Shown here piece after piece: positions 1-64,000 of a stretch of 64,000 nucleotides of DNA. Position numbers and translations under genes: made by a program. Source of the DNA: Parasegetibacter sp. NRK P23 (GTDB taxonomy: Bacteria > Bacteroidota > Bacteroidia > Chitinophagales > Chitinophagaceae); assembly GCF_023721715.1 (NCBI RefSeq), contig NZ_JAMDLG010000001.1, positions 3,921,655 to 3,985,654 on the forward strand. The letters run 5' to 3'. Every line of letters begins with the position of its first letter. The stretch's first letter is position 1. The notes under the pieces were generated by a model that did no database searches, was not told the DNA's origin, and was given only the letters and a program-made list of their open reading frames with translations.

Positions 1-1
1 A

Positions 2-154
2 AACAACGAAGCCAACCTTTCCATGCTGGCCGAAAAGATCATCAAAGGCGGTAGCGGCGTTTGGGGACAGGTGCCAATGGCCGCCCACGATAATATTTCC
101 CAGGACGACGCGAAAGCGATGGTGAAATACATCTTCCTGCTCAAAAACAATTAA
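2..154 (+). CDS. C-terminal part of a cytochrome c (5' end outside window)
   Basis: An open frame runs from the window edge to a TAA at 152-154, giving about 50 residues. It ends in a pattern typical of class I cytochrome c C-termini: a GxWG-x-VPM segment carrying the methionine that usually serves as the distal heme ligand (VPMAAH), then a short helix ending in MVKYIFLLK. The heme-binding CxxCH would lie upstream of the window. The gene ends 3 bp before the DUF1080 lipoprotein, so the two are probably co-transcribed. In Bacteroidota such cytochrome domains are often the tail of larger ThuA or PQQ-dehydrogenase-like proteins that sit beside DUF1080 genes, but which one this is cannot be told here. 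Confidence 0.75.
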   Translation, partial: NNEANLSMLAEKIIKGGSGVWGQVPMAAHDNISQDDAKAMVKYIFLLKNN

Positions 155-157
155 CCC

Positions 158-868
158 ATGCGTAACACCTTTCTTACCTTACTGGCCGCAGGCATCGTAG
201 CCGTAGGCTGCAGCAGCGCTAAAAAAAGCACTTCCATGACGACAGCATCTTCCAAAGAAGGCTGGATCAAACTCTTCGATGGCAAAACCACCAACGGATG
301 GCACACGTTCAACAAGTCCACGGCAGGCGATGCCTGGAAAGTGGAGGATGGCGCCATCACCCTTGTGAAAGCACCCGGCACTACCGGAGGTGATCTCGTA
401 ACAAATGAAGAATACGAGAACTTTCACCTGAAACTGGAATGGAAAATTTCTCCCAAAGGAAACAGCGGGATCATCTTCTTCGTGAAGGAAGATCCGAAGT
501 TCAGCCAAACCTATCTAACGGGCCCCGAAATGCAGGTGCTGGACAATGAGGCCCATGCCGACGGAAAAATCCATAAACACCGTACCGGCGATTTGTACGA
601 TCTGATCGCCAGTTCCTCCGAACCGGTAAAACCCGTGGGGCAATGGAACCTCGCGGAAATCATCGCCAACAACGGCAAACTTACCTTCATGCTGAATGGT
701 GTGAAAATAGTAGAGACTACCATGTGGGATGAAAACTGGAACCAACTGGTGGCCGGAAGCAAATTCAAATCCTGGGCAGACTTCGGGAAATACAAATCCG
801 GACGCATCGCGTTACAGGATCATGGAGATCAGGTTTGGTACCGGAATATTGAGATAAAGAAATTATAG
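158..868 (+). CDS. DUF1080 (3-keto-disaccharide hydrolase-like) lipoprotein
   Basis: The 236-residue protein starts with a lipoprotein signal peptide with its lipobox cysteine at residue 18 (AVGCSS), so it should be anchored in a membrane facing the periplasm or outside. The rest matches the DUF1080 family, a concanavalin-like beta-sandwich also named 3-keto-disaccharide hydrolase. Visible hallmarks are GWIKLFDGKTTNGWH near residue 38, the central NSGIIFFV strand, EMQVLDNEAHAD near residue 125 and the terminal QDHGDQVWYRNIEIKKL. It follows a cytochrome c gene by 3 bp, a pairing common in sugar-oxidising loci where keto-sugars are made and then cleaved. A good intrinsic terminator follows. Family membership is firm; the substrate is unknown. 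Confidence 0.88.
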   Translation: MRNTFLTLLAAGIVAVGCSSAKKSTSMTTASSKEGWIKLFDGKTTNGWHTFNKSTAGDAWKVEDGAITLVKAPGTTGGDLVTNEEYENFHLKLEWKISPKGNSGIIFFVKEDPKFSQTYLTGPEMQVLDNEAHADGKIHKHRTGDLYDLIASSSEPVKPVGQWNLAEIIANNGKLTFMLNGVKIVETTMWDENWNQLVAGSKFKSWADFGKYKSGRIALQDHGDQVWYRNIEIKKL

Positions 869-912
869 ATTTTGGATGTTGAATTTTGAATGAGGATTCA
901 TTCAAATCCTAG

Positions 913-952
913 AAGCCTGAGCAGAGGGAATACCTTTTCTCAGGCTTTTTTT
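913..952 (+). terminator. Rho-independent terminator after the DUF1080 gene
   Basis: A perfect 9-bp stem (913-921 with 939-947) closes a 17-nt loop and runs into seven T residues. It lies 45 bp after the DUF1080 stop and just before the stop of the convergent PAP2 gene. Confidence 0.85.
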
Positions 953-960
953 ATTCCCAC

Positions 961-1716
961 TCAAAACCGATGCACCAATGCCAATCCCGGAGCGCCATTC
1001 ACCACCGCGGGCATGGCCACTGTTTTCATTTCTTTCTGTTTGAATATCGCCCTGTTGATGGTAGGATAGAGCCAGTAAGCCAGTTTGGAAGAAGCGATGC
1101 CGATGCCTGCGCCGGCCACCACATCGCTCAGCCAGTGGCGGTTGTTGTACATGCGCATGGTACCCGTTAAGCCAGCCACCGTATAACCCGCCACGCCATA
1201 CCACAACGATACATCTTTGTATTCCTGGTGCAGGAACTCCGCGGAAAGGAAAGCGTTGGCCGTATGTCCGGAAGGGAAGGAGCGGTCGTTGGAGCCATCG
1301 GGGCGCTCAAAATTGGAAGACTTCTTCAGGGTGCTTACGGTGGTATTCATAATCAGCGACGACATCAGGTAGATGATGGTCCTGTCTTTGAAATTGTGCT
1401 TTCCTTTGATGCCCGCGGCGTTCAATCCGTAAACCGCAACCGCAGGTGCGTACTGCAGGTAGTCATCAATACGGACGTGCTTATAATCCTTTTCCACGAT
1501 CTCCGCCCGGATATTGTTGTTCCATTTCTGTATCTGGTGGTTTTCGAGTGAAGTAACGCCATAACTGATCATGGCTGCGGGGATCAGCAACTTCGTGACC
1601 GGGAACCGGGGGGCTTCCGGTAAACTGTCCCTTTTCATTACAGACTGGGCCAAACATGGCAGGCAGGCGGCGAACATCATCGCGGCGGCTACTAATCGCT
1701 TCTTAAACGGGGTCAT
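961..1716 (-). CDS. PAP2-family phosphatase (lipid phosphate phosphatase-like)
   Basis: The 251-residue protein has an N-terminal signal or membrane segment (about residues 7-24) and the three catalytic motifs of the PAP2 superfamily: K-x6-RP in KKSSNFERP, PSGH in SFPSGHTANAF, and R-x5-H-x3-D in RMYNNRHWLSDVVAGAG. These supply the phosphate-binding residues, the nucleophilic histidine and the charge-relay aspartate. Such enzymes dephosphorylate phosphatidic acid, undecaprenyl diphosphate or lipid A at the membrane. The predicted membrane segments are weak apart from the first and last, as in secreted class A-like members. It is transcribed toward the DUF1080 gene. The exact substrate cannot be deduced. 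Confidence 0.9.
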   Translation of the reverse strand: MTPFKKRLVAAAMMFAACLPCLAQSVMKRDSLPEAPRFPVTKLLIPAAMISYGVTSLENHQIQKWNNNIRAEIVEKDYKHVRIDDYLQYAPAVAVYGLNAAGIKGKHNFKDRTIIYLMSSLIMNTTVSTLKKSSNFERPDGSNDRSFPSGHTANAFLSAEFLHQEYKDVSLWYGVAGYTVAGLTGTMRMYNNRHWLSDVVAGAGIGIASSKLAYWLYPTINRAIFKQKEMKTVAMPAVVNGAPGLALVHRF

Positions 1717-1943
1717 GCTCTTAAATTACAGAATTCTACTCATCAAGAAAAGTTGCCGGGGGAAATTAACGTCTGCTTAATGGCCTTCTCCAAAATTATT
1801 CTACCTTCGGTGCCTCAATGTTACGAACCATGAAGTCCTTCGCAGCGCGTGTGCGCCACTAATCCACGGGGTATTTGCTACCCATATCGTACAGCGGGAC
1901 GTTCCTGCCTGTAATTCAATTATTTACCTATAACAGTCTTCTC

Positions 1944-3368
1944 ATGACATCTTATCCCAGGAATACCAAAACGGTATCTGCCTATATATTATTGTTGAAA
2001 CAGGCGCTGAAGGGCGGCGAAACTGATTACACGCAAGGCAGTATCCGCAAAGCGGTTCTGCTGCTCGCCATTCCCATGATGCTGGAAATGATCATGGAAT
2101 CCGTGTTTGCCCTGGTTGACCTGTATTTCGTAGGTCACCTCGAAGATTCCAGCGCAGCCATTCAAACGGTTGGACTTACAGAATCCGTGCTCACCATTAT
2201 GTATTCGATCGCCATCGGAATGAGTATGGCTGCCACGGCGGTGGTGGCGCGGCGTATCGGGGAAAAGAACCCTGAAGCCGCTGCCCACGCAGGTGCACAG
2301 GCCATCGTGATCGCCACGGTTGTAACTGCTGCATTGAGTCTGACCGGTGTTTTCTTCGCGAAGGAATTGCTGCTCCTGATGGGAGCAAGTGCAGAAACAG
2401 CAGAAAAAGGAACAACTTTCGTGCGCATCATGATGGGCAGCAGCATTGTGATCATGCTGCTCTTCCTCATCAACGGGATCTTCCGTGGTGCAGGCAATGC
2501 GGCCATCGCGATGAAAAGTTTATGGATCGCCAACGGCTGCAACATCTTGTTGTGTCCGCTGTTCATCAATGGATGGGGACCTGTTCCCGCATTCGGTCTC
2601 ACCGGCGCGGCCATGGCCACCGCATTGGGCAGGGGTATCGGCGTAACCTACCAGTTGTACCACCTCTTCTCCGGGAAACACAGCTTGAAGATCAAACCCT
2701 CACATTGGAATATAGACCTCCCGCTGATGCGTTCGCTGGTGGGCATTGCCACACCGGGCATCTTCCAGTTCGTGATCGCCTCGTGCAGTTGGATTTTCCT
2801 GGCGCAACTCGTGGCCACTACCGGAGGGGAAGCCGGTTCTTCCGGTTACCAAACCGCGATCCGGCTCATGATGTTCTTCATGCTGCCCGCCTGGGGTTTG
2901 AGTAACGCGGCATCTACGCTGGTGGGGCAGAACCTCGGCGCCAACCAGGTGCAAAGGGCCCACGATTCCGTGATGAAAACGGTGAAATACAACGCCATCT
3001 TTATGTTGCTGGTTACGCTCGCGTTTTTCTTCCTCGGCAACTGGATGGTTTCCTTCTTTACCACCGATCCGGAAGTGATTGACGTGGCACAACGGGCCAT
3101 GCGCATCATTAGTCTGGCCTTCGTTTTCTATGGTATAGGCATGGTAATGATCAATACTTTCAACGGAGCCGGAGATACCTGGACGCCCACTTATATTAAC
3201 CTGGCCGGGTTCTGGCTTTTCCAGATTCCGCTCGCGTGGTACCTTGCGAAACAACTGAGCATGGGACCAACAGGCGTATTCGTCGCGATCCCCATTGCGG
3301 AAACGGCCATCACCATCGCCGGCTTTATTCTTTTCAAAAAGGGAAAATGGAAAAAAGTAAAAGTATAG
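1944..3368 (+). CDS. MATE family efflux transporter
   Basis: The product (474 residues from the ATG at 1944) is a polytopic membrane protein of the MATE family, which exports cationic drugs or metabolites using an H+ or Na+ gradient. The two six-helix halves are visible: the first begins at IRKAVLLLAIPMMLEMIME and carries VDLYFVGHL, and the second begins around LMRSLVGIATPGIFQFV. The duplicated PA/NA...VGQNLGA pattern near residue 345 is typical. The frame stays open to 1875, but the added 23 residues do not resemble a MATE N-terminus, so the later ATG is preferred. It stands alone, with no regulator beside it. Confidence 0.92.
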   Translation: MTSYPRNTKTVSAYILLLKQALKGGETDYTQGSIRKAVLLLAIPMMLEMIMESVFALVDLYFVGHLEDSSAAIQTVGLTESVLTIMYSIAIGMSMAATAVVARRIGEKNPEAAAHAGAQAIVIATVVTAALSLTGVFFAKELLLLMGASAETAEKGTTFVRIMMGSSIVIMLLFLINGIFRGAGNAAIAMKSLWIANGCNILLCPLFINGWGPVPAFGLTGAAMATALGRGIGVTYQLYHLFSGKHSLKIKPSHWNIDLPLMRSLVGIATPGIFQFVIASCSWIFLAQLVATTGGEAGSSGYQTAIRLMMFFMLPAWGLSNAASTLVGQNLGANQVQRAHDSVMKTVKYNAIFMLLVTLAFFFLGNWMVSFFTTDPEVIDVAQRAMRIISLAFVFYGIGMVMINTFNGAGDTWTPTYINLAGFWLFQIPLAWYLAKQLSMGPTGVFVAIPIAETAITIAGFILFKKGKWKKVKV

Positions 3369-3416
3369 CCCGCGGTTATTGGTTTACTTTGCAGAACAGG
3401 TAAAAGAAGAAGTTGT

Positions 3417-3641
3417 ATGGAAGACCTTACGATCAACGTGGCTGAAATAGAAGCATTACAAACCATCGGCGATACTGATGAACTGAACCGCATATTTGAA
3501 AAAGGAAAACGGTGCATCGTGAACGGGTGCACCGTGGTCCTCGCCAGGAAACAACCTGGTGGTTCCCTGGAAAAATTTGATGCGCTTTCCACGCTGGAAG
3601 ATTTTGAAAACTACCGCAAATGGGTTTTTAAATTCCTGTAA
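3417..3641 (+). CDS. Small conserved-looking protein of unknown function
   Basis: This 74-residue soluble protein is acidic at its N-terminus and basic in the middle, with two cysteines (CIVNGC) near residues 33-38. It ends in an aromatic helix (FENYRKWVFKFL). It has no signal peptide or membrane segment. It starts 48 bp after the MATE gene on the same strand and has codon use like its neighbours, which supports a real gene. I do not recognise the family. The pattern of a short helix, a beta-rich core (CIVNGCTVVLARKQPGG) and a terminal helix suggests a small alpha/beta fold. It may be co-transcribed with the MATE gene. Confidence 0.6.
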   Translation: MEDLTINVAEIEALQTIGDTDELNRIFEKGKRCIVNGCTVVLARKQPGGSLEKFDALSTLEDFENYRKWVFKFL

Positions 3642-3650
3642 GCTGAAAAA

Positions 3651-3728
3651 CGTTGCGCCGTTGCGAGAGATAAAAATTACATCTTTCAGGAAAGAATAAA
3701 GTTCTCGCAACGACGCTACGGCGCAACG
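3651..3728. repeat. Intergenic inverted repeat (REP-like element, copy A)
   Basis: The left arm (3651-3668) and right arm (3703-3728) are imperfect inverted copies built on CGTTGCGCCGT...TTGCGAGA. The right arm carries an extra 8 bases. A 13-base core, CGCCGTTGCGAGA (3656-3668), recurs exactly at 58355-58367. The element fills the gap between two convergent genes and could also act as a bidirectional terminator. Confidence 0.6.
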
Positions 3729-3743
3729 CATGTGAAATACTTT

Positions 3744-5159
3744 TTACAGCAGCTTCGGCTTTTCTTTATAGGTCTTCCAGAGAAACTCACCGAACAACGT
3801 ATTTGCCCATGCGAACCATTTCCTTGTAAATTTCTTTGGATCGTCTTTATGAAATGATTCGTGCATAAAGCCCGTATCTCCATGGGTGGCTTTTAGCGCC
3901 TGGATACACTGTTTTATTTCCGCATCGCTAGTGCTGGTGAGGCCACGCATCGTAATGCTCATGGGCCATATCATGTCCAGTCCGGCATGGGGGCCGCCGA
4001 TGCCTTCGGATGCGGATCCTTTAAAGAAGAAAGGGTTCTCTTCACTCCAGATCAGCTTGCGGGTACTGAGGTAAAGGGGATCCGTTTTTTTCATGGCACC
4101 GAGGTAGGGCAATGCGAGCAGACTGGGCACATTCGCGTCGTCCATCAGGTTGTAACTGCCGAAGCCGTTCACTTCGTAAGCATATACCTTCCCGAATCTG
4201 GGATGGGAAACAATGGCGTTCTGTTGCAGGGCGGTGGCCACTTCTTTGGCGAGGGCCGCGCATTCGTTTGCAAGCGTTGTATCTTTTTGAATGGCTGACA
4301 ACATTTCCGCGGCCTGCGTTAAACTGGTGACCGCAAAAAAATTGGCGGGGATGAGGTAAAGGAACAAGGTGGCATCATCGCTGGGTCGGAACACCGAACA
4401 AATCAGCCCATTCGGCTTTACGGGATACCCATATCCGCCGATGGCCACACCGTCGGTTGCCCAGGCGGTGGTACGTTGAAACGTGTAAGGACCTTTACCG
4501 TTTTTTCGCTGTTGTTCCCGGAAGGTTTTCACGGTAAGTGCGATGGCTTTTTTCCAGTCCCCATCAAATGGGCGGGTGTCGCCGGTTTGTTTCCAGTATT
4601 CATACGCGAGCCGGATGGGATAACAAAGGGAGTCGATCTCCCATTTCCTTTCGTGGATACCCGGCTTCATGTCGGTGATATCCGATTTCCATTCTCCTAC
4701 TTTAGTGCGTTCCTTGTAGAACGCGTTGGCGTAAGGGTCGTAGAGGATACAATCCGTTTGCCGGTTGATGACCCCTTCCACCAGTTCTTTCAATTTTTTA
4801 TCTTCTTTGATAAAAGAGATATAGGGCCATACCTGCGCAGTACTGTCGCGGAGCCACATGGCATCAATATCTCCCGTGATCACGTATGTATCGGGTCTTC
4901 CGTTGTGTACGGAAAATTCGACGGTGGTATCGAGGGTATTAGGGAAGCAGTTTTCGAAGAGCCATCCCAGTTCTTTGTCGGACACATTTTTTTTGAAAGT
5001 GGCGATAGCATTTTCAATGGCTTCGCTTTTAAATTTCCTTTCATTTTCGGGTGTTCTTACGGTGGGAAATTCCTGCGAACCCATTGAAAATGTCCATCGG
5101 GGCATCATTCCTGCGGCGGAGGCGAGGGCTGCCGAGCGTATAAAATCTTTTCTTTGCAT
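3744..5159 (-). CDS. Glycoside hydrolase family 125 (exo-alpha-1,6-mannosidase)
   Basis: The 471-residue protein belongs to GH125 (formerly DUF1237), inverting exo-acting alpha-1,6-mannosidases with an (alpha/alpha)6 barrel. Diagnostic segments are TGDIDAMWLRDSTAQVWPY near residue 94, which holds a conserved acidic residue of the active site, then DPYANAFYKE, WEIDSLCYPIRLAYEYW, and GLICSVFRPSDDATLFLY in the middle. The N-terminus (KDFIRSAALASAAGMM) is an export signal of Tat-like flavour without a full twin arginine. The enzyme probably trims mannose from N-glycan- or mannan-derived oligosaccharides in the periplasm. No other mannan genes lie beside it. Confidence 0.92.
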   Translation of the reverse strand: MQRKDFIRSAALASAAGMMPRWTFSMGSQEFPTVRTPENERKFKSEAIENAIATFKKNVSDKELGWLFENCFPNTLDTTVEFSVHNGRPDTYVITGDIDAMWLRDSTAQVWPYISFIKEDKKLKELVEGVINRQTDCILYDPYANAFYKERTKVGEWKSDITDMKPGIHERKWEIDSLCYPIRLAYEYWKQTGDTRPFDGDWKKAIALTVKTFREQQRKNGKGPYTFQRTTAWATDGVAIGGYGYPVKPNGLICSVFRPSDDATLFLYLIPANFFAVTSLTQAAEMLSAIQKDTTLANECAALAKEVATALQQNAIVSHPRFGKVYAYEVNGFGSYNLMDDANVPSLLALPYLGAMKKTDPLYLSTRKLIWSEENPFFFKGSASEGIGGPHAGLDMIWPMSITMRGLTSTSDAEIKQCIQALKATHGDTGFMHESFHKDDPKKFTRKWFAWANTLFGEFLWKTYKEKPKLL

Positions 5160-5220
5160 AGTTCTGAAAAATGAACTGTAATGATACTAAAAGAAAAGAC
5201 GCTGTACTGTTAACGGATAT

Positions 5221-7092
5221 TTATTCGTGGTAACTGAGGTCCGGTTGCTTCTTCATTGCTCTGCGCACGAGGCCGGCAAATTCTTTTCGGTAGCCATGCT
5301 TGTCTTTGCCGGAAGCCGTTTCTGCGATATCCAGCACTTTCTGAAAACTTGCTTCCTGCCTGAATTCGGAGTTGCGGAGCAGCATACCGAAGGCTGCTAC
5401 CGAAGTGGAGAAGCGGAAGTTGTCGGATGTTTTAGTTAAGGGCAGTACATTGCCGGAAACGGGTTGTTGCAATAAAATGCTGCTGTCCTGGTCAGGTTGT
5501 TTGTACCTGATTTTCACATGCAGCCATTCGTTGCTTTGATAATTAGGAAGCTGGCTGGTGTTGGATTGCTGGTATTTCAGGCCATCCACAGTTCCGATGA
5601 AAGAAGATACGATACCAACGGGAATGACCTCATACAAGGCTGTAACCGTATGCCCGCTGCCCATTTCACCGGCATCTTTGGTGTCGTTGTTGAAATCTTC
5701 TTTGGCCAGCGTCCTGTTTTCATAACCAATAAGGCGGTAGCCCTGAACTTTGGCGGGATTGAATTCCAGCTGCAATTTCACATCCTTCGCGATGGTGAAC
5801 AGTGTGCCGCCGAATTCATTCACCAATACTTTTTTCGCTTCTGAAATATCGTCGATATAAGCATGGTTTCCGTTGCCCTTATCGGCGAGTTTCTGCATTT
5901 TTGAATCTTTATAATTGCCCATACCGTAGCCCAGTACCGTGAGAAAAACACCGGATTTTCTTTTGGTTTCGATCAGTCTTTCCATGGCATCATCACTGCT
6001 TTCTCCGATGTTGAAATCACCATCGGTACAAAGGATCACGCGGTTGTTCCCGTTCATTACAAAATTTTCCTGCGCGATTTTATAGGCCATGGTAACACCG
6101 GCCCCGCCTGCTGTTGAACCTCCTGCTTCCAGCCTGTTGATGGCATCTTTGATCACTTGTTTGTCGGCTCCGCTGGTTGCGGGAAGCGCCACACCGGCAC
6201 TACCGGCATACACCACCAGCGCCACGCGGTCTTCTTCACGCAGTTGATCCACCAGGAGGTTGAGCGATTGCTTCACGAGTGGAAGTTTATTCGGACTCAT
6301 CATTGAACCGGAAACATCTACCAGGAAAACGAGGTTCGCGGCGGGCAGATTTTCCTGCGGCATATGTTTGCCCTGTAAGCCTATTGACACAATATGGTGC
6401 TTCGGGTTCCAGGGACATTCACCCAGCTCGGTATACACGGCGAACGGGTGTTTGCCCTCCGGATCTTTGTAGTGGTAATCGAAATAGTTGATCATTTCTT
6501 CAATGCGTACGGCACCGGCGGGAGGAAGCTGGCCACTTTTCAGGAAACGGCGTACGTTACTATAAGAAGCCGCGTCCACATCAATGGAGAATGTGGAAAG
6601 TGGATTTTGCAGAGATGAAAGAAACTTATTCTCATTGATAAAATCGTAAGACTCTGTATTGTGTGGCGTTTCGTAGAGATTTCCGTACATCACCGGTTGA
6701 TGGTTGGAATGCACTGATCCAACGATGCGCTTCATTTTTTGGGCGGCATAGCCTAAGACCACAACATCATTCAACTCCTGCGCGGTGGAGTGCATCACCA
6801 CGTTAACCACGCCCGAACTGCTTACAGGGAGTTCCTGACCCGCATAACCCAGTTTGCTGAAGAAAAGTTTCGAATTTGCATTGGACACTGTAATGGAATA
6901 GTCTCCGTTTCCATCGCTTTGCACGGTATTCCTGGTGTTTTTTTCACTGATGGTTACATCGCTTATTACCTTACCCGCAGCATCCGTTATTTTACCGGTA
7001 ATGCGGATGGGAGAAAACGAGTTAAAAGCAGCAAGCGCAAATACTATAACGGCAAGTAATGCACCCAGGCTGAAGGTTTGTATGCGTTTCAT
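5221..7092 (-). CDS. VWA-domain surface protein with carboxypeptidase-regulatory domain
   Basis: The 623-residue protein starts with a membrane/signal segment (about 8-24). It continues with a CarboxypepD_reg-like beta domain (about 30-105), then a short SusC-type motif ELNDVVVLGYAAQKMKR (106-122). Next comes the vWF_A N-terminal region (NPLSTFSIDVDAASYSNVRR), a von Willebrand A domain with the metal-binding MIDAS motif VFLVDVSGSMM and a later TDGDFN, and a C-terminal DUF3520 region. This architecture is YfbK-like, with an added N-terminal receptor-type domain. It is divergent from an ECF sigma factor, with 96 bp between them, so a shared control region is likely. Its role may be protein-protein binding at the cell surface tied to sigma signalling; that is inference. 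Confidence 0.88.
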   Translation of the reverse strand: MKRIQTFSLGALLAVIVFALAAFNSFSPIRITGKITDAAGKVISDVTISEKNTRNTVQSDGNGDYSITVSNANSKLFFSKLGYAGQELPVSSSGVVNVVMHSTAQELNDVVVLGYAAQKMKRIVGSVHSNHQPVMYGNLYETPHNTESYDFINENKFLSSLQNPLSTFSIDVDAASYSNVRRFLKSGQLPPAGAVRIEEMINYFDYHYKDPEGKHPFAVYTELGECPWNPKHHIVSIGLQGKHMPQENLPAANLVFLVDVSGSMMSPNKLPLVKQSLNLLVDQLREEDRVALVVYAGSAGVALPATSGADKQVIKDAINRLEAGGSTAGGAGVTMAYKIAQENFVMNGNNRVILCTDGDFNIGESSDDAMERLIETKRKSGVFLTVLGYGMGNYKDSKMQKLADKGNGNHAYIDDISEAKKVLVNEFGGTLFTIAKDVKLQLEFNPAKVQGYRLIGYENRTLAKEDFNNDTKDAGEMGSGHTVTALYEVIPVGIVSSFIGTVDGLKYQQSNTSQLPNYQSNEWLHVKIRYKQPDQDSSILLQQPVSGNVLPLTKTSDNFRFSTSVAAFGMLLRNSEFRQEASFQKVLDIAETASGKDKHGYRKEFAGLVRRAMKKQPDLSYHE

Positions 7093-7188
7093 CTGAATGG
7101 TTTTTGTTGTTTAAGAATGGGGCCCGCAGGCAGGATGCCGCTTTTTTCAGGATTACACAATCACCCATTTTATTTATTTTCACCCCGG

Positions 7189-7761
7189 ATGTCATTTCTT
7201 CCCCACATATCATATACCACTGCCACCGATCAGGAATTGGTAACTTTATACCGTGAAAAAGGTGACCTGGAGGTATTGGGCGCATTGTATCAGCGGTATA
7301 TGGAGCTGGTGTATGGGGTATGCCTTAAATACCTCAAGGATTCGGAAGCCAGTAAGGATGCGGTGATGCAGATATTCGAGGAACTGATTACCAAACTGCC
7401 CCGTTTCGAGGTAACGAATTTTAAAAGCTGGCTTCACGTACTCAGTAAGAACCATTGCCTGATGCAGTTGAGAGGTGGGAAAAACAAACAAACCACTGAA
7501 TTAAAGGAATGGGATGTGCAATCGGAGGAAAACCTGCATCATGCCGGTATATCGGAGCAGGAAACGAATCTCCGCATCATGGAAGACTGCATCGCACAAC
7601 TGGTGGCCGATCAGCAACGTACCATCCGGCTTTTTTACCTGGAAGAGAAAAGTTACAAGGAGATCGTTGAATTAACGGGGATGGATTGGAATAAAGTGAG
7701 GAGCCTGGTGCAGAACGGCAGGCGCAACCTCAGAATTTGTATGGAGAAAAACAACAAATAA
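7189..7761 (+). CDS. ECF-type RNA polymerase sigma factor
   Basis: This 190-residue sigma-70 family protein has region 2 at about residues 25-95 (LGALYQRYMELVYGVCLKYL, then SKDAVMQIFEEL) and region 4 near the C-terminus (DQQRTIRLFYLEEKSYKEI, then ELTGMDWNKVRSLVQNGRRNL). The open frame extends upstream to 7078, but the ATG at 7189 gives the usual N-terminus, so it is preferred. It stops with TAA at 7759-7761, in the same frame as the following anti-sigma-like gene. The divergent VWA gene and the downstream membrane protein form a probable signalling cassette in which this factor would be held inactive at the membrane. Confidence 0.92.
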   Translation: MSFLPHISYTTATDQELVTLYREKGDLEVLGALYQRYMELVYGVCLKYLKDSEASKDAVMQIFEELITKLPRFEVTNFKSWLHVLSKNHCLMQLRGGKNKQTTELKEWDVQSEENLHHAGISEQETNLRIMEDCIAQLVADQQRTIRLFYLEEKSYKEIVELTGMDWNKVRSLVQNGRRNLRICMEKNNK

Positions 7762-7830
7762 CAACTGGAGCAAAAACAACCATACTGTCCATTTACAGCG
7801 GAGGATATCCGCCGTTACCATGCGGGTGAA

Positions 7831-9006
7831 ATGACCGCAACGGAAATGCATGCACTGGAAAAGGCGGCACTGGAAGATCCGTTCCTGGCCGATGCGCTGG
7901 AGGGTTACACGGCGCATGTTGAAACATTGTCGTACGATGTTGTGGAATTGAATTTGAGGTTAAACGAACGCCTGAAGGAAAGCAAAGAAAATAAACCGGT
8001 GCCAGTTGTTCCTTTACGACGCAACTGGTGGTGGTCGGCTGCGGCTGCCGTGCTGATCGTTGTTTCGGCGGCAGTAGCTTACCGTCTGATCTGGAGCAAC
8101 GAAGACCAGTCCATTGCACGGAAAGAACCCACCGTTAAAAAAACAAAAGAGACCCCGTTGACCAACGCGAACGATAGCGGTGAAAAAACGGATGCTCCCG
8201 TTGCCCCTACAAAGGAGAAGCCGACTCCTGCTAAACAGCACGTTTCTGAACAAGAAGATTTAGCGGCCACAACAAAATCTTCTGACCTTATTCTTTCCGA
8301 AAACGATCGGCAACAGAAAGACAAGGCTTCCGCACTCCAGGAGCTGGCGAAAGCAGAACACAAACAAGCTCAACAACGGGCGAACGCTATGCTGAAAAAT
8401 GAAAGACCGGCTTTCCAAATCAGAGGAGAAGTACTGGATGTGCAGCAAAAGCCTGTTTCCGGCGTGGTGGTTACCCTGGAAAAGGAAAAGACCGCAACGC
8501 TTACCGATAGTCTGGGAAGGTTCAGTCTGCGCTCCAAAGATTCCGCTGCCGTTGCCACCCTGGACGTATTGGGATTTGTACCACAAAAGGTAGAACTGAA
8601 AAATAATACCGCTGCCAATAGGATCACGCTTGAAAACAGTTCCGCAGCAATGGAGGAAGTGGTGGTGGTGGGATATGGCAGGCAGAAAAAAAAGACGGTA
8701 ACGGGCTCTGTTTCTAAAACTGTCAATACAAATCCCCTGAAAGCCGTTCCTGAAGCAGGTTGGGCGGCTTACAACCAGTACCTCCTGGACAGCTCCCGGC
8801 TCAAAGTTGCCGAAGGTGTGCCCACACCCATCGTTATCGTATCCTTTGAAGTCCGTGCATCAGGAAAACTGACGCGCTTTCGGATCGAACAATCGGCAGG
8901 AGCAGCCTACGACAAGGAAGCTTTACGACTCATCAAAGAAGGACCATCATGGAAAACGACCACCGGTAAAAAAGAAACCGGACGCGTATCAGTGACTTTC
9001 AAATAA
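7831..9006 (+). CDS. Membrane anti-sigma-like protein with CarboxypepD_reg and TonB-C-like domains
   Basis: Counting from the ATG at 7831 (391 residues), the cytoplasmic part resembles Bacteroidota anti-sigma N-termini (ALEKAALEDPFLADALEGY, residues 8-26). One membrane helix follows (about 66-88, WWWSAAAAVLIVV). The outside portion has a charged linker, a carboxypeptidase-regulatory beta domain (about 195-275), a SusC-like motif EEVVVVGYGRQKKKTVTGS, and a TonB C-terminal-like domain (about 300-391, with EALRLIKEGPSW). The start is uncertain: conserved-looking residues (FTAEDIRRYHAGE) lie upstream of this ATG and no ATG, GTG or TTG precedes them after the sigma stop. Only a CTG at 7765 is available. 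It probably sequesters the sigma factor and senses a periplasmic or outer-membrane partner. Confidence 0.85.
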   Translation: MTATEMHALEKAALEDPFLADALEGYTAHVETLSYDVVELNLRLNERLKESKENKPVPVVPLRRNWWWSAAAAVLIVVSAAVAYRLIWSNEDQSIARKEPTVKKTKETPLTNANDSGEKTDAPVAPTKEKPTPAKQHVSEQEDLAATTKSSDLILSENDRQQKDKASALQELAKAEHKQAQQRANAMLKNERPAFQIRGEVLDVQQKPVSGVVVTLEKEKTATLTDSLGRFSLRSKDSAAVATLDVLGFVPQKVELKNNTAANRITLENSSAAMEEVVVVGYGRQKKKTVTGSVSKTVNTNPLKAVPEAGWAAYNQYLLDSSRLKVAEGVPTPIVIVSFEVRASGKLTRFRIEQSAGAAYDKEALRLIKEGPSWKTTTGKKETGRVSVTFK

Positions 9007-9023
9007 ATTTTTACCTTACTCCA

Positions 9024-9392
9024 ATGAATTTACTTGGGAACCTCATCTGGCTTGTCTTTGGAGGATTTGCTTCCGCGCTCGGTTATTTGTTTGGCGGCAT
9101 CGTGCTCTGTTTTACCATCATTGGTATTCCTTTCGGCCTACAGTGTTTTAAGCTCGCTGGTCTTGCATTGTGGCCCTTCGGCAGGCAGGTGGTGTACAAC
9201 TCCTCCAATAACGGCTGCTTCACATTAGGGTTTAATATTATCTGGTTGATCTGTGGCGGCTTGTATACAGCATTGGTGCATCTTTTTTTCGGCGCTTTGT
9301 TGCTGATTACCATTATCGGGATTCCATTTGCCAAACAACATTTTAAATTGCTTGAGATCAGTATGATGCCTTTTGGTAAAGAAGTGCGTTAA
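9024..9392 (+). CDS. YccF domain membrane protein
   Basis: The 122-residue protein consists of two tandem copies of the YccF (DUF307) unit. Each copy has a hydrophobic helix starting NLIWLVFGG or NIIWLICGG, then a second helix ending TIIGIPFGLQ or TIIGIPFAKQ, and a xxPFG closing motif (LWPFGRQVV and MMPFGKEVR). It is an inner-membrane protein with probably four helices. The gene starts 18 bp after the anti-sigma-like gene and could share its transcript. The function of the family is not established. Confidence 0.9.
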   Translation: MNLLGNLIWLVFGGFASALGYLFGGIVLCFTIIGIPFGLQCFKLAGLALWPFGRQVVYNSSNNGCFTLGFNIIWLICGGLYTALVHLFFGALLLITIIGIPFAKQHFKLLEISMMPFGKEVR

Positions 9393-9890
9393 TATCATAT
9401 TGCATTTATTTCAAGTGCATGCATCTTTTTGTTCATGCACACTTCTGTCTTTACGCTAACATTCATGTGCCCGACTATTCATTTAGGCTCGCTTTGATGT
9501 TCTATTCCATTCAGTTCCTGCTCCATTCGAGGTTTTATGCACTTACTTCAGGGTGGGTAGGCCGTTTCCATTCCTACGCTCAATAAATTTTACATACATC
9601 ATCTCTGTTCGTTCGTCCGTTTGTTCAATCTTCAAAATACTTTCAGCACCCAATTATACTTTCCATGCGCTGAAGTACATAGCTGTTCACCTTCTCCAAA
9701 AATGGATCAATGTAAATGCCGATAAACTATTGTTTTTGCACATCCGTAGCTTTTGAATGTGTGTGGTTTTTTCCTCTGACGATCCTTTTACGCCTATTGT
9801 ATCAGATGTGTGATTTGCCTTGTAAATTTATACCGGATCAGGAGTAGGTCAACCCGGTATTTTAACGGTAGAACAAATAGAAAAACACCG
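9393..9890. other. Gene-free stretch with one hairpin
   Basis: No convincing gene lies here. A 7-bp stem (GTGCATG 9415-9421 with CATGCAC 9434-9440) over a T-rich loop sits 20 bp after the YccF gene and may weakly end its transcript. The rest is pyrimidine-rich, without repeats or a clear promoter; a partial TAAATTTA box at 9823-9830 could serve the next gene. Confidence 0.5.
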
Positions 9891-10469
9891 ATGGACAAAA
9901 TTGTACAATTGACCCCGGCAGAAAAAGAGTTGGTGCTGAACACCGAGTGGCTGTTTGCGAAACGGCGCATCATCGATAAAGTGTGCACACTTTTCGGATC
10001 ATTGAGCGACTCCTATCGTGCACACGCCCTACAATCTTCCCTTCCTATAACGCTGTTCAGCATCTCCCCGAAAATATCCCGTGGCGAAAACTACCAGGGC
10101 CTGCCGTATGTAATGCTCGATTATCCGAGGATTTTCGGAAAGGAAGATATTTTCGCCATCAGAAGTTTTTTCTGGTGGGGAAAAGGGTTCAGCATACACC
10201 TCCATTTACAGGGAAAATACGTTGAGCAATACCGTGATGTTGTGTTGGAAACCGGCGCAAAATACGGATGGCTGATCTCGCGGCATTCCTCTCCATGGGA
10301 ATACGATTTTGAACAGGACGGATATGTTCAGATAAATAAGAAAAAGCTCCCTGCACATGGCTTTCTGAAAATGGGAAAACTGCTGCCCCTGGAGCATTGG
10401 GAAAACGCTTTCGAATTTTACAACAAGTCTTTCAGCGAATTGAATGCGCTCCATCGCTTCAGCTTATGA
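9891..10469 (+). CDS. Hypothetical protein, soluble, unknown function
   Basis: The 192-residue cytoplasmic protein (ATG at 9891) has no signal peptide or transmembrane helix. It looks well folded, with many aromatic residues (RSFFWWGKGFSIHLHLQGKY, GKYVEQYRDVVLETG) and an acidic pI region in the second half. The N-terminus (LTPAEKELVLNTEWLFAKRRIIDKV) is helical. The open frame reaches 9810, but the extra residues are low-complexity and basic. I do not recognise the family. It is flanked by two gene-free stretches, so it is probably a single-gene transcript. Confidence 0.65.
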   Translation: MDKIVQLTPAEKELVLNTEWLFAKRRIIDKVCTLFGSLSDSYRAHALQSSLPITLFSISPKISRGENYQGLPYVMLDYPRIFGKEDIFAIRSFFWWGKGFSIHLHLQGKYVEQYRDVVLETGAKYGWLISRHSSPWEYDFEQDGYVQINKKKLPAHGFLKMGKLLPLEHWENAFEFYNKSFSELNALHRFSL

Positions 10470-10494
10470 GTTCAGCCGCGCACCACTTAAAAAG

Positions 10495-10528
10495 CGGAAG
10501 GCGCACCTTTACTGAAGTGCGCCTTCCG
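10495..10528. terminator. Strong hairpin after the hypothetical gene
   Basis: A perfect 12-bp GC-rich stem (10495-10506 with 10517-10528) closes a 10-nt loop. There is no T tract on the plus strand. On the minus strand the stem is followed by CTTTTTAA, so as an intrinsic terminator it would work better for minus-strand transcripts, where no gene is seen. It may be a 3' stabiliser of the gene ending at 10469. Confidence 0.5.
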
Positions 10529-10732
10529 GCCTGGCTCCCAACCCGCTTCTATCCGCCTCACCTTCGCTCGGCTAAACATCCGTCAGGAAGGAATCCTATA
10601 TATTTAGAGTGTTAACCGGATTATTTACTTAAAAAACGGGACCAGCTTTTCTTCCGGAGAAACCTGGAAAATTGTGCATCGGTTTCCCCTTTTTATGCCT
10701 TAAAATGTGGAATGCCGGGAACATCTCCGGCC

Positions 10733-10740
10733 TATCTTTG
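10733..10740 (+). promoter_or_regulatory. -7 promoter element of the DUF6526 gene
   Basis: TATCTTTG is an exact match to the Bacteroidota -7 consensus TAnnTTTG, 20 bp before the ATG. No good -33 TTTG is seen at the expected distance. Confidence 0.5.
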
Positions 10741-10760
10741 TTGACATTCAAACTTTATCA

Positions 10761-11192
10761 ATGCAGAATTATAAGAATCATATCCGTTTTTACGCCCCGC
10801 ACCATTTTGTATTTTACCCGGTCATGTTGTTGCTGATCATCATTTCAGTACGAGGCATCTGGCAACATCCGGAAAACAGGGGGGAATATATCCTGCTTTC
10901 AGCGTTGGCCATAACGGTTACCTGGCTGAGTTTTATGACCAGGCAACATTACGCGCTCACGGTACAGAACAGGCTTGTGCGTATGGAAATGCGCTGGCGT
11001 TACCACCTCCTTACCGGGAAAAGACTGGAGGAACTGGAACCGAAACTCAGCTTCGGACAGATCGCTGCCCTGCGATTCGCTTCAGACGCGGAACTTCCGG
11101 CGCTCACGCTACGCGCCATGGAAGAAAACCTTTCCCCGGATGCCATCAAACAACAGATCGTGCACTGGGTAGCCGATGATATGCGTGTTTAA
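10761..11192 (+). CDS. DUF6526 family membrane protein
   Basis: The 143-residue protein opens with MQNYKNHIRFYAPHHFVFYP, characteristic of DUF6526, and has two membrane helices (about 17-35 and 46-62) joined by a short loop. The C-terminal cytoplasmic half is helical and conserved-looking (MEMRWRYHLLTGKRLEEL, then LSFGQIAALRFASDAELPAL). The function is unknown. The ATG at 10761 is chosen because it lies 20 bp after a consensus -7 box and gives the family's N-terminus. A methyltransferase gene follows after 33 bp, so the two may form an operon. Confidence 0.82.
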   Translation: MQNYKNHIRFYAPHHFVFYPVMLLLIIISVRGIWQHPENRGEYILLSALAITVTWLSFMTRQHYALTVQNRLVRMEMRWRYHLLTGKRLEELEPKLSFGQIAALRFASDAELPALTLRAMEENLSPDAIKQQIVHWVADDMRV

Positions 11193-11225
11193 TTGCTTAC
11201 TTTCAATTACTCAAACCACGCCATT

Positions 11226-11879
11226 ATGATGCAGGAGCCTGACTGGCATGAAATCGCGCGCCAACTTGGAAACCCCAGCGGCAGCGACGGCATTAAAACC
11301 GCCGAAAGGATGCAGGAAAACAATGCCGGTATGATCCGTAAAGCCATTGATGTGCTCCGCGTCAACAATGATGACCGCGTTCTCGAGATCGGCTTCGGCA
11401 ACGGAAGCCATCTTCCTTATATTTTATCCCAGGCGGAAAACATCGTTTACACGGGTATCGATATTTCTGAAACAATGGTGGAGGAAGCCCATCGGCTGAA
11501 CAAGCATGCTGTTGAGCAGGGACAGGCATCATTTTCATTGTCTAACGGAAAGGATTTGCCTTTTGAAGATGAGATATTCGACCATATTTTCACGGTAAAC
11601 ACCGTGTATTTCTGGAGCGATCCCGGGTTGTATCTCCTGGAAATGATCCGTGTTTTACGGAAAGGCGGTCGACTGGCCATTGGTTTCGCGCCGGCATCTT
11701 TCATGGAAAAACTTCCCTTCACCCGGTTCGGCTTCAGACTATATACGCCTGAAGCCATACAAAACCTGGTAACCGAGGCCGGGTTCCATATGGAGCGCCT
11801 GGAAGAAGAAGAGGAGGAGGTCCGTTCCAATGGGGAAGTGATCAGGAGAAATTATATGGTGCTTGTAGGGGTGAAGTAA
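11226..11879 (+). CDS. Class I SAM-dependent methyltransferase
   Basis: The 217-residue protein shows the Rossmann methyltransferase core: motif I VLEIGFGNGSHLPYIL near residue 50, acidic motif II YTGIDISETMVEEA, and motif IV/V IFTVNTVYFWSDP followed by EMIRVLRKGGRLAIGF. It fits the methyltransferase type 11 group (UbiE-like). The tail is acidic (EEEEEEVRSN). Two ATGs stand next to each other (11226 and 11229); the first is used. The substrate cannot be read from the sequence. It probably shares a transcript with the DUF6526 gene. Confidence 0.85.
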   Translation: MMQEPDWHEIARQLGNPSGSDGIKTAERMQENNAGMIRKAIDVLRVNNDDRVLEIGFGNGSHLPYILSQAENIVYTGIDISETMVEEAHRLNKHAVEQGQASFSLSNGKDLPFEDEIFDHIFTVNTVYFWSDPGLYLLEMIRVLRKGGRLAIGFAPASFMEKLPFTRFGFRLYTPEAIQNLVTEAGFHMERLEEEEEEVRSNGEVIRRNYMVLVGVK

Positions 11880-12238
11880 CGCATTCAGCTGGTTTTCTCA
11901 ACATTATTACTGGATGGTAATTTTCTCGCGGCTACACGGCGGCGCGGCGATGGGATGGATTTCTTTTATTGGCAGTACATTTGTTTCAGGCCGCTTCTTG
12001 AACTTCTTCGGGTTATTCCACGGTGCATTCTATTTGCCTTACCGCAACTGGTTGGGAGTTAATCCTGCGTATTGGGGCTTGATTTCCAGGAATACTTCGC
12101 CCCACTTATCCATCTTATTTACCGTTCTTCCCAAATTCGATTATTTATCTTTCTATCAAAATTGAAGGAAACCCTTGTAAATACTGGATTCTCCTTTTCG
12201 CCCAATAGTACTCATTAAAAATTACCTGTAAAAAAATG
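11880..12238. other. Gene-free stretch before the PadR operon
   Basis: No convincing gene is present. A short open frame (11914-12165) has an unlikely composition and is discounted. A lone half-site ATAGTAC (12205-12211) matches the arms of the PadR palindrome 30 bp downstream and may be an auxiliary operator. Confidence 0.45.
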
Positions 12239-12278
12239 GTACTATGTGTTGCATAGTACTGAATTGTTTCTATCTTTG
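12239..12278 (+). promoter_or_regulatory. padR promoter with overlapping operator palindrome
   Basis: A perfect 8-bp inverted repeat (GTACTATG 12239-12246, CATAGTAC 12252-12259, 5-nt spacer) contains the -33 TTG (12249-12251) in its centre. A consensus -7 box TATCTTTG follows 19 nt later (12271-12278). Binding at the palindrome would block RNA polymerase, so autorepression by the adjacent PadR protein is the natural reading. Confidence 0.75.
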
Positions 12279-12370
12279 TGTCTGAGATAGCCAAATAGCC
12301 AAGAAAACAAAGCCGGGGAAAGTATCCGGCCATGAAAAACAAAATCAGTTCACTCTAAAAAAGATGCGGT

Positions 12371-12733
12371 ATGAACATTGAGAACACCCAGAGCCAGATG
12401 CGGAAAGGAATACTGGAATTCTGTATCCTGAGCATCATCCGGCGGGGAGAAGCTTATCCTTCCGACATTGTGGAGGAGATGCGCGGAGCGAACCTCCAGA
12501 TCCTGGAAGGCACGCTCTACCCGCTGCTTACCCGGCTCAAGAACGCCGAGATGCTGACTTACAGATGGATAGAAAGCAGCAGCGGTCCTCCCAGGAAATA
12601 CTTCTCCCTCACAGAAAAAGGAGAAGTCTTCTACAAAGAACTGGAAGCCACCTGGAACGAACTGGCCAACGCGGTAAACACGCTCGCCTCCAAACAACAA
12701 GCCTTACAAAGCACACCAACCGACAACCAATAA
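12371..12733 (+). CDS. PadR family transcriptional regulator
   Basis: The 120-residue protein is a PadR winged-helix regulator. The N-terminal half carries the recognition region (MRKGILEFCILSIIRRGEAY, then GTLYPLLTRLKNAEMLTY) and the wing (SSGPPRKYFSLTEKG). The C-terminal helix (YKELEATWNELANAVNTLAS) would form the dimer. PadR proteins repress genes for stress or membrane responses and often themselves. The gene is followed after 23 bp by a PspC-domain protein, a pairing frequently seen in Bacteroidota. The palindrome upstream is its likely operator. Confidence 0.92.
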   Translation: MNIENTQSQMRKGILEFCILSIIRRGEAYPSDIVEEMRGANLQILEGTLYPLLTRLKNAEMLTYRWIESSSGPPRKYFSLTEKGEVFYKELEATWNELANAVNTLASKQQALQSTPTDNQ

Positions 12734-12756
12734 CTCAACCTATAAATCATACGGAG

Positions 12757-14949
12757 ATGAAAAAGATTATCAACATAAACCTTTCGGGAAGGCTGATACC
12801 CATTGAGGATTCGGCTTACGATATACTGCGGGGCTACACGGAAAGTCTGAAGCGGTATTTTGCCCACGAAGAAGGGAAAGAGGAGATCATCAGCGATATT
12901 GAAAGCCGTATTGCCGAATTGTTCCAGGATAAGATCAAAAAAGGCGCGCATTGCATTACGGATGCTGATGTGGAAGAAGTAATGGCTTCCATTGGACGCC
13001 CCGAAGATTTTGACGCTAACGAAGAGGCTACCGCGCAACAGGCCGCTGCTTCAGGATTCAATGGCGGCGCCGGTTCTGGAGAGTACGAGCAACGCGCTCC
13101 CCGCGGACGTCTTTTCAGGAATGAGAACGACAAAATCCTGGGTGGCGTGTGCAGCGGCATCGCAAATTCGCTGCGCATCGATCCTTCTCTGGTGCGTATC
13201 TTATTCGCGCTCATCACTTTCGGTGGGTTCGGCCTGGGCTTCCTCATCTATATTATCATGTGGATCGTGCTGCCGAAAGCGTCTTTGGAGCAGAATGTTC
13301 AGAAAAGACTCTTCAGGAATCCTGAAGAAAAAGTGATCGGAGGTGTGGCTGGTGGTATCGCCGCTTATTTCAATGTGGAAGTTTGGATTCCCCGGCTCGT
13401 ATTCGCTGCCCCGCTGATCCTGAACATTGCCTTCAATATCGTGGGCAGGGGTTGGTACTGGTTCGATTTCGGCAGCGCCGGTTTCATCTCCAGTTCCTTT
13501 ATGGGTACTTTCCTGCTGGCCTATATTATCCTCTGGATCGTAGTGCCAATGGCATCCACCACTTCGGAACGTTTGCAGATGAAAGGACAGAAAGTGGACC
13601 TGGAGAACATCAAGAATAAAGTGAAAGAAGAAATGCAGAGCGTGAAAGGTCGTGCGGAAAAGTTCGGTGCCGAACTGAAGGAGCGTGCCGAAAATTTTTC
13701 TCAGACGGAAGCAAAGCCGCTGGCTTCTGAGATGGCATCCGCGGCAAAACCCGTTGCTTCCGGCTTCGGACATGCGATTGGGGTGATCTTTAAAGCTTTC
13801 TTCCTGTTCGTTGCCGGAACCGTGGCCTTCGCCCTGTTCGTGGCCCTGATCGCGCTCTTCGGCGCCGGGCTGGGATCATTGCCCTTTAAAGGATATATTC
13901 TTGAGGGTACAGCGCAGAACCTGCTGGCCTGGGGTGGAATCCTGCTCTTCCTGGGCGTACCCATCATCGCTTTCATCGTATGGCTGATCCGTAAGATCAT
14001 GGGTATCAAAAGCAAGAACAGCTACCTCGGTTATACTTTCGGAGCCCTCTGGCTGATCGGACTGTTCTGCGCCATCGCGCTCGGTACGCAGATCGGCAGG
14101 AACTTCAGTACCAAGGCGCGCATCCACGAAGAAATGCCCGTAACGCAGCCTTCCAATGGAAAACTGATCGTGAAAGTGGCGGATTCTAAAGTGAAAGTAT
14201 ATGGTGGATGGTTCAAAACAGGTGGCATCCAGCTCACGGAAGACAGCCTGATTATCAACAGCATCAGGCTGAAAATAATCAAGAGCCGCGATTCAATCTA
14301 CCACGTCAGCGCACAGAAATACAGTCGTGGAAGAAACGGCAACCAGGCGCAGACCTTTGCCAGGAATATCAACTACGCCGTGAACCAGGCAGACAGCGTG
14401 TTCTATCTTGATAATGGATTCTCCATCGCGGAAGGGGGAAAGTTCAGGGCGCAGCAAGTGGTACTCACCATCGAAGTGCCCGTGGGTAAGAAAATAAGGA
14501 TCGACAGAAGCGTTACCCGCCGCCTCGGATGGTTCTCCCTCGATGACGAATGGGAATTCGATGACAACTGGGATGACGACCTGCGCTGGGAAAGTGGGGT
14601 GGAATACATCATGACCATCGGCGGATTGGAAAGAATTGAAAAACAGCCGGAAGAAGTTTCCGTAGAAGTGAATGGAAAAGGGTACCGCTACCGTGGTTCC
14701 GTAAAAGAGATCGACCAGGCCATGGATTCTGTGATCAAAGAAACCGAAAAAGCGAAACAGGAAATCCTGGAGGCAAAAGAAAAAGAACTGCGTGAACAGT
14801 TGAAAGCCATAGAGGAAGCGAAAAAATCACGTACTGAAAATAACGACGCACCAACCGAAGCATCCTCAGATGAAGCGCCAAAAGGCGTGGGAAAAGTATC
14901 CGGTAACCTCTTTTCTCCGCTGCTGGCGCTCTCGAGGAGTTTACGTTAA
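12757..14949 (+). CDS. PspC-domain envelope-stress membrane protein
   Basis: The 730-residue protein begins with a helical N-terminal region (LSGRLIPIEDSAYDILRGY, residues 8-26). Two PspC domains follow (RLFRNENDKILGGVCSGIAN near residue 112 and RLFRNPEEKVIGGVAGGIAA near 182), each with membrane helices. A coiled region comes next, then three more hydrophobic segments. A periplasmic, DUF4097-like beta-rich part (about 460-640) precedes an acidic/basic coiled-coil tail. PspC proteins sense membrane stress. The start at 12757 is chosen because it has a GGAG site and gives the conserved N-terminus; the longer frame to 12565 overlaps padR. It is co-transcribed with padR and ends at a terminator. 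Confidence 0.88.
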   Translation: MKKIININLSGRLIPIEDSAYDILRGYTESLKRYFAHEEGKEEIISDIESRIAELFQDKIKKGAHCITDADVEEVMASIGRPEDFDANEEATAQQAAASGFNGGAGSGEYEQRAPRGRLFRNENDKILGGVCSGIANSLRIDPSLVRILFALITFGGFGLGFLIYIIMWIVLPKASLEQNVQKRLFRNPEEKVIGGVAGGIAAYFNVEVWIPRLVFAAPLILNIAFNIVGRGWYWFDFGSAGFISSSFMGTFLLAYIILWIVVPMASTTSERLQMKGQKVDLENIKNKVKEEMQSVKGRAEKFGAELKERAENFSQTEAKPLASEMASAAKPVASGFGHAIGVIFKAFFLFVAGTVAFALFVALIALFGAGLGSLPFKGYILEGTAQNLLAWGGILLFLGVPIIAFIVWLIRKIMGIKSKNSYLGYTFGALWLIGLFCAIALGTQIGRNFSTKARIHEEMPVTQPSNGKLIVKVADSKVKVYGGWFKTGGIQLTEDSLIINSIRLKIIKSRDSIYHVSAQKYSRGRNGNQAQTFARNINYAVNQADSVFYLDNGFSIAEGGKFRAQQVVLTIEVPVGKKIRIDRSVTRRLGWFSLDDEWEFDDNWDDDLRWESGVEYIMTIGGLERIEKQPEEVSVEVNGKGYRYRGSVKEIDQAMDSVIKETEKAKQEILEAKEKELREQLKAIEEAKKSRTENNDAPTEASSDEAPKGVGKVSGNLFSPLLALSRSLR

Positions 14950-14993
14950 CCTTTTGTTCCCTCCGGAACAGCAGGTTGAAGTTGAGTCGGTTA

Positions 14994-15027
14994 AAGGCTC
15001 TTTCTCAAAAGGAAAGGGCCTTTTTTT
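14994..15027 (+). terminator. Terminator of the padR-pspC operon
   Basis: An 11-bp stem with one G-U pair (14994-15004 with 15012-15022) closes a 7-nt loop and leads into a seven-T tract, 45 bp after the PspC stop codon. Confidence 0.88.
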
Positions 15028-15090
15028 GTGCGCTTGCCATTATTACGATACTTTTGAAGCCCATCCGACCCCATTTTTTCCATTATCGAA

Positions 15091-15702
15091 ATGAAAAATA
15101 CGATCATCATTCTTATCAGGATTTGCTTAGGGTTGATCTTTTTCAGCTCGGGAATGGCGAAGCTGTTTGCCGAACATAAATTTCCCGGTGTGATTGGACC
15201 CGTTTGGCTGGAAGAGGAATTATCCAGGTTTGGCCTAGCCCTTTACGCCCGTTTTGTGGCCTACGCACAGGTGATCATCGGCTTCCTGTTGCTCACACAA
15301 CGGTTTGCGACCTTAGGCGCACTCATGCTTTTTCCCATGATCCTCAATATCCTGATGGTGACGGTTTCCCTGGAATGGAAAGGAACCCCCTGGGTGAATG
15401 TAGGATTACTGGCCCTGAACCTGGTATTGCTGATCGGAGATTACCACCGCATCAAATTCCTGTTCAGCGATGAACCCGCGAAACTGAAGAAAATAGATGC
15501 CGACCGGAACTTTCCGTTTCATGACCTTGTTTTCCTCATCGGCATGTTCATGGTGATGATCACGCCGTTTATTTCCCGGTTAAGTCATTTCCTGGCTTAT
15601 TTCCTGGTGGTACTCGGTTGTGGAATTTGCTTTGGCATCGAGTATTATGAACAAAGGCTGAAACGTTCGTTGAAAGAGATGAACCGGAACTTTTTTGAAT
15701 AG
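15091..15702 (+). CDS. DoxX-like membrane protein
   Basis: The 203-residue protein starts with a DoxX-type first helix (IILIRICLGLIFFSSGMAKL) and has about six hydrophobic segments. The conserved GMAKLF and the helix YAQVIIGFLLLTQRFATLGA fit the DoxX/DoxD-like group. The C-terminal third adds two more helices and a basic tail. The family's role is poorly defined; members have been linked to thiosulfate oxidation or redox stress. It lies between the PspC terminator and thiL, 19 bp from the latter, and may be co-transcribed with thiL. Confidence 0.72.
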   Translation: MKNTIIILIRICLGLIFFSSGMAKLFAEHKFPGVIGPVWLEEELSRFGLALYARFVAYAQVIIGFLLLTQRFATLGALMLFPMILNILMVTVSLEWKGTPWVNVGLLALNLVLLIGDYHRIKFLFSDEPAKLKKIDADRNFPFHDLVFLIGMFMVMITPFISRLSHFLAYFLVVLGCGICFGIEYYEQRLKRSLKEMNRNFFE

Positions 15703-15721
15703 TATTAAATTATAGTTGAAT

Positions 15722-16759
15722 ATGAGTGAGCCGCGTACAGAAATAAACGCTTTGGGAGAGTTTGGACTGATTGAACAACTCACAAGGAACATTGAGATTC
15801 AGAATGCTTCCACTTTATTGGGTGTTGGCGATGATGCCGCCGTGATCGACCATTTCGGGAAGCAAACGGTGATCACCACCGATATGCTGGTGGAAGGCAT
15901 CCACTTCGACCTGATGTACACACCGTTAAAACACCTGGGGTATAAGTCTGTGGTAGTAAACCTCAGCGATGTATACGCGATGAATGCCACGCCCACGCAG
16001 ATTACCTTGAGTATCGCTTTCAGCAACAGGTTCTCCGTGGAAGCGCTGGAAGAATTTTACGAAGGTGTTTACGCCGCCTGTGCACAATATGGCGTTGACC
16101 TGATCGGGGGCGACACTACTTCTTCGCAGAAAGGCTTTATCATTTCCGTTACGGCCATCGGGGAAGTAACCCCCGATACATTTGTAAAACGAAGTACCGC
16201 CAAAAAAGGCGACCTGCTTTGTGTGAGCGGCTACCTTGGGGGCGCTTTCCTGGGGCTCACCCTCCTTGAACGGGAGAAAAAAATATTCATGGAGAATCCG
16301 CAGATTCAGCCCGACCTGGAGAACCAGGATTATATCGTGGGCCGCTTACTGAAGCCGGAGGCCAGGAAAGATATCATCCACTTTTTTGCGGAGAACGACA
16401 TCCTGCCCACCGCCATGATGGACATCAGCGATGGGCTGAGTAGTGAGATCCTGCACATTTGCAAACAGAGTGAACTGGGTTGTGTGCTCTATGAAGAGAA
16501 GATTCCGGTGCACGAGCAGGCCCGCCAGTTTGCGTACAAACTGGAGCTTGACCCCACCGCCTGCGCCCTGAGCGGCGGGGAGGATTATGAACTGGTGTTC
16601 ACCGTTGCCCAATCTGAGTACGATAAGCTTGTCCTGAACGAGCAAATCAGCGTAGTTGGTTATATGACGGAAGTTTCCGAAGGCGCGCACATCATTACCC
16701 GCGGGGGAAACCGTCATGAACTGACTGCTCAGGGGTGGAACGCCTTTAAAGGCGCCTGA
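15722..16759 (+). CDS. thiL: Thiamine-monophosphate kinase
   Basis: The 345-residue enzyme phosphorylates thiamine monophosphate to thiamine diphosphate with ATP, the last step of cofactor synthesis. It shows the AIR synthase-like fold: N-terminal GEFGLIEQL, the metal/ATP motif LLGVGDDAAV, TTDMLVEGIHFDL, the NLSDVYAMNATPTQ segment, LIGGDTTSS, and in the second half MDISDGLSSEI and LSGGEDYELVF. All ThiL signatures are present and the length is normal. A TTG at 15716 also opens the frame, but the ATG at 15722 is preferred. Thiamine diphosphate is the cofactor of the E1 dehydrogenase encoded at 31.0 kb. Confidence 0.95.
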   Translation: MSEPRTEINALGEFGLIEQLTRNIEIQNASTLLGVGDDAAVIDHFGKQTVITTDMLVEGIHFDLMYTPLKHLGYKSVVVNLSDVYAMNATPTQITLSIAFSNRFSVEALEEFYEGVYAACAQYGVDLIGGDTTSSQKGFIISVTAIGEVTPDTFVKRSTAKKGDLLCVSGYLGGAFLGLTLLEREKKIFMENPQIQPDLENQDYIVGRLLKPEARKDIIHFFAENDILPTAMMDISDGLSSEILHICKQSELGCVLYEEKIPVHEQARQFAYKLELDPTACALSGGEDYELVFTVAQSEYDKLVLNEQISVVGYMTEVSEGAHIITRGGNRHELTAQGWNAFKGA

Positions 16760-16790
16760 TAACACGGAGCTGAACCTTATCTTTATACAT

Positions 16791-18323
16791 ATGATCTTAC
16801 GACGGTGTGTTTCCTGTTTGCTGATACTGCTGGCTATGTTGCAACTGGCGAAAGGCCAGCAACAACGGCGACTGCCCGTTTTTACAGCGGAAGCGCTCCG
16901 GCAGGATTTCGAGTTTCTTTACAACGTACTGGAGAAAGCCCACCCAAGTTTGTACTGGTACACCAGTGAGGAAGACCTTCACCGTTATTTTACCTGGTCC
17001 TTCAACAGCATCACCGATTCCATGAATGAAGTACAGTTCAGGAACCTGGTATCGTACGCGGTTTCCAAGATCAGGTGCGGGCATACATTCGTCAGGCCTT
17101 CCAAAGCATTTGGCCGGTATGAGCGCTTCAACAGGGGCAGCCAGTTCCCGTTTAATGTTCGGATATGGAGCGACACCATGGCCGTTAGCCAAAGCTGGCT
17201 CCGTGGCGATTCCGGCCTGCCCAGGGGAACACTGATTACTTCTATTAACGGAAGACCAGTAAAGGAAATACTCCACTCCCTTTACGAGTTCATGCCAATG
17301 GATGGTTATTCCCAAGGCGTGAACGAGATCCGCCTGAGTTATTCTTTCCCTTCTTATTACCGCAATGTTTATGGCACAACTACCGAATTCCAGGTTGGCT
17401 ATACCACATTGAGCGGAGCCACCTTTGAACGGAAGTTCTCTTCGTATAAACCATTTTCCGATTCTTCCCGGAGGCTGCGTCCCGATTCCTCCCCGGTTAA
17501 AAAGCCCCGTCCTCCGAAGGTCCCTGCCAGGCAACGCAAACAAAATCAACTGAAGTCGGCGCGGTCCCTGAGGATAGATACCTTGCACAGAGCGGCCATT
17601 ATGGAAGTGAATACCTTTTCGAACGGGTATAAACTCCGGTCTTTTTTCCGCAAAAGCTTCCGCGAACTCGAGGCGGCTCAACTTAACAACCTTGTGGTGG
17701 ATGTACGCGACAATGGCGGGGGTAACATCCGGAATTATATCCTCCTCACCCGGTACCTGCGGCACACACCTTTTCGGGTGGCCGACACCGTGGCCGCCAT
17801 TACCAAAAAGATGCCCGCCGTAAGGTTTATGGAAGCCGGCTTCCTGAATGACATCTACATGATGTTCTCCGCAAAGAAAATGCGGGATGACCGGTATCAT
17901 TTTCTTTACTTTGAAAAACACCGCTACAAACCCCGGAAGCAGCAACATTTTAACGGCGATCTCTATGTTATCACCAGCGGCCAGACCTTCTCCGCCGCCA
18001 CGCTGTTCGCGTCAGCGCTGAAAGGACAGAAAGGATGCACCATTGTTGGCGAAGAGACCGGCGGCGGCGCATACGGCAACAACGGCATGCTTATTCCAAA
18101 TGTGACGCTTCCCAATACCAGGATACGTGTTACCCTTCCCATTTTTCGCATGGTGATCAACCCGGATAGGGCCCTCAAAGGAAAAGGTGTGCTTCCTGAT
18201 GTGGAGGTGAAACCTTCCGTTCGCTCCATCAGCCTGGGATTGGATTCAAAAATGGAACGCACCCTTCAACTGATTGATGCTCGTCAAAAGAGGACCGGCG
18301 GTTACAGTTCCAGTGAAAAATGA
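16791..18323 (+). CDS. S41 family peptidase (C-terminal processing-like), exported
   Basis: The 510-residue protein has a signal peptide ending near AKGQQQ and an N-terminal helical region (residues 30-120). A short PDZ-like part (GLPRGTLITSINGRPVKEIL) precedes an S41 protease core with VVDVRDNGGGNIRNY and the nucleophile region VITSGQTFSAATLFAS, where the serine follows GQTF. A lysine or similar base would lie about 25 residues on, near GEETGGGAYGNN. S41 enzymes cut periplasmic or outer-membrane proteins. A basic insert (residues 225-255) separates the PDZ-like and core parts. Its last 22 bases overlap the convergent hydrolase gene. Confidence 0.87.
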   Translation: MILRRCVSCLLILLAMLQLAKGQQQRRLPVFTAEALRQDFEFLYNVLEKAHPSLYWYTSEEDLHRYFTWSFNSITDSMNEVQFRNLVSYAVSKIRCGHTFVRPSKAFGRYERFNRGSQFPFNVRIWSDTMAVSQSWLRGDSGLPRGTLITSINGRPVKEILHSLYEFMPMDGYSQGVNEIRLSYSFPSYYRNVYGTTTEFQVGYTTLSGATFERKFSSYKPFSDSSRRLRPDSSPVKKPRPPKVPARQRKQNQLKSARSLRIDTLHRAAIMEVNTFSNGYKLRSFFRKSFRELEAAQLNNLVVDVRDNGGGNIRNYILLTRYLRHTPFRVADTVAAITKKMPAVRFMEAGFLNDIYMMFSAKKMRDDRYHFLYFEKHRYKPRKQQHFNGDLYVITSGQTFSAATLFASALKGQKGCTIVGEETGGGAYGNNGMLIPNVTLPNTRIRVTLPIFRMVINPDRALKGKGVLPDVEVKPSVRSISLGLDSKMERTLQLIDARQKRTGGYSSSEK

Positions 18324-19108
18324 TCCTGGTCTTTCAGGAACGGCAACTTGTTTCTTACCGCTGTCAGCGTTTCGGGCATAAGCGTGAAAGTGGAAACATC
18401 CGGTTTATCTGCCACATGGTGCATTACCTCTCCCATAGGATCAATAAGCATAGAGTCTCCGCTATGGTAAATATTATTCCCATCGTTTCCTATCCTGTTC
18501 ACGCCCGCGACGAAGCACTGGTTTTCTATGGCCCTCGCCTGCAACAGTGTTTTCCATGCGGAACTTCTTCTTTCCGGCCAGTTGGCCACATATAGCATCA
18601 GGTCATATTCGGGGGTGGCCCGCCCCTCTTCATCTTCCATCATCCTGTTTCTGGCCCAGACAGGAAATCGCAGGTCATAACAAACCTGGAGGTTTACTTT
18701 CCACCCGTTCACAGACGCAATCAGCCTTTTCTGGCCGCGGGCATAATGTTCATCCTCACCGGCATAGCCGAAAAGATGGCGTTTGTCGTAATACCCGAAC
18801 TGTCCGTTCGGCAACATCCAGATCATCCTGTTGTAGTACCGCTCCCTTTCCCTGATCATCAGGCTTCCTGTGAGGATGATCCTTTTTTGAGCGGCGATGG
18901 TTTTCATCCAATGAAAGGTTGGGCCATCCATGGACTCCGCCAGTTTTTCCGGCTGCATACTGAAACCGGTGGTGAACATTTCTGGCAGCACCACAAGGTG
19001 AGTGGGTGTTGCTATCGCTTCGATCAATGCCTGGAACCTGTTCCTGTTCGTTTCCGGCTCTTCCCAGGCCAGGTCCTGCTGCATTAATGTTATGGTGAGT
19101 GGTCTCAT
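18302..19108 (-). CDS. Nitrilase-superfamily hydrolase, omega-amidase (YafV-like)
   Basis: The 268-residue enzyme belongs to the carbon-nitrogen hydrolase superfamily. The catalytic triad can be placed at Glu43 (LPEMFTTGFS), Lys109 (GYYDKRHLF) and Cys143 (LQVCYDLRFPVW). The YDKRHLFGYAGE segment and the CYDLRFPVW context match YafV/NIT2-type omega-amidases, which hydrolyse 2-oxoglutaramate or 2-oxosuccinamate in a metabolite-repair or methionine-salvage role. The length is normal. It overlaps the end of the convergent S41 gene by 22 bp and lies 15 bp after recX on the same strand, so recX and this gene are probably one transcript. Confidence 0.88.
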   Translation of the reverse strand: MRPLTITLMQQDLAWEEPETNRNRFQALIEAIATPTHLVVLPEMFTTGFSMQPEKLAESMDGPTFHWMKTIAAQKRIILTGSLMIRERERYYNRMIWMLPNGQFGYYDKRHLFGYAGEDEHYARGQKRLIASVNGWKVNLQVCYDLRFPVWARNRMMEDEEGRATPEYDLMLYVANWPERRSSAWKTLLQARAIENQCFVAGVNRIGNDGNNIYHSGDSMLIDPMGEVMHHVADKPDVSTFTLMPETLTAVRNKLPFLKDQDHFSLEL

Positions 19109-19123
19109 GGTAAATCGTCTTTA

Positions 19124-19627
19124 TTAACTTTCAGCAACCTGCTTTAGGGCATCCTGTACCAGCGCTTGTTCATACCCTTTCTGTAACAGGAAATCCTTAG
19201 CTTTCCTCAACTTCGTGAACCTGTTCTTCTCCCGTTTCAGTTCTTCCCATTTTTTATGGGCCAGTTTTAGCAATGTATCATAATATTCTTCTTCCGGAAT
19301 CTCTTTCAGTGCCTTCCTGATACAATATTCACTCACCTGCCTGCTTTTCAGTTCATATTTAATCTTATTCCTCCCCCATTTCTTCAGCCTGTACCTTCCT
19401 CCTGCAAACTGAATGGCGAACCTTTCTTCATTCAGGTAATTCTCTGTGATCAGGGTGGAGATCAACTCATCCACTTCGTTGGTTCTCAATCCATAGCCGT
19501 ACAACTTTTCCTTTACCTCGGAGTGGCACCGCTCCTGGTAAGCGCAAAAGTGTTTCAGTTTCTGAAAAGCCTGTTCTTTGGTGAGCTTTTCCTTTTTTTT
19601 ATCTTTTTGCCCGTCTTCGTCCCACAT
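19124..19627 (-). CDS. recX: Regulatory protein RecX
   Basis: The 167-residue protein has the three-helix repeats of RecX, the modulator that caps or inhibits RecA filaments. Examples are QAFQKLKHFCAYQERCHSEV with GYGLRTNEVDELI, TENYLNEERFAIQFAGG with KKWGRNKIKYELKSRQVSE, and RFTKLRKAKDFLLQKGY. An in-frame extension reaches 19741, but the promoter at 19665-19695 would place the transcript start near 19658. That leaves the ATG at 19627 (MWDEDGQKD) as the likely start. recA is not nearby. The omega-amidase gene follows. Confidence 0.9.
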   Translation of the reverse strand: MWDEDGQKDKKKEKLTKEQAFQKLKHFCAYQERCHSEVKEKLYGYGLRTNEVDELISTLITENYLNEERFAIQFAGGRYRLKKWGRNKIKYELKSRQVSEYCIRKALKEIPEEEYYDTLLKLAHKKWEELKREKNRFTKLRKAKDFLLQKGYEQALVQDALKQVAES

Positions 19628-19664
19628 GGTTAACAAATGAAATGATCCCGCCTTCAATTCCATA

Positions 19665-19695
19665 CAAATGTACGCCCGGCATTTTTCCCCGACAA
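19665..19695 (-). promoter_or_regulatory. recX promoter
   Basis: On the minus strand a -33 TTG (19693-19695) is followed by 20 nt and an exact -7 box TACATTTG (19665-19672). It decides the recX start by excluding the upstream in-frame ATGs. Confidence 0.65.
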
Positions 19696-19768
19696 TCGTG
19701 TTTTCACCGTTTCCGCACCGTTTTTTCACCGCTCTTCCCAACGCCAGTACTTATAGACATCTGAATCT

Positions 19769-19776
19769 TATATTTG
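19769..19776 (+). promoter_or_regulatory. -7 element of the tricorn-like protease gene
   Basis: TATATTTG matches the TAnnTTTG consensus exactly, 19 bp upstream of the ATG at 19796. A clear -33 element is not seen. Confidence 0.5.
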
Positions 19777-19795
19777 TTAACTAACATACCTATAC

Positions 19796-22700
19796 ATGAG
19801 ATACTTACTGCTGATGGCGGCTTGTACGCTGCTTTCCGTGGCCACTTCCGCGCAAATGGAAGCTTCATGGCTGCGTTATCCCGCAATCTCCCCAGACGGT
19901 TCAACCATTGTTTTTACGTATAAGGGTGACCTTTACACCGTGCCTGTTGGCGGCGGAAGGGCTTACCCGCTGACCCAGCACGAGGCGCAGGATTTTATGC
20001 CTGTATGGAGTCGCGATGGCAAAACGATCGCTTTTGCATCGGACCGGTACGGCAATTTCGATGTGTTCAGCATTCCGGCTACGGGCGGAACGCCCACCCG
20101 ACTGACCTGGCATTCCGGGCAGGAATATCCATATTCGTTCAGTCCTGATGACAAGTATATTTATTTCGGCGGATCGCGGCAGGAAGACCTGGCTTCCAAC
20201 CGCCAGTTCCCTGCGGCCTATCAGCCGGAACTATACAGGGTTGCGGCAAAAGGAGGAAGGGTGGAACTTTTTCTGACTACCCCTGCAGAAGACATCAGTT
20301 GGAGCCGCGATGGAAAGAAAATGCTTTACCACGATAAAAAAGGGCAGGAAAACCAGTGGAGAAAACACCATACTTCTTCCGTGGCAAGGGATCTCTGGTT
20401 GTACGAGCCCGCATCGGATAAGCATACGAAGCTTACAACATTTGCCGGAGAAGACAGAACGCCTCATTTTACCGCTGGCGAAAAGGAAATCGTTTACCTC
20501 AGTGAAGAGAACGGCTCTTTCAACGTGTTCAGCATGGGGCCCGGGAGCGGGTCGGGTAAAGCGCTCACGTCTTTTAAGGACCACCCGGTCCGTTTTTTAA
20601 CCGTGGCCGATAATGGTACTTTATCTTATGGTTATAACGGTCATTTATACATTCAGCGACCCGGTGAAGAACCCCGTAAATTGTCCGTGTTAATCACTGC
20701 TGATGATAAATCTAATCCGGAAAAACTAATGCCCGTAAACGGCGGTGCCGGCGATCTCTCGGTTTCTCCCAATGGGAAGGAGGTGGCTTTTATCGTACGG
20801 GGAGAAGTGTTTGTGAGTTCGGTGGATGGCGGAACAACAAAAAGGATTACGAATACAACGGAACCTGAACGATCCGTAAGTTTTTCCCCTGATGGCAAAA
20901 AACTGGTTTACGCCAGTGAAAGAAATGGCTCCTGGAAGATTTATGAAACGAAGATAGTACGGGAAGAAGAAGCTTACTTTTCTCACGCCACCCTTTTGAA
21001 GGAAGAAGCCATCATCGCCAACAACAAAGAAAATTACCAGCCGGAATATTCTCCGGATGGCAAGGAGATCGCTTTTATCGAAGAACGAAACCATCTTAAG
21101 GTGTACAACATCGCATCCAAACAGGTACGCACCTTGCTCAATTCAGATCAGTTGTTTTCCATGCGCGACAATGATCAGTATTTTACCTGGAGCCCGGACA
21201 GTAAATGGATCCTTTTTGAATACAGTGAAAAAACGGTGTGGAGCGGGGAAATCGGACTGATCGCCGCGGACGGAAAGGGCGGTATCAATAACCTGTCCCG
21301 CAGCGGGTACAACGATGGATACGCACATTGGGCCATGGGTGGCAAGATGGTTTTCTGGACCAGCAACAGGGACGGCCTGCGCAGTTTCGCCAACAGCGGG
21401 GGCTCTCAATCGGATGTGTACGGACTTTTCCTGGACGCCGATGCCTGGGAGCGTTTCCGTTTTACTAAAGAAGAAGCCGCGCTGGCAAAGGAACAGGATG
21501 AAAAGGCGGCCAAGGATTCTACCAAAAAGAAAGAGAAAAAAGATACCCTGCTCAAATTCGACCTGGATGGCATTCCTTACCGGAAAGCACGACTCACTCT
21601 GCATTCTTCCAGTCTGGCAGATGCTGCGCTGAGTAAAGATGGCGAGACTTTATACTACCTTGCGCGTTTTGAAAAAGGCTACAACCTCTGGAGTACCAAC
21701 CTTCGCACCAAAGAAACGAAAATGATCGCCCCGCTGAACGCCGGTTCAGGGTCGCTCACCTGGGACAAGGAGCAGAAAACCCTTTTCATCCTCGCCGAAG
21801 GCAGGATCAGTAAACTCGATCCGGCAACGGGTAAACAGGAGCCGGTTTCCATCAGCGGTGAAATGACCGTGGACCTGGCGCAGGAACGCAAGGTAATGTT
21901 CGACCATGTGTGGCGCAGGACCAAAACAACATTTTATACCGCCGGGTATCATGGCGCCGACTGGGAAAAACTTGGAAAAGCTTATGAAGCGTATCTTCCG
22001 CATATTGGAAATGCCTTTGAGTTCTCAGAAATGCTCAGTGAGTTACTGGGTGAGCTGAACGTTTCGCATAGTGGTTCCAGTTATTATTCGGCTAACCCGC
22101 TGGGTGATGCCACCGCTTCATTGGGCGTATTTTACGATCCAGCTTATAAAGGAGAGGGCGTTAAGGTGCAGGAGGTAATTAAAGAAGGACCGCTGGATAA
22201 GCCTATGCTGAATATTACGCCCGGCACCATCATTTTAAATATTGATGGCGCACCCATCTCTGCGGATACAGATTTCGCCCGTTACCTGAACAGAAAAGCA
22301 GGCAAGTATATTTTACTCACGGTTACCGATGGAAAAACACGGAGAGAATTACGTGTAAAACCCATATCACTTGGAGAGGAAAATTCTTTGCTCTACAAAA
22401 GATGGGTGCGCAGGAACCAGGATGAAGTGGACAGGTTAAGCAACGGACAACTGGGTTATGTACATGTTCCCGGCATGAACGATGGCGCTTACCGCACCAC
22501 CTATGATGACGCGATGGGCAAATACGCGACACGCAAAGGACTGGTGGTGGATACCCGCAACAACGGCGGCGGCGATCTTGTTGCCGACCTGGCCATGTTC
22601 CTCAGTGGAAAAAGATTCCTGGAATACACCACCGATAACCGTGTGGTTACCTACGAACCTACGTTCCGCTGGACAAAGCCCTCCATAGCGCTGGCCAACG

Positions 22701-22999
22701 AATCCAATTACAGCGATGGACACTGTTTCGCATTCAGCTACCGTGATCTTCAACTGGGTAAACTGGTGGGGATGCCCGTTCCGGGAACCTGTACTTTCGC
22801 AGGATGGGAAACATTGCAGGACAATAGTGTTCGCTGGGGCGCGCCACCATTGGGTGTAAAAAGCATGAGCGGAAAATACCTGGAGAACCTGCAAACCGAG
22901 CCCGACATTAAACTGATGAACGAGTACCAGCAGGTTGGAAAAGGGAAGGACCAGCAACTGGAAAGGGCCGTGGCCGAATTGATGAAAGAACTCCATTAA
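19796..22999 (+). CDS. Tricorn-like S41 protease with WD40-type beta-propeller repeats
   Basis: The 1067-residue exported protein has a signal peptide (cleavage near TSAQM). Long PD40/beta-propeller repeats follow (for example YPAISPDGSTIVFTYKGDLY, MPVWSRDGKTIAFASDRYG, FSPDGKKLVYASERNG, QPEYSPDGKEIAFIEER). A linker, a PDZ domain (about 785-855, GEGVKVQEVIKEGP, GTIILNIDGAPI) and a C-terminal S41 core complete it (LVVDTRNNGGGDLVADLA near residue 915 and the serine region ESNYSDGHCFAFS). Tricorn-type enzymes degrade peptides to short products. Here an export signal places it in the periplasm or outer surface. The stop overlaps by 4 bp that of the convergent aspartyl protease. Confidence 0.9.
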   Translation: MRYLLLMAACTLLSVATSAQMEASWLRYPAISPDGSTIVFTYKGDLYTVPVGGGRAYPLTQHEAQDFMPVWSRDGKTIAFASDRYGNFDVFSIPATGGTPTRLTWHSGQEYPYSFSPDDKYIYFGGSRQEDLASNRQFPAAYQPELYRVAAKGGRVELFLTTPAEDISWSRDGKKMLYHDKKGQENQWRKHHTSSVARDLWLYEPASDKHTKLTTFAGEDRTPHFTAGEKEIVYLSEENGSFNVFSMGPGSGSGKALTSFKDHPVRFLTVADNGTLSYGYNGHLYIQRPGEEPRKLSVLITADDKSNPEKLMPVNGGAGDLSVSPNGKEVAFIVRGEVFVSSVDGGTTKRITNTTEPERSVSFSPDGKKLVYASERNGSWKIYETKIVREEEAYFSHATLLKEEAIIANNKENYQPEYSPDGKEIAFIEERNHLKVYNIASKQVRTLLNSDQLFSMRDNDQYFTWSPDSKWILFEYSEKTVWSGEIGLIAADGKGGINNLSRSGYNDGYAHWAMGGKMVFWTSNRDGLRSFANSGGSQSDVYGLFLDADAWERFRFTKEEAALAKEQDEKAAKDSTKKKEKKDTLLKFDLDGIPYRKARLTLHSSSLADAALSKDGETLYYLARFEKGYNLWSTNLRTKETKMIAPLNAGSGSLTWDKEQKTLFILAEGRISKLDPATGKQEPVSISGEMTVDLAQERKVMFDHVWRRTKTTFYTAGYHGADWEKLGKAYEAYLPHIGNAFEFSEMLSELLGELNVSHSGSSYYSANPLGDATASLGVFYDPAYKGEGVKVQEVIKEGPLDKPMLNITPGTIILNIDGAPISADTDFARYLNRKAGKYILLTVTDGKTRRELRVKPISLGEENSLLYKRWVRRNQDEVDRLSNGQLGYVHVPGMNDGAYRTTYDDAMGKYATRKGLVVDTRNNGGGDLVADLAMFLSGKRFLEYTTDNRVVTYEPTFRWTKPSIALANESNYSDGHCFAFSYRDLQLGKLVGMPVPGTCTFAGWETLQDNSVRWGAPPLGVKSMSGKYLENLQTEPDIKLMNEYQQVGKGKDQQLERAVAELMKELH

Positions 23000-24192
23000 C
23001 GCCTTCTGAGAATATTCCTGGGTTTGATGTACAGTTCCAGCACATTGCCGTCCCGCATCACGATCACCCTTATGCGTGAATTGGTTTGTTGCAGCATGGT
23101 TTTATAGGTGAGAATATCTTTGTTGATCACATTTCCGACCCCTAAAATATAGTCGCCGGGCCTGAAGCCAGCCTTCTCGCCCGGCGATCCCGGTAATACG
23201 TCTACCACTTCAATTTTCTCATCGATGTAATAAATTCCAAGTCCGGTGTAAGAGTAGTCGAAGGCTTCTCTGAAATGCGTATTGGGTGTGAGGTAGAATT
23301 CTCTACGGGGATAATTCAGGATCACGTTAAACCGGCGCAGCAGGTCGTTCCCCAGCAGTCCGCCCAGGAAAGGGTAGGAGGTGACATTGTATTCGTCATC
23401 AAAAACGTAAGCCGGTACGTTTTTAAACTTGTACGGTCCCAGTTTTACTTCTTTTACAGCGGTCAGTTCCATATTGATTTTTCCGCCGAGTCCCTCTCCC
23501 TGGGTTAAAACACGTGGCCTTTTGCGTGAAATAAACATACTGTCGTCGGTGAATTCTTTGGAGAAAAGCATGCACAATCCCGCCCCGGTATCGAAGTAAT
23601 ACCTGGCTAGAATGCTGTGTTCATCTTTCACCCGTACCTGCATGATAGGTAAACTGGTGATGAGCGGGCGGTACATGAAGCCGCCTTTGGGATACCGGAA
23701 AATGCCGGGGGTATGGAAATCCATCCAGGAACTGTCGTAGTTGATGTTTACCACATACCTGCTGAGTACGCTGTAACCGATGATGCCATCGATCTTGATG
23801 CCGTAAACACTGGTGAGCAGGTCATAGTCGTTGATGTGGAAATTCAGACTGTCCACGCTTAGTCCGGGAAGATGAAGCTTGTTGTTGTTCGCAAAACTTA
23901 CTTTTTTGATGCCACCCAGGCCGCGTATGGTTCTTTCTGAAGGGGTAAGCGGGAGATTAAGTTTATGGTGCGTGGCAGAGTCGAGGGATATGCCGCCACT
24001 GCCGGTATCCAGGATAAAATGCAGGCTGTCGGGGTGGTTGTTGATGGTGGCTTTCAGAATAACAATACCGCCGCTCAGTAACCTGAACGGCACGCGGGCG
24101 ATCTTGCGGGCAGGTGGGGGAACAAACTCTTCCTGCGCCTTTCCTTCCACCCACAACGCCAGCAGCACCAGTAAAAAGGCAAGCTTTTTCAT
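22996..24192 (-). CDS. Retropepsin-like aspartyl protease with PDZ domain
   Basis: The 398-residue exported protein has two aspartyl protease lobes with DTG motifs: FILDTGSGGISLD near residue 60 and YYFDTGAGLCMLFS near residue 205. Two DTG-containing lobes in one chain suggest an internal dimer like pepsin. A C-terminal PDZ domain follows (about 315-385, GEKAGFRPGDYILGVGN, then MLQQTNSRIRVIVM). The signal peptide ends after WVEGKAQ. The cellular substrate is unknown, and such proteins are common in Bacteroidota. Two proteases on opposite strands end at the same place, 22996-22999. Confidence 0.87.
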   Translation of the reverse strand: MKKLAFLLVLLALWVEGKAQEEFVPPPARKIARVPFRLLSGGIVILKATINNHPDSLHFILDTGSGGISLDSATHHKLNLPLTPSERTIRGLGGIKKVSFANNNKLHLPGLSVDSLNFHINDYDLLTSVYGIKIDGIIGYSVLSRYVVNINYDSSWMDFHTPGIFRYPKGGFMYRPLITSLPIMQVRVKDEHSILARYYFDTGAGLCMLFSKEFTDDSMFISRKRPRVLTQGEGLGGKINMELTAVKEVKLGPYKFKNVPAYVFDDEYNVTSYPFLGGLLGNDLLRRFNVILNYPRREFYLTPNTHFREAFDYSYTGLGIYYIDEKIEVVDVLPGSPGEKAGFRPGDYILGVGNVINKDILTYKTMLQQTNSRIRVIVMRDGNVLELYIKPRNILRRR

Positions 24193-24240
24193 GTTCCTGA
24201 ATATACATATTTCCCGCTACAATGGCAATTTTCAACGGAA

Positions 24241-24272
24241 TTGCGTCGGCTCATGCAACTGTGTTATTTTTG
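24241..24272 (+). promoter_or_regulatory. mqnC promoter
   Basis: A -33 TTG (24241-24243), a 21-nt spacer and an exact -7 box TATTTTTG (24265-24272) lie 23 bp before the ATG at 24296. It sits between the two divergent genes. Confidence 0.65.
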
Positions 24273-24295
24273 TGCGGAAACAGAAATTGAAACTG

Positions 24296-25420
24296 ATGAA
24301 CCTGGCCGATCTATACCAAAAAGCACTGAACTTTGAATTTCTTTCCGTGGATGAAGGTGTGTTCCTGTTTGAGCAGGCGCCTTTAACTGAACTGATGCTG
24401 GTGGCGGATGAACTGCGAAAGAAGCAGGTACCGCATGGGAAAGTGACCTGGATCATTGACCGGAACCTGAACACCACGAATGTGTGCGTGGCCAATTGTA
24501 AATTCTGTAATTTCTACCGGATACCCGGTCATGCCGAGGCCTACATCACCGATATTGAAACCTACAAACAAAAGATTGATGAGACCATCCGCTATGGCGG
24601 CGAACAGCTTTTGTTGCAGGGGGGGCACCATCCGGAACTTGGACTGGCGTTCTACACCGATCTTTTCCGGCAGCTCAAGCAACTTTATCCTAACGTAAAG
24701 CTGCATGCGCTTGGTCCGCCCGAAGTGGCCCATATCTGTAAACTGGAAAAAATGAGCCACCGCGAGGTACTCCTCGCCCTAAAAGAATCGGGGCTGGATA
24801 GCCTGCCGGGTCCTGGCGCTGAAATACTCACCGACCGCGTTCGCCGCCTGATCTCCAAAGGAAAATGCGGTTCCCAGGAATGGCTCGATATCATGCACGA
24901 GGCCCATAAACTGGACATCACCACTTCCGCCACCATGATGTTCGGTCATGTGGAAACGGTACGCGAAAGGTTCGAGCACCTGGAGAAAATCCGGGAAGTG
25001 CAATCAAGGAAGCCGGAACACGCGAAGGGTTTTATCGCCTTCATTCCCTGGACCTTCCAGGACGTGGACACCTTGCTGGCCCGCATCCGTGGCGTGCACA
25101 ACCTTTCCACGCCGGAGGAATACATCCGCATGATCGCCATGAGCCGCATCATGCTGCCCAATGTGAAGAACATCCAGGCCTCCTGGCTCACCGTTGGAAA
25201 ACAGACCGCACAAATCTGCCTGCAGGCGGGCGCTAACGATTTCGGCAGCATCATGATCGAAGAAAATGTGGTGTCCGCCGCCGGAGCGCCGCACAGGTTC
25301 ACCAGCCGCAGTATCCAGGAAGCCATCCGGGAAGCGGGATTTGAGCCACAGTTGCGGAACCAGCAATATGAGTTCAGGGCCATCCCGGAAACAATGGAAG
25401 AGCAGGTGATCAATTATTAA
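24296..25420 (+). CDS. mqnC: Cyclic dehypoxanthine futalosine synthase (radical SAM)
   Basis: The 374-residue radical SAM enzyme closes dehypoxanthine futalosine into the cyclic form in the futalosine menaquinone pathway. Its CxxxCxxC cluster motif is Cys64, Cys68 and Cys71 (NVCVANCKFCNFY). The radical SAM barrel shows QLLLQGGHHPELGLAFY and LHALGPPEVAHI. The C-terminal half contains TSATMMFGHVETVRER and ANDFGSIMIEENVVSAAGA. The GGHHPELG segment and the CxxxCxxC context fit MqnC better than MqnE. The frame runs open to 23879, but the start at 24296 gives the family N-terminus and follows the promoter. Menaquinol made by this route would feed alternative complex III. Confidence 0.93.
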   Translation: MNLADLYQKALNFEFLSVDEGVFLFEQAPLTELMLVADELRKKQVPHGKVTWIIDRNLNTTNVCVANCKFCNFYRIPGHAEAYITDIETYKQKIDETIRYGGEQLLLQGGHHPELGLAFYTDLFRQLKQLYPNVKLHALGPPEVAHICKLEKMSHREVLLALKESGLDSLPGPGAEILTDRVRRLISKGKCGSQEWLDIMHEAHKLDITTSATMMFGHVETVRERFEHLEKIREVQSRKPEHAKGFIAFIPWTFQDVDTLLARIRGVHNLSTPEEYIRMIAMSRIMLPNVKNIQASWLTVGKQTAQICLQAGANDFGSIMIEENVVSAAGAPHRFTSRSIQEAIREAGFEPQLRNQQYEFRAIPETMEEQVINY

Positions 25421-25612
25421 TGAATAATTTGTTTGTTGAAAGCACCCATGTCGAAGGCAAAGAATGGGGTGCATAACTATTTTGCCTATGCGAATTAAAT
25501 TCTCTGGATGAATATTTTTCATGCTGCATATAATTCGTATTTTCCCGCTGGTCAGTCCATTTCCTATTAATAACCGGTGCTCCGTTCCCAAACCTTAAAC
25601 CCGGATTGACCT

Positions 25613-27889
25613 ATGCGATTACTTATCCTTTGCACCCTCTTGTGCCTGCCTTTCTGCGCATTGACGCAGGATGAAAAATTACTGCTCGATCGGTATGAAT
25701 CAGCCGTTACGGATTCTCAGAAAGTAGTATCCGCTTACGACCTGCTGTTGTTTTATTTTTCACGGCAACCTGAGAAGGCCAAACCATACGCGTTTAAAGC
25801 GGAGGAATACGGATTAAAATCAGGGAACGCTTTCCTCGAAGCGAAAGGGCATGAGTCCATGTTGATTTATTACCGCAGGCTTCAGGATTATCCCAATATG
25901 GCCAAACGCTATCCGCTATGGCGGGAAGCCGCGTTGCGGTCGGGAAACAAAATCGTTATTTACGATGCTTTCCTCTCTTCCGCGAACTTTTCCATTGACA
26001 TGGAAATGTACCAGGCTGTGCTGCCATACCTCAATAAAGCCGCGGAGATGGCGGAAGAAACAGGGCATCCGCTGTTGAAAGCGCGCGTGTTGTATACAAG
26101 GGCAGGATACGTTTCTGCTCTGGGGGAACACGGAAAGGCGGTTGGGCTTTATGATGAAGCCATTGCCGCATTAGCGTATGCAAAGGATTTTGAAAGGCTG
26201 GCCGATGCGAAATCTTTTAAAGCAGAATCCCTGCTAAGGTTATGGAAAATAAAAGAGGTTCCCGGGCTGCTTGAAGAAGCGCTCAATTATTACGCCATTG
26301 TGGGTAAGCGTAGTAAGATGGCCTATTGTAAAGGATTGCTTGGGCAGGCCCATGCTTTTTCCGGAAATATGAAGCAGGCGGTAAGCAATTACAAGGAGGC
26401 GGTGCAACTTTATGAAGCGATTCCTATGAAACTTCAGGCCGCTCAGTGTTATGTAGACCTGGCTGCATTCGCGCTTGCGCAACAAAACGCCGTGGAAGGA
26501 GATCAATATCTTTCAACCCTTGAAAAACTATTGCCAAGCTTAGGGCAACCTGCACTAAATACTTTTGCGGCGATGCTGCGTGGTGTTTATTATACCGTTC
26601 TGAAGAAATTCGACCGGGCGGACTCCCTCTTCCAGGCCGTTTCAAGGGATGCCACAAAGTGGAAGCTGGCGCCTATTAAAGCGGAAAATGACCTTTACTA
26701 TGCTACGCTTATGCTGAAACAGGGCAAAAAGAGAACAGGAGATTCTTTATTCCTTTCCTATGCGGAAGGGGTTGCCGCAACACAGGACCGTGGCGAGATT
26801 GAGGGTTCTCTTACTTTATTGAAGCAAAAAAATCCACAGTTTCCAGAACGGTACTGGACCTTGCTTAGAAAGCTGTACAGTAAAGGTGGGGTGGAACAAA
26901 TTAAAAAGGAACTGCTTGTAAATGGCCGTGATACGCTCCCGCCATTGATTGATTCCCTTGCGGCCCAAAACCGGTTTTCCCTGAATACCGTGGAACGGGA
27001 TTCCTTAAACAGCATTGTATTCAACCGCCAGCTTCAGGAGCTGGAAACAAAGTACAGCATAAGGCAGGTGAACGACAGCCTGAGACAGGTTAAACTTGAA
27101 GTACAGAACGAACAATTGAAAAACAGCAGGAGAACCTGGCAGCTCATCTTTGCCATTTCAGGCCTCCTTTTGCTCGGCGCGTTACTGTGGAACAGAATAG
27201 CGAATGCCAGGAAGTTGAAGCTGAAAAACAATGAACTGGACCAGCAGAACAATGAACTGACCTTGCGCAACGAAACAATCAGCGCGCTTCGTATGGAGTT
27301 AAAGCACCGGATTGAAAATACCATTCAGGCCATCACTTCCTACGTCGAAATAAAAATGCTCACAAGAAACGATCATGTTTCCATCAGGCCCGTTTACTCC
27401 ATGGTGAAGGCAATGGGAACGCTGCATAAAACATTATACGGGGAAATGACACTGGACCAACTGAACGTAAAACCTTTTCTGGAAGAGTTGTACCGGCAGG
27501 TGGAAAGCATATTCGCCCCTGAAATTCCGGTTACCCTGCATGTGAACGCGGATATGGCGCTGGATAAAGAACGTGCCCGGGCGCTTGCCGTCATCGTTTC
27601 CGAATTATGGACCAATAGTTTTAAATACGCGTTCGCCGGCAGGAACTCGGGAAAAATAGAAGTGAGCATTGTGCAGGCAGATGCGCACAATTACAAACTT
27701 ACGGTAACGGATGACGGTGTCGGGTTTGAACAGAGGGAGTCGGATGAGGGCCTCGGACTTATGTTGATAATGGGGCAGGTTAAATCAGGGCTTGGCGGCA
27801 CCTGTACCATAAACGGAAAGAATGGAACCGTATTTGAAGCGGTATTTCCAGTACAGTTCAATAAATCAGATAATGTGAAGAAAACATGA
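25613..27889 (+). CDS. Sensor histidine kinase with TPR repeats (HisKA_2 type)
   Basis: The 758-residue protein has a signal/membrane start (CTLLCLPFCALTQ) and roughly 450 residues of tetratricopeptide-like helical repeats in the periplasm (for example PYLNKAAEMAEETGHPLLKA). One membrane helix follows near residue 510 (WQLIFAISGLLLLGALLW), then a coiled coil. The kinase core is of HisKA_2/HWE type, with the phospho-accepting histidine at about 565 in MELKHRIENTIQAITSYVE. The ATPase domain shows IVSELWTNSFKYAFAG, DDGVGF and GLGLMLIMGQV. The four-base ATGA overlap (27886-27889) couples it to the response regulator. The sensed ligand is unknown. Confidence 0.92.
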   Translation: MRLLILCTLLCLPFCALTQDEKLLLDRYESAVTDSQKVVSAYDLLLFYFSRQPEKAKPYAFKAEEYGLKSGNAFLEAKGHESMLIYYRRLQDYPNMAKRYPLWREAALRSGNKIVIYDAFLSSANFSIDMEMYQAVLPYLNKAAEMAEETGHPLLKARVLYTRAGYVSALGEHGKAVGLYDEAIAALAYAKDFERLADAKSFKAESLLRLWKIKEVPGLLEEALNYYAIVGKRSKMAYCKGLLGQAHAFSGNMKQAVSNYKEAVQLYEAIPMKLQAAQCYVDLAAFALAQQNAVEGDQYLSTLEKLLPSLGQPALNTFAAMLRGVYYTVLKKFDRADSLFQAVSRDATKWKLAPIKAENDLYYATLMLKQGKKRTGDSLFLSYAEGVAATQDRGEIEGSLTLLKQKNPQFPERYWTLLRKLYSKGGVEQIKKELLVNGRDTLPPLIDSLAAQNRFSLNTVERDSLNSIVFNRQLQELETKYSIRQVNDSLRQVKLEVQNEQLKNSRRTWQLIFAISGLLLLGALLWNRIANARKLKLKNNELDQQNNELTLRNETISALRMELKHRIENTIQAITSYVEIKMLTRNDHVSIRPVYSMVKAMGTLHKTLYGEMTLDQLNVKPFLEELYRQVESIFAPEIPVTLHVNADMALDKERARALAVIVSELWTNSFKYAFAGRNSGKIEVSIVQADAHNYKLTVTDDGVGFEQRESDEGLGLMLIMGQVKSGLGGTCTINGKNGTVFEAVFPVQFNKSDNVKKT

Positions 27890-28752
27890 GCCATAAAAAG
27901 AAAGTCCTGATTGTTGAAGATGATTATTTTATTTACCTCGGTCTTCGTTTACAACTTGAAAACGCAGGGTTTCATGTGCTGGGTACCAAACACGAAGCCG
28001 TGGATACCTTTGAAAAAGCGGTGGCGCTCATTGAAAAGGACCCGCCACATTTCGCCATATTAGATATCGTTATTAATGGGGACAAAGACGGACTTGATGT
28101 GGCCGAGTACATTTTTCAGGGCTACAATACGTTTATGTACGTGCTTACCAGCACAAAACAGGAAGAAGACCGCGACCGCGCCGCAAGACTCTCGGTATTG
28201 GGCTGGAAGCCGAAAACAGAAAATGATCTTGGTCCGGAAGTTCATCGTATTCCCAAACCCTTGGATGCCGACGATCTTTGTGAAAGGTTATTGTTCGACC
28301 AAAAAAAAATGCCTGAACCTTTTCCATTGGTAAAAACCGGAGCGCTCTTTCTATCCCGCTATCGAAGGCTTATCAGAAAAGAAGAGTCGCTGGATACCAT
28401 GTTGCAGCTTGATTTTCACCTGATGCTTCCATGGAACAAAATTTATGCGCTCCGCAGTTCCAATACTAAGGAATTGTCGCGCAGCAACAAGCCCAAAGTG
28501 ATGATACATATGGAAGACGGCAACGCGTATGAAATTACCAGGTCACTCGGTGATTTGTTAAGCCTTGCTCCTGCCTACCAGGTAAGGTTTAACAAATCAA
28601 CGGTGTTCAATATGTACTATTTCCTGTTCCGCGACGCGGAGAAAGAACTGCTGTTCCACCGCGATGAAACCATGAAAGGGTCGGAGGAAGTAAGCGAGAA
28701 CTATCAGGAGGAAGCCCGGAAAAGGCTCAGGCTTGTTTTCCACGGCTTCTGA
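27886..28752 (+). CDS. Response regulator with receiver and LytTR-like domain
   Basis: The 288-residue protein has an N-terminal receiver domain with acidic residues at 11-13 (IVEDDYF), phospho-acceptor Asp60 (FAILDIVING) and the conserved lysine (RIPKPLDADDL). The C-terminal part resembles a LytTR DNA-binding domain (LPWNKIYALRSS, VMIHMEDGNAYEITRSLGD, YQVRFNKSTVFNMYYF) but is divergent, so DNA binding needs care. It overlaps the histidine kinase gene by the ATGA, so the two form a cognate pair. Its target genes cannot be read from the window. A HisKA_2 kinase with a LytTR-like regulator is a common Bacteroidota combination. Confidence 0.85.
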   Translation: MSHKKKVLIVEDDYFIYLGLRLQLENAGFHVLGTKHEAVDTFEKAVALIEKDPPHFAILDIVINGDKDGLDVAEYIFQGYNTFMYVLTSTKQEEDRDRAARLSVLGWKPKTENDLGPEVHRIPKPLDADDLCERLLFDQKKMPEPFPLVKTGALFLSRYRRLIRKEESLDTMLQLDFHLMLPWNKIYALRSSNTKELSRSNKPKVMIHMEDGNAYEITRSLGDLLSLAPAYQVRFNKSTVFNMYYFLFRDAEKELLFHRDETMKGSEEVSENYQEEARKRLRLVFHGF

Positions 28753-28773
28753 ATGATACTTCTGGAGGTGCTT

Positions 28774-29514
28774 TCAAAGCATACGCGTCACTTTCCGGTT
28801 CTTTTTGCGCATGGCGGTACCAATCGCATGAAGCAGGTTCCGGGTGTTTACGGGTACAAGCATCAGCACGCCGGTCTGGTGATTGTATGCCGGGTTCATC
28901 CTTAAAAACTCCTGAATCAGTTTATTGGCGCTCTTCTCAAAACGTGATACCTGCTCAGGACTTTGCACCACACGGAAAGGCGTATTTACCAATAAAGAAT
29001 CCCGCACGTTTTCTTTCAATCCCATACGTTCAAGGATTTTGTTCTTCAACTCAAGCAGGAATGGCGGGGTGGTACCTTTTTCCCGAGGGTACGCGCGCGC
29101 GGAATATTCGTGTGTCATTCTGTATACGATGGGATTCAGGACAAAGTTCATCAATACGATTTCCGCGCCGGGATGGCTGAGTTTGAACCTCAGAAAACCC
29201 ATGAAAAATGTGGAGAGCGGAAGGTTCCTGCCCCGGTAACGGTCTTGCAGGCCGAGGGCCACACGTGCCACATAAACATTTTTCTTGTTCACCAGGAAAG
29301 GGTAAAAACCCGCGAAACAAAAGCCGACGGCCTTATCGCCATCATATACCAGTAAAAGGAAAATATCACAGGGGCACATTTTAAAGAGATAAGATTGAAA
29401 TTCTGCTCTGGTGAGGGCGGGATTGAGGATTTCTTTAAAAAGCTGGAAAAGATTTTCCTGAATTTCCGGATCGGCGTTCAATTGGAAAAGACAATACTTT
29501 CTGTACGTAAGCAT
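28774..29514 (-). CDS. Hypothetical protein, possibly GNAT-like
   Basis: The 246-residue soluble protein has a middle part with an acyltransferase flavour: FLLLVYDGDKAVGFCFAGF is like the GNAT beta-4 strand, YVARVALGLQDRYRGRNLPL is like the strand and acetyl-CoA loop (RxxGxx-type), and ILVMNFVLN-like residues follow. The C-terminus is strongly basic (AMRKKNRKVTRML). I do not recognise a named family and the fit is only suggestive. It ends 21 bp from the convergent response regulator and is transcribed alone. A gene-free 334 bp separates it from the luxR-type gene upstream. Confidence 0.6.
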   Translation of the reverse strand: MLTYRKYCLFQLNADPEIQENLFQLFKEILNPALTRAEFQSYLFKMCPCDIFLLLVYDGDKAVGFCFAGFYPFLVNKKNVYVARVALGLQDRYRGRNLPLSTFFMGFLRFKLSHPGAEIVLMNFVLNPIVYRMTHEYSARAYPREKGTTPPFLLELKNKILERMGLKENVRDSLLVNTPFRVVQSPEQVSRFEKSANKLIQEFLRMNPAYNHQTGVLMLVPVNTRNLLHAIGTAMRKKNRKVTRML

Positions 29515-29848
29515 AACATGCCCGTTTAAAATGAAGGAGTATGTATGCCGCTTCCGGAAGCAGGCCGTGAACCGGAGGTACTTCCTCCACGATCACGGCA
29601 GTAAAGTTCAGGAGTAGAACCTGTGAAGCCGGTTGTGGGGGATGAAACCGGGAAAAAGGCAAAAAAAGGACCAGACTAGCCGGCCCCTGGGGGATGAAAT
29701 TTTTTCAGACCTCTAAGGATCAGGTAGCAGGTACTATGGCTATTTAAGTGGGCAGGTAAAAGATTGTTGAAACTATGTGAGGCTTGCGCCTAAAAGTATA
29801 ATGTGTTTTTGGGCGGATTTGTCACCGTTGGCCGGACAAAGCTAAATA
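29515..29848. other. Gene-free stretch
   Basis: No gene is seen. On the minus strand there is one TAGCTTTG (29837-29844), an exact -7 match. It lies just after the LuxR gene, with no -33 at the right spacing. If used, it would give a leader of about 310 nt for the gene ending at 28774, or a small RNA. Confidence 0.35.
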
Positions 29849-30664
29849 CTACAATAATCCGTCGCGACGCATGTATATGGCGGCTTCCAGGGCATTGCTG
29901 AAATTTTGTTGAAAGAACTTTCTCGATTTTTGCAGGAACCTTCTGCAGTATGTGTCAACGGTATTTACGGTAACCCCAAATTCTTTGGCGATCGCGGCCT
30001 GCGTGATGCCCGGTTCGTAGGCCAGCTTTCGTGCCGTATGGAACTCGTTGGTAGAGAAGATTTTCAAAGCCATAAAATGTTCCATCATCTGCTGCATCAT
30101 TTGTCCGCCGCGCGTCACTTCGAGGTCGCCTTTTTCTGTAAAAAAGGTAGGGCTTAATGGCTCTCCGTTGTAATCGCCTACGATGGTGAACTCATCCAGG
30201 TAGCTGAGCAGACGGTTGTTCTTATCATATTGAAAAACCGAAGCGGTCTTTTTTACCAGCAGGTAATGCCCACGGTAATGCTTCAGCGCTATCAGACTGG
30301 AATACCGTTGTACCATGAAGTTCAAAACAAATTTTCCGGTACAAAGTGTATTGTACAATTGAATGGATAACGCGAGCAGGGATTGTTGCTTACCTGGATG
30401 AACGAGGTTCCAGTAGTTTTTCAGGGAGAACTGGCTGTCGGGATACCCGAGCCAGCGCAATACACCGTGGCATTCCTTGATCTCAAAGTCCTGAAGGTCT
30501 ACTGTGAAGAAGAAGCGTTCGCTCCCGAGCGTTTCTTTTAATAGATTAACTTCTTTTTCCTGTTCGGCCCGGGAAACAACGCCTTGCAAAGGTTCCCCCG
30601 GGAATAAGGATCGTACGTGCTGCTGCAGATGGTCGAAAGCCAACAATTGAAAATGACCGGACAT
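29849..30664 (-). CDS. LuxR-family transcriptional regulator
   Basis: The 271-residue protein ends in a LuxR/GerE-type helix-turn-helix (about residues 205-265): ARKLAYEPGITQAAIAKEFG, then VTVNTVDTYCRRFLQKSRKFF, with the usual VNTVDTYCRR recognition helix. Typical LuxR domains read 'T..EI...L..S..TV..H...I'; this one has IAKEF and CRRF instead, so it is a divergent member. The N-terminal 190 residues look like a PAS-like sensor (RWLGYPDSQFSLKNYWNLVHP, VQRYSSLIALKHYRGHYLLV). No receiver domain is present, so it is probably ligand-responsive. It is transcribed away from the E1 dehydrogenase gene. Confidence 0.75.
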   Translation of the reverse strand: MSGHFQLLAFDHLQQHVRSLFPGEPLQGVVSRAEQEKEVNLLKETLGSERFFFTVDLQDFEIKECHGVLRWLGYPDSQFSLKNYWNLVHPGKQQSLLALSIQLYNTLCTGKFVLNFMVQRYSSLIALKHYRGHYLLVKKTASVFQYDKNNRLLSYLDEFTIVGDYNGEPLSPTFFTEKGDLEVTRGGQMMQQMMEHFMALKIFSTNEFHTARKLAYEPGITQAAIAKEFGVTVNTVDTYCRRFLQKSRKFFQQNFSNALEAAIYMRRDGLL

Positions 30665-31016
30665 GGTTTAAGGTTATGAGTCGAACACGAATATAATGAT
30701 ATCTTATAAAAGATGAATACGTGCTGAAGGGGCTTGTGCCGTTATATTTGATACACCTATTCAATTCTTATATTAAAACACCTGTTCAGTTCACACGGTA
30801 CTTTTATCGTTCCCCTCCATACTTTATCGCCGTTCCGGGCAACATAGTCGTAACCCAGGCCTGGAACCAGTCCGAAAACAGCTTCTGTGCTTTCGTCAAC
30901 TGTGCATGGATCCGGGAGGACAAATCTACTTTCCCGCTTGTCTGAGTATTGTCCCCCCTCCGTGTACAAACGCGGTTTCTGTTCTTCTTTCTATCTTCAC
31001 GCCAAATCTTGCCGTT
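30665..31016. other. Divergent intergenic region between luxR-type and E1 genes
   Basis: No gene is convincing here. A TATATTTG at 30743-30750 (plus) matches the -7 consensus and would give a leader of about 260 nt for the E1 gene. No -33 was found at the right distance. Confidence 0.4.
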
Positions 31017-33005
31017 ATGTATTTCGACCCACGCGATCTCTCTCCGGAAACGCAACTGCGTTTTTACCGTGCGTTGCTGCTGCCACGACTGGTGGAGGAA
31101 AAAATGCTGTTGCTGCTGCGCCAGGGAAAAGTATCCAAATGGTTCAGTGGGATCGGGCAGGAAGCGATTGCTGTGGGCTGTACCCTTGCCATGATGGAAG
31201 ATGAATGGTTACTACCGTTGCACCGTAACCTTGGCGTATTCACGACCAGGGCCTTACCACTCGAAAAACTTTTCCGCCAATGGCAGGGGGATGCAGGCGG
31301 TTACAGCAAGGGAAGAGAAAGAAGCTTCCATTTTGGTACGCGGGAGCACCATATCTGCGGAATGATCTCCCATCTTGGCCCCCAGCTTTCGGTAGCCGAT
31401 GGTATTGCGTTGGCGCACCAGTTGAAAGCGGAAGAAAAAGCAGTGCTGGTATTTACCGGAGAAGGCGGCACCAGTGAAGGCGATTTCCACGAAGCGCTGA
31501 ACCTGGCCGCGGTGTGGGACCTGCCGGTGATTTTTGTGATCGAAAACAACGGCTACGGCCTGAGCACGCCTGCGCATGAACAGTTCCGTTGCCGTGAGCT
31601 GGTGGCAAAAGCCCGGGGTTATGGCATGGAAGGGGTGCGGATCGATGGCAACAACCTGTTAACGGTTTACGATACCATAAAAGGTGTCCGCGAATATTGT
31701 TTGCGGGAAAAAAAGCCTTACCTGGTGGAATGCGTCACCTTCCGGATGCGCGGGCACGAAGAAGCCAGCGGCACCAAGTATGTGCCGTCTTATTTACTGG
31801 AAGAATGGGGGAGAAAGGACCCGTTGGAGCAATACGAAAAACACCTGCTGGAAACGGGGTTATTAACGGAAGAAAGCATCCGTATCGCCCGTGATGAAAT
31901 GCATGAACACATTGAAACCGAATGGAAGAAAGCAGAAGAACCCACTCCTTTACAAGTGGGGGCACAACCTCAACTGCAAGATGTTTACGCGCTGCCCATC
32001 ACACCTTTCGAAGAACCCGCCCCTCCTGATTTTGTTTCCGCGCCATCCAAAAGATTCATGGACGGTATCAAAGAGGCGCTGGATATAGCGATGGAAAAGC
32101 ATCCACAGTTAATACTGATGGGACAGGACATCGCGGAGTACGGTGGCGTGTTTAAAATAACGGAAGGACTGCTGGAAAAATACGGGTCCGAAAGGGTGAA
32201 AAACACCCCGCTCTGTGAAAGCGCCGTTCTGGGCGCGGCCTTAGGACTAAGCCTGGAGGGAAGAAAAACTATGGTGGAAATGCAGTTCGCTGATTTTGTA
32301 AGCAGCGGCTTCACGCAGATTGTGAACAACCTCGCCAAAATACATTACCGATGGGGCCAGCCGGCAGATGTTGTGATCCGGATGCCTACGGGGGCGGGCG
32401 TTGGGGCGGGGCCTTTCCATTCACAAAGTACAGAAAGCTGGTTCACCCATGTGCCCGGGTTAAAAGTAGTATATCCTTCTTCGCCTGCCGATGCAAAAGG
32501 CTTACTGCTGGCGGCGTTTTCCGATCCTAACCCGGTACTTTTCTTTGAGCACAAAGCTTTGTACCGCAGCCTGAATGGCCCCGTGCCGGAAGGTTATTAT
32601 GAAACGAGGATTGGCGAAGCCAGGGTACTACAAACCGGGGAAGAAGCAACGATCATCACCTATGGTATGGGGGTGGAATGGGCGCGTGCTTATGCCGGTG
32701 CGCATCCCGAAACGAGCATCTACATCCTTGACCTGAGAACACTGCAGCCTTTGGACCATGAAGCCATCGCACGTGCCGTGCGGGCTACGGGAAGGGTATT
32801 GGTCCTGCACGAAGCCACGCTCACTGGCGGGCTAGGCGGAGAAATTGCCTCCTGGATCGGAGAACACTGCTTTCAATGGCTGGATGCGCCTGTGATGCGC
32901 TGCGCTTCACTGGATACGCCGGTACCTTTTAACAAAGAACTGGAAGCGCAGTTCCTGGCGAAAGCCCGTTTGGAGGACACGATGGGGCGGTTATTGGGGT
33001 ATTAG
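31017..33005 (+). CDS. 2-oxoacid dehydrogenase E1, fused alpha and beta subunits
   Basis: The 662-residue protein joins the two E1 subunits of a thiamine-diphosphate 2-oxoacid dehydrogenase, probably of the branched-chain type. The alpha half (about 1-320) has GIGQEAIAVG, the ThDP motif GEGGTSEGDFHEALNLAA ending in ENNGYG, and GHEEASGTKY. The beta half (about 345-662) has LMGQDIAEYGGVFKITEGL, NTPLCESAVLGAALGLSLEG, MPTGAGVGAGPFHSQS and HEATLTGGLGGEI. E1 decarboxylates the oxoacid and passes the acyl group to E2. No E2 or E3 gene is beside it. The ATG at 31017 is preferred over the long upstream frame. A convergent Lrp-type regulator follows, 2 bp away. Confidence 0.92.
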   Translation: MYFDPRDLSPETQLRFYRALLLPRLVEEKMLLLLRQGKVSKWFSGIGQEAIAVGCTLAMMEDEWLLPLHRNLGVFTTRALPLEKLFRQWQGDAGGYSKGRERSFHFGTREHHICGMISHLGPQLSVADGIALAHQLKAEEKAVLVFTGEGGTSEGDFHEALNLAAVWDLPVIFVIENNGYGLSTPAHEQFRCRELVAKARGYGMEGVRIDGNNLLTVYDTIKGVREYCLREKKPYLVECVTFRMRGHEEASGTKYVPSYLLEEWGRKDPLEQYEKHLLETGLLTEESIRIARDEMHEHIETEWKKAEEPTPLQVGAQPQLQDVYALPITPFEEPAPPDFVSAPSKRFMDGIKEALDIAMEKHPQLILMGQDIAEYGGVFKITEGLLEKYGSERVKNTPLCESAVLGAALGLSLEGRKTMVEMQFADFVSSGFTQIVNNLAKIHYRWGQPADVVIRMPTGAGVGAGPFHSQSTESWFTHVPGLKVVYPSSPADAKGLLLAAFSDPNPVLFFEHKALYRSLNGPVPEGYYETRIGEARVLQTGEEATIITYGMGVEWARAYAGAHPETSIYILDLRTLQPLDHEAIARAVRATGRVLVLHEATLTGGLGGEIASWIGEHCFQWLDAPVMRCASLDTPVPFNKELEAQFLAKARLEDTMGRLLGY

Positions 33006-33007
33006 TG

Positions 33008-33478
33008 TTATTCCAGCCAATACGCCGTATCCCGCTTAATTTCTTCCATTACAAAAGAACTCTGCACATTCGCAATGTTCTCAATCGTTGACAACTTCTC
33101 GATCACAAAATCGTGGTAACTCCGCATATCCGTGGTCACTACTTTCAGCAGGTAGTCGTAGTTGCCTGAAAGGCAGGTCACTTCCATGACCTCTTTCAGG
33201 GAGGAAGCCGCTTTTTCGAAATTGCGCAGGGTCGCTTTAGACTGCTCCTTCAAGGTGATATTACAGTAAACCACCAGGTCTTTCCCGATCTTTTCCCTGT
33301 CGAGCAGGGCAACATACCTTAATATGAACCCTTCCCGCTGCAGGCGGTTGATCCTTTCATAAGTGGGAGAGGTGCTGAGTCCCACTTTAGTGGCGATCTC
33401 TTTCACACTAAGGGAGGAATCTTCCTGGAGCAGGGCCAGTATGCGCACGTCAACCGCATCGAGGTTCTCCAAAGCCAT
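33008..33478 (-). CDS. Lrp/AsnC family regulator
   Basis: The 156-residue protein has an N-terminal winged helix (DVRILALLQEDSSLSVKEIA, then TKVGLSTSPTYERINRLQREG) and a C-terminal AsnC ligand-binding ferredoxin-like domain (VMEVTCLSGNYDYLLKVVTT, then LSTIENIANVQSSF). Such proteins sense amino acids and control their catabolism. It sits convergent and 2 bp from the fused E1 gene, which suggests control of branched-chain amino acid breakdown, though this is inference. A small inverted repeat (TCCTG-TTAT-CAGGA, 33504-33517) just upstream could be its operator. Confidence 0.92.
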   Translation of the reverse strand: MALENLDAVDVRILALLQEDSSLSVKEIATKVGLSTSPTYERINRLQREGFILRYVALLDREKIGKDLVVYCNITLKEQSKATLRNFEKAASSLKEVMEVTCLSGNYDYLLKVVTTDMRSYHDFVIEKLSTIENIANVQSSFVMEEIKRDTAYWLE

Positions 33479-33597
33479 AATTTGCTGTTTTGGATGTTTT
33501 ATTTCCTGTTATCAGGACGAAATTATGGTATTATTGTTAAAAGCAGGAATTATTTCTTTAACGTTTTGATAATATGGGATAATCAACTGTTTGAACG

Positions 33598-33709
33598 TAT
33601 CTTTGCAGCGCAAACGGGTTAAAAACCGCACAAATTACAGATACAAGTTTAAGTTTTCTCATAACAGTTGGTTTTGGTTGACAGGGACCTTTTCTAGGGT
33701 CCTTTTTTT
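33598..33709 (+). ncRNA. Candidate ~100-nt small RNA or leader with terminator
   Basis: An exact -7 box TATCTTTG (33598-33605) is followed about 80 nt later by a terminator hairpin: stem 33683-33689 with 33698-33704, 8-nt loop, T tract 33703-33709. A transcript starting near 33611 would be about 100 nt. The region between has no open reading frame. The alternatives are an attenuated leader of the GNAT gene or a real small RNA; no -33 element is evident. Confidence 0.45.
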
Positions 33710-33716
33710 ATTTTTG
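33709..33716 (+). promoter_or_regulatory. -7 element directly before the GNAT gene
   Basis: TATTTTTG (33709-33716) lies 4 nt before the ATG at 33721, which would give a leaderless message. It overlaps the T tract of the preceding terminator, so its use is uncertain and no -33 is clear. Confidence 0.4.
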
Positions 33717-33720
33717 CCAC

Positions 33721-34191
33721 ATGCGCATTATCCGCCAGGTTAGAGAAGAGGGACCAGAACTGGCCTCTATAAGAATGTTGTTCCGTGAATATGAGCAGGA
33801 ACTCGGTGAGAACCTCTGTTTTCAAAGTTTTGAAGCAGAACTGAAAGATCCCCTTAAAAAATACGGTCCGCCGAAAGGCATATTATTACTCGCGCTGTGG
33901 AATTTTGAACCCGCGGGTTGTATTGCCGTTTACCCCATGGAGGAAGGAGTTTGCGAGATGAAGCGGTTGTATGTGCGGCCAAAGCACCGTTCCACCGGCA
34001 CCGGTCGTACCCTTGTGGCGATGCTGCTGGAGATGGCAAAGGAACTCGGGTACCATACAATGCGGCTGGATACACTCGAAAAACTGCAACCCGCCATAAA
34101 GATGTACAGACAGTTTGGATTCAGGGAAACCGGCGCTTATTACGATAACCCGCTTCCCGGGGTTGTTTATATGGAAGCCGTACTCCGATAA
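33721..34191 (+). CDS. GNAT family N-acetyltransferase
   Basis: The 156-residue protein has the GNAT core: a strand ending VCEMKRLYVRP, the acetyl-CoA pyrophosphate loop in HRSTGTGRTLVAMLLEMA (an R-x-x-G-x-G/A-type loop), and the C-terminal KMYRQFGFRETGAYY. It transfers an acetyl group from acetyl-CoA to an amine; the acceptor is unknown. Between the candidate -7 box and the ATG there are only four bases, so a leaderless mRNA is possible. It is a single gene, and the next gene is on the other strand. Confidence 0.9.
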   Translation: MRIIRQVREEGPELASIRMLFREYEQELGENLCFQSFEAELKDPLKKYGPPKGILLLALWNFEPAGCIAVYPMEEGVCEMKRLYVRPKHRSTGTGRTLVAMLLEMAKELGYHTMRLDTLEKLQPAIKMYRQFGFRETGAYYDNPLPGVVYMEAVLR

Positions 34192-34243
34192 CGCATACCT
34201 GGCAAAATGCCTTCTTCTATCGTGGAAGTATCCGTGTTTTAAC

Positions 34244-34783
34244 CTAATCCCCACTCTTCTCGCCCGTGAACCAGTCTTCCTTATCCCGGAAGAGCACGTT
34301 GAAAGTGGTGAAACTCCCGTAAATGCGGGTAATGTATTGCTGCATGTTCACTTTCTCTTCATCGCCAAGCCCTTTATGGCTGTTGATCTGCTGTTCCAGC
34401 ACGCGAAGCCGGTCGCGCGCCATCACAATCTTGTGAAAGAAAACTTCGATGGGAACTTCTTTAGCTTTCAGCGATGCGTCTGCGGGTTGCAGCAGCATCG
34501 TACCACCTTTCCAACGGTCGCCGAGGGGCACTGTTTCTGAAATGCCGCCCCACATGCGGAGGATTTTCAGCAGGGATTTTTCTACCTCCGAAGTGGTTTC
34601 CACTTCTAATGTTACGTTTTCAGGGAGAATCTCCTCCAGATCTGTGTCCGTTTTATCAATTTCCTTTACACCATGGTGAATAAAAGAGATCAGGTAAGTC
34701 GCGAATTTAACGCCGACAATCACACCGGGACCATAATGCGTGTGCTGTAACCGTGTGCCGATACCGAGTTTAGTTTGATCCAT
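34244..34783 (-). CDS. Conserved-looking protein with CarD/UvrD-tail-like N-terminus
   Basis: The 179-residue soluble protein opens with GTRLQHTHYGPGVIVGVKFA then YLISFIHHGVKEI. This is the G-x-V-x-H-x-x-F/Y-G-x-G-x-V pattern of small SH3/Tudor-like domains seen in CarD and the UvrD tail. The remainder is helical (PLGDRWKGG, VPIEVFFHKIVMARDRLRVL, INSHKGLGDEEKVNMQQYI). The function is not clear. The last part ends with a charged, flexible tail. It lies on the same strand as purN, about 130 bp after purN ends, and may be a separate transcript. Confidence 0.65.
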   Translation of the reverse strand: MDQTKLGIGTRLQHTHYGPGVIVGVKFATYLISFIHHGVKEIDKTDTDLEEILPENVTLEVETTSEVEKSLLKILRMWGGISETVPLGDRWKGGTMLLQPADASLKAKEVPIEVFFHKIVMARDRLRVLEQQINSHKGLGDEEKVNMQQYITRIYGSFTTFNVLFRDKEDWFTGEKSGD

Positions 34784-34910
34784 GGGAATGATGTTGAATG
34801 TTGAATGATGGATGTTGAATGGGGCGAAGCCTGAACAACTTCGGATATATAATGATGTATATAAAAGAAGGCGCTTGCCTTTAGTAATACCTGCTGAATT
34901 TTGTTTGCAG

Positions 34911-35486
34911 TCAGGGCGTTTCGTTCAGCAGTAACTTTTCCACCACTACAGGAAAATGCAGGTGTTCCAGTTTCTGGACTTTCTTCGCTACCATTTCAGG
35001 GGTATCTCCGGGGTCAACGGCGCACTTCGCCTGGAAGATATTATCTCCGTGGTCGTAATGTTCATCCACGTAATGGATGGTGATGCCGCTTTCTTTTTCC
35101 CTGGCGTTCACCACGGCCTCATGTACAAAACTGCCATACATCCCCTTTCCACCATATTTGGGCAGCAGTGCCGGGTGAATATTTACGATGGCCTGGGGAA
35201 ATGCATTGATCAGGGCGATGGGCACTTTCCAGAGAAAGCCGGCCAGTACGATAAACGAAATGCCTTTCTGTTGAAGATCGGGAACATAAGCGTCTCCCCT
35301 GAAAAAACGTTCCTTCTCTATATTCAGTGTATCGATGCCTTCTTTCACGGCGATGTTCAATACACCCGCGCCAGGTTTGTTGGTAACGATCAGCGCGATT
35401 TTAACGGAGGCATGGTTCCTGAAATGGTCGATGATCTTCTGCGCGTTTGATCCTGCGCCCGATGCGAAGATGGCCAGTTTTTTCAT
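34911..35486 (-). CDS. purN: Phosphoribosylglycinamide formyltransferase
   Basis: The 191-residue enzyme transfers a formyl group from 10-formyltetrahydrofolate to GAR in purine synthesis. It has the N-terminal FASGAGSNAQKII phosphate loop, the motif NIHPALLPKYGGKGMYG with the catalytic His, ESGITIHYVDEHYDHGDNIF with the catalytic Asp, and AVDPGDTPEMVAKKVQ. The length is normal. The ATG at 35486 is only four bases after a consensus -7 box (TAGCTTTG), so the message is probably leaderless or nearly so. It starts divergent from the act operon. Confidence 0.95.
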   Translation of the reverse strand: MKKLAIFASGAGSNAQKIIDHFRNHASVKIALIVTNKPGAGVLNIAVKEGIDTLNIEKERFFRGDAYVPDLQQKGISFIVLAGFLWKVPIALINAFPQAIVNIHPALLPKYGGKGMYGSFVHEAVVNAREKESGITIHYVDEHYDHGDNIFQAKCAVDPGDTPEMVAKKVQKLEHLHFPVVVEKLLLNETP

Positions 35487-35490
35487 GTGC

Positions 35491-35521
35491 CAAAGCTAAA
35501 ATCAAACTTCAATAGCGCAAA
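35491..35521 (-). promoter_or_regulatory. purN promoter
   Basis: On the minus strand TTTG (35518-35521) is followed by 19 nt and an exact -7 box TAGCTTTG (35491-35498), 4 nt before the purN ATG. This is a near-ideal Bacteroidota promoter, with almost no leader. Confidence 0.7.
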
Positions 35522-35693
35522 ATGAATGTAATGTTATGCCAAAAAAGCAGTATCTATGTGCCGTTTAGGGATTGTTAAAGTGCAATGGTACTATTCAACA
35601 ATGGAGTTGGAATAATCACGACTAAGGAAAAAATACCATGTATGAAATCGGCTGAAACCCGCGTCAATACTGGCAAAAAAAAAATTTAACAGG

Positions 35694-35726
35694 TTGCGAA
35701 TTTGTCAACATCGTGTCATATTTTTG
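35694..35726 (+). promoter_or_regulatory. Promoter of the act-cox operon
   Basis: A -33 TTG (35694-35696) and an exact -7 box TATTTTTG (35719-35726) are separated by 22 nt, about 50 bp before the actA start at 35775. It probably drives the long respiratory operon up to the terminator at 47422. Confidence 0.55.
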
Positions 35727-35774
35727 CAGCCGACTTTGGATATTTTTCCACATCCCAAACCAATTATTGTGGAT

Positions 35775-37016
35775 ATGATGCATAATAGACCGTCTGCCAA
35801 AAAAGTAATTTTTAGTCTTCTGCTCGCTACAGTTTTCTCCTTTGGTACTGCGGTACAAGCTCAGGATGGCAAAGCTTTGTTCACTGCCAACTGTGCTTCC
35901 TGTCACAATCCTGTTAAGGATGCGACCGGACCCGCGCTGAAAGGTGCTGAAGCACGCTGGGGAGATAAGGCCAAACTTCACGCATGGGTGAGGAACAGCC
36001 AGGCAGTAATAGCCAGTGGCGATAAGTATGCGAACGACCTCTTCGCTAAATGGGGTAGGGTAGCTATGACCAGCTTTCCTTCCCTGAGCGATGAAGAGAT
36101 TGACGCGATCTTCAAATATGTTGAGGCTTACGCCCCACCAGTAGTGGCCAAGCCCGAAGGCGGCGAAGCTAAAGAGTCCGGCGACAACAGCCTGCTCTTC
36201 GGTATCTTAACATTAGTACTGGCAGTAGTTGCACTGATTCTCCTCCAGGTAAACAGCAACCTCCGCAAACTGGCAGACGATAAAGATGGTATCCCCGCTT
36301 CCGAACCAGTTCCCTTCTACCGTAATAAAGCGTACATCGCATTGGTGGTAATCGTATTGTTCATCGTAGGTGGTATCTTCACCGTGAATGGCGCGATCAA
36401 CCTGGGACGCAGCAAAGATTATCAGCCAGAACAGCCTATCTACTATTCCCATAAGGTGCACGCCGGCATCAACCAGATCAACTGTTTGTACTGCCACGGT
36501 GGTGCGCAGGAATCTAAGCACGCGGGTATTCCTTCCCTCAACGTGTGTATGAACTGTCACATGGCCATCAACGAATACAACGGCGAACAACTGTTTACCG
36601 AAGACGGAAAAGAGGTGAACGGTACGGCTGAAATTCAGAAACTCTATAAGTATGCTGGTTTCGATCCCGCAGTGTCTAAGCAATGGGATCCTTCCAAAGC
36701 GAAACCGATTGAATGGGTGAAGATTCACAACCTGCCCGACCACGTTTACTTTAACCACGCGCAACACGTTACGGCCGGTAAGGTACAGTGCCAGACCTGC
36801 CACGGTGAAATCCAGAACATGGGCGAAGTGAAGCAATTCACCGACCTGAGCATGGGCTGGTGTATCAACTGCCACCGCGAAACAAAGGTGCAGTTCGTGG
36901 AAAACAAGTTCTACAGCATTTACGAGAAGTTCCACGATGAGATCAAGCAGAAGAAAAGAGATGGTGTAACCGTGGAGGAAATCGGTGGAACAGAGTGCCA
37001 GAAATGTCACTACTAA
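35775..37016 (+). CDS. actA: Alternative complex III subunit ActA (multiheme cytochrome c)
   Basis: The 413-residue protein has a signal peptide (cleavage near AVQAQDG) and six CxxCH heme motifs. The first is NCASCHNP in an N-terminal class I cytochrome domain (about 35-120). The other five, CLYCH, CMNCH, CQTCH, CINCH and CQKCH, lie in the later pentaheme region. Two membrane helices (about 140-160 and 185-205) separate the two parts. ActA passes electrons from the quinol-oxidising core toward the terminal oxidase. Classic ActA has five hemes; the extra N-terminal cytochrome unit gives six here. The start is chosen by the signal peptide. Confidence 0.93.
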   Translation: MMHNRPSAKKVIFSLLLATVFSFGTAVQAQDGKALFTANCASCHNPVKDATGPALKGAEARWGDKAKLHAWVRNSQAVIASGDKYANDLFAKWGRVAMTSFPSLSDEEIDAIFKYVEAYAPPVVAKPEGGEAKESGDNSLLFGILTLVLAVVALILLQVNSNLRKLADDKDGIPASEPVPFYRNKAYIALVVIVLFIVGGIFTVNGAINLGRSKDYQPEQPIYYSHKVHAGINQINCLYCHGGAQESKHAGIPSLNVCMNCHMAINEYNGEQLFTEDGKEVNGTAEIQKLYKYAGFDPAVSKQWDPSKAKPIEWVKIHNLPDHVYFNHAQHVTAGKVQCQTCHGEIQNMGEVKQFTDLSMGWCINCHRETKVQFVENKFYSIYEKFHDEIKQKKRDGVTVEEIGGTECQKCHY

Positions 37017-37105
37017 GCGAAACAACAGACCAAAGTAATTCATAGTATAATCGTAGAAACAGAGGGATGACCGCGCAAGCAGCGCTCTTTGTACAAGTCA
37101 ACTAA

Positions 37106-40100
37106 ATGAATATGGAGCAAAAAAAGTACTGGCAAAGTTTTGGAGAGCTGAACAACAGTGAAGCCCACAAAAAACAGGCTCAAAATGAATTCCAGGAAGA
37201 TCTGCTGCCCTTGGAGGATCTGGATGGTAAGGGCCTGCTTGACGCGAAGGCTCCCCGCCGTGACTTTTTGAAATACCTCGGATTCAGCACCGCCGCTGCC
37301 GCTGCCGCCGCGAGCTGTGAAATCCCCGTAAAAAAAGCGATTCCCTACGTTAATAAGCCCGATAACCTGGTGGCAGGTATCGCGAACTACTACGCTACCA
37401 CCTATGTACAGGATGGTGATGTGGTGCCCGTGATCGCCCGTGTGAGAGACGGCCGCCCCATCAAAATTGAGGGCAACAGCCTTTCTACCATCACTTCCGG
37501 CGCTACTTCCGCCCGCGTACAGGCTTCAGTACTGGACCTGTATGATACCGCCCGCCTGCGTTTCCCGCTGGCCGACGGAAAGGAAGTTTCCACGCTCGAA
37601 GCGTTCGATAAAATGGTGGGCGACGCGTTCGCTTCCCTTGGTGGCGCACCCATCGTATTGCTCACCAGCACCATTACTTCGCCCTCTTCTAAAGAAGTGA
37701 TCGCAGGTTTCCTCGCGAAATACCCCGGAAGCCGCCATGTAACATTCGACGCGGTATCTTATGCCGGTATGCTGCTGGCCAACGAAGCTTCCTACGGTAA
37801 AAGAGCCATTCCTTCTTACCATTTCGATAAAGCAAAAGTAGTGGTGAGCCTTGGCGCCGATTTCCTCGGTTCATGGCTCAGCCCCGTAGAATTCGCCAAA
37901 CAATATTCCACAGGAAGGAAACTGGATGAGACGAAACTCGAAATGAGCAAGCACTTCCAGTTTGAAAGTTTCCTGAGCATGACCGGCGCAAACGCCGACG
38001 AGCGCTTTACACACCGTGCTTCTGAAGTTGGTGCCGTGGCCGCCGCTTTGCTGAGTGCGGTAAGAGGTCAGGGTGCAACCGGAATCGCTGATGCTGAACT
38101 GAAGAAAGGGATCGAGAAAGCCGCTGCCGCACTGAACGCCGCCAAAGGCACAGCCCTGGTGGTGAGCGGAAGCAATGATGTGAATGTTCAAACCGTTGTA
38201 AACGCCATCAACGAAGCGCTTGGCGCAAACGGAACCACCATCAACTGGGCCGCTCCGGTGAACTATCGCCAGGGCATAGACGCAGATATGGTGAAACTGG
38301 TGGCCGATATGAATGCAGGCGCTATTGGCGGCCTCATTGTTTACGGCGCCAACCCCGCCTACGAATATTTCGATGCACCGAAGTTCGTTGCCGGAATCAA
38401 AAAAGTAAGAGCTACGGTTTCACTCAGTCCCAAAATGGATGAGACCACCCAACTCTGTAAATATGTTATCTCCGATCACCACTACCTCGAAAGCTGGGGT
38501 GACGCGGAACCCAAAGCAGGTTACTACTCGCTGATGCAACCGACCATCGCTCCCCTGTTCAAAACAAGGCAGTGGCAGGATTCTCTCCTGAAATGGAGCG
38601 GCAGCACCAACGATTACCTTACTACACTGAAAGGGTACTGGATGGGTAAACTCGGTTCACAGGAAGCATGGGACAAAGCCCTGCAGGATGGTGTGATCGA
38701 ACCCGCGGTTGCCACTGTTTCAGGTGCAGCATTCGCAGGCAACGAAGCCGGTGCGGTTGCCGCTATCGCTTCCTATAAAAAAGGAACCGGCGCTGAACTG
38801 GTGCTTTACCAGAAAACAGGTATCGGTGAAGGTAAGCAGGCCAGCAACCCCTGGTTGCAGGAAATGCCTGACCCCATCTCCAAAGCTACATGGGACAACT
38901 ATGTACTGATGAGCTGGAGCATGGCAAAAAGCATCGTTGGCATCGACCTTACCCACAGCGGTCAGAGTGATGACTATGAAGTGAACCGCCCCAAGCCGGT
39001 GGTAAAAGTGACCGTTTCCGGCAAAGATCCGATTGAACTGCCTGTGGTGATTATCCCGGGTATGGACAGCAATACCATCGCCATCGCCGTAGGTTACGGA
39101 CGTGATTCCAAAGTTGGTAAATCCGTGATTGGTGTGGGAAGGAACGCTTATCCCCTCGCAGCTTTCAACGGTACCACCGTTCAGTATGAACTGGCTGGCG
39201 TGACCGTGGAAAAAACAAATGCAACTTACCCTGTGGCCATTACACAGGTACACAATACTTACGAAGACCGTAAAGAAGTGGTGAAAGAAGCCTCCCTGGC
39301 AACTTTCGTTCACAACAGAGAAGTCTTCTCCGCCGACCGCAAGCATCTGGTTGAGACTTATGCGCCCAAAACAGGCAGCTACCGCGACGAGGCTTCCATG
39401 TACGACAAGGAACTGAACGAGCGTCCCGGTATTCACTGGGGAATGAGCATCGACCTCAACTCCTGTAACGGTTGTAACGCCTGCGTGGTGGCTTGTAACG
39501 CTGAAAACAACATACCCGTTGTTGGTAAAGCGGAAGTACTGCGCGGTCACGAAATGCACTGGCTCCGTATCGACCGCTACTTTGTGAGCGACGCGGCACA
39601 TCCCGACAAAATCAAGGATGTGGTGTTCCAGCCGATGATGTGCCAGCACTGTGACAGTGCGCCCTGCGAGAACGTTTGTCCCGTAGCCGCCACCAACCAC
39701 AGTTCTGAAGGGTTGAACCAAATGACTTACAACCGTTGTATCGGTACAAGATATTGCGCGAACAACTGTCCGTATAAAGTACGTCGCTTCAACTGGGCCG
39801 ATTATACCGGAGCGGATAGCTTCAAAGGCAACCAGGACGAAGCTTCAGATGTGATCCTGGAAATGAACGACGACCTCACCCGTATGGTGCTGAACCCGGA
39901 TGTTACCGTGAGAAGCCGTGGTGTGATCGAAAAATGTTCTTTCTGCGTACAACGCCTGCAGGAAGCGAAACTGGAAGCCAAAAAAGCCGGTCGCCCCGTA
40001 CAGGACGGCGAAGCGAAAGTGGCTTGTGCTACCGCCTGCGCCAGCGATTGTATCGTATTCGGTGATGTGAACGACAAGAACAGCCGCGTACGCAAGATGA

Positions 40101-40282
40101 GGGATGAACATCCGAACAGGTTGTTCCATGTCCTGGAATCAGTGCACACCCTGCCGAACGTGAGCTACCTGGCCAAAGTGCGCAATACAGATGAAGTGGA
40201 AATGGCAGATGCGCACCACGCTGCTCCCGCTGAACACGGAGCGGAACATGGCACAAAGAAAGAAGCGGAGGCGCACCACTAA
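37106..40282 (+). CDS. actB: Alternative complex III subunit ActB (molybdopterin oxidoreductase-like with Fe-S clusters)
   Basis: The 1058-residue subunit has a twin-arginine signal (RRDFLKYLGF, residues 51-60) ending in a lipobox Cys71, then a molybdopterin-oxidoreductase-like domain that lacks the cofactor in known ActB. A ferredoxin-type part (about 780-1000) has four cysteine groups: CNGCNACVVACNAENN, CQHCDSAPCENVCPV, CIGTRYCANNCPYKV, and CSFCVQ with later ACATACASDC. They hold [4Fe-4S]/[3Fe-4S] clusters that pass electrons between quinol and ActA. The C-terminal tail is rich in His (HHAAPAEHGAEHG). The long N-terminal extension before the signal is typical of Bacteroidota ActB. Confidence 0.95.
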   Translation: MNMEQKKYWQSFGELNNSEAHKKQAQNEFQEDLLPLEDLDGKGLLDAKAPRRDFLKYLGFSTAAAAAAASCEIPVKKAIPYVNKPDNLVAGIANYYATTYVQDGDVVPVIARVRDGRPIKIEGNSLSTITSGATSARVQASVLDLYDTARLRFPLADGKEVSTLEAFDKMVGDAFASLGGAPIVLLTSTITSPSSKEVIAGFLAKYPGSRHVTFDAVSYAGMLLANEASYGKRAIPSYHFDKAKVVVSLGADFLGSWLSPVEFAKQYSTGRKLDETKLEMSKHFQFESFLSMTGANADERFTHRASEVGAVAAALLSAVRGQGATGIADAELKKGIEKAAAALNAAKGTALVVSGSNDVNVQTVVNAINEALGANGTTINWAAPVNYRQGIDADMVKLVADMNAGAIGGLIVYGANPAYEYFDAPKFVAGIKKVRATVSLSPKMDETTQLCKYVISDHHYLESWGDAEPKAGYYSLMQPTIAPLFKTRQWQDSLLKWSGSTNDYLTTLKGYWMGKLGSQEAWDKALQDGVIEPAVATVSGAAFAGNEAGAVAAIASYKKGTGAELVLYQKTGIGEGKQASNPWLQEMPDPISKATWDNYVLMSWSMAKSIVGIDLTHSGQSDDYEVNRPKPVVKVTVSGKDPIELPVVIIPGMDSNTIAIAVGYGRDSKVGKSVIGVGRNAYPLAAFNGTTVQYELAGVTVEKTNATYPVAITQVHNTYEDRKEVVKEASLATFVHNREVFSADRKHLVETYAPKTGSYRDEASMYDKELNERPGIHWGMSIDLNSCNGCNACVVACNAENNIPVVGKAEVLRGHEMHWLRIDRYFVSDAAHPDKIKDVVFQPMMCQHCDSAPCENVCPVAATNHSSEGLNQMTYNRCIGTRYCANNCPYKVRRFNWADYTGADSFKGNQDEASDVILEMNDDLTRMVLNPDVTVRSRGVIEKCSFCVQRLQEAKLEAKKAGRPVQDGEAKVACATACASDCIVFGDVNDKNSRVRKMRDEHPNRLFHVLESVHTLPNVSYLAKVRNTDEVEMADAHHAAPAEHGAEHGTKKEAEAHH

Positions 40283-40341
40283 GAAAACGGATCCTTAAAG
40301 ACAGATCATAACTCAGTACAGAAGCGAAAAGCAGACAAAAT

Positions 40342-41790
40342 ATGGCATCATTAAAGTACGAATCACAGTTAAGAGAGCCATTGGTGAACGGCACCAAAGA
40401 TTACCACAAGGTAACCGAAGACATCGTTCGCCCTATTGAAGCCAAGCCGGCCCGACTGTGGTATGTAGGTTTCTACATTTCCGTGGCCCTGTTGTTGTTC
40501 GGTGTGTATTCCGTTTACCGTGAGGTGGCTTACGGTATCGGGGAATGGAACCTGAACAAGACCATCGGCTGGGGTTGGGACATCACCAACTTCGTATGGT
40601 GGGTAGGTATCGGTCACGCCGGTACACTGATCTCCGCGATCCTCCTCCTGTTCCGCCAGGGCTGGAGAACCGGGGTGAACCGCGCGGCGGAAGCGATGAC
40701 CATCTTCGCCGTAATGTGCGCCGGTCAGTTCCCGATCTTCCACATGGGTCGTGTATGGATGGCCTTCTTCGTACTGCCTTACCCCAACAGCCGCGGTCCG
40801 CTGTGGGTGAACTTCAACTCCCCGCTGCTTTGGGACGTATTCGCGATCTCTACTTACTTCACGGTATCCCTGTTGTTCTGGTACTCCGGCCTTCTGCCCG
40901 ACTTCGCTACCGTTCGTGACCGTGCAAAAACTAAGCTCCGTAAAATGTTATACGGTGTGGCCGCCTTCGGATGGACAGGCTCCACCAAACACTGGCAACG
41001 CCATGAAGCGCTTTCGCTGGTACTGGCCGGTTTGAGTACACCACTCGTACTTTCCGTACACACCATTGTATCGTTCGACTTCGCCACCTCCGTAATTCCC
41101 GGATGGCACACCACCATCTTCCCGCCATACTTCGTTGCGGGTGCGATCTTCTCCGGTTTCGCCATGGTGCAAACCCTGATGATCATCGTTAGAAAGATTC
41201 TTTATCTGGAAGATTATATCACGCTGGGCCACATCGAAGCGATGAACAAGGTAATCGTACTCACCGGTTGTATTGTGGGTTGTGCTTACCTCACCGAATT
41301 GTTCATTGCCTGGTACTCCGGTGTGGAATACGAAAGATATGTGTTCTTCGAGAACCGTGCCGATCCGCTGAGTCCCTACGGATGGAGCTACTGGCTGATG
41401 ATGACCTGTAACGTGGTATCTCCGCAGCTGTTCTGGTTCCGCAAGCTCAGAAGGAACATCACCTTCACGTTCTTCATGAGTATTATCGTGAACATCGGGA
41501 TGTGGTTCGAACGTTTCGTGATCATCGTAACATCTTTGTACCGCGATTACCTGCCTTCTTCCTGGTCGGCTTACTACAGTCCATCCATTTGGGAGATCGG
41601 CTTCTATCTCGGAACCTTCGGCTTGTTCTTTACCTGCTTCTTCCTGTTCGCCAAATACTTCCCTGTTATCGCCATCGCGGAGATCAAACACGTACTGGCT
41701 ACCACAGGTGAGGCGCAGAAAGAGAAGATGGAAGTGATTGAAAGTACAAGCGTGAATGATTTCGCACATGACCATGCGCATCACCACTAG
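40342..41790 (+). CDS. actC: Alternative complex III subunit ActC (NrfD-like membrane subunit)
   Basis: The 482-residue protein has about ten membrane helices in the NrfD/PsrC fold that binds menaquinol at the periplasmic side. Recognisable segments are WWVGIGHAGTLISAILLLFR, with the histidine in the quinol site region, FAVMCAGQFPIFHMGRVW, and WSYWLMMTCNVVSPQLFWF. ActC and the related ActF form the two membrane halves of the complex. The protein ends in a His-rich tail (HDHAHHH). It follows actB after 59 bp. Confidence 0.95.
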   Translation: MASLKYESQLREPLVNGTKDYHKVTEDIVRPIEAKPARLWYVGFYISVALLLFGVYSVYREVAYGIGEWNLNKTIGWGWDITNFVWWVGIGHAGTLISAILLLFRQGWRTGVNRAAEAMTIFAVMCAGQFPIFHMGRVWMAFFVLPYPNSRGPLWVNFNSPLLWDVFAISTYFTVSLLFWYSGLLPDFATVRDRAKTKLRKMLYGVAAFGWTGSTKHWQRHEALSLVLAGLSTPLVLSVHTIVSFDFATSVIPGWHTTIFPPYFVAGAIFSGFAMVQTLMIIVRKILYLEDYITLGHIEAMNKVIVLTGCIVGCAYLTELFIAWYSGVEYERYVFFENRADPLSPYGWSYWLMMTCNVVSPQLFWFRKLRRNITFTFFMSIIVNIGMWFERFVIIVTSLYRDYLPSSWSAYYSPSIWEIGFYLGTFGLFFTCFFLFAKYFPVIAIAEIKHVLATTGEAQKEKMEVIESTSVNDFAHDHAHHH

Positions 41791-41832
41791 GAAGAGACGG
41801 TAACAAATTGAATTATTATTAATTGAAGAATA

Positions 41833-42429
41833 ATGGCTGTTAAAAAATTCGTAGTAGGTTGTTTCAGTGAAGAGGCTACACTGTTTCCTGCGGTAAAAAA
41901 GGTACGCACAGCGGGTTATAAGATCCACGATGTGTACACGCCGTATCCTGTGCATGGTCTGGATCATGCACTGGGCCTTCGCGAGACGAGCCTTCACACG
42001 GCAGGTTTCATTTACGGCATCACCGGTACCACCACGGCGCTTAGCTTTATGAGTTGGGTGTTTAACAAAGACTGGCCGATGAACATTGGTGGCAAACCCC
42101 ATTTCCCGTTGCCCGCGTTCATTCCCATTACGTTCGAATTGACCGTGCTTTTCTCTGCGGTAGGAATGGTACTTACCTTCTGCTACCTGTGCCAGCTGGC
42201 GCCTTTCGTGAAGAAGCACCATTTCCATGCCCGCGCTACCGACGACCTGCATGTAATGGCCATTGAATGTACTTCTAAAACCAATGAGGCCGAAGTAATG
42301 GCGTTCCTCGAAGCCAACGGCGCGCAGGAAGTGCACACGCAGATGGCTGAAACCGGTTGGTGGCTGGGCCGCTACGACAAGGAAACAAAATTGTCTGAAG
42401 CAAAAGGTGTACGCCAGGAAGGACATTAA
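41833..42429 (+). CDS. actD: Alternative complex III subunit ActD (DUF3341)
   Basis: The 198-residue protein is the DUF3341 subunit. Two membrane helices (about 60-80 and 95-125) are flanked by cytoplasmic parts, beginning with VGCFSEEATLFPAVKKVRTAGYKIHDVYTPYPVHGLDHAL, a ferredoxin-like fold (positions 41845 on), and closing with CTSKTNEAEVMAFLEANGA. ActD caps the cytoplasmic side of the complex. Its place in the order actABCDEF supports the call. Confidence 0.93.
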   Translation: MAVKKFVVGCFSEEATLFPAVKKVRTAGYKIHDVYTPYPVHGLDHALGLRETSLHTAGFIYGITGTTTALSFMSWVFNKDWPMNIGGKPHFPLPAFIPITFELTVLFSAVGMVLTFCYLCQLAPFVKKHHFHARATDDLHVMAIECTSKTNEAEVMAFLEANGAQEVHTQMAETGWWLGRYDKETKLSEAKGVRQEGH

Positions 42430-42488
42430 TCATTTAAACGAGCAGCAGGCTGATCCGGGCAACCGGCCAGCTAAAAAAATACCATCGG

Positions 42489-43142
42489 ATGAAGAAATTA
42501 TCAATCATAGCAGTTGTTACCGGCGCCGTAGTACTGGCCGCCTGCAGCGATGTTAAGCGCAAGCCCGGGAAAATATATATGCCCGATATGGCTTACAGCC
42601 GTGCATACGAGGCTTATTCGGTAACCGAGGAGCAACGCGCCGAATTGAAAAAACAAGGCATCAATTTCAGCAACTTACCCGTTGAAGGAACCATCAGCCG
42701 CGGCGAAATGCTTCCTTACAGCCTGAAAAATGATTCCGCAGGTTACGCGCTCAGCGCAGGAATCAGGAACCCGCTGCCCGCGCTCACCGAACAGGAGATG
42801 CAGGAAACCGAAAGGCTCTACCTCATCAACTGCGGCATCTGCCATGGTCAGGCACTGGACGGAAACGGTCCGTTGTATAAAGATGGGGCCGGTCCTTACC
42901 CCGCGGCGCCACGGAACTTGCTGGACGACTATTCTAAAAAGCTCGCCGACGGTACCATGTTCCACGTGATGACTTACGGCCGGAACCTGATGGGCAGCTA
43001 CGCTTCTCAATTGACACGCAAGCAAAGATGGATGATCGTTAGCTATATCAGGAACAAACAGGGACTTGGCGGCGCAACAGCAGCCGCGGCTTCGGATTCC
43101 ACCGCAGCGGCCCCTAAAGCAGATTCAACAGCAACGAAGTAA
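42489..43142 (+). CDS. actE: Alternative complex III subunit ActE (monoheme cytochrome c lipoprotein)
   Basis: The 217-residue lipoprotein has its lipobox Cys19 (VVLAACSD) and a single heme motif CGICH near residue 118, with a probable methionine ligand in YGRNLMGSYASQ. ActE is the monoheme subunit of the complex, which in other Bacteroidota is acylated at the N-terminal Cys. The Ala/Thr-rich C-terminus (residues 195-217) is low-complexity and basic. Together with the six hemes of ActA the complex would hold seven. Confidence 0.93.
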   Translation: MKKLSIIAVVTGAVVLAACSDVKRKPGKIYMPDMAYSRAYEAYSVTEEQRAELKKQGINFSNLPVEGTISRGEMLPYSLKNDSAGYALSAGIRNPLPALTEQEMQETERLYLINCGICHGQALDGNGPLYKDGAGPYPAAPRNLLDDYSKKLADGTMFHVMTYGRNLMGSYASQLTRKQRWMIVSYIRNKQGLGGATAAAASDSTAAAPKADSTATK

Positions 43143-43184
43143 ACCAAAACAGCATTTCGAAAAATCATTAAATAACAGTTGATA

Positions 43185-44414
43185 ATGGCTATCAGAGAAC
43201 AATTTCAAATCACCGGCAGAATGCGCAACTGGGGACTGGGATTAACAGCGGTAGGCGCACTCGCGCTAATCCTGGGAGTCTTCACCCTCGGTATGAGTAA
43301 AGATGAGCATGATGTAGCGCGCTTCTGGGCCGTTCTGTTGCAAAACAGCGTATTCTTCCTGCTGGTAGTGAACGCCGCCATGTTCTTTATTTGCGCCACC
43401 ACCCTCGCAATGGGTGGATGGCAGGTGGCTTTCAGAAGAGTTCCCGAAGCCATATCAGCGCTGGTTCCCGTTTTCGCTATCCTCGCCTTCATTGTGCTGA
43501 TGGGTATTGTACTCGGTCACCAACACCATATTTACCACTGGCTCGATAAGGAGCACGTGGAGCACGACCCCATCCTGAAAGGGAAATCGGGCTTCCTGAA
43601 CGCGGGTTTCTTCACCACCTGGACAGTGATCACACTGGTGCTGTGGAGCTTCCTGGGCTGGAAAATGCGTAAGATGTCTTATGATTCCGATAAAAACGGG
43701 GTGATGAGCAAAGAACAAGGTCAGAAATTCATCTGGAAGAACACGGTTTGGGCCGGTCTGTTCCTGGTGTTCTTCGGTTTGACCGTTGCCTCCACCATTC
43801 CCTGGCTCTGGATCATGAGTATTGACGCGCACTGGTTCTCCACCATGTTCAGCTGGTACACTTTCGCTAGCACTTTCGTTTCCGGCATGGCGCTGATCGC
43901 CCTGTTCGTGGTGTTCCTGAAAAACAACGGCTACCTTGAATACGTAAACAACGAGCACCTGCACGATATCGGTAAGTTCATGTTCGCGTTCTCTATCTTC
44001 TGGACCTACCTTTGGTTCTCCCAGTTCATGCTGATCTGGTACGCCAACTTCCCCGAAGAGACCATCTACTTCAAGGCAAGGCTGGAAGGTCCGTACAGGG
44101 GATTGTTCTTCTTCAACCTGATCGTGAACTTCGTGGCGCCTATCCTTATTCTGATGTCGCGCAATTCAAAAAGGAATTATTCCGTTGTAACTTTTATGGC
44201 GGTACTGATCATATTCGGCCACTGGATCGATGTTTACCTGATGGTGCAGCCCAGTGTTCAGAAAGAACATTTCCACCTGAACTGGTTCGATTTCGGTATC
44301 GCGGTATTGTACGTTGGACTGATTATTCTGCTGGTGGGAAGGCAACTGACGAAGCATTCCCTGCTCGCGAAGAACCACCCTTTCCTGAAAGAAAGTATTA
44401 TTCACCATACTTAA
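43185..44414 (+). CDS. actF: Alternative complex III subunit ActF (NrfD-like membrane subunit)
   Basis: The 409-residue protein is the second NrfD/PsrC-like membrane subunit, with about ten helices, for example ALALILGVFTLGM, VIVLMGIVLG-like and FSIFWTYLWFSQFMLIWYAN. It packs beside ActC. The ATG at 43185 (MAIREQF) is preferred over a TTG six bases upstream. coxB begins 72 bp later. Confidence 0.93.
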   Translation: MAIREQFQITGRMRNWGLGLTAVGALALILGVFTLGMSKDEHDVARFWAVLLQNSVFFLLVVNAAMFFICATTLAMGGWQVAFRRVPEAISALVPVFAILAFIVLMGIVLGHQHHIYHWLDKEHVEHDPILKGKSGFLNAGFFTTWTVITLVLWSFLGWKMRKMSYDSDKNGVMSKEQGQKFIWKNTVWAGLFLVFFGLTVASTIPWLWIMSIDAHWFSTMFSWYTFASTFVSGMALIALFVVFLKNNGYLEYVNNEHLHDIGKFMFAFSIFWTYLWFSQFMLIWYANFPEETIYFKARLEGPYRGLFFFNLIVNFVAPILILMSRNSKRNYSVVTFMAVLIIFGHWIDVYLMVQPSVQKEHFHLNWFDFGIAVLYVGLIILLVGRQLTKHSLLAKNHPFLKESIIHHT

Positions 44415-44486
44415 TCCGGAAAGTTCAGTAAACGAAAAGAGGAAGAAGCCATTTTATTTAGAAACTTTGTTTAATAGATCAATATC

Positions 44487-45542
44487 ATGTATTTATTAAT
44501 TGTTACAGTAGTAGTATTGGTTTTTGTAGTAATCTTCCAGATTGCCAAAGCCAGTGAATACGTGTCTGTACTGAAGGGCGAAGAAAGAACGCGCCAGCAG
44601 AGCAACCGTATCAACGGTTTCCTGATGGTGGGCTTCCTGCTGCTCGGACTGGTGGGCGTATGGTGGTGCAACGACCTGCTGTACAACAAGACCCTTTTGC
44701 CCCATGACTCCGCCTCCGTGGAAGGTGAACTGATCGACAGGATGATGTGGATCACCCTAGCGGTAACCGGCGCCGTATTCTTTATCACGCAGATTGTACT
44801 GTTCGTGTTCGCTTTCAAATACCAGGAAAAACCCGGTCGCAAAGCGTTCTACTACCCCCACAACAACAAACTCGAACTTTTGTGGACCGTTGTTCCCGCC
44901 CTGGTGCTCACCGTGATGGTAGGTTTCGGTCTGAAATACTGGTTCCGCATCACTTCCGACGCGCCTGAAAACGCCCTGGTGGTGGAAATTACCGGAAAGC
45001 AGTTCAACTGGCTGTACCGTTACGCTGGTAAAGACCAGCAGTTCGGTAAAAAATATTACAAGAACATTGACGACTCCAAATCAAATGAACTGGGCCTGAT
45101 CTGGGAAGATCCCGCCGCGCAGGACGATGTTACGCCTACCGTAATGTACATCGTGAAGAACCGTCCTGTTAAACTGGTGATCAACTCCCGTGATGTGGTA
45201 CATGATGTGGGTTTGGCGCACTTCCGTATGAAGATGGACGCGGTACCGGGAACCCCTACAACAATGTGGTTCACACCGAAGTACACCACCGCGGAAATGA
45301 AGGAAATGACCAACAACCCCAACTTCACCTACGAAATTTCCTGCGACCAGATGTGCGGCAAGGGGCACTACTCCATGAGAGGGGTGATTGAGGTGGTTAC
45401 CCAGGAAGAGTTCGACCTGTGGATGATGAAGCAGAAACCGCAGTACCTGGTGGCGCATCCCGATAAGGATCCCGCTAACCAGAAGCCAGCGGGAACACCA
45501 GCCGGTGATTCCACCGCCACAAAAAGCATTGCCCAGAAATAA
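44487..45542 (+). CDS. coxB: Cytochrome c oxidase subunit II
   Basis: The 351-residue subunit carries the CuA site in its periplasmic C-terminal domain: CDQMCGKGHYSM near residue 290, with two Cys, the ligand His and Met. The DVVHDVGLAHF segment supplies the other His. The usual Glu of the C-x-E-x-C motif is Gln here, which is normal for Bacteroidota since it binds through the backbone. It has four hydrophobic N-terminal segments (MYLLIVTVVVLVFVVIFQIA, FLMVGFLLLGLVG, WITLAVTGAVFFITQI, LELLWTVVPALVLTVMV), two more than usual. No cytochrome c domain is fused. Electrons would come from ActA or ActE. Confidence 0.95.
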   Translation: MYLLIVTVVVLVFVVIFQIAKASEYVSVLKGEERTRQQSNRINGFLMVGFLLLGLVGVWWCNDLLYNKTLLPHDSASVEGELIDRMMWITLAVTGAVFFITQIVLFVFAFKYQEKPGRKAFYYPHNNKLELLWTVVPALVLTVMVGFGLKYWFRITSDAPENALVVEITGKQFNWLYRYAGKDQQFGKKYYKNIDDSKSNELGLIWEDPAAQDDVTPTVMYIVKNRPVKLVINSRDVVHDVGLAHFRMKMDAVPGTPTTMWFTPKYTTAEMKEMTNNPNFTYEISCDQMCGKGHYSMRGVIEVVTQEEFDLWMMKQKPQYLVAHPDKDPANQKPAGTPAGDSTATKSIAQK

Positions 45543-45592
45543 TTTGAACAAGAGACGCGAAGTTTATTAAGGTTATTGAAAAAAACATTCTC

Positions 45593-47410
45593 ATGAGCAA
45601 CGAAGCCACAATACACGCACACGGAACGGAACATGCGCACGATGTGCATCACGACAGCCATGGTGATCATCACCATCATGAGACCTTCATTTCGAAGTAC
45701 ATCTTCAGTATGGATCACAAGATGATCGCCAAGCAGTTCCTGTTTACAGGAATCATGTGGGCCATCATCGGGGGGCTCTTCTCCGTGATCTTCCGTTTGC
45801 AACTCGGTTACCCCGATCAAACCTTCCCTTTCCTGGAAGACCTGCTCGGTAAATGGGCCAAGGGTGGTAAACTGAACGCTGAATTTTATTATGCCCTCGT
45901 TACCATGCACGGTACCGTACTCGTGTTCTTCGTACTGACGGCGGGCCTCAGCGGAACGTTCTCCAACTTCCTGATCCCCCTGCAGATCGGTGCACGCGAT
46001 ATGGCTTCGCCTTTCATGAACATGCTGAGCTACTGGTTCTTCTTCCTGGCCAGCGTGGTGATGTTCTCTTCTATCTTCGTACAAACAGGCCCTGCGAGTG
46101 GCGGATGGACATCTTATCCTCCGTTGAGTGCCCTCGGTGCCGCTTCCGAAGGCTCTAAAGTGGGTATGGACCTCTGGCTCGTTTCCATGGCGCTCTTCGT
46201 GGTATCTTCCCTGCTGGGCGGCCTGAACTATATTTCAACCGTGTTGAACATGCGTACCAAAGGTATGAGCATGACGAGGATGCCGCTCACCATCTGGGCG
46301 TTCTTCTTCACTGCTGTACTGGGTGTACTTTCTTTCCCTGTATTGCTGAGCGGATTCATCCTGCTGCTGTTCGACCGCCACGGTGGTACCAGCTTCTACC
46401 TCAGCGATATCTTCATTTCAGGTGTGGGCGCTCTTCCCAACGAAGGTGGTAGCGCTATCCTTTACCAGCACTTGTTCTGGTTCCTGGGTCACCCTGAAGT
46501 GTACATCATCCTGCTCCCCGCGATGGGTATGGCCTCGGAGATTCTTTCTACCAATGCCCGCAAGCCCATCTTCGGATATATGGCCATGGTTGCCTCCCTG
46601 TTCGCGATCACCGTACTGGCGTTCCTGGTTTGGGCGCACCACATGTTCGTGACGGGATTGAACCCCTTCCTCGGCGCGTTCTTCGTACTGCTGACGCTGC
46701 TCATCGCGGTACCTTCCGCCATCAAGGTGTTCAACTGGCTCACCACCATCTGGAGGGGTAATATCAGGTTTACGCCCGGTATGCTCTTCGCGATCGGTTT
46801 CGTGAGCCTGTTCATCTCGGGCGGTCTTACAGGTATCTTCCTTGGTAACTCTACCCTGGATATTCACCTGCACGATACTTACTTTGTAATTGCGCACTTC
46901 CACATTGTAATGGGTGTATCAGCATTCTTCGGCATGTTCGCCGGGGTATACCACTGGTTCCCCAAAATGTTCGGACGTTATCTGAATAACACACTGGCCT
47001 ACATTCACTTCTGGATCACGCTGATCGGTGCTTACCTGATCTTCTGGCCCATGCACTATGAAGGATTGGCCGGTATGCCCCGCCGTTACCTCGATTACAG
47101 CGGATGGGAATCGTTCAAACAATTCGTGGAACTGAACAAATTCATCAGTATTGTAGCGATCCTGGTATTCGCGGTTCAACTGTTGTTCGTATTCAACTAC
47201 TTCTATTCCATGTTCAAGGGAAGAAAAGTGACGGATACCAACCCGTGGAAATCAACTACGCTGGAATGGACCACTCCCATCAATCCCGGTCACGGCAACT
47301 GGCCTGGTGAAATTCCCGAAGTACACCGCTGGGCGTACGATTACGGTAAGGATGGGAAGGATTTCATTCCGCAAACCGAACCGGTTCATCCTCAGGAAAG
47401 CAAGCACTAA
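45593..47410 (+). CDS. coxA: Cytochrome c oxidase subunit I
   Basis: The 605-residue catalytic subunit reduces O2 at the heme-CuB site. Ligands are visible: the low-spin heme His in TMHGTVLVFF, CuB ligand His and the cross-linked Tyr in WFLGHPEVYIILLPA, the His-His pair in WAHHMFVTG, and the heme ligands in HDTYFVIAHFHIVMG. It has twelve or more helices. The N-terminal 30 residues are very His-rich (HAHGTEHAHDVHHDSHGD, then HHHH). It is followed by a terminator. The oxidase is of the A family (aa3-type). Confidence 0.96.
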   Translation: MSNEATIHAHGTEHAHDVHHDSHGDHHHHETFISKYIFSMDHKMIAKQFLFTGIMWAIIGGLFSVIFRLQLGYPDQTFPFLEDLLGKWAKGGKLNAEFYYALVTMHGTVLVFFVLTAGLSGTFSNFLIPLQIGARDMASPFMNMLSYWFFFLASVVMFSSIFVQTGPASGGWTSYPPLSALGAASEGSKVGMDLWLVSMALFVVSSLLGGLNYISTVLNMRTKGMSMTRMPLTIWAFFFTAVLGVLSFPVLLSGFILLLFDRHGGTSFYLSDIFISGVGALPNEGGSAILYQHLFWFLGHPEVYIILLPAMGMASEILSTNARKPIFGYMAMVASLFAITVLAFLVWAHHMFVTGLNPFLGAFFVLLTLLIAVPSAIKVFNWLTTIWRGNIRFTPGMLFAIGFVSLFISGGLTGIFLGNSTLDIHLHDTYFVIAHFHIVMGVSAFFGMFAGVYHWFPKMFGRYLNNTLAYIHFWITLIGAYLIFWPMHYEGLAGMPRRYLDYSGWESFKQFVELNKFISIVAILVFAVQLLFVFNYFYSMFKGRKVTDTNPWKSTTLEWTTPINPGHGNWPGEIPEVHRWAYDYGKDGKDFIPQTEPVHPQESKH

Positions 47411-47421
47411 AGATATTTGGC

Positions 47422-47453
47422 AATGCCCTGAACCAGTGTCAGGGCATTTTTTT
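47422..47453 (+). terminator. Terminator after coxA
   Basis: A perfect 10-bp stem (47422-47431 with 47439-47448) closes a 7-nt loop and runs into seven T residues. It separates the act-cox operon from ctaB. Confidence 0.88.
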
Positions 47454-47473
47454 CAGATTCAGATTTAAACCGG

Positions 47474-47480
47474 AAGGAGG
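47474..47480 (+). promoter_or_regulatory. Strong Shine-Dalgarno site before the TTG start of ctaB
   Basis: AAGGAGG lies 6 nt before the TTG at 47487. Such a strong site is rare in this window and probably compensates for the weak start codon. Confidence 0.7.
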
Positions 47481-47486
47481 AAGACT

Positions 47487-48410
47487 TTGAGCGAAAAAGC
47501 AACCAGGCACTCTAAAGTGCGCGATTACATGTTGCTCATGAAATTCACACTGAGTTTCACGGTGGTCTTCTCCTGTGTGATCAGTTACCTGCTGGTGCCC
47601 GGTGTGTTCTTTAACCTGAAAATGGTGTCGCTGCTGTTTTTGGGCGGAATGCTGGTAACGGGCGCGGCCAACGCCATCAACCAGATTGTGGAGAAGGATA
47701 CGGACGCGATGATGAAACGTACCGCCGTAAGGCCCATCGCTTCGGGGAGAATGAGTGTAACGGAAGGTTGGCTCTTTGTTTGGGTGGCCGGAATAGCCGG
47801 AACCCTGATTATGTGGTATTATTTTAACTGGATGGCCGCCTTATGGTCGGTATTCAGTTTGTTTTTATACGCTTACATCTATACGCCGCTGAAGAAAGTA
47901 AATTCAGTTGCGGTATTGGTGGGAGCGGTTCCCGGGGCGCTTCCCTGCCTGATTGGCTGGGTGGCAGGCGCTGATGCGCACACGCCGGGTGGATGGGTGC
48001 TCTTTGCCATACAGTTTTTCTGGCAGCTGCCGCATTTCTGGGCCATCGCCTGGGTGGCGCATGGAGATTATTCCCGCGCAGGGTTCAAATTCATGCTCCC
48101 CACTGCTGAAGGTCCTACTAAATTTACGGCAGTGCAAACCATTATGTACTCGGCCCTGCTGATCCCGATTTGTATTTTACCTTACGTGTTGGGGATGACT
48201 GGAAAAGCAAGTCTGATCCTGATTTTCTTCGCCAACCTGTACATGGTATTGCAATGTGTGCGGCTTTTCAGAAGAATGGATGTGCCTTCGGCCAGAAGAG
48301 TGATGTTTACGAGCTACCTCTACCTGCCTATCGTGTTGTTGTTTTTGTTGTGGGATAAGGGGGAACATGGAGGATCGCTGTCCATTTTACTTGGACTTTA
48401 TGGAAAATAG
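47487..48410 (+). CDS. ctaB: Protoheme IX farnesyltransferase (heme O synthase)
   Basis: The 307-residue UbiA-type prenyltransferase converts heme B to heme O for the oxidase. Nine helices are expected. The motif NAINQIVEKDTDAMMKRTAVRPIASGRMS carries the N-x3-D and D-x3-D Mg2+ pattern typical of the family (47670-47760), and YAYIYTPLKKVNSVAVLVGA and FWQLPHFWAIAWVAHGDY contain the second acidic/His region. The start is a TTG at 47487, supported by a strong Shine-Dalgarno site; no nearby in-frame ATG gives a better N-terminus. The oxidase subunits surround it. Confidence 0.95.
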   Translation: MSEKATRHSKVRDYMLLMKFTLSFTVVFSCVISYLLVPGVFFNLKMVSLLFLGGMLVTGAANAINQIVEKDTDAMMKRTAVRPIASGRMSVTEGWLFVWVAGIAGTLIMWYYFNWMAALWSVFSLFLYAYIYTPLKKVNSVAVLVGAVPGALPCLIGWVAGADAHTPGGWVLFAIQFFWQLPHFWAIAWVAHGDYSRAGFKFMLPTAEGPTKFTAVQTIMYSALLIPICILPYVLGMTGKASLILIFFANLYMVLQCVRLFRRMDVPSARRVMFTSYLYLPIVLLFLLWDKGEHGGSLSILLGLYGK

Positions 48411-48441
48411 AATAGATTTTTAATTTCTTAATAAGTGAAGA

Positions 48442-49008
48442 ATGAACCTGACCATGAGTGAACAAAGAAAAAAGATACACCCCCACAAGTTTACCATGTG
48501 GATCGCGCTGGGCAGCATCATCATGATGTTCGCCGGTTTAACGAGTGCGTATATTGTAAAAAGGAACCAGGGCAACTGGCAGGAGTTCCGCATCCCGATG
48601 GAATTTTATTATTCCACCGCGGTGATCCTGGTAAGTAGTCTCACGATCCAGATGGCGCTGCGCGCCTTCAAGGACCGTGAAATGGTGAAGTACAGAAGGC
48701 TCATCACCATCACCGCCCTCTTAGGCGTGGTATTTATGGTGATGCAGTGGTTCGGTTTCGGGCAATTGTACCAGACGGGTATCCGTTTAGATGGAAACGT
48801 TTCCGGCTCTTTCCTGTTCGTGATCACCGGGCTGCACATGGTACACGTATTGGGTGGTGTGGTAGCGCTGATCGTGATGTTCTTTAAAGCGTTCAGAAGA
48901 CAAAAAAGAACATACAGTTCAGTAGGGATAGAAGTGGCGAGCACGTACTGGCACTTTGTAGATATACTCTGGATTTATCTTTTCGTGTTTTTTCTGTGGA
49001 TCCAGTAG
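48442..49008 (+). CDS. coxC: Cytochrome c oxidase subunit III (first copy)
   Basis: The 188-residue subunit III has five helices and the family motif at its end (GIEVASTYWHFVDILWIYLFVF), with the HFVD segment near the C-terminus. An alternative start at 48454 (MSEQRKK) is as good. It is shorter than the second copy and lacks two N-terminal helices found in classical subunit III. It follows ctaB after 31 bp. Two subunit III genes in tandem are usual in Bacteroidota. Confidence 0.9.
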   Translation: MNLTMSEQRKKIHPHKFTMWIALGSIIMMFAGLTSAYIVKRNQGNWQEFRIPMEFYYSTAVILVSSLTIQMALRAFKDREMVKYRRLITITALLGVVFMVMQWFGFGQLYQTGIRLDGNVSGSFLFVITGLHMVHVLGGVVALIVMFFKAFRRQKRTYSSVGIEVASTYWHFVDILWIYLFVFFLWIQ

Positions 49009-49081
49009 CAATAAAATTGGCGGAAAATTAAACAGTTAACAGGATTGTAAATTAAATTTGCGAATCTATTAAAACAATCAC

Positions 49082-49753
49082 ATGGCACAAGCAGTTCCAA
49101 CCGGACAAAAGCTGTGGGGCGGAGGAAAAAGCCCTTTCAATGTAGAGTACGGCAAGTTGATGATGTGGTACTTCCTGATGAGTGATGCCTTTACATTCGG
49201 CGCGTTCCTCATTTCTTACGGAACCATCCGCTTCGCTACCAACGGATGGCCTGACCCCAACGAAGTATTCCAGTCGTTCCCCGGACTTGGTTCAGGCTAT
49301 CCCCTGCTGTTCGTGAGTGTGATGACCTTCATCCTGATCATGAGCTCCGTGACCATGGTGCTGGCCGTGCACGCGGGACACAACAACGACAAACAAGGGG
49401 TGATCAAAAACATGGTTTGGACCATCATCGGCGGACTGGCGTTCCTCGGTTGCCAGGCCTGGGAATGGACACACCTGCACCACGAAGGCGCCTGGTGGGG
49501 AAGCAATCCCTTCCTGAATGCTGATGGTACGCAAGCCACCACCAACTTCACCAACTTCTTCTTTACCATTACCGGTTTCCACGGTTTCCACGTATTCTCC
49601 GGTGTGGTGATCAATATCATCATGCTGATCATGACCATCAATGGTGTGTTTGAAAGAAAAGGTCATTACCTGATGATCGAAAAAGCCGGTTTGTACTGGC
49701 ACTTTGTTGACCTCGTTTGGGTATTCGTATTCACCTGCTTCTACCTGCTTTAA
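49082..49753 (+). CDS. coxC: Cytochrome c oxidase subunit III (second copy)
   Basis: The 223-residue subunit III has its own motif AGLYWHFVDLVWVFVFTCFY at the end and about six helices. Its N-terminus includes YFLMSDAFTFGAFLISYG. It is related to, but not a close copy of, the upstream gene. A soluble loop (GCQAWEWTHLHHEGAWWGSN) follows helix three. Both products probably occupy one complex. Confidence 0.92.
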   Translation: MAQAVPTGQKLWGGGKSPFNVEYGKLMMWYFLMSDAFTFGAFLISYGTIRFATNGWPDPNEVFQSFPGLGSGYPLLFVSVMTFILIMSSVTMVLAVHAGHNNDKQGVIKNMVWTIIGGLAFLGCQAWEWTHLHHEGAWWGSNPFLNADGTQATTNFTNFFFTITGFHGFHVFSGVVINIIMLIMTINGVFERKGHYLMIEKAGLYWHFVDLVWVFVFTCFYLL

Positions 49754-49777
49754 TCACCAATTCAAGAAGACATTATC

Positions 49778-50224
49778 ATGGAACACAACCAACATACAGC
49801 ACACGCGGAAAACCATGGCGGAGGTACCAAAGAAATCTGGAGGACCTTCTGGATTCTGCTTATCCTCACCATCGTAGAACTCGGACTCGGTTACTGGATC
49901 ATCGGTATGCCACACGGCGGACTGCTCACCGGTATCAAAGGAGCGATCATCATCCTGATGCTGGCGAAAGCTTTCTACATCGTGGCCTACTTCATGCACC
50001 TGAAGCACGAATTGAAAACGATCATCATGACCATCGTGGTGCCCCTGTTTCTTTTCGTTTGGTTCATCATCGCCTTCCTCGCGGACGGTAATTCTTACAA
50101 GAACCTGAAAAACGAATACGATCCTTACCACAAGGAGCAATCCACCAAAAAAGTGGAGAAGAAAGAACACGGCGCGCACGAGGAACATAAACCCGAAGCG
50201 CAGAAAGAAGGTGCGATGGATTAA
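49778..50224 (+). CDS. ctaF: Cytochrome c oxidase subunit IV family protein
   Basis: The 148-residue protein has three helices (IWRTFWILLILTIVELGLGY, AIIILMLAKAFYIVAYFMHL, LFLFVWFIIAFLADG), matching the bacterial subunit IV/CyoD fold that helps assemble the oxidase. The N-terminus is His-rich (EHNQHTAHAENHGG) and the C-terminus too (KKEHGAHEEHKPEAQ). It closes the oxidase cluster and is followed by a terminator hairpin that overlaps the ATG at 50272. Confidence 0.9.
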   Translation: MEHNQHTAHAENHGGGTKEIWRTFWILLILTIVELGLGYWIIGMPHGGLLTGIKGAIIILMLAKAFYIVAYFMHLKHELKTIIMTIVVPLFLFVWFIIAFLADGNSYKNLKNEYDPYHKEQSTKKVEKKEHGAHEEHKPEAQKEGAMD

Positions 50225-50258
50225 CCCGGATTTGAAAGGAACTTTTTATATTTTTCAA

Positions 50259-50286
50259 AACCATCGCAGCTATGCGGTGGTTTTTT
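50259..50286 (+). terminator. Terminator after ctaF
   Basis: A 10-bp stem with one G-U pair (50259-50268 with 50273-50282) closes a 4-nt loop and is followed by a T tract (50281-50286). It overlaps the first ATG of the downstream SCO frame (50272), so that ATG is unlikely to be the real start. Confidence 0.8.
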
Positions 50287-50304
50287 ATTAAACGATTTGA
50301 ACAA

Positions 50305-51024
50305 GTGAAAAAAAGTGCGTTACTGGCCTTGTGCATCGCGATACTGTTACCGGTGGTAAGCTATTTCATCGTGAAATCTTTCAGCGATGATTCCTATGCC
50401 ATGCCCCGCCGTTTTTATTATGATACCGTTCTTACTAAAATAGTGGATGGAAAAACGGCCACCGATACAGTCTGGCATAAGATACCCGCGCTTCCCCTCG
50501 TCAACCAGTTGGGCGACACGGTAAGTTTTGAGGACCTTCCCGGCAAAGTGATTGTGGCGAACTTTTTCTTCACCCGCTGCCCCACCATCTGCCCCAGGCT
50601 CACCACCAGCATGAAAGGATTGCAGGACGCGCTGAAGTTGAAAAGCCAGACGCGGATGATCGATACCACTTTCGTTCATTTCCTTTCCTACAGCATTGAC
50701 CCGCAACGCGATAGTGTTCCTGTTTTGAAAAACTACGCGGACCGTTATGGCGTGAACCACGATGTATGGTGGATGCTCACCGGCGATAAAAAATCCATTT
50801 ATGACCTGGTGCTGAACGAATACAAACTTGCGCTGGTGGACGGCGAACATGTGGACAGCGCCTTTATCCACAGCGAAAAATTCGTCCTCCTCGATAAGGA
50901 CCGTGTGATCCGTGGTTATTACAACGGACTGGATACCGCTTCCATGGCGACCCTCGCGGAAGACATTGTGTTCCTGATGCTCGAAAAAGACAAAAAGAAA
51001 AAACGAAACCTCTTCAGAAAATAA
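50305..51024 (+). CDS. SCO1/SenC copper-delivery protein
   Basis: The 239-residue protein (GTG at 50305) has an N-terminal membrane anchor (SALLALCIAILLPVVSYFIV) and a thioredoxin-like domain with the CxxxC copper site at Cys92 and Cys96 (TRCPTICPRL) and a ligand His in the SAFIHSEKFV segment. It delivers copper to the CuA site of the oxidase. An ATG at 50272 is in frame but lies inside the terminator hairpin and adds RWFFIKRFEQ, so the GTG is preferred. It follows the oxidase cluster and precedes a DUF420 gene. Confidence 0.9.
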   Translation: MKKSALLALCIAILLPVVSYFIVKSFSDDSYAMPRRFYYDTVLTKIVDGKTATDTVWHKIPALPLVNQLGDTVSFEDLPGKVIVANFFFTRCPTICPRLTTSMKGLQDALKLKSQTRMIDTTFVHFLSYSIDPQRDSVPVLKNYADRYGVNHDVWWMLTGDKKSIYDLVLNEYKLALVDGEHVDSAFIHSEKFVLLDKDRVIRGYYNGLDTASMATLAEDIVFLMLEKDKKKKRNLFRK

Positions 51025-51034
51025 ATCCCCCGTT

Positions 51035-51577
51035 ATGCTCGCTCCGGTAATTAAGAAGAATGATAAGTCGGCAAGACTGCTGATCGGTGTGGTGTCCTTT
51101 GTTGTGTTCGCCGCCGTGGTATTGCTTTCAAGGGTTAAACTTGAAGTGGACCTGGGGTTTGATGTACACGTTTTCGCCAAGATCAACGCCATCCTTAATA
51201 CCGCCGTTACTTTATTGCTTGCCGCCGGATTGGTTGCTGTGAAAATGAAGCGATTCAACACACATAAAAACATTATGCTTACGGCGATGGTGTTTTCCGC
51301 GTTGTTCCTTGTTTCCTACATTTGTTACCACCTGTTTACTGGTGAAACAAAGTTTGGGGGAACGGGCGCCATCAAAACATTCTACTATTTCATCCTCATC
51401 ACCCATATCTTCCTGGCCGCGGTGATCCTGCCTTTTATCCTGTTCACGGTTTACAGGGGGCTGACGGCTGAATTTCCGCAGCACAAAAAGATCGCCCGCA
51501 TCACCTGGCCGATCTGGTTTTATGTAGCGGCCACAGGAGTGATCGTTTACCTGATGATCAGTCCGTATTATGTATAA
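51035..51577 (+). CDS. DUF420 family membrane protein
   Basis: The 180-residue protein has five membrane helices, with the DUF420 pattern KINAILNTAVTLLLAAGLV, MKRFNTHKNIMLTAMVFSA and FYYFILITHIFLAAVILPFI. It contains histidines in helices 3 and 4 (THKN, THIF). The family is linked to cytochrome oxidase assembly (CtaM-like) but the exact role is unclear. It starts 10 bp after the SCO gene, so the two are co-transcribed. Confidence 0.85.
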   Translation: MLAPVIKKNDKSARLLIGVVSFVVFAAVVLLSRVKLEVDLGFDVHVFAKINAILNTAVTLLLAAGLVAVKMKRFNTHKNIMLTAMVFSALFLVSYICYHLFTGETKFGGTGAIKTFYYFILITHIFLAAVILPFILFTVYRGLTAEFPQHKKIARITWPIWFYVAATGVIVYLMISPYYV

Positions 51578-51991
51578 GCGGCAACCTCTTGATAAGTTTG
51601 TGTGTTATTTGTGGGTTGCAAATTATCTAAATGGAGCATCAAGATAATTTTGGATGTTAAAAAAATTATTCTATTTTTAACACAAGCAACCAACAAACCA
51701 ACACACATGAGAAAACCATTTACAGTTGCCCGTTACAATGATACGGGCCCGCCTTTAGTTTTTTAGATCTAGTTTTTCCTTTCGCTTCCGCACATTCGTG
51801 CAAACTTTACCAAGCACTCCGTTGCCTGCCATAGGCATATTTTACCATTACACACTGTAGTCTGCATCTGCTGGCGGCTTTATGTCGCCGGAAGGAAATG
51901 TTTTGCTGCCGAAGTTTCAGCTTGCGCGCGGTTGAAGTTTTCGTGCCCGAAACATAGCGACATTTTATTTCAAACACCAAAATTGATTCAC
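51578..51991. other. Long susC leader region with a short upstream ORF
   Basis: No normal gene is present. A -7 box TAATTTTG (51645-51652) would start a leader of about 330 nt. It contains a 19-codon ORF (51707-51766) whose start region CACATGAGAAAAC is identical over 13 nt to the susC start region 285 bp downstream (51989-52001). A GGGCCC palindrome and T-rich runs follow the short ORF. An attenuator-like or relic origin is possible. Confidence 0.45.
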
Positions 51992-54900
51992 ATGAGAAAA
52001 CTACTATTTCTCCTGTTCGTCCTTGCTATGCCCATTACTTACCTCATGGCGCAAACCAGCCGTAAAATAACGGGTAAGGTAACGGATGCCAACGGAACAA
52101 CGGTTCCCATGGCTTCTGTAATCGTGAAGGGCGCTCGAACAGGTACTTCCACAGACATGGAAGGAAACTTCACCATTACAGTTCCGGCTTCGGCCAAAAC
52201 GTTGATTGTATCTGGTATCGGGTACGAAACCACTGAGTTCACGCTGGGTTCAGCCAGCAACATTACCGTGTCACTCAAAACGGGGACCTCCTCTTTAATG
52301 GAGGACGTGATCATTACCGGTGTCGCGGGCGCTACCAGCACAAAGAAAATGACCGTTTCCGTTACAAAAATCAACGCCGACCGGCTCAACCAGGTACCGG
52401 CTACATCCGCGGCAGGCGCACTGGCCGGTAAAGTGGCTGGTGTACGTGTTAATTCCAACAGCGGCTCTCCGGGAAATGGTTTTGAAGTTTTGTTGCGTGG
52501 TGATAATAACCTGAACGTTGGTTCCGGCCCCATGATTGTGGTGGATGGTATTATCCTGAATGGAAGTTTATCCGATATCAACGTGGATGATGTGGAGTCA
52601 ATGGAAGTGGTGAAGGGTGCGGCCGCAGCGGCTTTGTACGGATCACGCGCCGGTAATGGCGTGATAGCCGTTACCACCAAACGTGGCAAATCCGGTGCGT
52701 TGAACAGCTCTTCCGTTACCATCCGGAATGAGATCGGTTTCCAAAGTCTTCAAAACTATATTGATCTCGCCGAAAACCATCCTTACATGCTGGCCTCGGA
52801 TTGGGAAACCTATAAAGGCCAGTACACGAAGTTTGATGGTGTTACCGGTTATCCTTCCGGTTATATGGGGGGATTTCATCCGGACCTTTCCGGCAGCAGA
52901 AAAGTGGATGCTGACCATTATATGGACAACCCCTTCGGTGTTACCCGCGACCTTCAGAAGGAGTTTTTCAGCACCGGCACCAACTATACCAATTATATAG
53001 GTATCCAAACACGCTCAAAACTGACCAACCTGTTCGCCTCTTTCGAGAACAACTCCCAGGAAGGTATCATTCAATATACGAATGGTTATAAGCGCCAGAA
53101 CTTCAGGGTGAACGTGGACCATGAAATAGCGCCCTGGCTTAAATTATCCACTTCTAACCTTTTCATCAATACCAAGACACAGTTCCCGGGCGACGGCGGA
53201 GGCATCTTCTTCAACATTGTACTGGCCGAGCCGGACAATAACCTGAACCTGGAAAACCCCGACGGGCAGCCTTACCTCATCCGACACAACCCTTTCAGTA
53301 ACGAAAAGAACCCACTTTATTCCGTGTATAAAAACCAGCGGACAGACTTTACCAGAAGGTGGCTGGGCAATTACAGCGCCAATGTGAAGTTTGCGCGCTG
53401 GATCAATATGGATATTACGCGTACCATTGAGATCGAAAACTATCGTTACACCAATTATTCGCCTTATGATACCTGGATCGTAGCCAACGGAGGAACCGCT
53501 CCGGAATGGGGCATGAGTTACAGCAAGGGAAGTTTGTATAAATATTCTGCCGAAACAAACAGTCAGAATACACAGGCCACGCTGAACATGAGCCATAAGT
53601 TGGGTGATCTCGCCATAAAATCAAAGCTTTCTTACCTCTACGAAAGCAGGAAGTATGAAAACTATGATGCCTCCGCGTCACAGTTCCTGTATCCCAATGT
53701 GGCCAACTTCGACAACTTCGCGCAGGATGCACCACGCTCGCTGAACAACTGGATGGAAGAATCCAGGGCCAGGAACTATTTCGCGATTGTTTCCCTTGAT
53801 TATAAAGACAAACTTCTGCTGGATGGAATGGGGAGGTACGATGGCTCTTCGTTGTTCGGCTCCGAAGAAAGATGGAGGCCCTACTACCGGGTTTCAGGCG
53901 CATACCGTATTTCGGAAGACTTCAAACTACCTGGTATCGATGAGTTGAAAGTAAGGTCCGCTTACGGAACGGCGGGTATTCGTCCCGGCTTCGACTGGCA
54001 ATATGATTATTTCTCCAATACAGGCTCAAACTATGAACCGAGTCAGGTGGGTAACCCCTTCCTGAAACCAAGTAATACCGCTGAACTGGAGGTTGGTTTG
54101 AATGTTGAGTTCCTGAAGAAATTCTATTTTGAAGGAACCTTCGCCAAATCAAAAACAACGGATGCGTTTATCAACCAGCCGCTCATTCCGTTCCTGAACG
54201 GCGGGAACAGGTCAACATGGGTGAACGCGGCCGCAACAGAATCCAAAACGATCGAACTTACGCTGGGCGCGAACTGGATTAAAAAAAGAGATTTCTCCTG
54301 GAACACGAACATCGTATTCGCGAAAATCCAACAAAAGATCACACAACTTGATATTCCTCCTTACCAGGCTGGTTCCGATGGTCTGTTCTATATACGTGAA
54401 GGGGAAGATTATGGTGCGATCTACGGCTACGACTGGGTGAGAACGCTTGACCAGATGGCGGCGCAACTGCCTTCGGGAAAATCCATTTCCGACTATGAGC
54501 TCAATTCAGACGGATACGTTGTTCCTGTTGGCTCACAGGGAACAATAAACGAAAAGCCCGTAAAACTGCTGGATGAAACCGGGAACCCGGCTTTTGTAAT
54601 GATCGGCAATGGTAACCCTGATTTTAACATGGGAATTTCCAACACGATCCGCTACAAGGGCTTCCAGTTTTATGCGCTGGTGGACATTAAGCAGGGTGGA
54701 GATGTGTACAACAGAAAATCTCAATGGCTTACCCGGGATTCCAGGAACGGGATCATGGACATGGGAGGCGTACCTGATGCGCAAAAGAAGGCATACGACT
54801 ACTTCCAGGCTTTCTATGATGTAAACACCAACAACAGTTACTGGGTGGAAGACGCCGGTTTTGTGAAGATCCGGGAAGTAGCGCTGGGCTACAGCTTTGG

Positions 54901-55093
54901 CCCATCTTCCCTCAAATTGTTTAAAGGCGTAGTGAAAGGCGCTACCGCAAGAGTGATTGGCAGGAACCTGTTCACCTTTACCGATTACTCCGGTTACGAT
55001 CCTGAAGTAGGTTCCATCCGTGATCCTTTCGATGGAACGGGCAGCTATCCCAATTTCAGGAACCTGGCTTTTTCGTTGTCCCTTGATTTTTAA
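51992..55093 (+). CDS. SusC/RagA family TonB-linked outer-membrane protein
   Basis: The 1033-residue protein has a signal peptide (cleavage near LMAQTSR), a CarboxypepD_reg-like domain (about 25-100) and a TonB box-like segment. A plug domain follows (SLMEDVIITGVAGATSTKKM, then VPATSAAGALAGKVAGVRV, YGSRAGNGVIAVTTKRGKSG), and the rest is a beta-barrel ending in FSLSLDF. SusC proteins import glycans or peptides that their SusD partner binds. The ATG at 51992 is preferred over the longer frame. susD follows directly. The substrate is not clear and no glycoside hydrolase lies beside it. Confidence 0.95.
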   Translation: MRKLLFLLFVLAMPITYLMAQTSRKITGKVTDANGTTVPMASVIVKGARTGTSTDMEGNFTITVPASAKTLIVSGIGYETTEFTLGSASNITVSLKTGTSSLMEDVIITGVAGATSTKKMTVSVTKINADRLNQVPATSAAGALAGKVAGVRVNSNSGSPGNGFEVLLRGDNNLNVGSGPMIVVDGIILNGSLSDINVDDVESMEVVKGAAAAALYGSRAGNGVIAVTTKRGKSGALNSSSVTIRNEIGFQSLQNYIDLAENHPYMLASDWETYKGQYTKFDGVTGYPSGYMGGFHPDLSGSRKVDADHYMDNPFGVTRDLQKEFFSTGTNYTNYIGIQTRSKLTNLFASFENNSQEGIIQYTNGYKRQNFRVNVDHEIAPWLKLSTSNLFINTKTQFPGDGGGIFFNIVLAEPDNNLNLENPDGQPYLIRHNPFSNEKNPLYSVYKNQRTDFTRRWLGNYSANVKFARWINMDITRTIEIENYRYTNYSPYDTWIVANGGTAPEWGMSYSKGSLYKYSAETNSQNTQATLNMSHKLGDLAIKSKLSYLYESRKYENYDASASQFLYPNVANFDNFAQDAPRSLNNWMEESRARNYFAIVSLDYKDKLLLDGMGRYDGSSLFGSEERWRPYYRVSGAYRISEDFKLPGIDELKVRSAYGTAGIRPGFDWQYDYFSNTGSNYEPSQVGNPFLKPSNTAELEVGLNVEFLKKFYFEGTFAKSKTTDAFINQPLIPFLNGGNRSTWVNAAATESKTIELTLGANWIKKRDFSWNTNIVFAKIQQKITQLDIPPYQAGSDGLFYIREGEDYGAIYGYDWVRTLDQMAAQLPSGKSISDYELNSDGYVVPVGSQGTINEKPVKLLDETGNPAFVMIGNGNPDFNMGISNTIRYKGFQFYALVDIKQGGDVYNRKSQWLTRDSRNGIMDMGGVPDAQKKAYDYFQAFYDVNTNNSYWVEDAGFVKIREVALGYSFGPSSLKLFKGVVKGATARVIGRNLFTFTDYSGYDPEVGSIRDPFDGTGSYPNFRNLAFSLSLDF

Positions 55094-55107
55094 ACCTGTT
55101 TAAAACC

Positions 55108-56610
55108 ATGAAGTTTATGAAAAAATTCAGCATAATAACAATAGCGTTGGTTTTCGCGACAGCCTTTATGGGTTGCGAGAAGTTGGGAGAGGACCTGGAG
55201 CGGGACCCCAACAGGCCCACCAGAAGTGAGGTATATGGCTCTGGCGAGGACCTCCGTTCCAATGCCGGCAACCTCTTTAACACCTGGTACACCGGAACCC
55301 ATTCGTTCAGCAGTGTTTATATGATGCTGGCCACCGCTTCCGATAACGTGACCTGCTCCTGGGGAAACCAGGCCATGCGCGATATGAGCTGGGAGCCCCG
55401 GAACGCCTGGAACAATGCGCCCAACTACACTTATCAGGCCATTACAAAATACCTGTTCGATAAAATGTACGCCACCATTGTACCCGCAAGCGATATCCTC
55501 TACGCGTTGAACAATGGTGTTGAAGTGGGCGTGGGTGGTGCAGACAATAATCTTGTAAAAGCGGTTTGCCGTTTCAACCAGGGTATTTCTTACGGAGCGC
55601 TGGCGTTGTTCTTCGATAAAGCATTCATTGTAGATGAAGTAAAATCCATTCCGGGCGCCACAGTAGATAGTTCCGTATCCTACGAAGCCGTGGCCGAAGC
55701 TGCACTGGGTTATTTGGATGAAGCCATCGCGCTTTCTTCATCCTCCTTTACTGTTCCCGCCGCATGGCTCGGCACCACAACCGATTATTCCAATGTGGAA
55801 TTCGCCAAACTCTGCAACTCTTTCGCCGCGAGAATCATGTCGTACATGCCCCGCAACAAAACGGAGCACGCTGCCGTGAACTGGGCGAAGGTAAAAACAT
55901 ACGCCGACGCAGGCTTAACAAGCGATTTCGTTATCAACATGGACGGCTATGTAAAATGGTACGCTGAAGCCGCCGATTACCTCTGCTATCCGGGATGGGG
56001 AAAAGTGGACATGTATGTAGTAAACCTGTTGGATGATACACAGCCTGCGCACTGGACGGATAACAGCAGCTTCCCCACACCGCCCGAGTCAACTAATCCG
56101 GATGACGCACGCATGGAAACCGATTTCGAATATTCAAGTCTGAACTGGTTCCAGGCCACCCGCGGATACTACCATTTTTCCAACTACCGTTACAAACGTT
56201 ATGACGATCAGTTCGCGTTGGGCGTGGGCCCGATACCGGAATTCATGAAAGCTGAAAACGATATTCTCAAAGCGGAAGCGCGGGCTTATACTTCCGACCT
56301 CTCGGGCGCCGCAACCATTATCAATGCCGGAACACGCGTTACCAGGGGGAATATGACTGCCGTGCCCGCCGTGCTTACGGATATTGAAAAAGCGATCCAC
56401 CATGAACGACATGTGGAAATGTATTTAACGGGCATGGGAATACCCTTCTTTGAAATGCGTAAAAAGAATCTGCTCCAGAAAGGAACGCCGCTCCATTGGC
56501 CTTTGCCGGGTAAAACGCTCGAAACGTTTGCCGTAAAGCAACCCTTCTACACGTTCGGAGGTGTTGCCAATGCCGATGGAATTAATACCTCCAATGTCGG
56601 TTGGCGATAG
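55108..56610 (+). CDS. SusD/RagB family nutrient-binding lipoprotein
   Basis: The 500-residue protein has a lipoprotein signal with Cys23 (FMGCEKLG) and helical SusD-like repeats. It shows the typical C-terminal segment (IEKAIHHERHVEMYLTGMG near residue 430), which is the conserved ExxxE/RxxE part of the family. It would cap SusC at the outer membrane and bind the substrate. An ATG at 55117 is an equally possible start. It follows susC after 14 bp and is followed by a terminator. Confidence 0.92.
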   Translation: MKFMKKFSIITIALVFATAFMGCEKLGEDLERDPNRPTRSEVYGSGEDLRSNAGNLFNTWYTGTHSFSSVYMMLATASDNVTCSWGNQAMRDMSWEPRNAWNNAPNYTYQAITKYLFDKMYATIVPASDILYALNNGVEVGVGGADNNLVKAVCRFNQGISYGALALFFDKAFIVDEVKSIPGATVDSSVSYEAVAEAALGYLDEAIALSSSSFTVPAAWLGTTTDYSNVEFAKLCNSFAARIMSYMPRNKTEHAAVNWAKVKTYADAGLTSDFVINMDGYVKWYAEAADYLCYPGWGKVDMYVVNLLDDTQPAHWTDNSSFPTPPESTNPDDARMETDFEYSSLNWFQATRGYYHFSNYRYKRYDDQFALGVGPIPEFMKAENDILKAEARAYTSDLSGAATIINAGTRVTRGNMTAVPAVLTDIEKAIHHERHVEMYLTGMGIPFFEMRKKNLLQKGTPLHWPLPGKTLETFAVKQPFYTFGGVANADGINTSNVGWR

Positions 56611-56641
56611 CCGGCCGAAGTTTTCTCATTAATGATGTTAC

Positions 56642-56672
56642 GCCGCGGTTGTCTAGCCGCGGCAATTTTTTT
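56642..56672 (+). terminator. Terminator after susD
   Basis: A 7-bp GC-rich stem (56642-56648 with 56657-56663) closes an 8-nt loop and is followed by a seven-T tract (56666-56672). It lies 32 bp after the stop and may also end transcription from the minus strand gene ending at 56671. Confidence 0.82.
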
Positions 56673-57024
56673 AGATGGAAAGTTCTTCGGAGGGATCCCA
56701 GAATTTGTTTTTGAAATCCTTCACCTGGTGCTCTTCCACTGTAACCCCTTCTTTCCGGAGCAGTTCTTCCATTTTTTCAGGGGGAGAAAAATGATGCCTA
56801 CCGGTAAGGAGTCCTTTACTGTTCACCACGCGGTGGGCGGGAACTTTCGGGTGAGCCGTACCGGCAACGTTCATGGCGTAACCGACCATCCTGGAGGAGG
56901 ATCGCGCGCCCAATGCCGCGGCGATAGCGCCATAGCTGGTCACCCTGCCTTTAGGAATGGCCCTTACAATCTCGAAGACCGATTCATAAAAAGATTCCCG
57001 GTTATACGTTGGCGTTTCCTTCAT
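56671..57024 (-). CDS. Alkyltransferase-like protein (MGMT family, active-site Cys replaced)
   Basis: The 117-residue protein matches the DNA-binding domain of O6-alkylguanine transferases (VRAIPKGRVTSYGAIAAALG, RMVGYAMNV). The usual PCHR active site reads PAHR (Ala63). This defines it as an alkyltransferase-like (ATL) protein that flags alkylated guanines for nucleotide excision repair instead of repairing them. A start at 57024 is preferred, since the residues upstream to 57090 lack family features. It overlaps the DUF5522 gene by 23 bp and is the last gene of a trmB-led operon. Confidence 0.9.
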   Translation of the reverse strand: MKETPTYNRESFYESVFEIVRAIPKGRVTSYGAIAAALGARSSSRMVGYAMNVAGTAHPKVPAHRVVNSKGLLTGRHHFSPPEKMEELLRKEGVTVEEHQVKDFKNKFWDPSEELSI

Positions 57025-57202
57025 GTGCGCGGCGTTTTCTGTCTTCCTTACAAATGGAACGTTTGGGTTCCGGCACGGCTTCATAATCATATGGGCAATG
57101 CCTGCACCCGTTTCCGCAGCAATGGCCGCGCTTCAGGTGAAAGGCCTCCGTTAACACCATCAGTCCGGCTTCATTAAAATAAAAATCAATTCCCTCCTTC
57201 AT
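57002..57202 (-). CDS. DUF5522 small zinc-ribbon-like protein
   Basis: The 66-residue protein has a clear four-cysteine cluster, CCGNGCRHCPYDYEAV (two adjacent cysteines, then CxxC), and a helical start (NEAGLMVLTEAFHLKRGH). This matches DUF5522 and suggests metal binding. The start at 57202 overlaps the trmB stop by 17 bp, and a GTG at 57214 is also in frame. It overlaps the ATL gene at the other end by 23 bp, so the three genes are translationally linked. The function of the family is unknown. Confidence 0.8.
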   Translation of the reverse strand: MKEGIDFYFNEAGLMVLTEAFHLKRGHCCGNGCRHCPYDYEAVPEPKRSICKEDRKRRAHEGNANV

Positions 57203-57899
57203 CGGCTGTTTCACGGAGCATTTCTTTTAAGATGGTGTCTTTTTCAACGGGCAGATCAACATTGAGCCTAAACTGAAGGTAATGAATCCGGTTGGAGCCA
57301 GCAATATCCAGGCTTTCATAATGGGTTTTGATCTGAAGTTCGGGGTGAACGTTTTCTTCCGAGAAAACATTTTCTTTGTCTACAAGCAGTTCAAGCCCGT
57401 ACACTCCAATTACTGTTTTAGTAAAATGGTAAAGGCTGGGCGAATCTGTTTTGAGGTGAATGATGCCGTCTTTCTTCAGGAGCTGCTGGTATCTCCGGAG
57501 AAACACGGGGTGTGTCAATCTTTTTTTCAGTTTAGAGAAGCGCAGTTGCGGGTCGGGGAACGTGATCCATATTTCAGCCACTTCCTCCGCCGCGAAATAT
57601 TGGGTCACCTGGTCTATTTGTGAGCGGATGAACGCCACGTTGCCGAGCTGCTCTTTCAGTGCGGTTCTTGCCCCCACCCAAATCCTGTTCCCTTTCAGAT
57701 CGACACCAATAAAGTTTCTTTCGGGGTACATCCTCCCGAGTCCAACGGCATATTCTCCTTTCCCGCAGGCCAGTTCCAGTGTAATGGGGTTTGTATTGCT
57801 GAAATGCTTCTTCCACTGTCCCGGCATGTTGGGTGGATATTCAAAAACATTCGAGAAGCCGCGGATATCGGCGAAGCGCTCTAATTTATTCTGTCCCAT
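57186..57899 (-). CDS. trmB: tRNA (guanine-N7)-methyltransferase TrmB
   Basis: The 237-residue enzyme makes m7G46 in tRNA with S-adenosylmethionine. The SAM motif LELACGKGEYAVGLGRMYP starts near residue 40, with IGVDLKGNRIWVGA next. The substrate-side motif ITFPDPQLRFSKLKKRL is the family's PDPW-type segment with a Q-L-R variant. The start at 57899 is preferred because it lies 4 bp after the -7 box TACCTTTG (57904-57911), and the upstream frame (to 58022) lacks family features. It is the first gene of an operon with the DUF5522 and ATL genes. Confidence 0.93.
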   Translation of the reverse strand: MGQNKLERFADIRGFSNVFEYPPNMPGQWKKHFSNTNPITLELACGKGEYAVGLGRMYPERNFIGVDLKGNRIWVGARTALKEQLGNVAFIRSQIDQVTQYFAAEEVAEIWITFPDPQLRFSKLKKRLTHPVFLRRYQQLLKKDGIIHLKTDSPSLYHFTKTVIGVYGLELLVDKENVFSEENVHPELQIKTHYESLDIAGSNRIHYLQFRLNVDLPVEKDTILKEMLRETADEGGN

Positions 57900-57903
57900 C
57901 CCG

Positions 57904-57911
57904 CAAAGGTA
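57904..57911 (-). promoter_or_regulatory. -7 element of the trmB operon
   Basis: On the minus strand, TACCTTTG (57904-57911) is an exact match to TAnnTTTG and lies 4 nt before the trmB ATG, suggesting a leaderless message. No -33 element was found. Confidence 0.5.
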
Positions 57912-58354
57912 AGCAGCCGGGATGGGAAATATGTCGATTGAGAAGCCTAAACGCTGTATACGGAAACTGGTGCATGGTGGTACCCGGAGATGAGTGTGTT
58001 CCTGCCACATAATTTCTTTCAAGCTCTTACTGGCAATTGATTATAGCGTAAGCAGACTAAAACCCTTTCGGCAACCAAAGTATTTGAACGGGTAAAAAGT
58101 GCGGGAAAACCCTGTTCTACCCCAGGGAAAACAACGTCGGTGGCACCGGTTCGGGAAACCGCTGTTAGCGCTAAAAACCCCAGAAACCTTGCCCCCAAAG
58201 GCTTCGGTCAAAGTCCAAGGTAAAAAAACTGAAAAATGTTTAATCACTGAGATTCAGGAAGAAAAACACTGATAAATAGCACCCTGCACCAAAATGTATT
58301 GTCGATAATCAACAGCCAGCGTTGCGTCTGCGAGAAGCAAAGCTGCGAAGCAGT

Positions 58355-58450
58355 CGCCGTTGCGAGAAAAGAAAAAATCTGAAGGGGAAAGCAAAAAAAA
58401 TTGCAAGCCGCAACCATGTTTGTGTGGTAGAACATAGCAACGACTTGCAA
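58355..58450. repeat. REP-like intergenic element (copy B)
   Basis: The 13-base core CGCCGTTGCGAGA (58355-58367) is identical to that of copy A at 3656-3668. Around it are degenerate inverted pieces (CAGTCG...GTTGC near 58351 and GCAACGACTTGC near 58437) that can form an imperfect hairpin. It lies in the gene-free stretch 57900-58471, next to the tRNA-like RNA. Confidence 0.5.
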
Positions 58451-58470
58451 CTTATACGCAAAACAGAGAG

Positions 58471-58638
58471 CTGTAGAGGGAGGAGTCGAACCTCCACGGA
58501 GTAGTTAGCCATAGCACAAAATATTGAGTGGTCAACCCTTCCTGAAAGCATTGCTGCCCGCAGGTCTATGCTACGTTTATCCCATGATCCCCACCCCCGA
58601 GACAAGAGGGCATGTCTGCCAGTTTCATCACTCCACAG
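58471..58638 (-). ncRNA. tRNA-like structured RNA with a ~98-nt insert
   Basis: On the minus strand the ends pair as a tRNA acceptor: 58631-58638 with 58471-58478 (8 bp, one G-U). A canonical T arm (58479-58495) has a 5-bp stem GGAGG/CCTCC and a TTCGACT loop, directly abutting the acceptor. A tRNA-Leu-like D arm (ATG 58628-58626, CAT 58614-58612, 11-nt loop with GG) is followed by an anticodon-like arm (CCCTC/GGGGG, 58610-58594, loop TTGTCTC). Between anticodon-like and T arms lies a 98-nt insert (58496-58593). Its own pairings include CATAG/CTATG and a GCAA tetraloop stem. No CCA is encoded. A normal tRNA would have a purine after the anticodon; here it is T. Confidence 0.6.
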
Positions 58639-58706
58639 TATGTATCGGCTTCTGCCGTAAGAACTTTGATAGTGCAATATTAAGGCAATTCTCCTTTAGT
58701 TTGCAA

Positions 58707-58753
58707 ATTATTCAAATAAAATTTTGTAATTATAGAAATTGTTCAAATATTTG
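58707..58753 (+). promoter_or_regulatory. Promoter and operator region of the Lrp gene
   Basis: A near-consensus promoter is formed by TTTG (58723-58726), 19 nt and AATATTTG (58746-58753). Two direct copies of ATTnTTCAAATA (58707-58718 and 58738-58749), 31 bp apart and so about three helix turns, flank and overlap it. A CAAATATTTG palindrome (58744-58753) sits on the -7 box. Confidence 0.55.
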
Positions 58754-58791
58754 TATATACGATTCGAAACCATCAAAACTGTTATCTAAAA

Positions 58792-59259
58792 ATGGCGGCT
58801 AAATTAAATCTTGACAAACTGGATATCCAGATTATCCATGAAATGATGGAGAATGCTGAGATATCTTACGCCGATCTTGGTAAAAAACTGTTCGTCTCCG
58901 GCGGAACCATTCATGTACGCATCAAAAAACTCCAGGAATTTGGTATTGTAAAGGGTACCCGGCTCAATGTGGACCTCAAACAACTGGGCTATGATGTGAT
59001 CGCGTTCATAGGCGTTTATCTGGAGAAGAGTTCACTTTATGATACGGTGGCCAAAGAGTTGAAAAAGATACCACAGATCGTACGACTGAACTATACGACC
59101 GGCAACTATAGTATGTTCGCCGAGATCGTGTGTAAAGACATCAACCAGCTCCGTTTCGTACTCCACGATGAATTACAGAAAATCAAAGGTATTGAGCGCA
59201 CGGAAACCTTCATTTCGTTGGAAGAAAGTTTTATCCGGAACGTAGAAGTTAGTCTGTAA
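58792..59259 (+). CDS. Lrp/AsnC family regulator
   Basis: The 155-residue protein has the Lrp winged helix (DKLDIQIIHEMMENAEISYA, then KKLFVSGGTIHVRIKKLQEFG) and a C-terminal AsnC domain (RLNYTTGNYSMFAEIVCKD, then IKGIERTETFISLEESF). It is not closely similar to the Lrp protein at 33.0-33.5 kb and has a GGTIHVR recognition helix. It probably controls its own promoter through the phased sites upstream. Its target genes are unknown. It is divergent from the tRNA-like RNA. Confidence 0.92.
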   Translation: MAAKLNLDKLDIQIIHEMMENAEISYADLGKKLFVSGGTIHVRIKKLQEFGIVKGTRLNVDLKQLGYDVIAFIGVYLEKSSLYDTVAKELKKIPQIVRLNYTTGNYSMFAEIVCKDINQLRFVLHDELQKIKGIERTETFISLEESFIRNVEVSL

Positions 59260-59374
59260 ACCCGGTCCGGATCATCCTTTTACAAAAAAAGGCGGCATTG
59301 TTGCTTTTTATTATCTTTAAAAGTAATTCCGTCTGATGTGTATGCCCATCATTCGGGTCGCTAAAAACACACTG

Positions 59375-59797
59375 ATGAAAAAAGTATTGTCGATTGCGTT
59401 CTTCGCTATAGCCGTATCCGGTATCATGTCTTCTTCCTGCGGGAAAGGTGGTGGGGGAGGAGACCCTGAACCCCAGGCAGAACAGAATCTGGTAATTACC
59501 ACAACACCTGCAAATGGGACCGTATCTCCTGCCGCCGCGCAGGAAAGTTTTACAGTATCGATCCGCGTTGATTCCCAGATGCCTTCGCAGGGGGTAAAAA
59601 TTGAAGTGTCCGCGGCTCCTGAATCGGGAGGCGCTTCTTTCTTCACGCAAACGCTTACCCCGGTTACAGCGGCAACTTCCACCGTAACCATTACTGGTAC
59701 TCCGGTTCAGCAATCCTGTATTGCCACTATCAAAGTAAGTTCCATTGCCAAGCCCAGCAATACGGCTACCAGTTCATACAGGTATTCAAGGAAATAG
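59375..59797 (+). CDS. Small lipoprotein of unknown function
   Basis: The 140-residue lipoprotein has Cys22 as lipobox cysteine (MSSSCGKGGGGG), a Gly/Pro-rich linker and a beta-rich domain (ITTTPANGTVSPAAAQESFT, VKIEVSAAPESGGASFF, TSTVTITGTP). This resembles immunoglobulin-like or Big-type beta-sandwich repeats. It ends in a Thr/Ser-rich tail. The start at 59375 is chosen by the signal peptide over an upstream ATG at 59336. I do not recognise a family. It stops 3 bp from the convergent permease gene. Confidence 0.65.
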   Translation: MKKVLSIAFFAIAVSGIMSSSCGKGGGGGDPEPQAEQNLVITTTPANGTVSPAAAQESFTVSIRVDSQMPSQGVKIEVSAAPESGGASFFTQTLTPVTAATSTVTITGTPVQQSCIATIKVSSIAKPSNTATSSYRYSRK

Positions 59798-59799
59798 AA

Positions 59800-60936
59800 T
59801 CAGGACCTGGTATTGAATGCTTCTTTCAGCCCGTTTCCCACGAGGTTGAAGGCCAGCACCAGCACCATGATGGCAATGCCCGGTACCAGGGCGAGGAAAG
59901 GTTGATTGGTAATGATGAAGTTGAAATTCTCCCTGATCATAAGCCCCCAACTGGGTTGCGGGGCCTGAACGCCCACGCCGAGGAAACTGAGTCCCGCTTC
60001 CAGCACGATGGCGCTGGCGAAATTAGCCGCCGCCAATACAATGATAGGGCCTGCGATATTGGGAAGGATATGCCTGAACATGATCCGGAGATCGCTGAAC
60101 CCCAGGGCCCGTGCGGCTTCCACGTATTCCATTTCTTTTACGGCCATCACCTGCCCGCGCACCATCCTGGCCACGTTCACCCACATGGTAAGGCCTACGG
60201 CCAGGAACACCTGCCAGAAGCCTTTTCCCAGGACAAGGGTGATCGCAAATACCAGTAACAAGGTGGGAATGCTCCATACCACATTCATGAACCAAACCAG
60301 CCATTCGTCGGTCTTTCCGCCAAAATAGCCTGCCAGCATTCCAATCAGTACGCCCAGGGTAAGTGAGATGGCCACGGCGATAAAACCCACGGAAAGGCTT
60401 ACCCGGATGCCAACCAGTAACCTGCTCAGGATATCTCTTCCATACTTATCGGTACCCAGCCAGAACGTTTCTTCTTTTATCTGGGGAATCTTTCCCTGCT
60501 TTCCTGCCGCGATGAACTGTTCCTCCCAAACGCCCTCGTCTATGTATTTCCGGTAGTGAATGCCGTTTTTTCCCCGTGCATAGCCGATGATCGGGATGTA
60601 TTGTACCACGGTGTTTTTCCCGCTGACGATCTCCGTTAAAAAACCTGTTTCCGGTCCGGGATTTTCTTTGGGAACAAGCAGGAACTGCTGCCTGAAACCC
60701 GGAGATTTTCCTCCGATCTCCACAATCATCCGGTTAGCGTTCGTACTATTGTCCGGCACCACCAGGTAGGCGAAGATGCCGAGGCACAAACTGAGTAGGA
60801 TCACTACCAGTCCTGCCACGGAAAGCGGGTTCCTGCGGAATTTCTTCCAGGCTTTCTGCCACGACTTTTTCTCCTCCATGAAACCGAAGTTAAGTGTTTC
60901 TCTTTTCGGAAGTATTGGTTCTTCCTTTCCATTCAT
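59800..60936 (-). CDS. ABC transporter permease (DppC/OppC-like)
   Basis: The 378-residue permease fits the peptide/nickel family. It has an N-terminal helix (PLSVAGLVVILLSLCLGIFA), a large periplasmic insert (about 60-165) and then the permease core beginning LGTDKYGRDILSRLLVGIRV. The EAA loop MEYVEAARALGFSDLRIMFR is near residue 270 and contacts the ATPase. It imports peptides or similar solutes with partners that are not in the window. The start may be 60936 or the later ATG at 60879. The first overlaps the upstream glycosyltransferase gene by 47 bp. Confidence 0.9.
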   Translation of the reverse strand: MNGKEEPILPKRETLNFGFMEEKKSWQKAWKKFRRNPLSVAGLVVILLSLCLGIFAYLVVPDNSTNANRMIVEIGGKSPGFRQQFLLVPKENPGPETGFLTEIVSGKNTVVQYIPIIGYARGKNGIHYRKYIDEGVWEEQFIAAGKQGKIPQIKEETFWLGTDKYGRDILSRLLVGIRVSLSVGFIAVAISLTLGVLIGMLAGYFGGKTDEWLVWFMNVVWSIPTLLLVFAITLVLGKGFWQVFLAVGLTMWVNVARMVRGQVMAVKEMEYVEAARALGFSDLRIMFRHILPNIAGPIIVLAAANFASAIVLEAGLSFLGVGVQAPQPSWGLMIRENFNFIITNQPFLALVPGIAIMVLVLAFNLVGNGLKEAFNTRS

Positions 60937-62065
60937 AGGAACCGAACTTACCCAGCCAGCCGGCGATCACGGTGTATAGAATATGAAAGGGTTGCGCGGG
61001 GAGAAACCAGATCAGTTGTGTTGTTTTCCCGAAAAAGCGTGCGACTGGTATAAGGAAATACAGTTCCAGCAAAGTTTTGCTGATCAGCAGGCTGAACAGG
61101 AACCAGGCGTACGCCGGATGAAACAAGCTCCATCCGGCAAGTACGAGGAAAGAAAGGTTGAACAGGTAAACCAATAATAGAACTGAAAATATCTTTTTAT
61201 CCCGGTATTGATCGGCCTTACTGGCCCAACGGATCCGCTGGTGGAAGAAAGATTTCCAGGTTGGTGTTGGTGTAGTCCGGACAATGGCTTCCTTACAAAA
61301 AATATACTGAACACCCTGGGGCCGGTGATGGTAGAACTTCTGCATCAGGAGCATATCATCGCCGCTGGCGATATGGTCAATGCCAATAAATCCGCCCAGC
61401 TCATTGAATAACAGCTTACGGTAAGCGATATTCGCTCCGTTGCACAATACATGCAGTTTCCGGGCCGCCGCCGCACCCGTAATGCCCTGCAAGGAAAGGA
61501 AATCCAGGGATTGAAATATGGAAAGAAAGCTGTTGAAAGGACCTGAATAGTCTACCGGACCCGCCACAAAATCAGCTTCATGCTCCAGGATAAAAGCGTT
61601 GAAAGAAGAGAGCCATTGCGGGGATACAATACAATCTGCGTCGGTTGTGATGATCCAGGAATCCACTTCGTTTGATCCGGACAGTTGGATCGCGGTTTCT
61701 ATAGACTTCTTTTTGTGCGCCTTAATCTTTTCTTCCGCAGTAATATGATCGCTCATCTTCAGCAACCTTACCTGGGGGTTCTGAAAAGAGAGCACCAGGT
61801 CCGCGGTATCATCTTCGGAGAAATCATCCGCAACAATTACTTCAAACCGGTCGGCAGGATAATCCTGGACCAGTATGGAGCGCAGGCAGTTAACTATATT
61901 GGCCGATTCGTTCCGCGCCGGTATCACAACGGTAAAGAACAGGTGCTTTGCCGGCTTTTCCGCTGGTTTGGAAAAAAGGCGCAGTTTGTCCCAGCCGCCC
62001 TGGTAATAAAGGATCAGGGCAGTATAAAGAAAGAAAAGCAACAGAATGGTGAGTGAAAGAACCAT
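60890..62065 (-). CDS. Glycosyltransferase family 2 membrane protein
   Basis: The 391-residue protein has an N-terminal helix (SLTILLLFFLYTALILYY) and a GT-A domain with VVIPARNESANIVNCLRS, the metal motif TTDADCIVS and the acceptor-side IASGDDMLL. The QRIRWASK segment matches the QxxRW region of processive GT2 enzymes. Three or four helices follow near the C-terminus (VLLLVYLFNLSFLVLAGW). It uses a nucleotide sugar to build a glycan or glycolipid at the membrane. It overlaps the permease gene at its 3' end. Confidence 0.9.
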   Translation of the reverse strand: MVLSLTILLLFFLYTALILYYQGGWDKLRLFSKPAEKPAKHLFFTVVIPARNESANIVNCLRSILVQDYPADRFEVIVADDFSEDDTADLVLSFQNPQVRLLKMSDHITAEEKIKAHKKKSIETAIQLSGSNEVDSWIITTDADCIVSPQWLSSFNAFILEHEADFVAGPVDYSGPFNSFLSIFQSLDFLSLQGITGAAAARKLHVLCNGANIAYRKLLFNELGGFIGIDHIASGDDMLLMQKFYHHRPQGVQYIFCKEAIVRTTPTPTWKSFFHQRIRWASKADQYRDKKIFSVLLLVYLFNLSFLVLAGWSLFHPAYAWFLFSLLISKTLLELYFLIPVARFFGKTTQLIWFLPAQPFHILYTVIAGWLGKFGSYEWKGRTNTSEKRNT

Positions 62066-62074
62066 GGAAAATAT

Positions 62075-62896
62075 TTAAGTATGCAGCGCAATGGTAGCGT
62101 CAGCAATCTCTTCCACAAAGGTAGGCTGAAGCAGCTGATGGCCGGCGGGTAAAAACTTCAGGTGTACATTTTCTTCCAGGCCTCTACGCAATTTCTCCCC
62201 GCCTAGATGGGTGATAATACGGTCATGTTTTCCATACACCAGCAAAACGGGTGTATGCTCCTTTTTAATCTGGTCCTTTAGCTTTGAAATGACCGGCCTG
62301 AAATGGCGCATTGCCGTCCATCGGGTATACAATTCATTCCTGATGTGTGGATCGTGCATGTACCGTTGAATGAATTTATTAGCGCTGGGGTTCACCAGTT
62401 GGAGTTTCACACCGGCCATCGCAAGCCCTTTGAACCAATCGGGGTGCCGCATCGTATAGCTGAAGAGTTTGTTTCCGTAACCGGTTTGTGTGGCCAGGCG
62501 GTACCAGAAGTTTTCGTGCAGACCGTCGGGCGCAACAAGACTGATCGCGCTAACCAAAGAAGGGTACTCCTGGTAAAGATGCAGCGCTATTCTCCCCCCC
62601 ATGCTGTAGCCCATCAATACAGCGGGGAATTGGAGCTGTTCTTTTTCCTGGATCAGTTGGAGCACGTTCACCAGCATTGCCGGGTTGAATTCTTTTTCAA
62701 ACGCCCATTCCGTTTCTCCATGAAAAGGCAGATCGGGGGCAATCACGCTCCAACTTTCGGGCATCGCGGCTGCCAGGTACCCGAAATGTCTTCCGGATTC
62801 TCCATAACCGTGAAAACACAATAGAAGATGAGGCCCTTTTCCCCAGCGGTGGTAGGTGATTTTCTGCTCCTCTAATATGATGGAACCGGTATTCAT
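62075..62896 (-). CDS. Alpha/beta hydrolase
   Basis: The 273-residue enzyme has an oxyanion segment LLLCFHGYGESGR, the nucleophile elbow GYSMGG (Ser near residue 116), an acid in YGKHDRIITH and the catalytic His in LPAGHQLLQP. The family covers many esterases and MenH-like enzymes. The substrate is unclear. It starts 9 bp before the glycosyltransferase gene on the same strand, so the three minus-strand genes form one operon. Confidence 0.88.
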   Translation of the reverse strand: MNTGSIILEEQKITYHRWGKGPHLLLCFHGYGESGRHFGYLAAAMPESWSVIAPDLPFHGETEWAFEKEFNPAMLVNVLQLIQEKEQLQFPAVLMGYSMGGRIALHLYQEYPSLVSAISLVAPDGLHENFWYRLATQTGYGNKLFSYTMRHPDWFKGLAMAGVKLQLVNPSANKFIQRYMHDPHIRNELYTRWTAMRHFRPVISKLKDQIKKEHTPVLLVYGKHDRIITHLGGEKLRRGLEENVHLKFLPAGHQLLQPTFVEEIADATIALHT

Positions 62897-63034
62897 TTCT
62901 CCTGTAAAATGGGCTTTTTTCCTGCATTAAATACATTCACCGGAAAAAAATCTACCAGCACCCGGAAATGTTTTATGCAGAAGGAAATTTTCCTGTGAAG
63001 CCTTTCTTTTCTTCCTAAAATTGATTAGCTTTAC

Positions 63035-63050
63035 TTAGTTGCATAACTAA
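63035..63050 (+). promoter_or_regulatory. MarR operator palindrome
   Basis: TTAGTT-GCAT-AACTAA (63035-63050) is a perfect palindrome with a 4-bp centre, 5 bp before the ATG at 63055. A near-consensus -7 box TAGCTTTA (63026-63033) lies just before it. Binding there would block the promoter, so autorepression is likely. Confidence 0.7.
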
Positions 63051-63054
63051 CTAT

Positions 63055-63495
63055 ATGCCAAACAACCAATTTAAGAGAGGGGAACTTTACAGCTTCATCA
63101 CGGGCATGGCTTCTACCGCCATAGCGCGCAGGTTGCAGAAAAAGTTCAAGCAGGAAGGCCTGGAGATCACCATAGAACAATGGAGTGTGTTGTATCATTT
63201 GTGGAAACTGGACGGCATGAGTCAGCAGGATCTTTGCAACGCTACTTTTCGCGACAAGCCAAGCATTACGAGATTGGTGGATAACCTCGAAAAGCAGCAC
63301 CTGGTGAAAAGGGTTCCTTCTAAAGAGGACCGCAGGATGAACATGATCTACGTAACGCCGGAAGCCCGGGCGTTACAGGATATCACGATGGAGATCGCTA
63401 ACCAGACCCTGAACGAAGCGCTGGAAGGCGTTTCACCCGAAATGGTAGAGGTGTCCAAACAGGTTTTGCAACGTGTTTACGATAACTTGTCATAA
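63055..63495 (+). CDS. MarR family transcriptional regulator
   Basis: The 146-residue protein has the MarR winged helix (EQWSVLYHLWKLDGMSQQDL, RDKPSITRLVDNLEKQHLVK) and the wing sequence RVPSKEDRRMNMIYVTPEAR. The N- and C-terminal helices form the dimer. It is followed after 11 bp by an acyl-CoA dehydrogenase gene, so it may regulate fatty acid or phenolic acid breakdown. The operator palindrome upstream supports this. Confidence 0.93.
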   Translation: MPNNQFKRGELYSFITGMASTAIARRLQKKFKQEGLEITIEQWSVLYHLWKLDGMSQQDLCNATFRDKPSITRLVDNLEKQHLVKRVPSKEDRRMNMIYVTPEARALQDITMEIANQTLNEALEGVSPEMVEVSKQVLQRVYDNLS

Positions 63496-63506
63496 AACAA
63501 TATACC

Positions 63507-64000
63507 ATGAGTACCGCAGCAAACACAACAGCAGCCGCCCTGAAAGGTGGTGAATGGCTGATTAAGGAAAGCAAGGCTGAAAACACTTTCATCCCCGAAA
63601 AGTTCAACGAAGAACAATTGATGGTGAAAGAAATGTGTGCCTCCTTCCTGGATGCAGAAGTGTTACCCATTATTGACCGGATCGATAAACTGGAGCCGGG
63701 TTTAATGCCATCGCTGGTGGAAAAAGCCGGTGAACAGGGGCTGCTCGGTACTTCCATTCCCGAAGAGTTCGGTGGACTGGGAAAAGATTTTATTACCTCC
63801 ACACTCGTGAACGAAGCGCTGGGCGGAGGTTTCTCCTTTTCCGTGGCCGTGGCCGCGCATACCGGTATCGGCACCTTACCCATTTTGTATTTCGGAACAC
63901 CGGAGCAGAAGCAACAATACATTACCAAACTCGCAACTGGTGAGTGGAAAGGCGCTTACGGCCTAACTGAACCCAACAGCGGCAGTGATGCGCTGGGCGC
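63507..64000 (+). CDS. Acyl-CoA dehydrogenase (3' end outside window)
   Basis: The 164 visible residues are the N-terminal part of an acyl-CoA dehydrogenase: the all-alpha domain (EEQLMVKEMCASFLDAEVLP), then GLLGTSIPEEFGGLGKDF and YITKLATGEWKGAYGLTEP, with GSDALGA at the edge of the window. The motif YGLTEPNSGSD is the family's FAD-binding segment. The enzyme oxidises acyl-CoA in beta-oxidation. The MarR gene upstream may control it. The C-terminal catalytic base is beyond the window. Confidence 0.92.
   Translation, partial: MSTAANTTAAALKGGEWLIKESKAENTFIPEKFNEEQLMVKEMCASFLDAEVLPIIDRIDKLEPGLMPSLVEKAGEQGLLGTSIPEEFGGLGKDFITSTLVNEALGGGFSFSVAVAAHTGIGTLPILYFGTPEQKQQYITKLATGEWKGAYGLTEPNSGSDALG

Follow-up and report, generated by a model that had tools for sequence, protein, structure and literature searches.

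A conserved tRNA-derived RNA gene family in Bacteroidota and viral contigs, and its possible role as an amino-acid carrier

The RNA element and its locus

The window analysed here, a stretch of 64,000 nucleotides from Parasegetibacter sp. NRK P23, holds a tRNA-like RNA element on its minus strand and, divergent from it, a gene for an AsnC-type regulator (Table 1). An initial annotation had read a cloverleaf with an unusual insert from the letters alone, and all of the cloverleaf parts it named are present. Specifically, the acceptor-like stem of 8 bp consists, in the window letters, of 7 bp plus a C(-1):G73 pair, followed by U8-G9; the T arm with its TTCGACT loop does abut the acceptor; and the tRNA-Leu-like D arm has the 11-nt loop described, which is identical to the D loop of this genome's own tRNA-Leu(TAG). 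The 98-nt structured insert also sits at the place of a variable arm and contains, in the window copy, a CATAG/CTATG stem with a GCAA loop. The location given for the element was right, and its ends were each short by one base, as judged from the span of the covariance model match.

Table 1. Features of the RNA locus, in window coordinates
Feature	Position	Strand	Evidence or remark
Whole RNA element, A(-2) to C74	58470..58639	-	covariance model match 163.2 bits, E 2.1e-51; alignment
Acceptor 5′ strand U1-G7, CTGTGGAG	58631..58637	-	helix 1; U1 = 58637, C(-1) at 58638
Acceptor 3′ strand and G73, paired with the 5′ strand as CTGTGGAG/CTCTACAG	58471..58478	-	A72 = 58472, G73 = 58471
D arm, 3-bp stem, 11-nt loop AAACTGGCAGA	58612..58628	-	
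Anticodon arm, stem CCCTC/GGGGG, loop TTGTCTC (58605-58599)	58594..58610	-	alignments
Anticodon-loop positions	G34 58603, U35 58602, C36 58601, U37 58600, C38 58599	-	
Variable-arm insert, 98 nt	58496..58593	-	helices 4-6 covary
Parts of the insert: GRRG/CYYC basal stem, 5′ bulge, 3-bp stem, internal loop, upper stem, GGTTGACC stretch			
T arm GGAGG-TTCGACT-CCTCC, abutting the acceptor	58479..58495	-	helix 7, 100% of cells paired
Promoter-like element of Bacteroidota -7 type, TAATATTGCAC	58672..58682	-	motif scan
boxA-like GTTCTT in the leader	58659..58664	-	motif scan
Intrinsic terminator, 20-bp hairpin and U run	58390..58452	-	-25.7 kcal/mol, z -5.22, 0/200 shuffles
Divergent AsnC-type regulator gene, 155 aa	58792..59259	+	NCBIfam, Pfam

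Across the aligned copies, the internal loop of the variable arm is A-rich, with GATAAA opposite CTAA, and the upper stem varies. An extra GGTNGACC stretch is found in long forms of the RNA, the window copy among them; short forms have a total length of about 110-130 nt. Tandem copies are frequent (19 of 132 clusters have two, 4 have three and 1 has five); the Parasegetibacter genome has a single copy.

The sequences flanking the element have the predicted layout of an independent transcription unit, with a promoter-like element and a terminator. TAATATTGCAC fits TANN[AT]TTG, which we take to be the Bacteroidota -7 consensus. Of 30 copies, 24 have this motif in the 90 nt before the RNA (mean of shuffles 4.0), and 20 have G[TC]TCTT there (mean of shuffles 1.1); 4 of the 34 aligned copies were omitted from these upstream counts, each sitting behind another copy. 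The GTTCTT of the leader resembles a boxA. Elements of this kind occur in stable-RNA operons, and the motif hints at antitermination. A simple terminator scan of the locus found none and missed the hairpin because the scan's loop limit is 8; a sigma-70 promoter scan was uninformative. Further downstream of the RNA, at 57189-57998 on the minus strand, lies a gene for TrmB, the tRNA m7G46 methyltransferase (model score 226.5 bits), and an apparently TrmB-homologous ORF cluster, named by inspection, is downstream of the RNA in 17 of 128 loci.

A covarying gene family and its linked regulator

Comparative evidence is decisive in establishing that the RNA feature is a real, conserved gene family. 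Single-sequence folding, tried as an arbiter of structure, could not decide: the folding energy of the element is unremarkable (z -1.23), and 23 of 200 shuffles fold equally well. The structure is given here as it appears in an alignment of 34 full elements, taken from blastn-matched loci of the family and order. In this alignment 97.0% of 1199 cells are paired, with 100% in helix 1, the acceptor, and 20 of 36 pairs have changes on both sides. There are 107 double-change cells versus 28 in shuffles, a number reached by none of 500 shuffles, and slid structures, used as a control, are just 45-58% paired. Given no structure, RNAalifold recovered the acceptor, anticodon, T and basal variable-arm helices from the 34 copies (23 pairs, 8 of them double-changed); the D stem and the upper variable arm were not recovered in that run.

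A covariance model search found 120 copies in 90 further loci. In the larger set of 114 distinct sequences, 96.1% of 3945 cells are paired and both sides change at 25 of 36 pairs, including D-stem pair 11-24, which is changed on both sides in 15 of the 114. Covariation in related genomes had been set beforehand as a test of the element, and it is present, with 607 double changes versus 137 in shuffles in an alignment that is fitted to the structure and biased towards it. Acceptor pairs 4-69 to 7-66 covary freely among 58 distinct copies.

When 59 genomes from the family and order were searched by blastn, 31 had an RNA match (the Parasegetibacter genome included; some matches partial). Of 395 genomes across the phylum searched with the covariance model, 40 have matches of at least 93 bits, and the next-best matches reach at most 62.5 bits and are about the length of a class II tRNA; the 93-bit line was set after seeing this gap between 62.5 and 93.0, and the genomes were counted by hand. 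The 40 RNA-positive genomes span seven families, one of which (3 genomes) belongs to another class. A DNA pattern search of named genomes gave at least 120 stretches, and the 80 listed are all Bacteroidota by record title; genera among the stretches listed are Chitinophaga, Niabella, Dyadobacter, Spirosoma, Cyclobacterium, Algoriphagus, Marivirga and Phaeodactylibacter, together with one draft genome labelled Flavobacteriales. Its members come from the orders Chitinophagales, Saprospirales and Cytophagales, from a family of another class and from viral contigs, and a gene family of this breadth is neither a lone case of the pseudo-tRNA nor merely the processing mimic that had been offered as possibilities.

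Standard searches miss this family. ARAGORN called no tRNA in the window, nor did it call the element in 32 homologous loci or 80 viral loci, and RF00005 gives 43 tRNA hits in the genome, the element not among them. At gathering scores, Rfam 15 yields no match in the window and none in 18 RNA loci that include short forms, so that the match to an unrelated family which would have spoken against the element was sought and is absent at that score; below gathering, there is a single unrelated match of 13.1 bits (E 8.7) on the other strand. The tRNA-derived nature proposed for the element is borne out; it is a full, tRNA-Leu-like cloverleaf, and it covaries in relatives.

The divergent regulator scores best as AsnC in NCBIfam (157.5 bits, short of the cut-off of 227) versus 51.1 bits for Lrp, and it carries Pfam Lrp/AsnC domains. 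Where 500 nt or more of the sequence before a cluster is available, a regulator homologue sits upstream of the RNA in divergent orientation in 26 of 29, 18 of 26 and 47 of 71, in three locus sets that partly overlap and are not one independent sample; over all clusters the count is 91 of 132. The regulator is likewise divergent and upstream in the family of the other class, again scoring best as AsnC. An orthologue of at least 156 bits is present in 40 of 40 RNA-positive genomes versus 4 of 355 RNA-negative genomes, with the line set after seeing a gap from 144.5 to 156.9 and the 44 genomes counted by hand. Neither the RNA nor the regulator is present in G031 and G168, both from the same family as the window; G060 and G175 keep the regulator, and the region upstream of it is without the RNA. 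The cited part of PMC4482635 describes E. coli AsnC as an activator of asparagine synthetase A, with activation abolished by asparagine.

At two loci upstream of an AsnC-type gene where the RNA is missing (L231 and L233), a hairpin persists together with an element that resembles a promoter, the latter plain to see in L231. They flank a short shared stretch, roughly GGTT(T)ATAATTGGTT, which is possibly another small RNA.

Conserved bases and the GatB pattern

To describe the conserved bases we used 58 distinct copies that the model had found in 44 loci, with each of the 40 RNA-positive genomes represented; 7 of 20 stretches were omitted from this set as repeats of loci already included. Loop conservation was taken from these copies because the named-genome loci were retrieved by a pattern that fixes GTCTC. 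U1-A72, G2-C71, U3-A70, G73, C74, U35, C36 and C38 are invariant (58/58) and G34 is present in 55. Position 33 varies (T in 47, A in 7, C in 3, G in 1), as do position 37 (T in 48, C in 6, G in 4) and position 10 (A in 33, T in 13, G in 12). The D loop reads GGCA in every copy, so it is without U20a, and G73 is able to pair with a pyrimidine at (-1) in 52 of 58.

A decoding tRNA is defined by U33 and a purine at 37. Here, U33 is found in 47 of 58 copies and a purine at 37 in 4, in agreement with the initial annotation, which had seen that the loop breaks the rule of a purine after the anticodon; such a loop looks ill-suited to reading codons. A working, if unusual, decoding tRNA (for Asp, Leu or as a suppressor) would account for the full cloverleaf with elbow motifs, the GUC triplet and the frequent U33, and we consider it very improbable: it is at odds with the rarity of a purine at 37 and with the 98-nt insert, the genome already has a regular tRNA-Asp and five tRNA-Leu, and several phage tRNA arrays that accompany the RNA include their own tRNA-Asp.

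The invariant bases fall at known identity positions. The cited passages of PMC9976931 assign Asp identity mainly to G73, G34, U35, C36 and C38, and list G1-C72 and G10 as well for bacteria; they also state that U1-A72 confers GatCAB amidation on Asp-tRNA-Asn, and that G1-C72 and U20a block this amidation on tRNA-Asp. The five main AspRS determinants are present in 58, 55, 58, 58 and 58 of the 58 copies, respectively. G1-C72 is absent, U1-A72 standing in its place in all 58, and G10 is not fixed, the position being mixed. The features of a GatCAB substrate (U1-A72, no G1-C72, no U20a) are found in 58 of 58 copies. This genome's own tRNA-Asp carries both GatCAB anti-determinants, G1-C72 and U20a, and the RNA carries neither; U1-A72 also occurs in the genome's tRNA-Asn. 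Judged by these bases, the RNA joins an Asp-type anticodon loop to an Asn-type acceptor end. The generic regulatory RNA suggested earlier fits less well, as the conserved bases point instead to AspRS and GatCAB.

Three of the 40 RNA-positive genomes are without G34, reading CUC in G219 and G436 and UUC in G369. At the loci concerned (CTCTCTC in L235 and L384, CTTTCTC in L093; two families), C or U at 34 gives Glu-type triplets, and the amino acid has perhaps changed in these copies. Bacterial AspRSs are reported, in the cited part of PMC6523644, to glutamylate tRNA-Glu, and thus a Glu-type triplet need not exclude AspRS.

GatB was looked for after this identity reading, and GlnRS afterwards in the same 34 genomes, which had been hand-picked as RNA-positive and RNA-negative examples before the GatB question arose; GatCAB was judged by GatB alone. 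The result is the same in 34 of 34 genomes: those with the RNA or without GlnRS have GatB, and all others do not. All 18 RNA-positive genomes have GatB, and 15 of these also have GlnRS; among RNA-negative genomes, GatB occurs in 0 of 12 with GlnRS and in 4 of 4 without it. For the 27 genomes with GlnRS, Fisher p = 5.8e-8, a value that assumes independent genomes, though the genomes share ancestry. Within one family, 7 RNA-positive genomes have GatB and 2 RNA-negative genomes do not; in another, the numbers are 2 and 2. G031 and G168 in the window's family, and G060 and G175 in another, are without both RNA and GatB, and sister genomes of theirs have both. These losses are stronger evidence than the Fisher p, and such clean contrasts are few.

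In 33 of the 34 genomes a third class IIb hit has the size of an AsnRS, and AsnRS was confirmed in the Parasegetibacter genome and in G175. In the 15 RNA-positive genomes that have GlnRS and an AsnRS-sized hit, GatCAB has no obvious job. Searching the 34 genomes with PF00152 revealed no dedicated AspRS-like paralogue tied to the RNA: there are three hits in 30 genomes and four in G219 (the fourth at 122.7 bits), G390, G061 and G096, with no pattern relative to the RNA. In the cited parts of PMC4206432, AsnRS, GlnRS and GatCAB occur together in 67 (table) or 68 (text) of 547 genera, of which 18, Bacteroidetes included, are without asparagine synthetase. This 2014 survey offers tRNA-dependent Asn synthesis as the reason for GatCAB beside AsnRS and GlnRS, and explains it by tRNA-Asn with a relaxed AspRS (PMC4206432). 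That explanation is possible for the Parasegetibacter genome because its tRNA-Asn has U1-A72. The RNA described here is a candidate for the missing part where the three enzymes co-occur.

Another reading is that the tRNA body is the scaffold of a regulatory RNA that acts by base pairing, with NGUCUC as its seed and AsnC as its controller; the GatB pattern would then reflect shared ancestry. The strongly conserved loop, the divergent regulator and the anticodon stem, in which 3 of 5 pairs are invariant across the 58 copies, agree with such a role. It would leave unexplained both the invariant acceptor end and the joint absence of GatB and RNA from G031, G168, G060 and G175. Moreover, the conservation tracks AspRS positions and forms no continuous seed, with 33 and 37 drifting, and we hold this reading to be quite unlikely.

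Proposed function, viral copies and known relatives

Taken together, four lines of evidence (the fixed bases, the AsnC link, the GatB/GlnRS pattern and a GatCAB without a job) lead us to infer that the RNA is a dedicated, non-decoding amino-acid carrier, which AspRS would charge and on which GatCAB would turn Asp to Asn; we put the probability of this at roughly 0.55. The fuller proposal, in which a reusable RNA with an Asp loop and an Asn-type acceptor serves as the carrier for making asparagine, under an asparagine-sensing regulator, is more tentative and somewhat short of even odds. The steps that we infer run from expression and maturation through charging, amidation and ribosome exclusion to the fate of Asn. 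The RNA would be transcribed from its own promoter under the AsnC-type regulator, and its ends would be matured in a tRNA-like manner. AspRS would charge it with Asp through G34-U35-C36-C38 and G73, and GatCAB would convert Asp-RNA to Asn-RNA, accepting it because U1-A72 is present and U20a absent. A pyrimidine at 37 in most copies, the free position 33 and the bulky variable arm would exclude the RNA from the ribosome, so that an Asn-loaded RNA with a GUC triplet would not put Asn at Asp codons. Asn would then be released or handed on.

Several points count against a carrier. Three RNA-positive genomes are without G34, and G1-C72 and G10 are absent; the discriminator G73 would be paired if (-1) were kept after maturation, and the 98-nt arm might collide with a class II synthetase. 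No AspRS-like gene accompanies the RNA in the 34 genomes. Since the genome's tRNA-Asn has U1-A72, a non-discriminating AspRS acting on it could justify GatCAB without the RNA, and the need for Asn alone does not explain carriage by phages. Finally, in an older sample given in the cited part of PMC3927822, 12 of 14 Bacteroidetes genomes have GlnRS and no gatCAB, and one has both.

A DNA pattern matched 119 viral stretches, and the 80 listed, when searched with the model, all hold the element (76-141 bits); 79 matches cover the whole model and one is cut by the contig end. G34 is present in 108 of 108 viral loci retrieved with 32-34 and 37 free and 35, 36 and 38 fixed by the pattern, and in the same loci position 37 is T in 106, A in 1 and C in 1. 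A tRNA or tmRNA gene lies within 2.5 kb of the RNA in 44 of 80 viral loci, genes near the viral copies include terminase, portal and PhoH, and the 80 viral stretches searched hold no homologue of the AsnC-type regulator. Two phage copies used as queries had no match in the INPHARED annotated phage genomes. Some of the viral stretches L256-L335 have 14-26 tRNA/tmRNA genes, L294 and L327 for example, each including tmRNA, and a lone tRNA-Cys adjoins the RNA in three contigs of uncultivated phages (L264, L276 and L322).

Carriage among phage tRNA arrays would be explained if the RNA were a decoy in the conflict between host and phage, resembling tRNA-Asp and drawing off anticodon nucleases or other defences directed at tRNAs. 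The whole or nearly whole model matches at all 80 viral loci and the nearby tRNA or tmRNA genes at 44 of them accord with this; a decoy explains neither why the host copy lies next to AsnC nor why the RNA goes with GatB, and we regard it as improbable.

The inserts of phage copies differ from those of hosts in their symmetry. The mean longest palindrome is 8.1 nt in 55 distinct phage inserts versus 5.9 in mononucleotide shuffles, and 5.8 in host inserts (n = 145) versus 5.8 shuffled. This suggests, for the phage copies, that they may form kissing-loop dimers. Phage variable arms such as those of L284, L265 and L276 have different perfect palindromes at the same place; the letters differ and the symmetry is kept.

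The same identity bases and phyletic pattern would also fit an RNA that acts as a scaffold or regulator of an AspRS-GatCAB complex working on tRNA-Asn, a tRNA mimic rather than a carrier, with AsnC setting its level. U1-A72 in the genome's tRNA-Asn is compatible with this, as are the dimers suggested by the palindromic loops of phage copies, and tRNA-like RNAs that bind synthetases without being substrates are known (mascRNA, and the thrS and yeast AspRS mRNAs, in the cited part of PMC9976931). However, G73 with C74, and likewise U1-A72, are more strictly conserved than binding alone seems to require, and we judge a scaffold unlikely, if less so than the other alternatives.

Whatever its function, a conserved RNA gene family in Bacteroidota and viral contigs has been missed by ARAGORN and Rfam. 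If the RNA is indeed a carrier, the tRNA body has a new job, in amino-acid synthesis rather than decoding; the question of why some bacteria with AsnRS and GlnRS keep GatCAB, raised in the cited part of PMC4206432, would have an answer; and phages would carry the RNA as an auxiliary metabolic RNA. The claim is directly testable with known enzymes and one transcript.

We call the RNA new because it was compared with tRNA, tmRNA, allo-tRNA, Y RNA and the families of Rfam 15 and fits none of them; no known decoding or non-decoding class was found to which it belongs, although its body is plainly tRNA-derived. A search of the open-licence PMC literature, with subscription papers mostly outside it, gave no apparent description. 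tmRNA shares the tRNA-like ends, but the RNA has a D stem and an anticodon arm; tmRNA was rejected, as the initial annotation had already held, and so was a replacement for it: RF00023 matches six places in the genome, none at the element, and the real tmRNA is elsewhere. The bacterial Y RNA YrlA also mimics tRNA. This candidate was rejected as well, the Parasegetibacter genome being without its partner, the Ro/TROVE protein (0 PF05731 matches; the control matches 1 of 14). tRNA-Leu resembles the RNA in its D arm, its class II layout and the two bases between variable arm and T stem, whereas the RNA has G73 (58/58) in place of the A73 of the genome's tRNA-Leu, a 98-nt arm and an N-U-C triplet.

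tRNA-Sec has a long D stem and UCA, in contrast to the 3-bp D stem, 11-nt loop and N-U-C triplet of the RNA. The two are alike in their long variable arms, and the acceptor/T branch of 13 bp given for tRNA-Sec in the cited part of PMC7609411 would be equalled by an 8/5 branch of the RNA if (-1):73 is counted (52/58). Allo-tRNAs are, in the same source, irregular tRNAs, some with GUC and some unused in E. coli translation, with 8/4 or 9/3 acceptor/T branches and from other phyla (PMC7609411). The RNA has neither branch, its T stem being 5 bp and its acceptor 7 bp plus (-1):73 in 52 of 58 copies.

Staphylococcal cell-wall bridges use a non-decoding tRNA-Gly, which offers a likeness of another kind, that of a tRNA body devoted to metabolism and not to decoding; there, the amino acid is different, and there is no giant arm and no GatCAB. 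The route of non-discriminating AspRS and GatCAB in Deinococcus, Thermus and Bdellovibrio, as presented in the cited part of PMC4206432, amidates Asp on an RNA with U1-A72. Its carrier is the decoding tRNA-Asn and its AspRS must be relaxed, whereas a separate RNA with an Asp triplet would let an ordinary AspRS serve.
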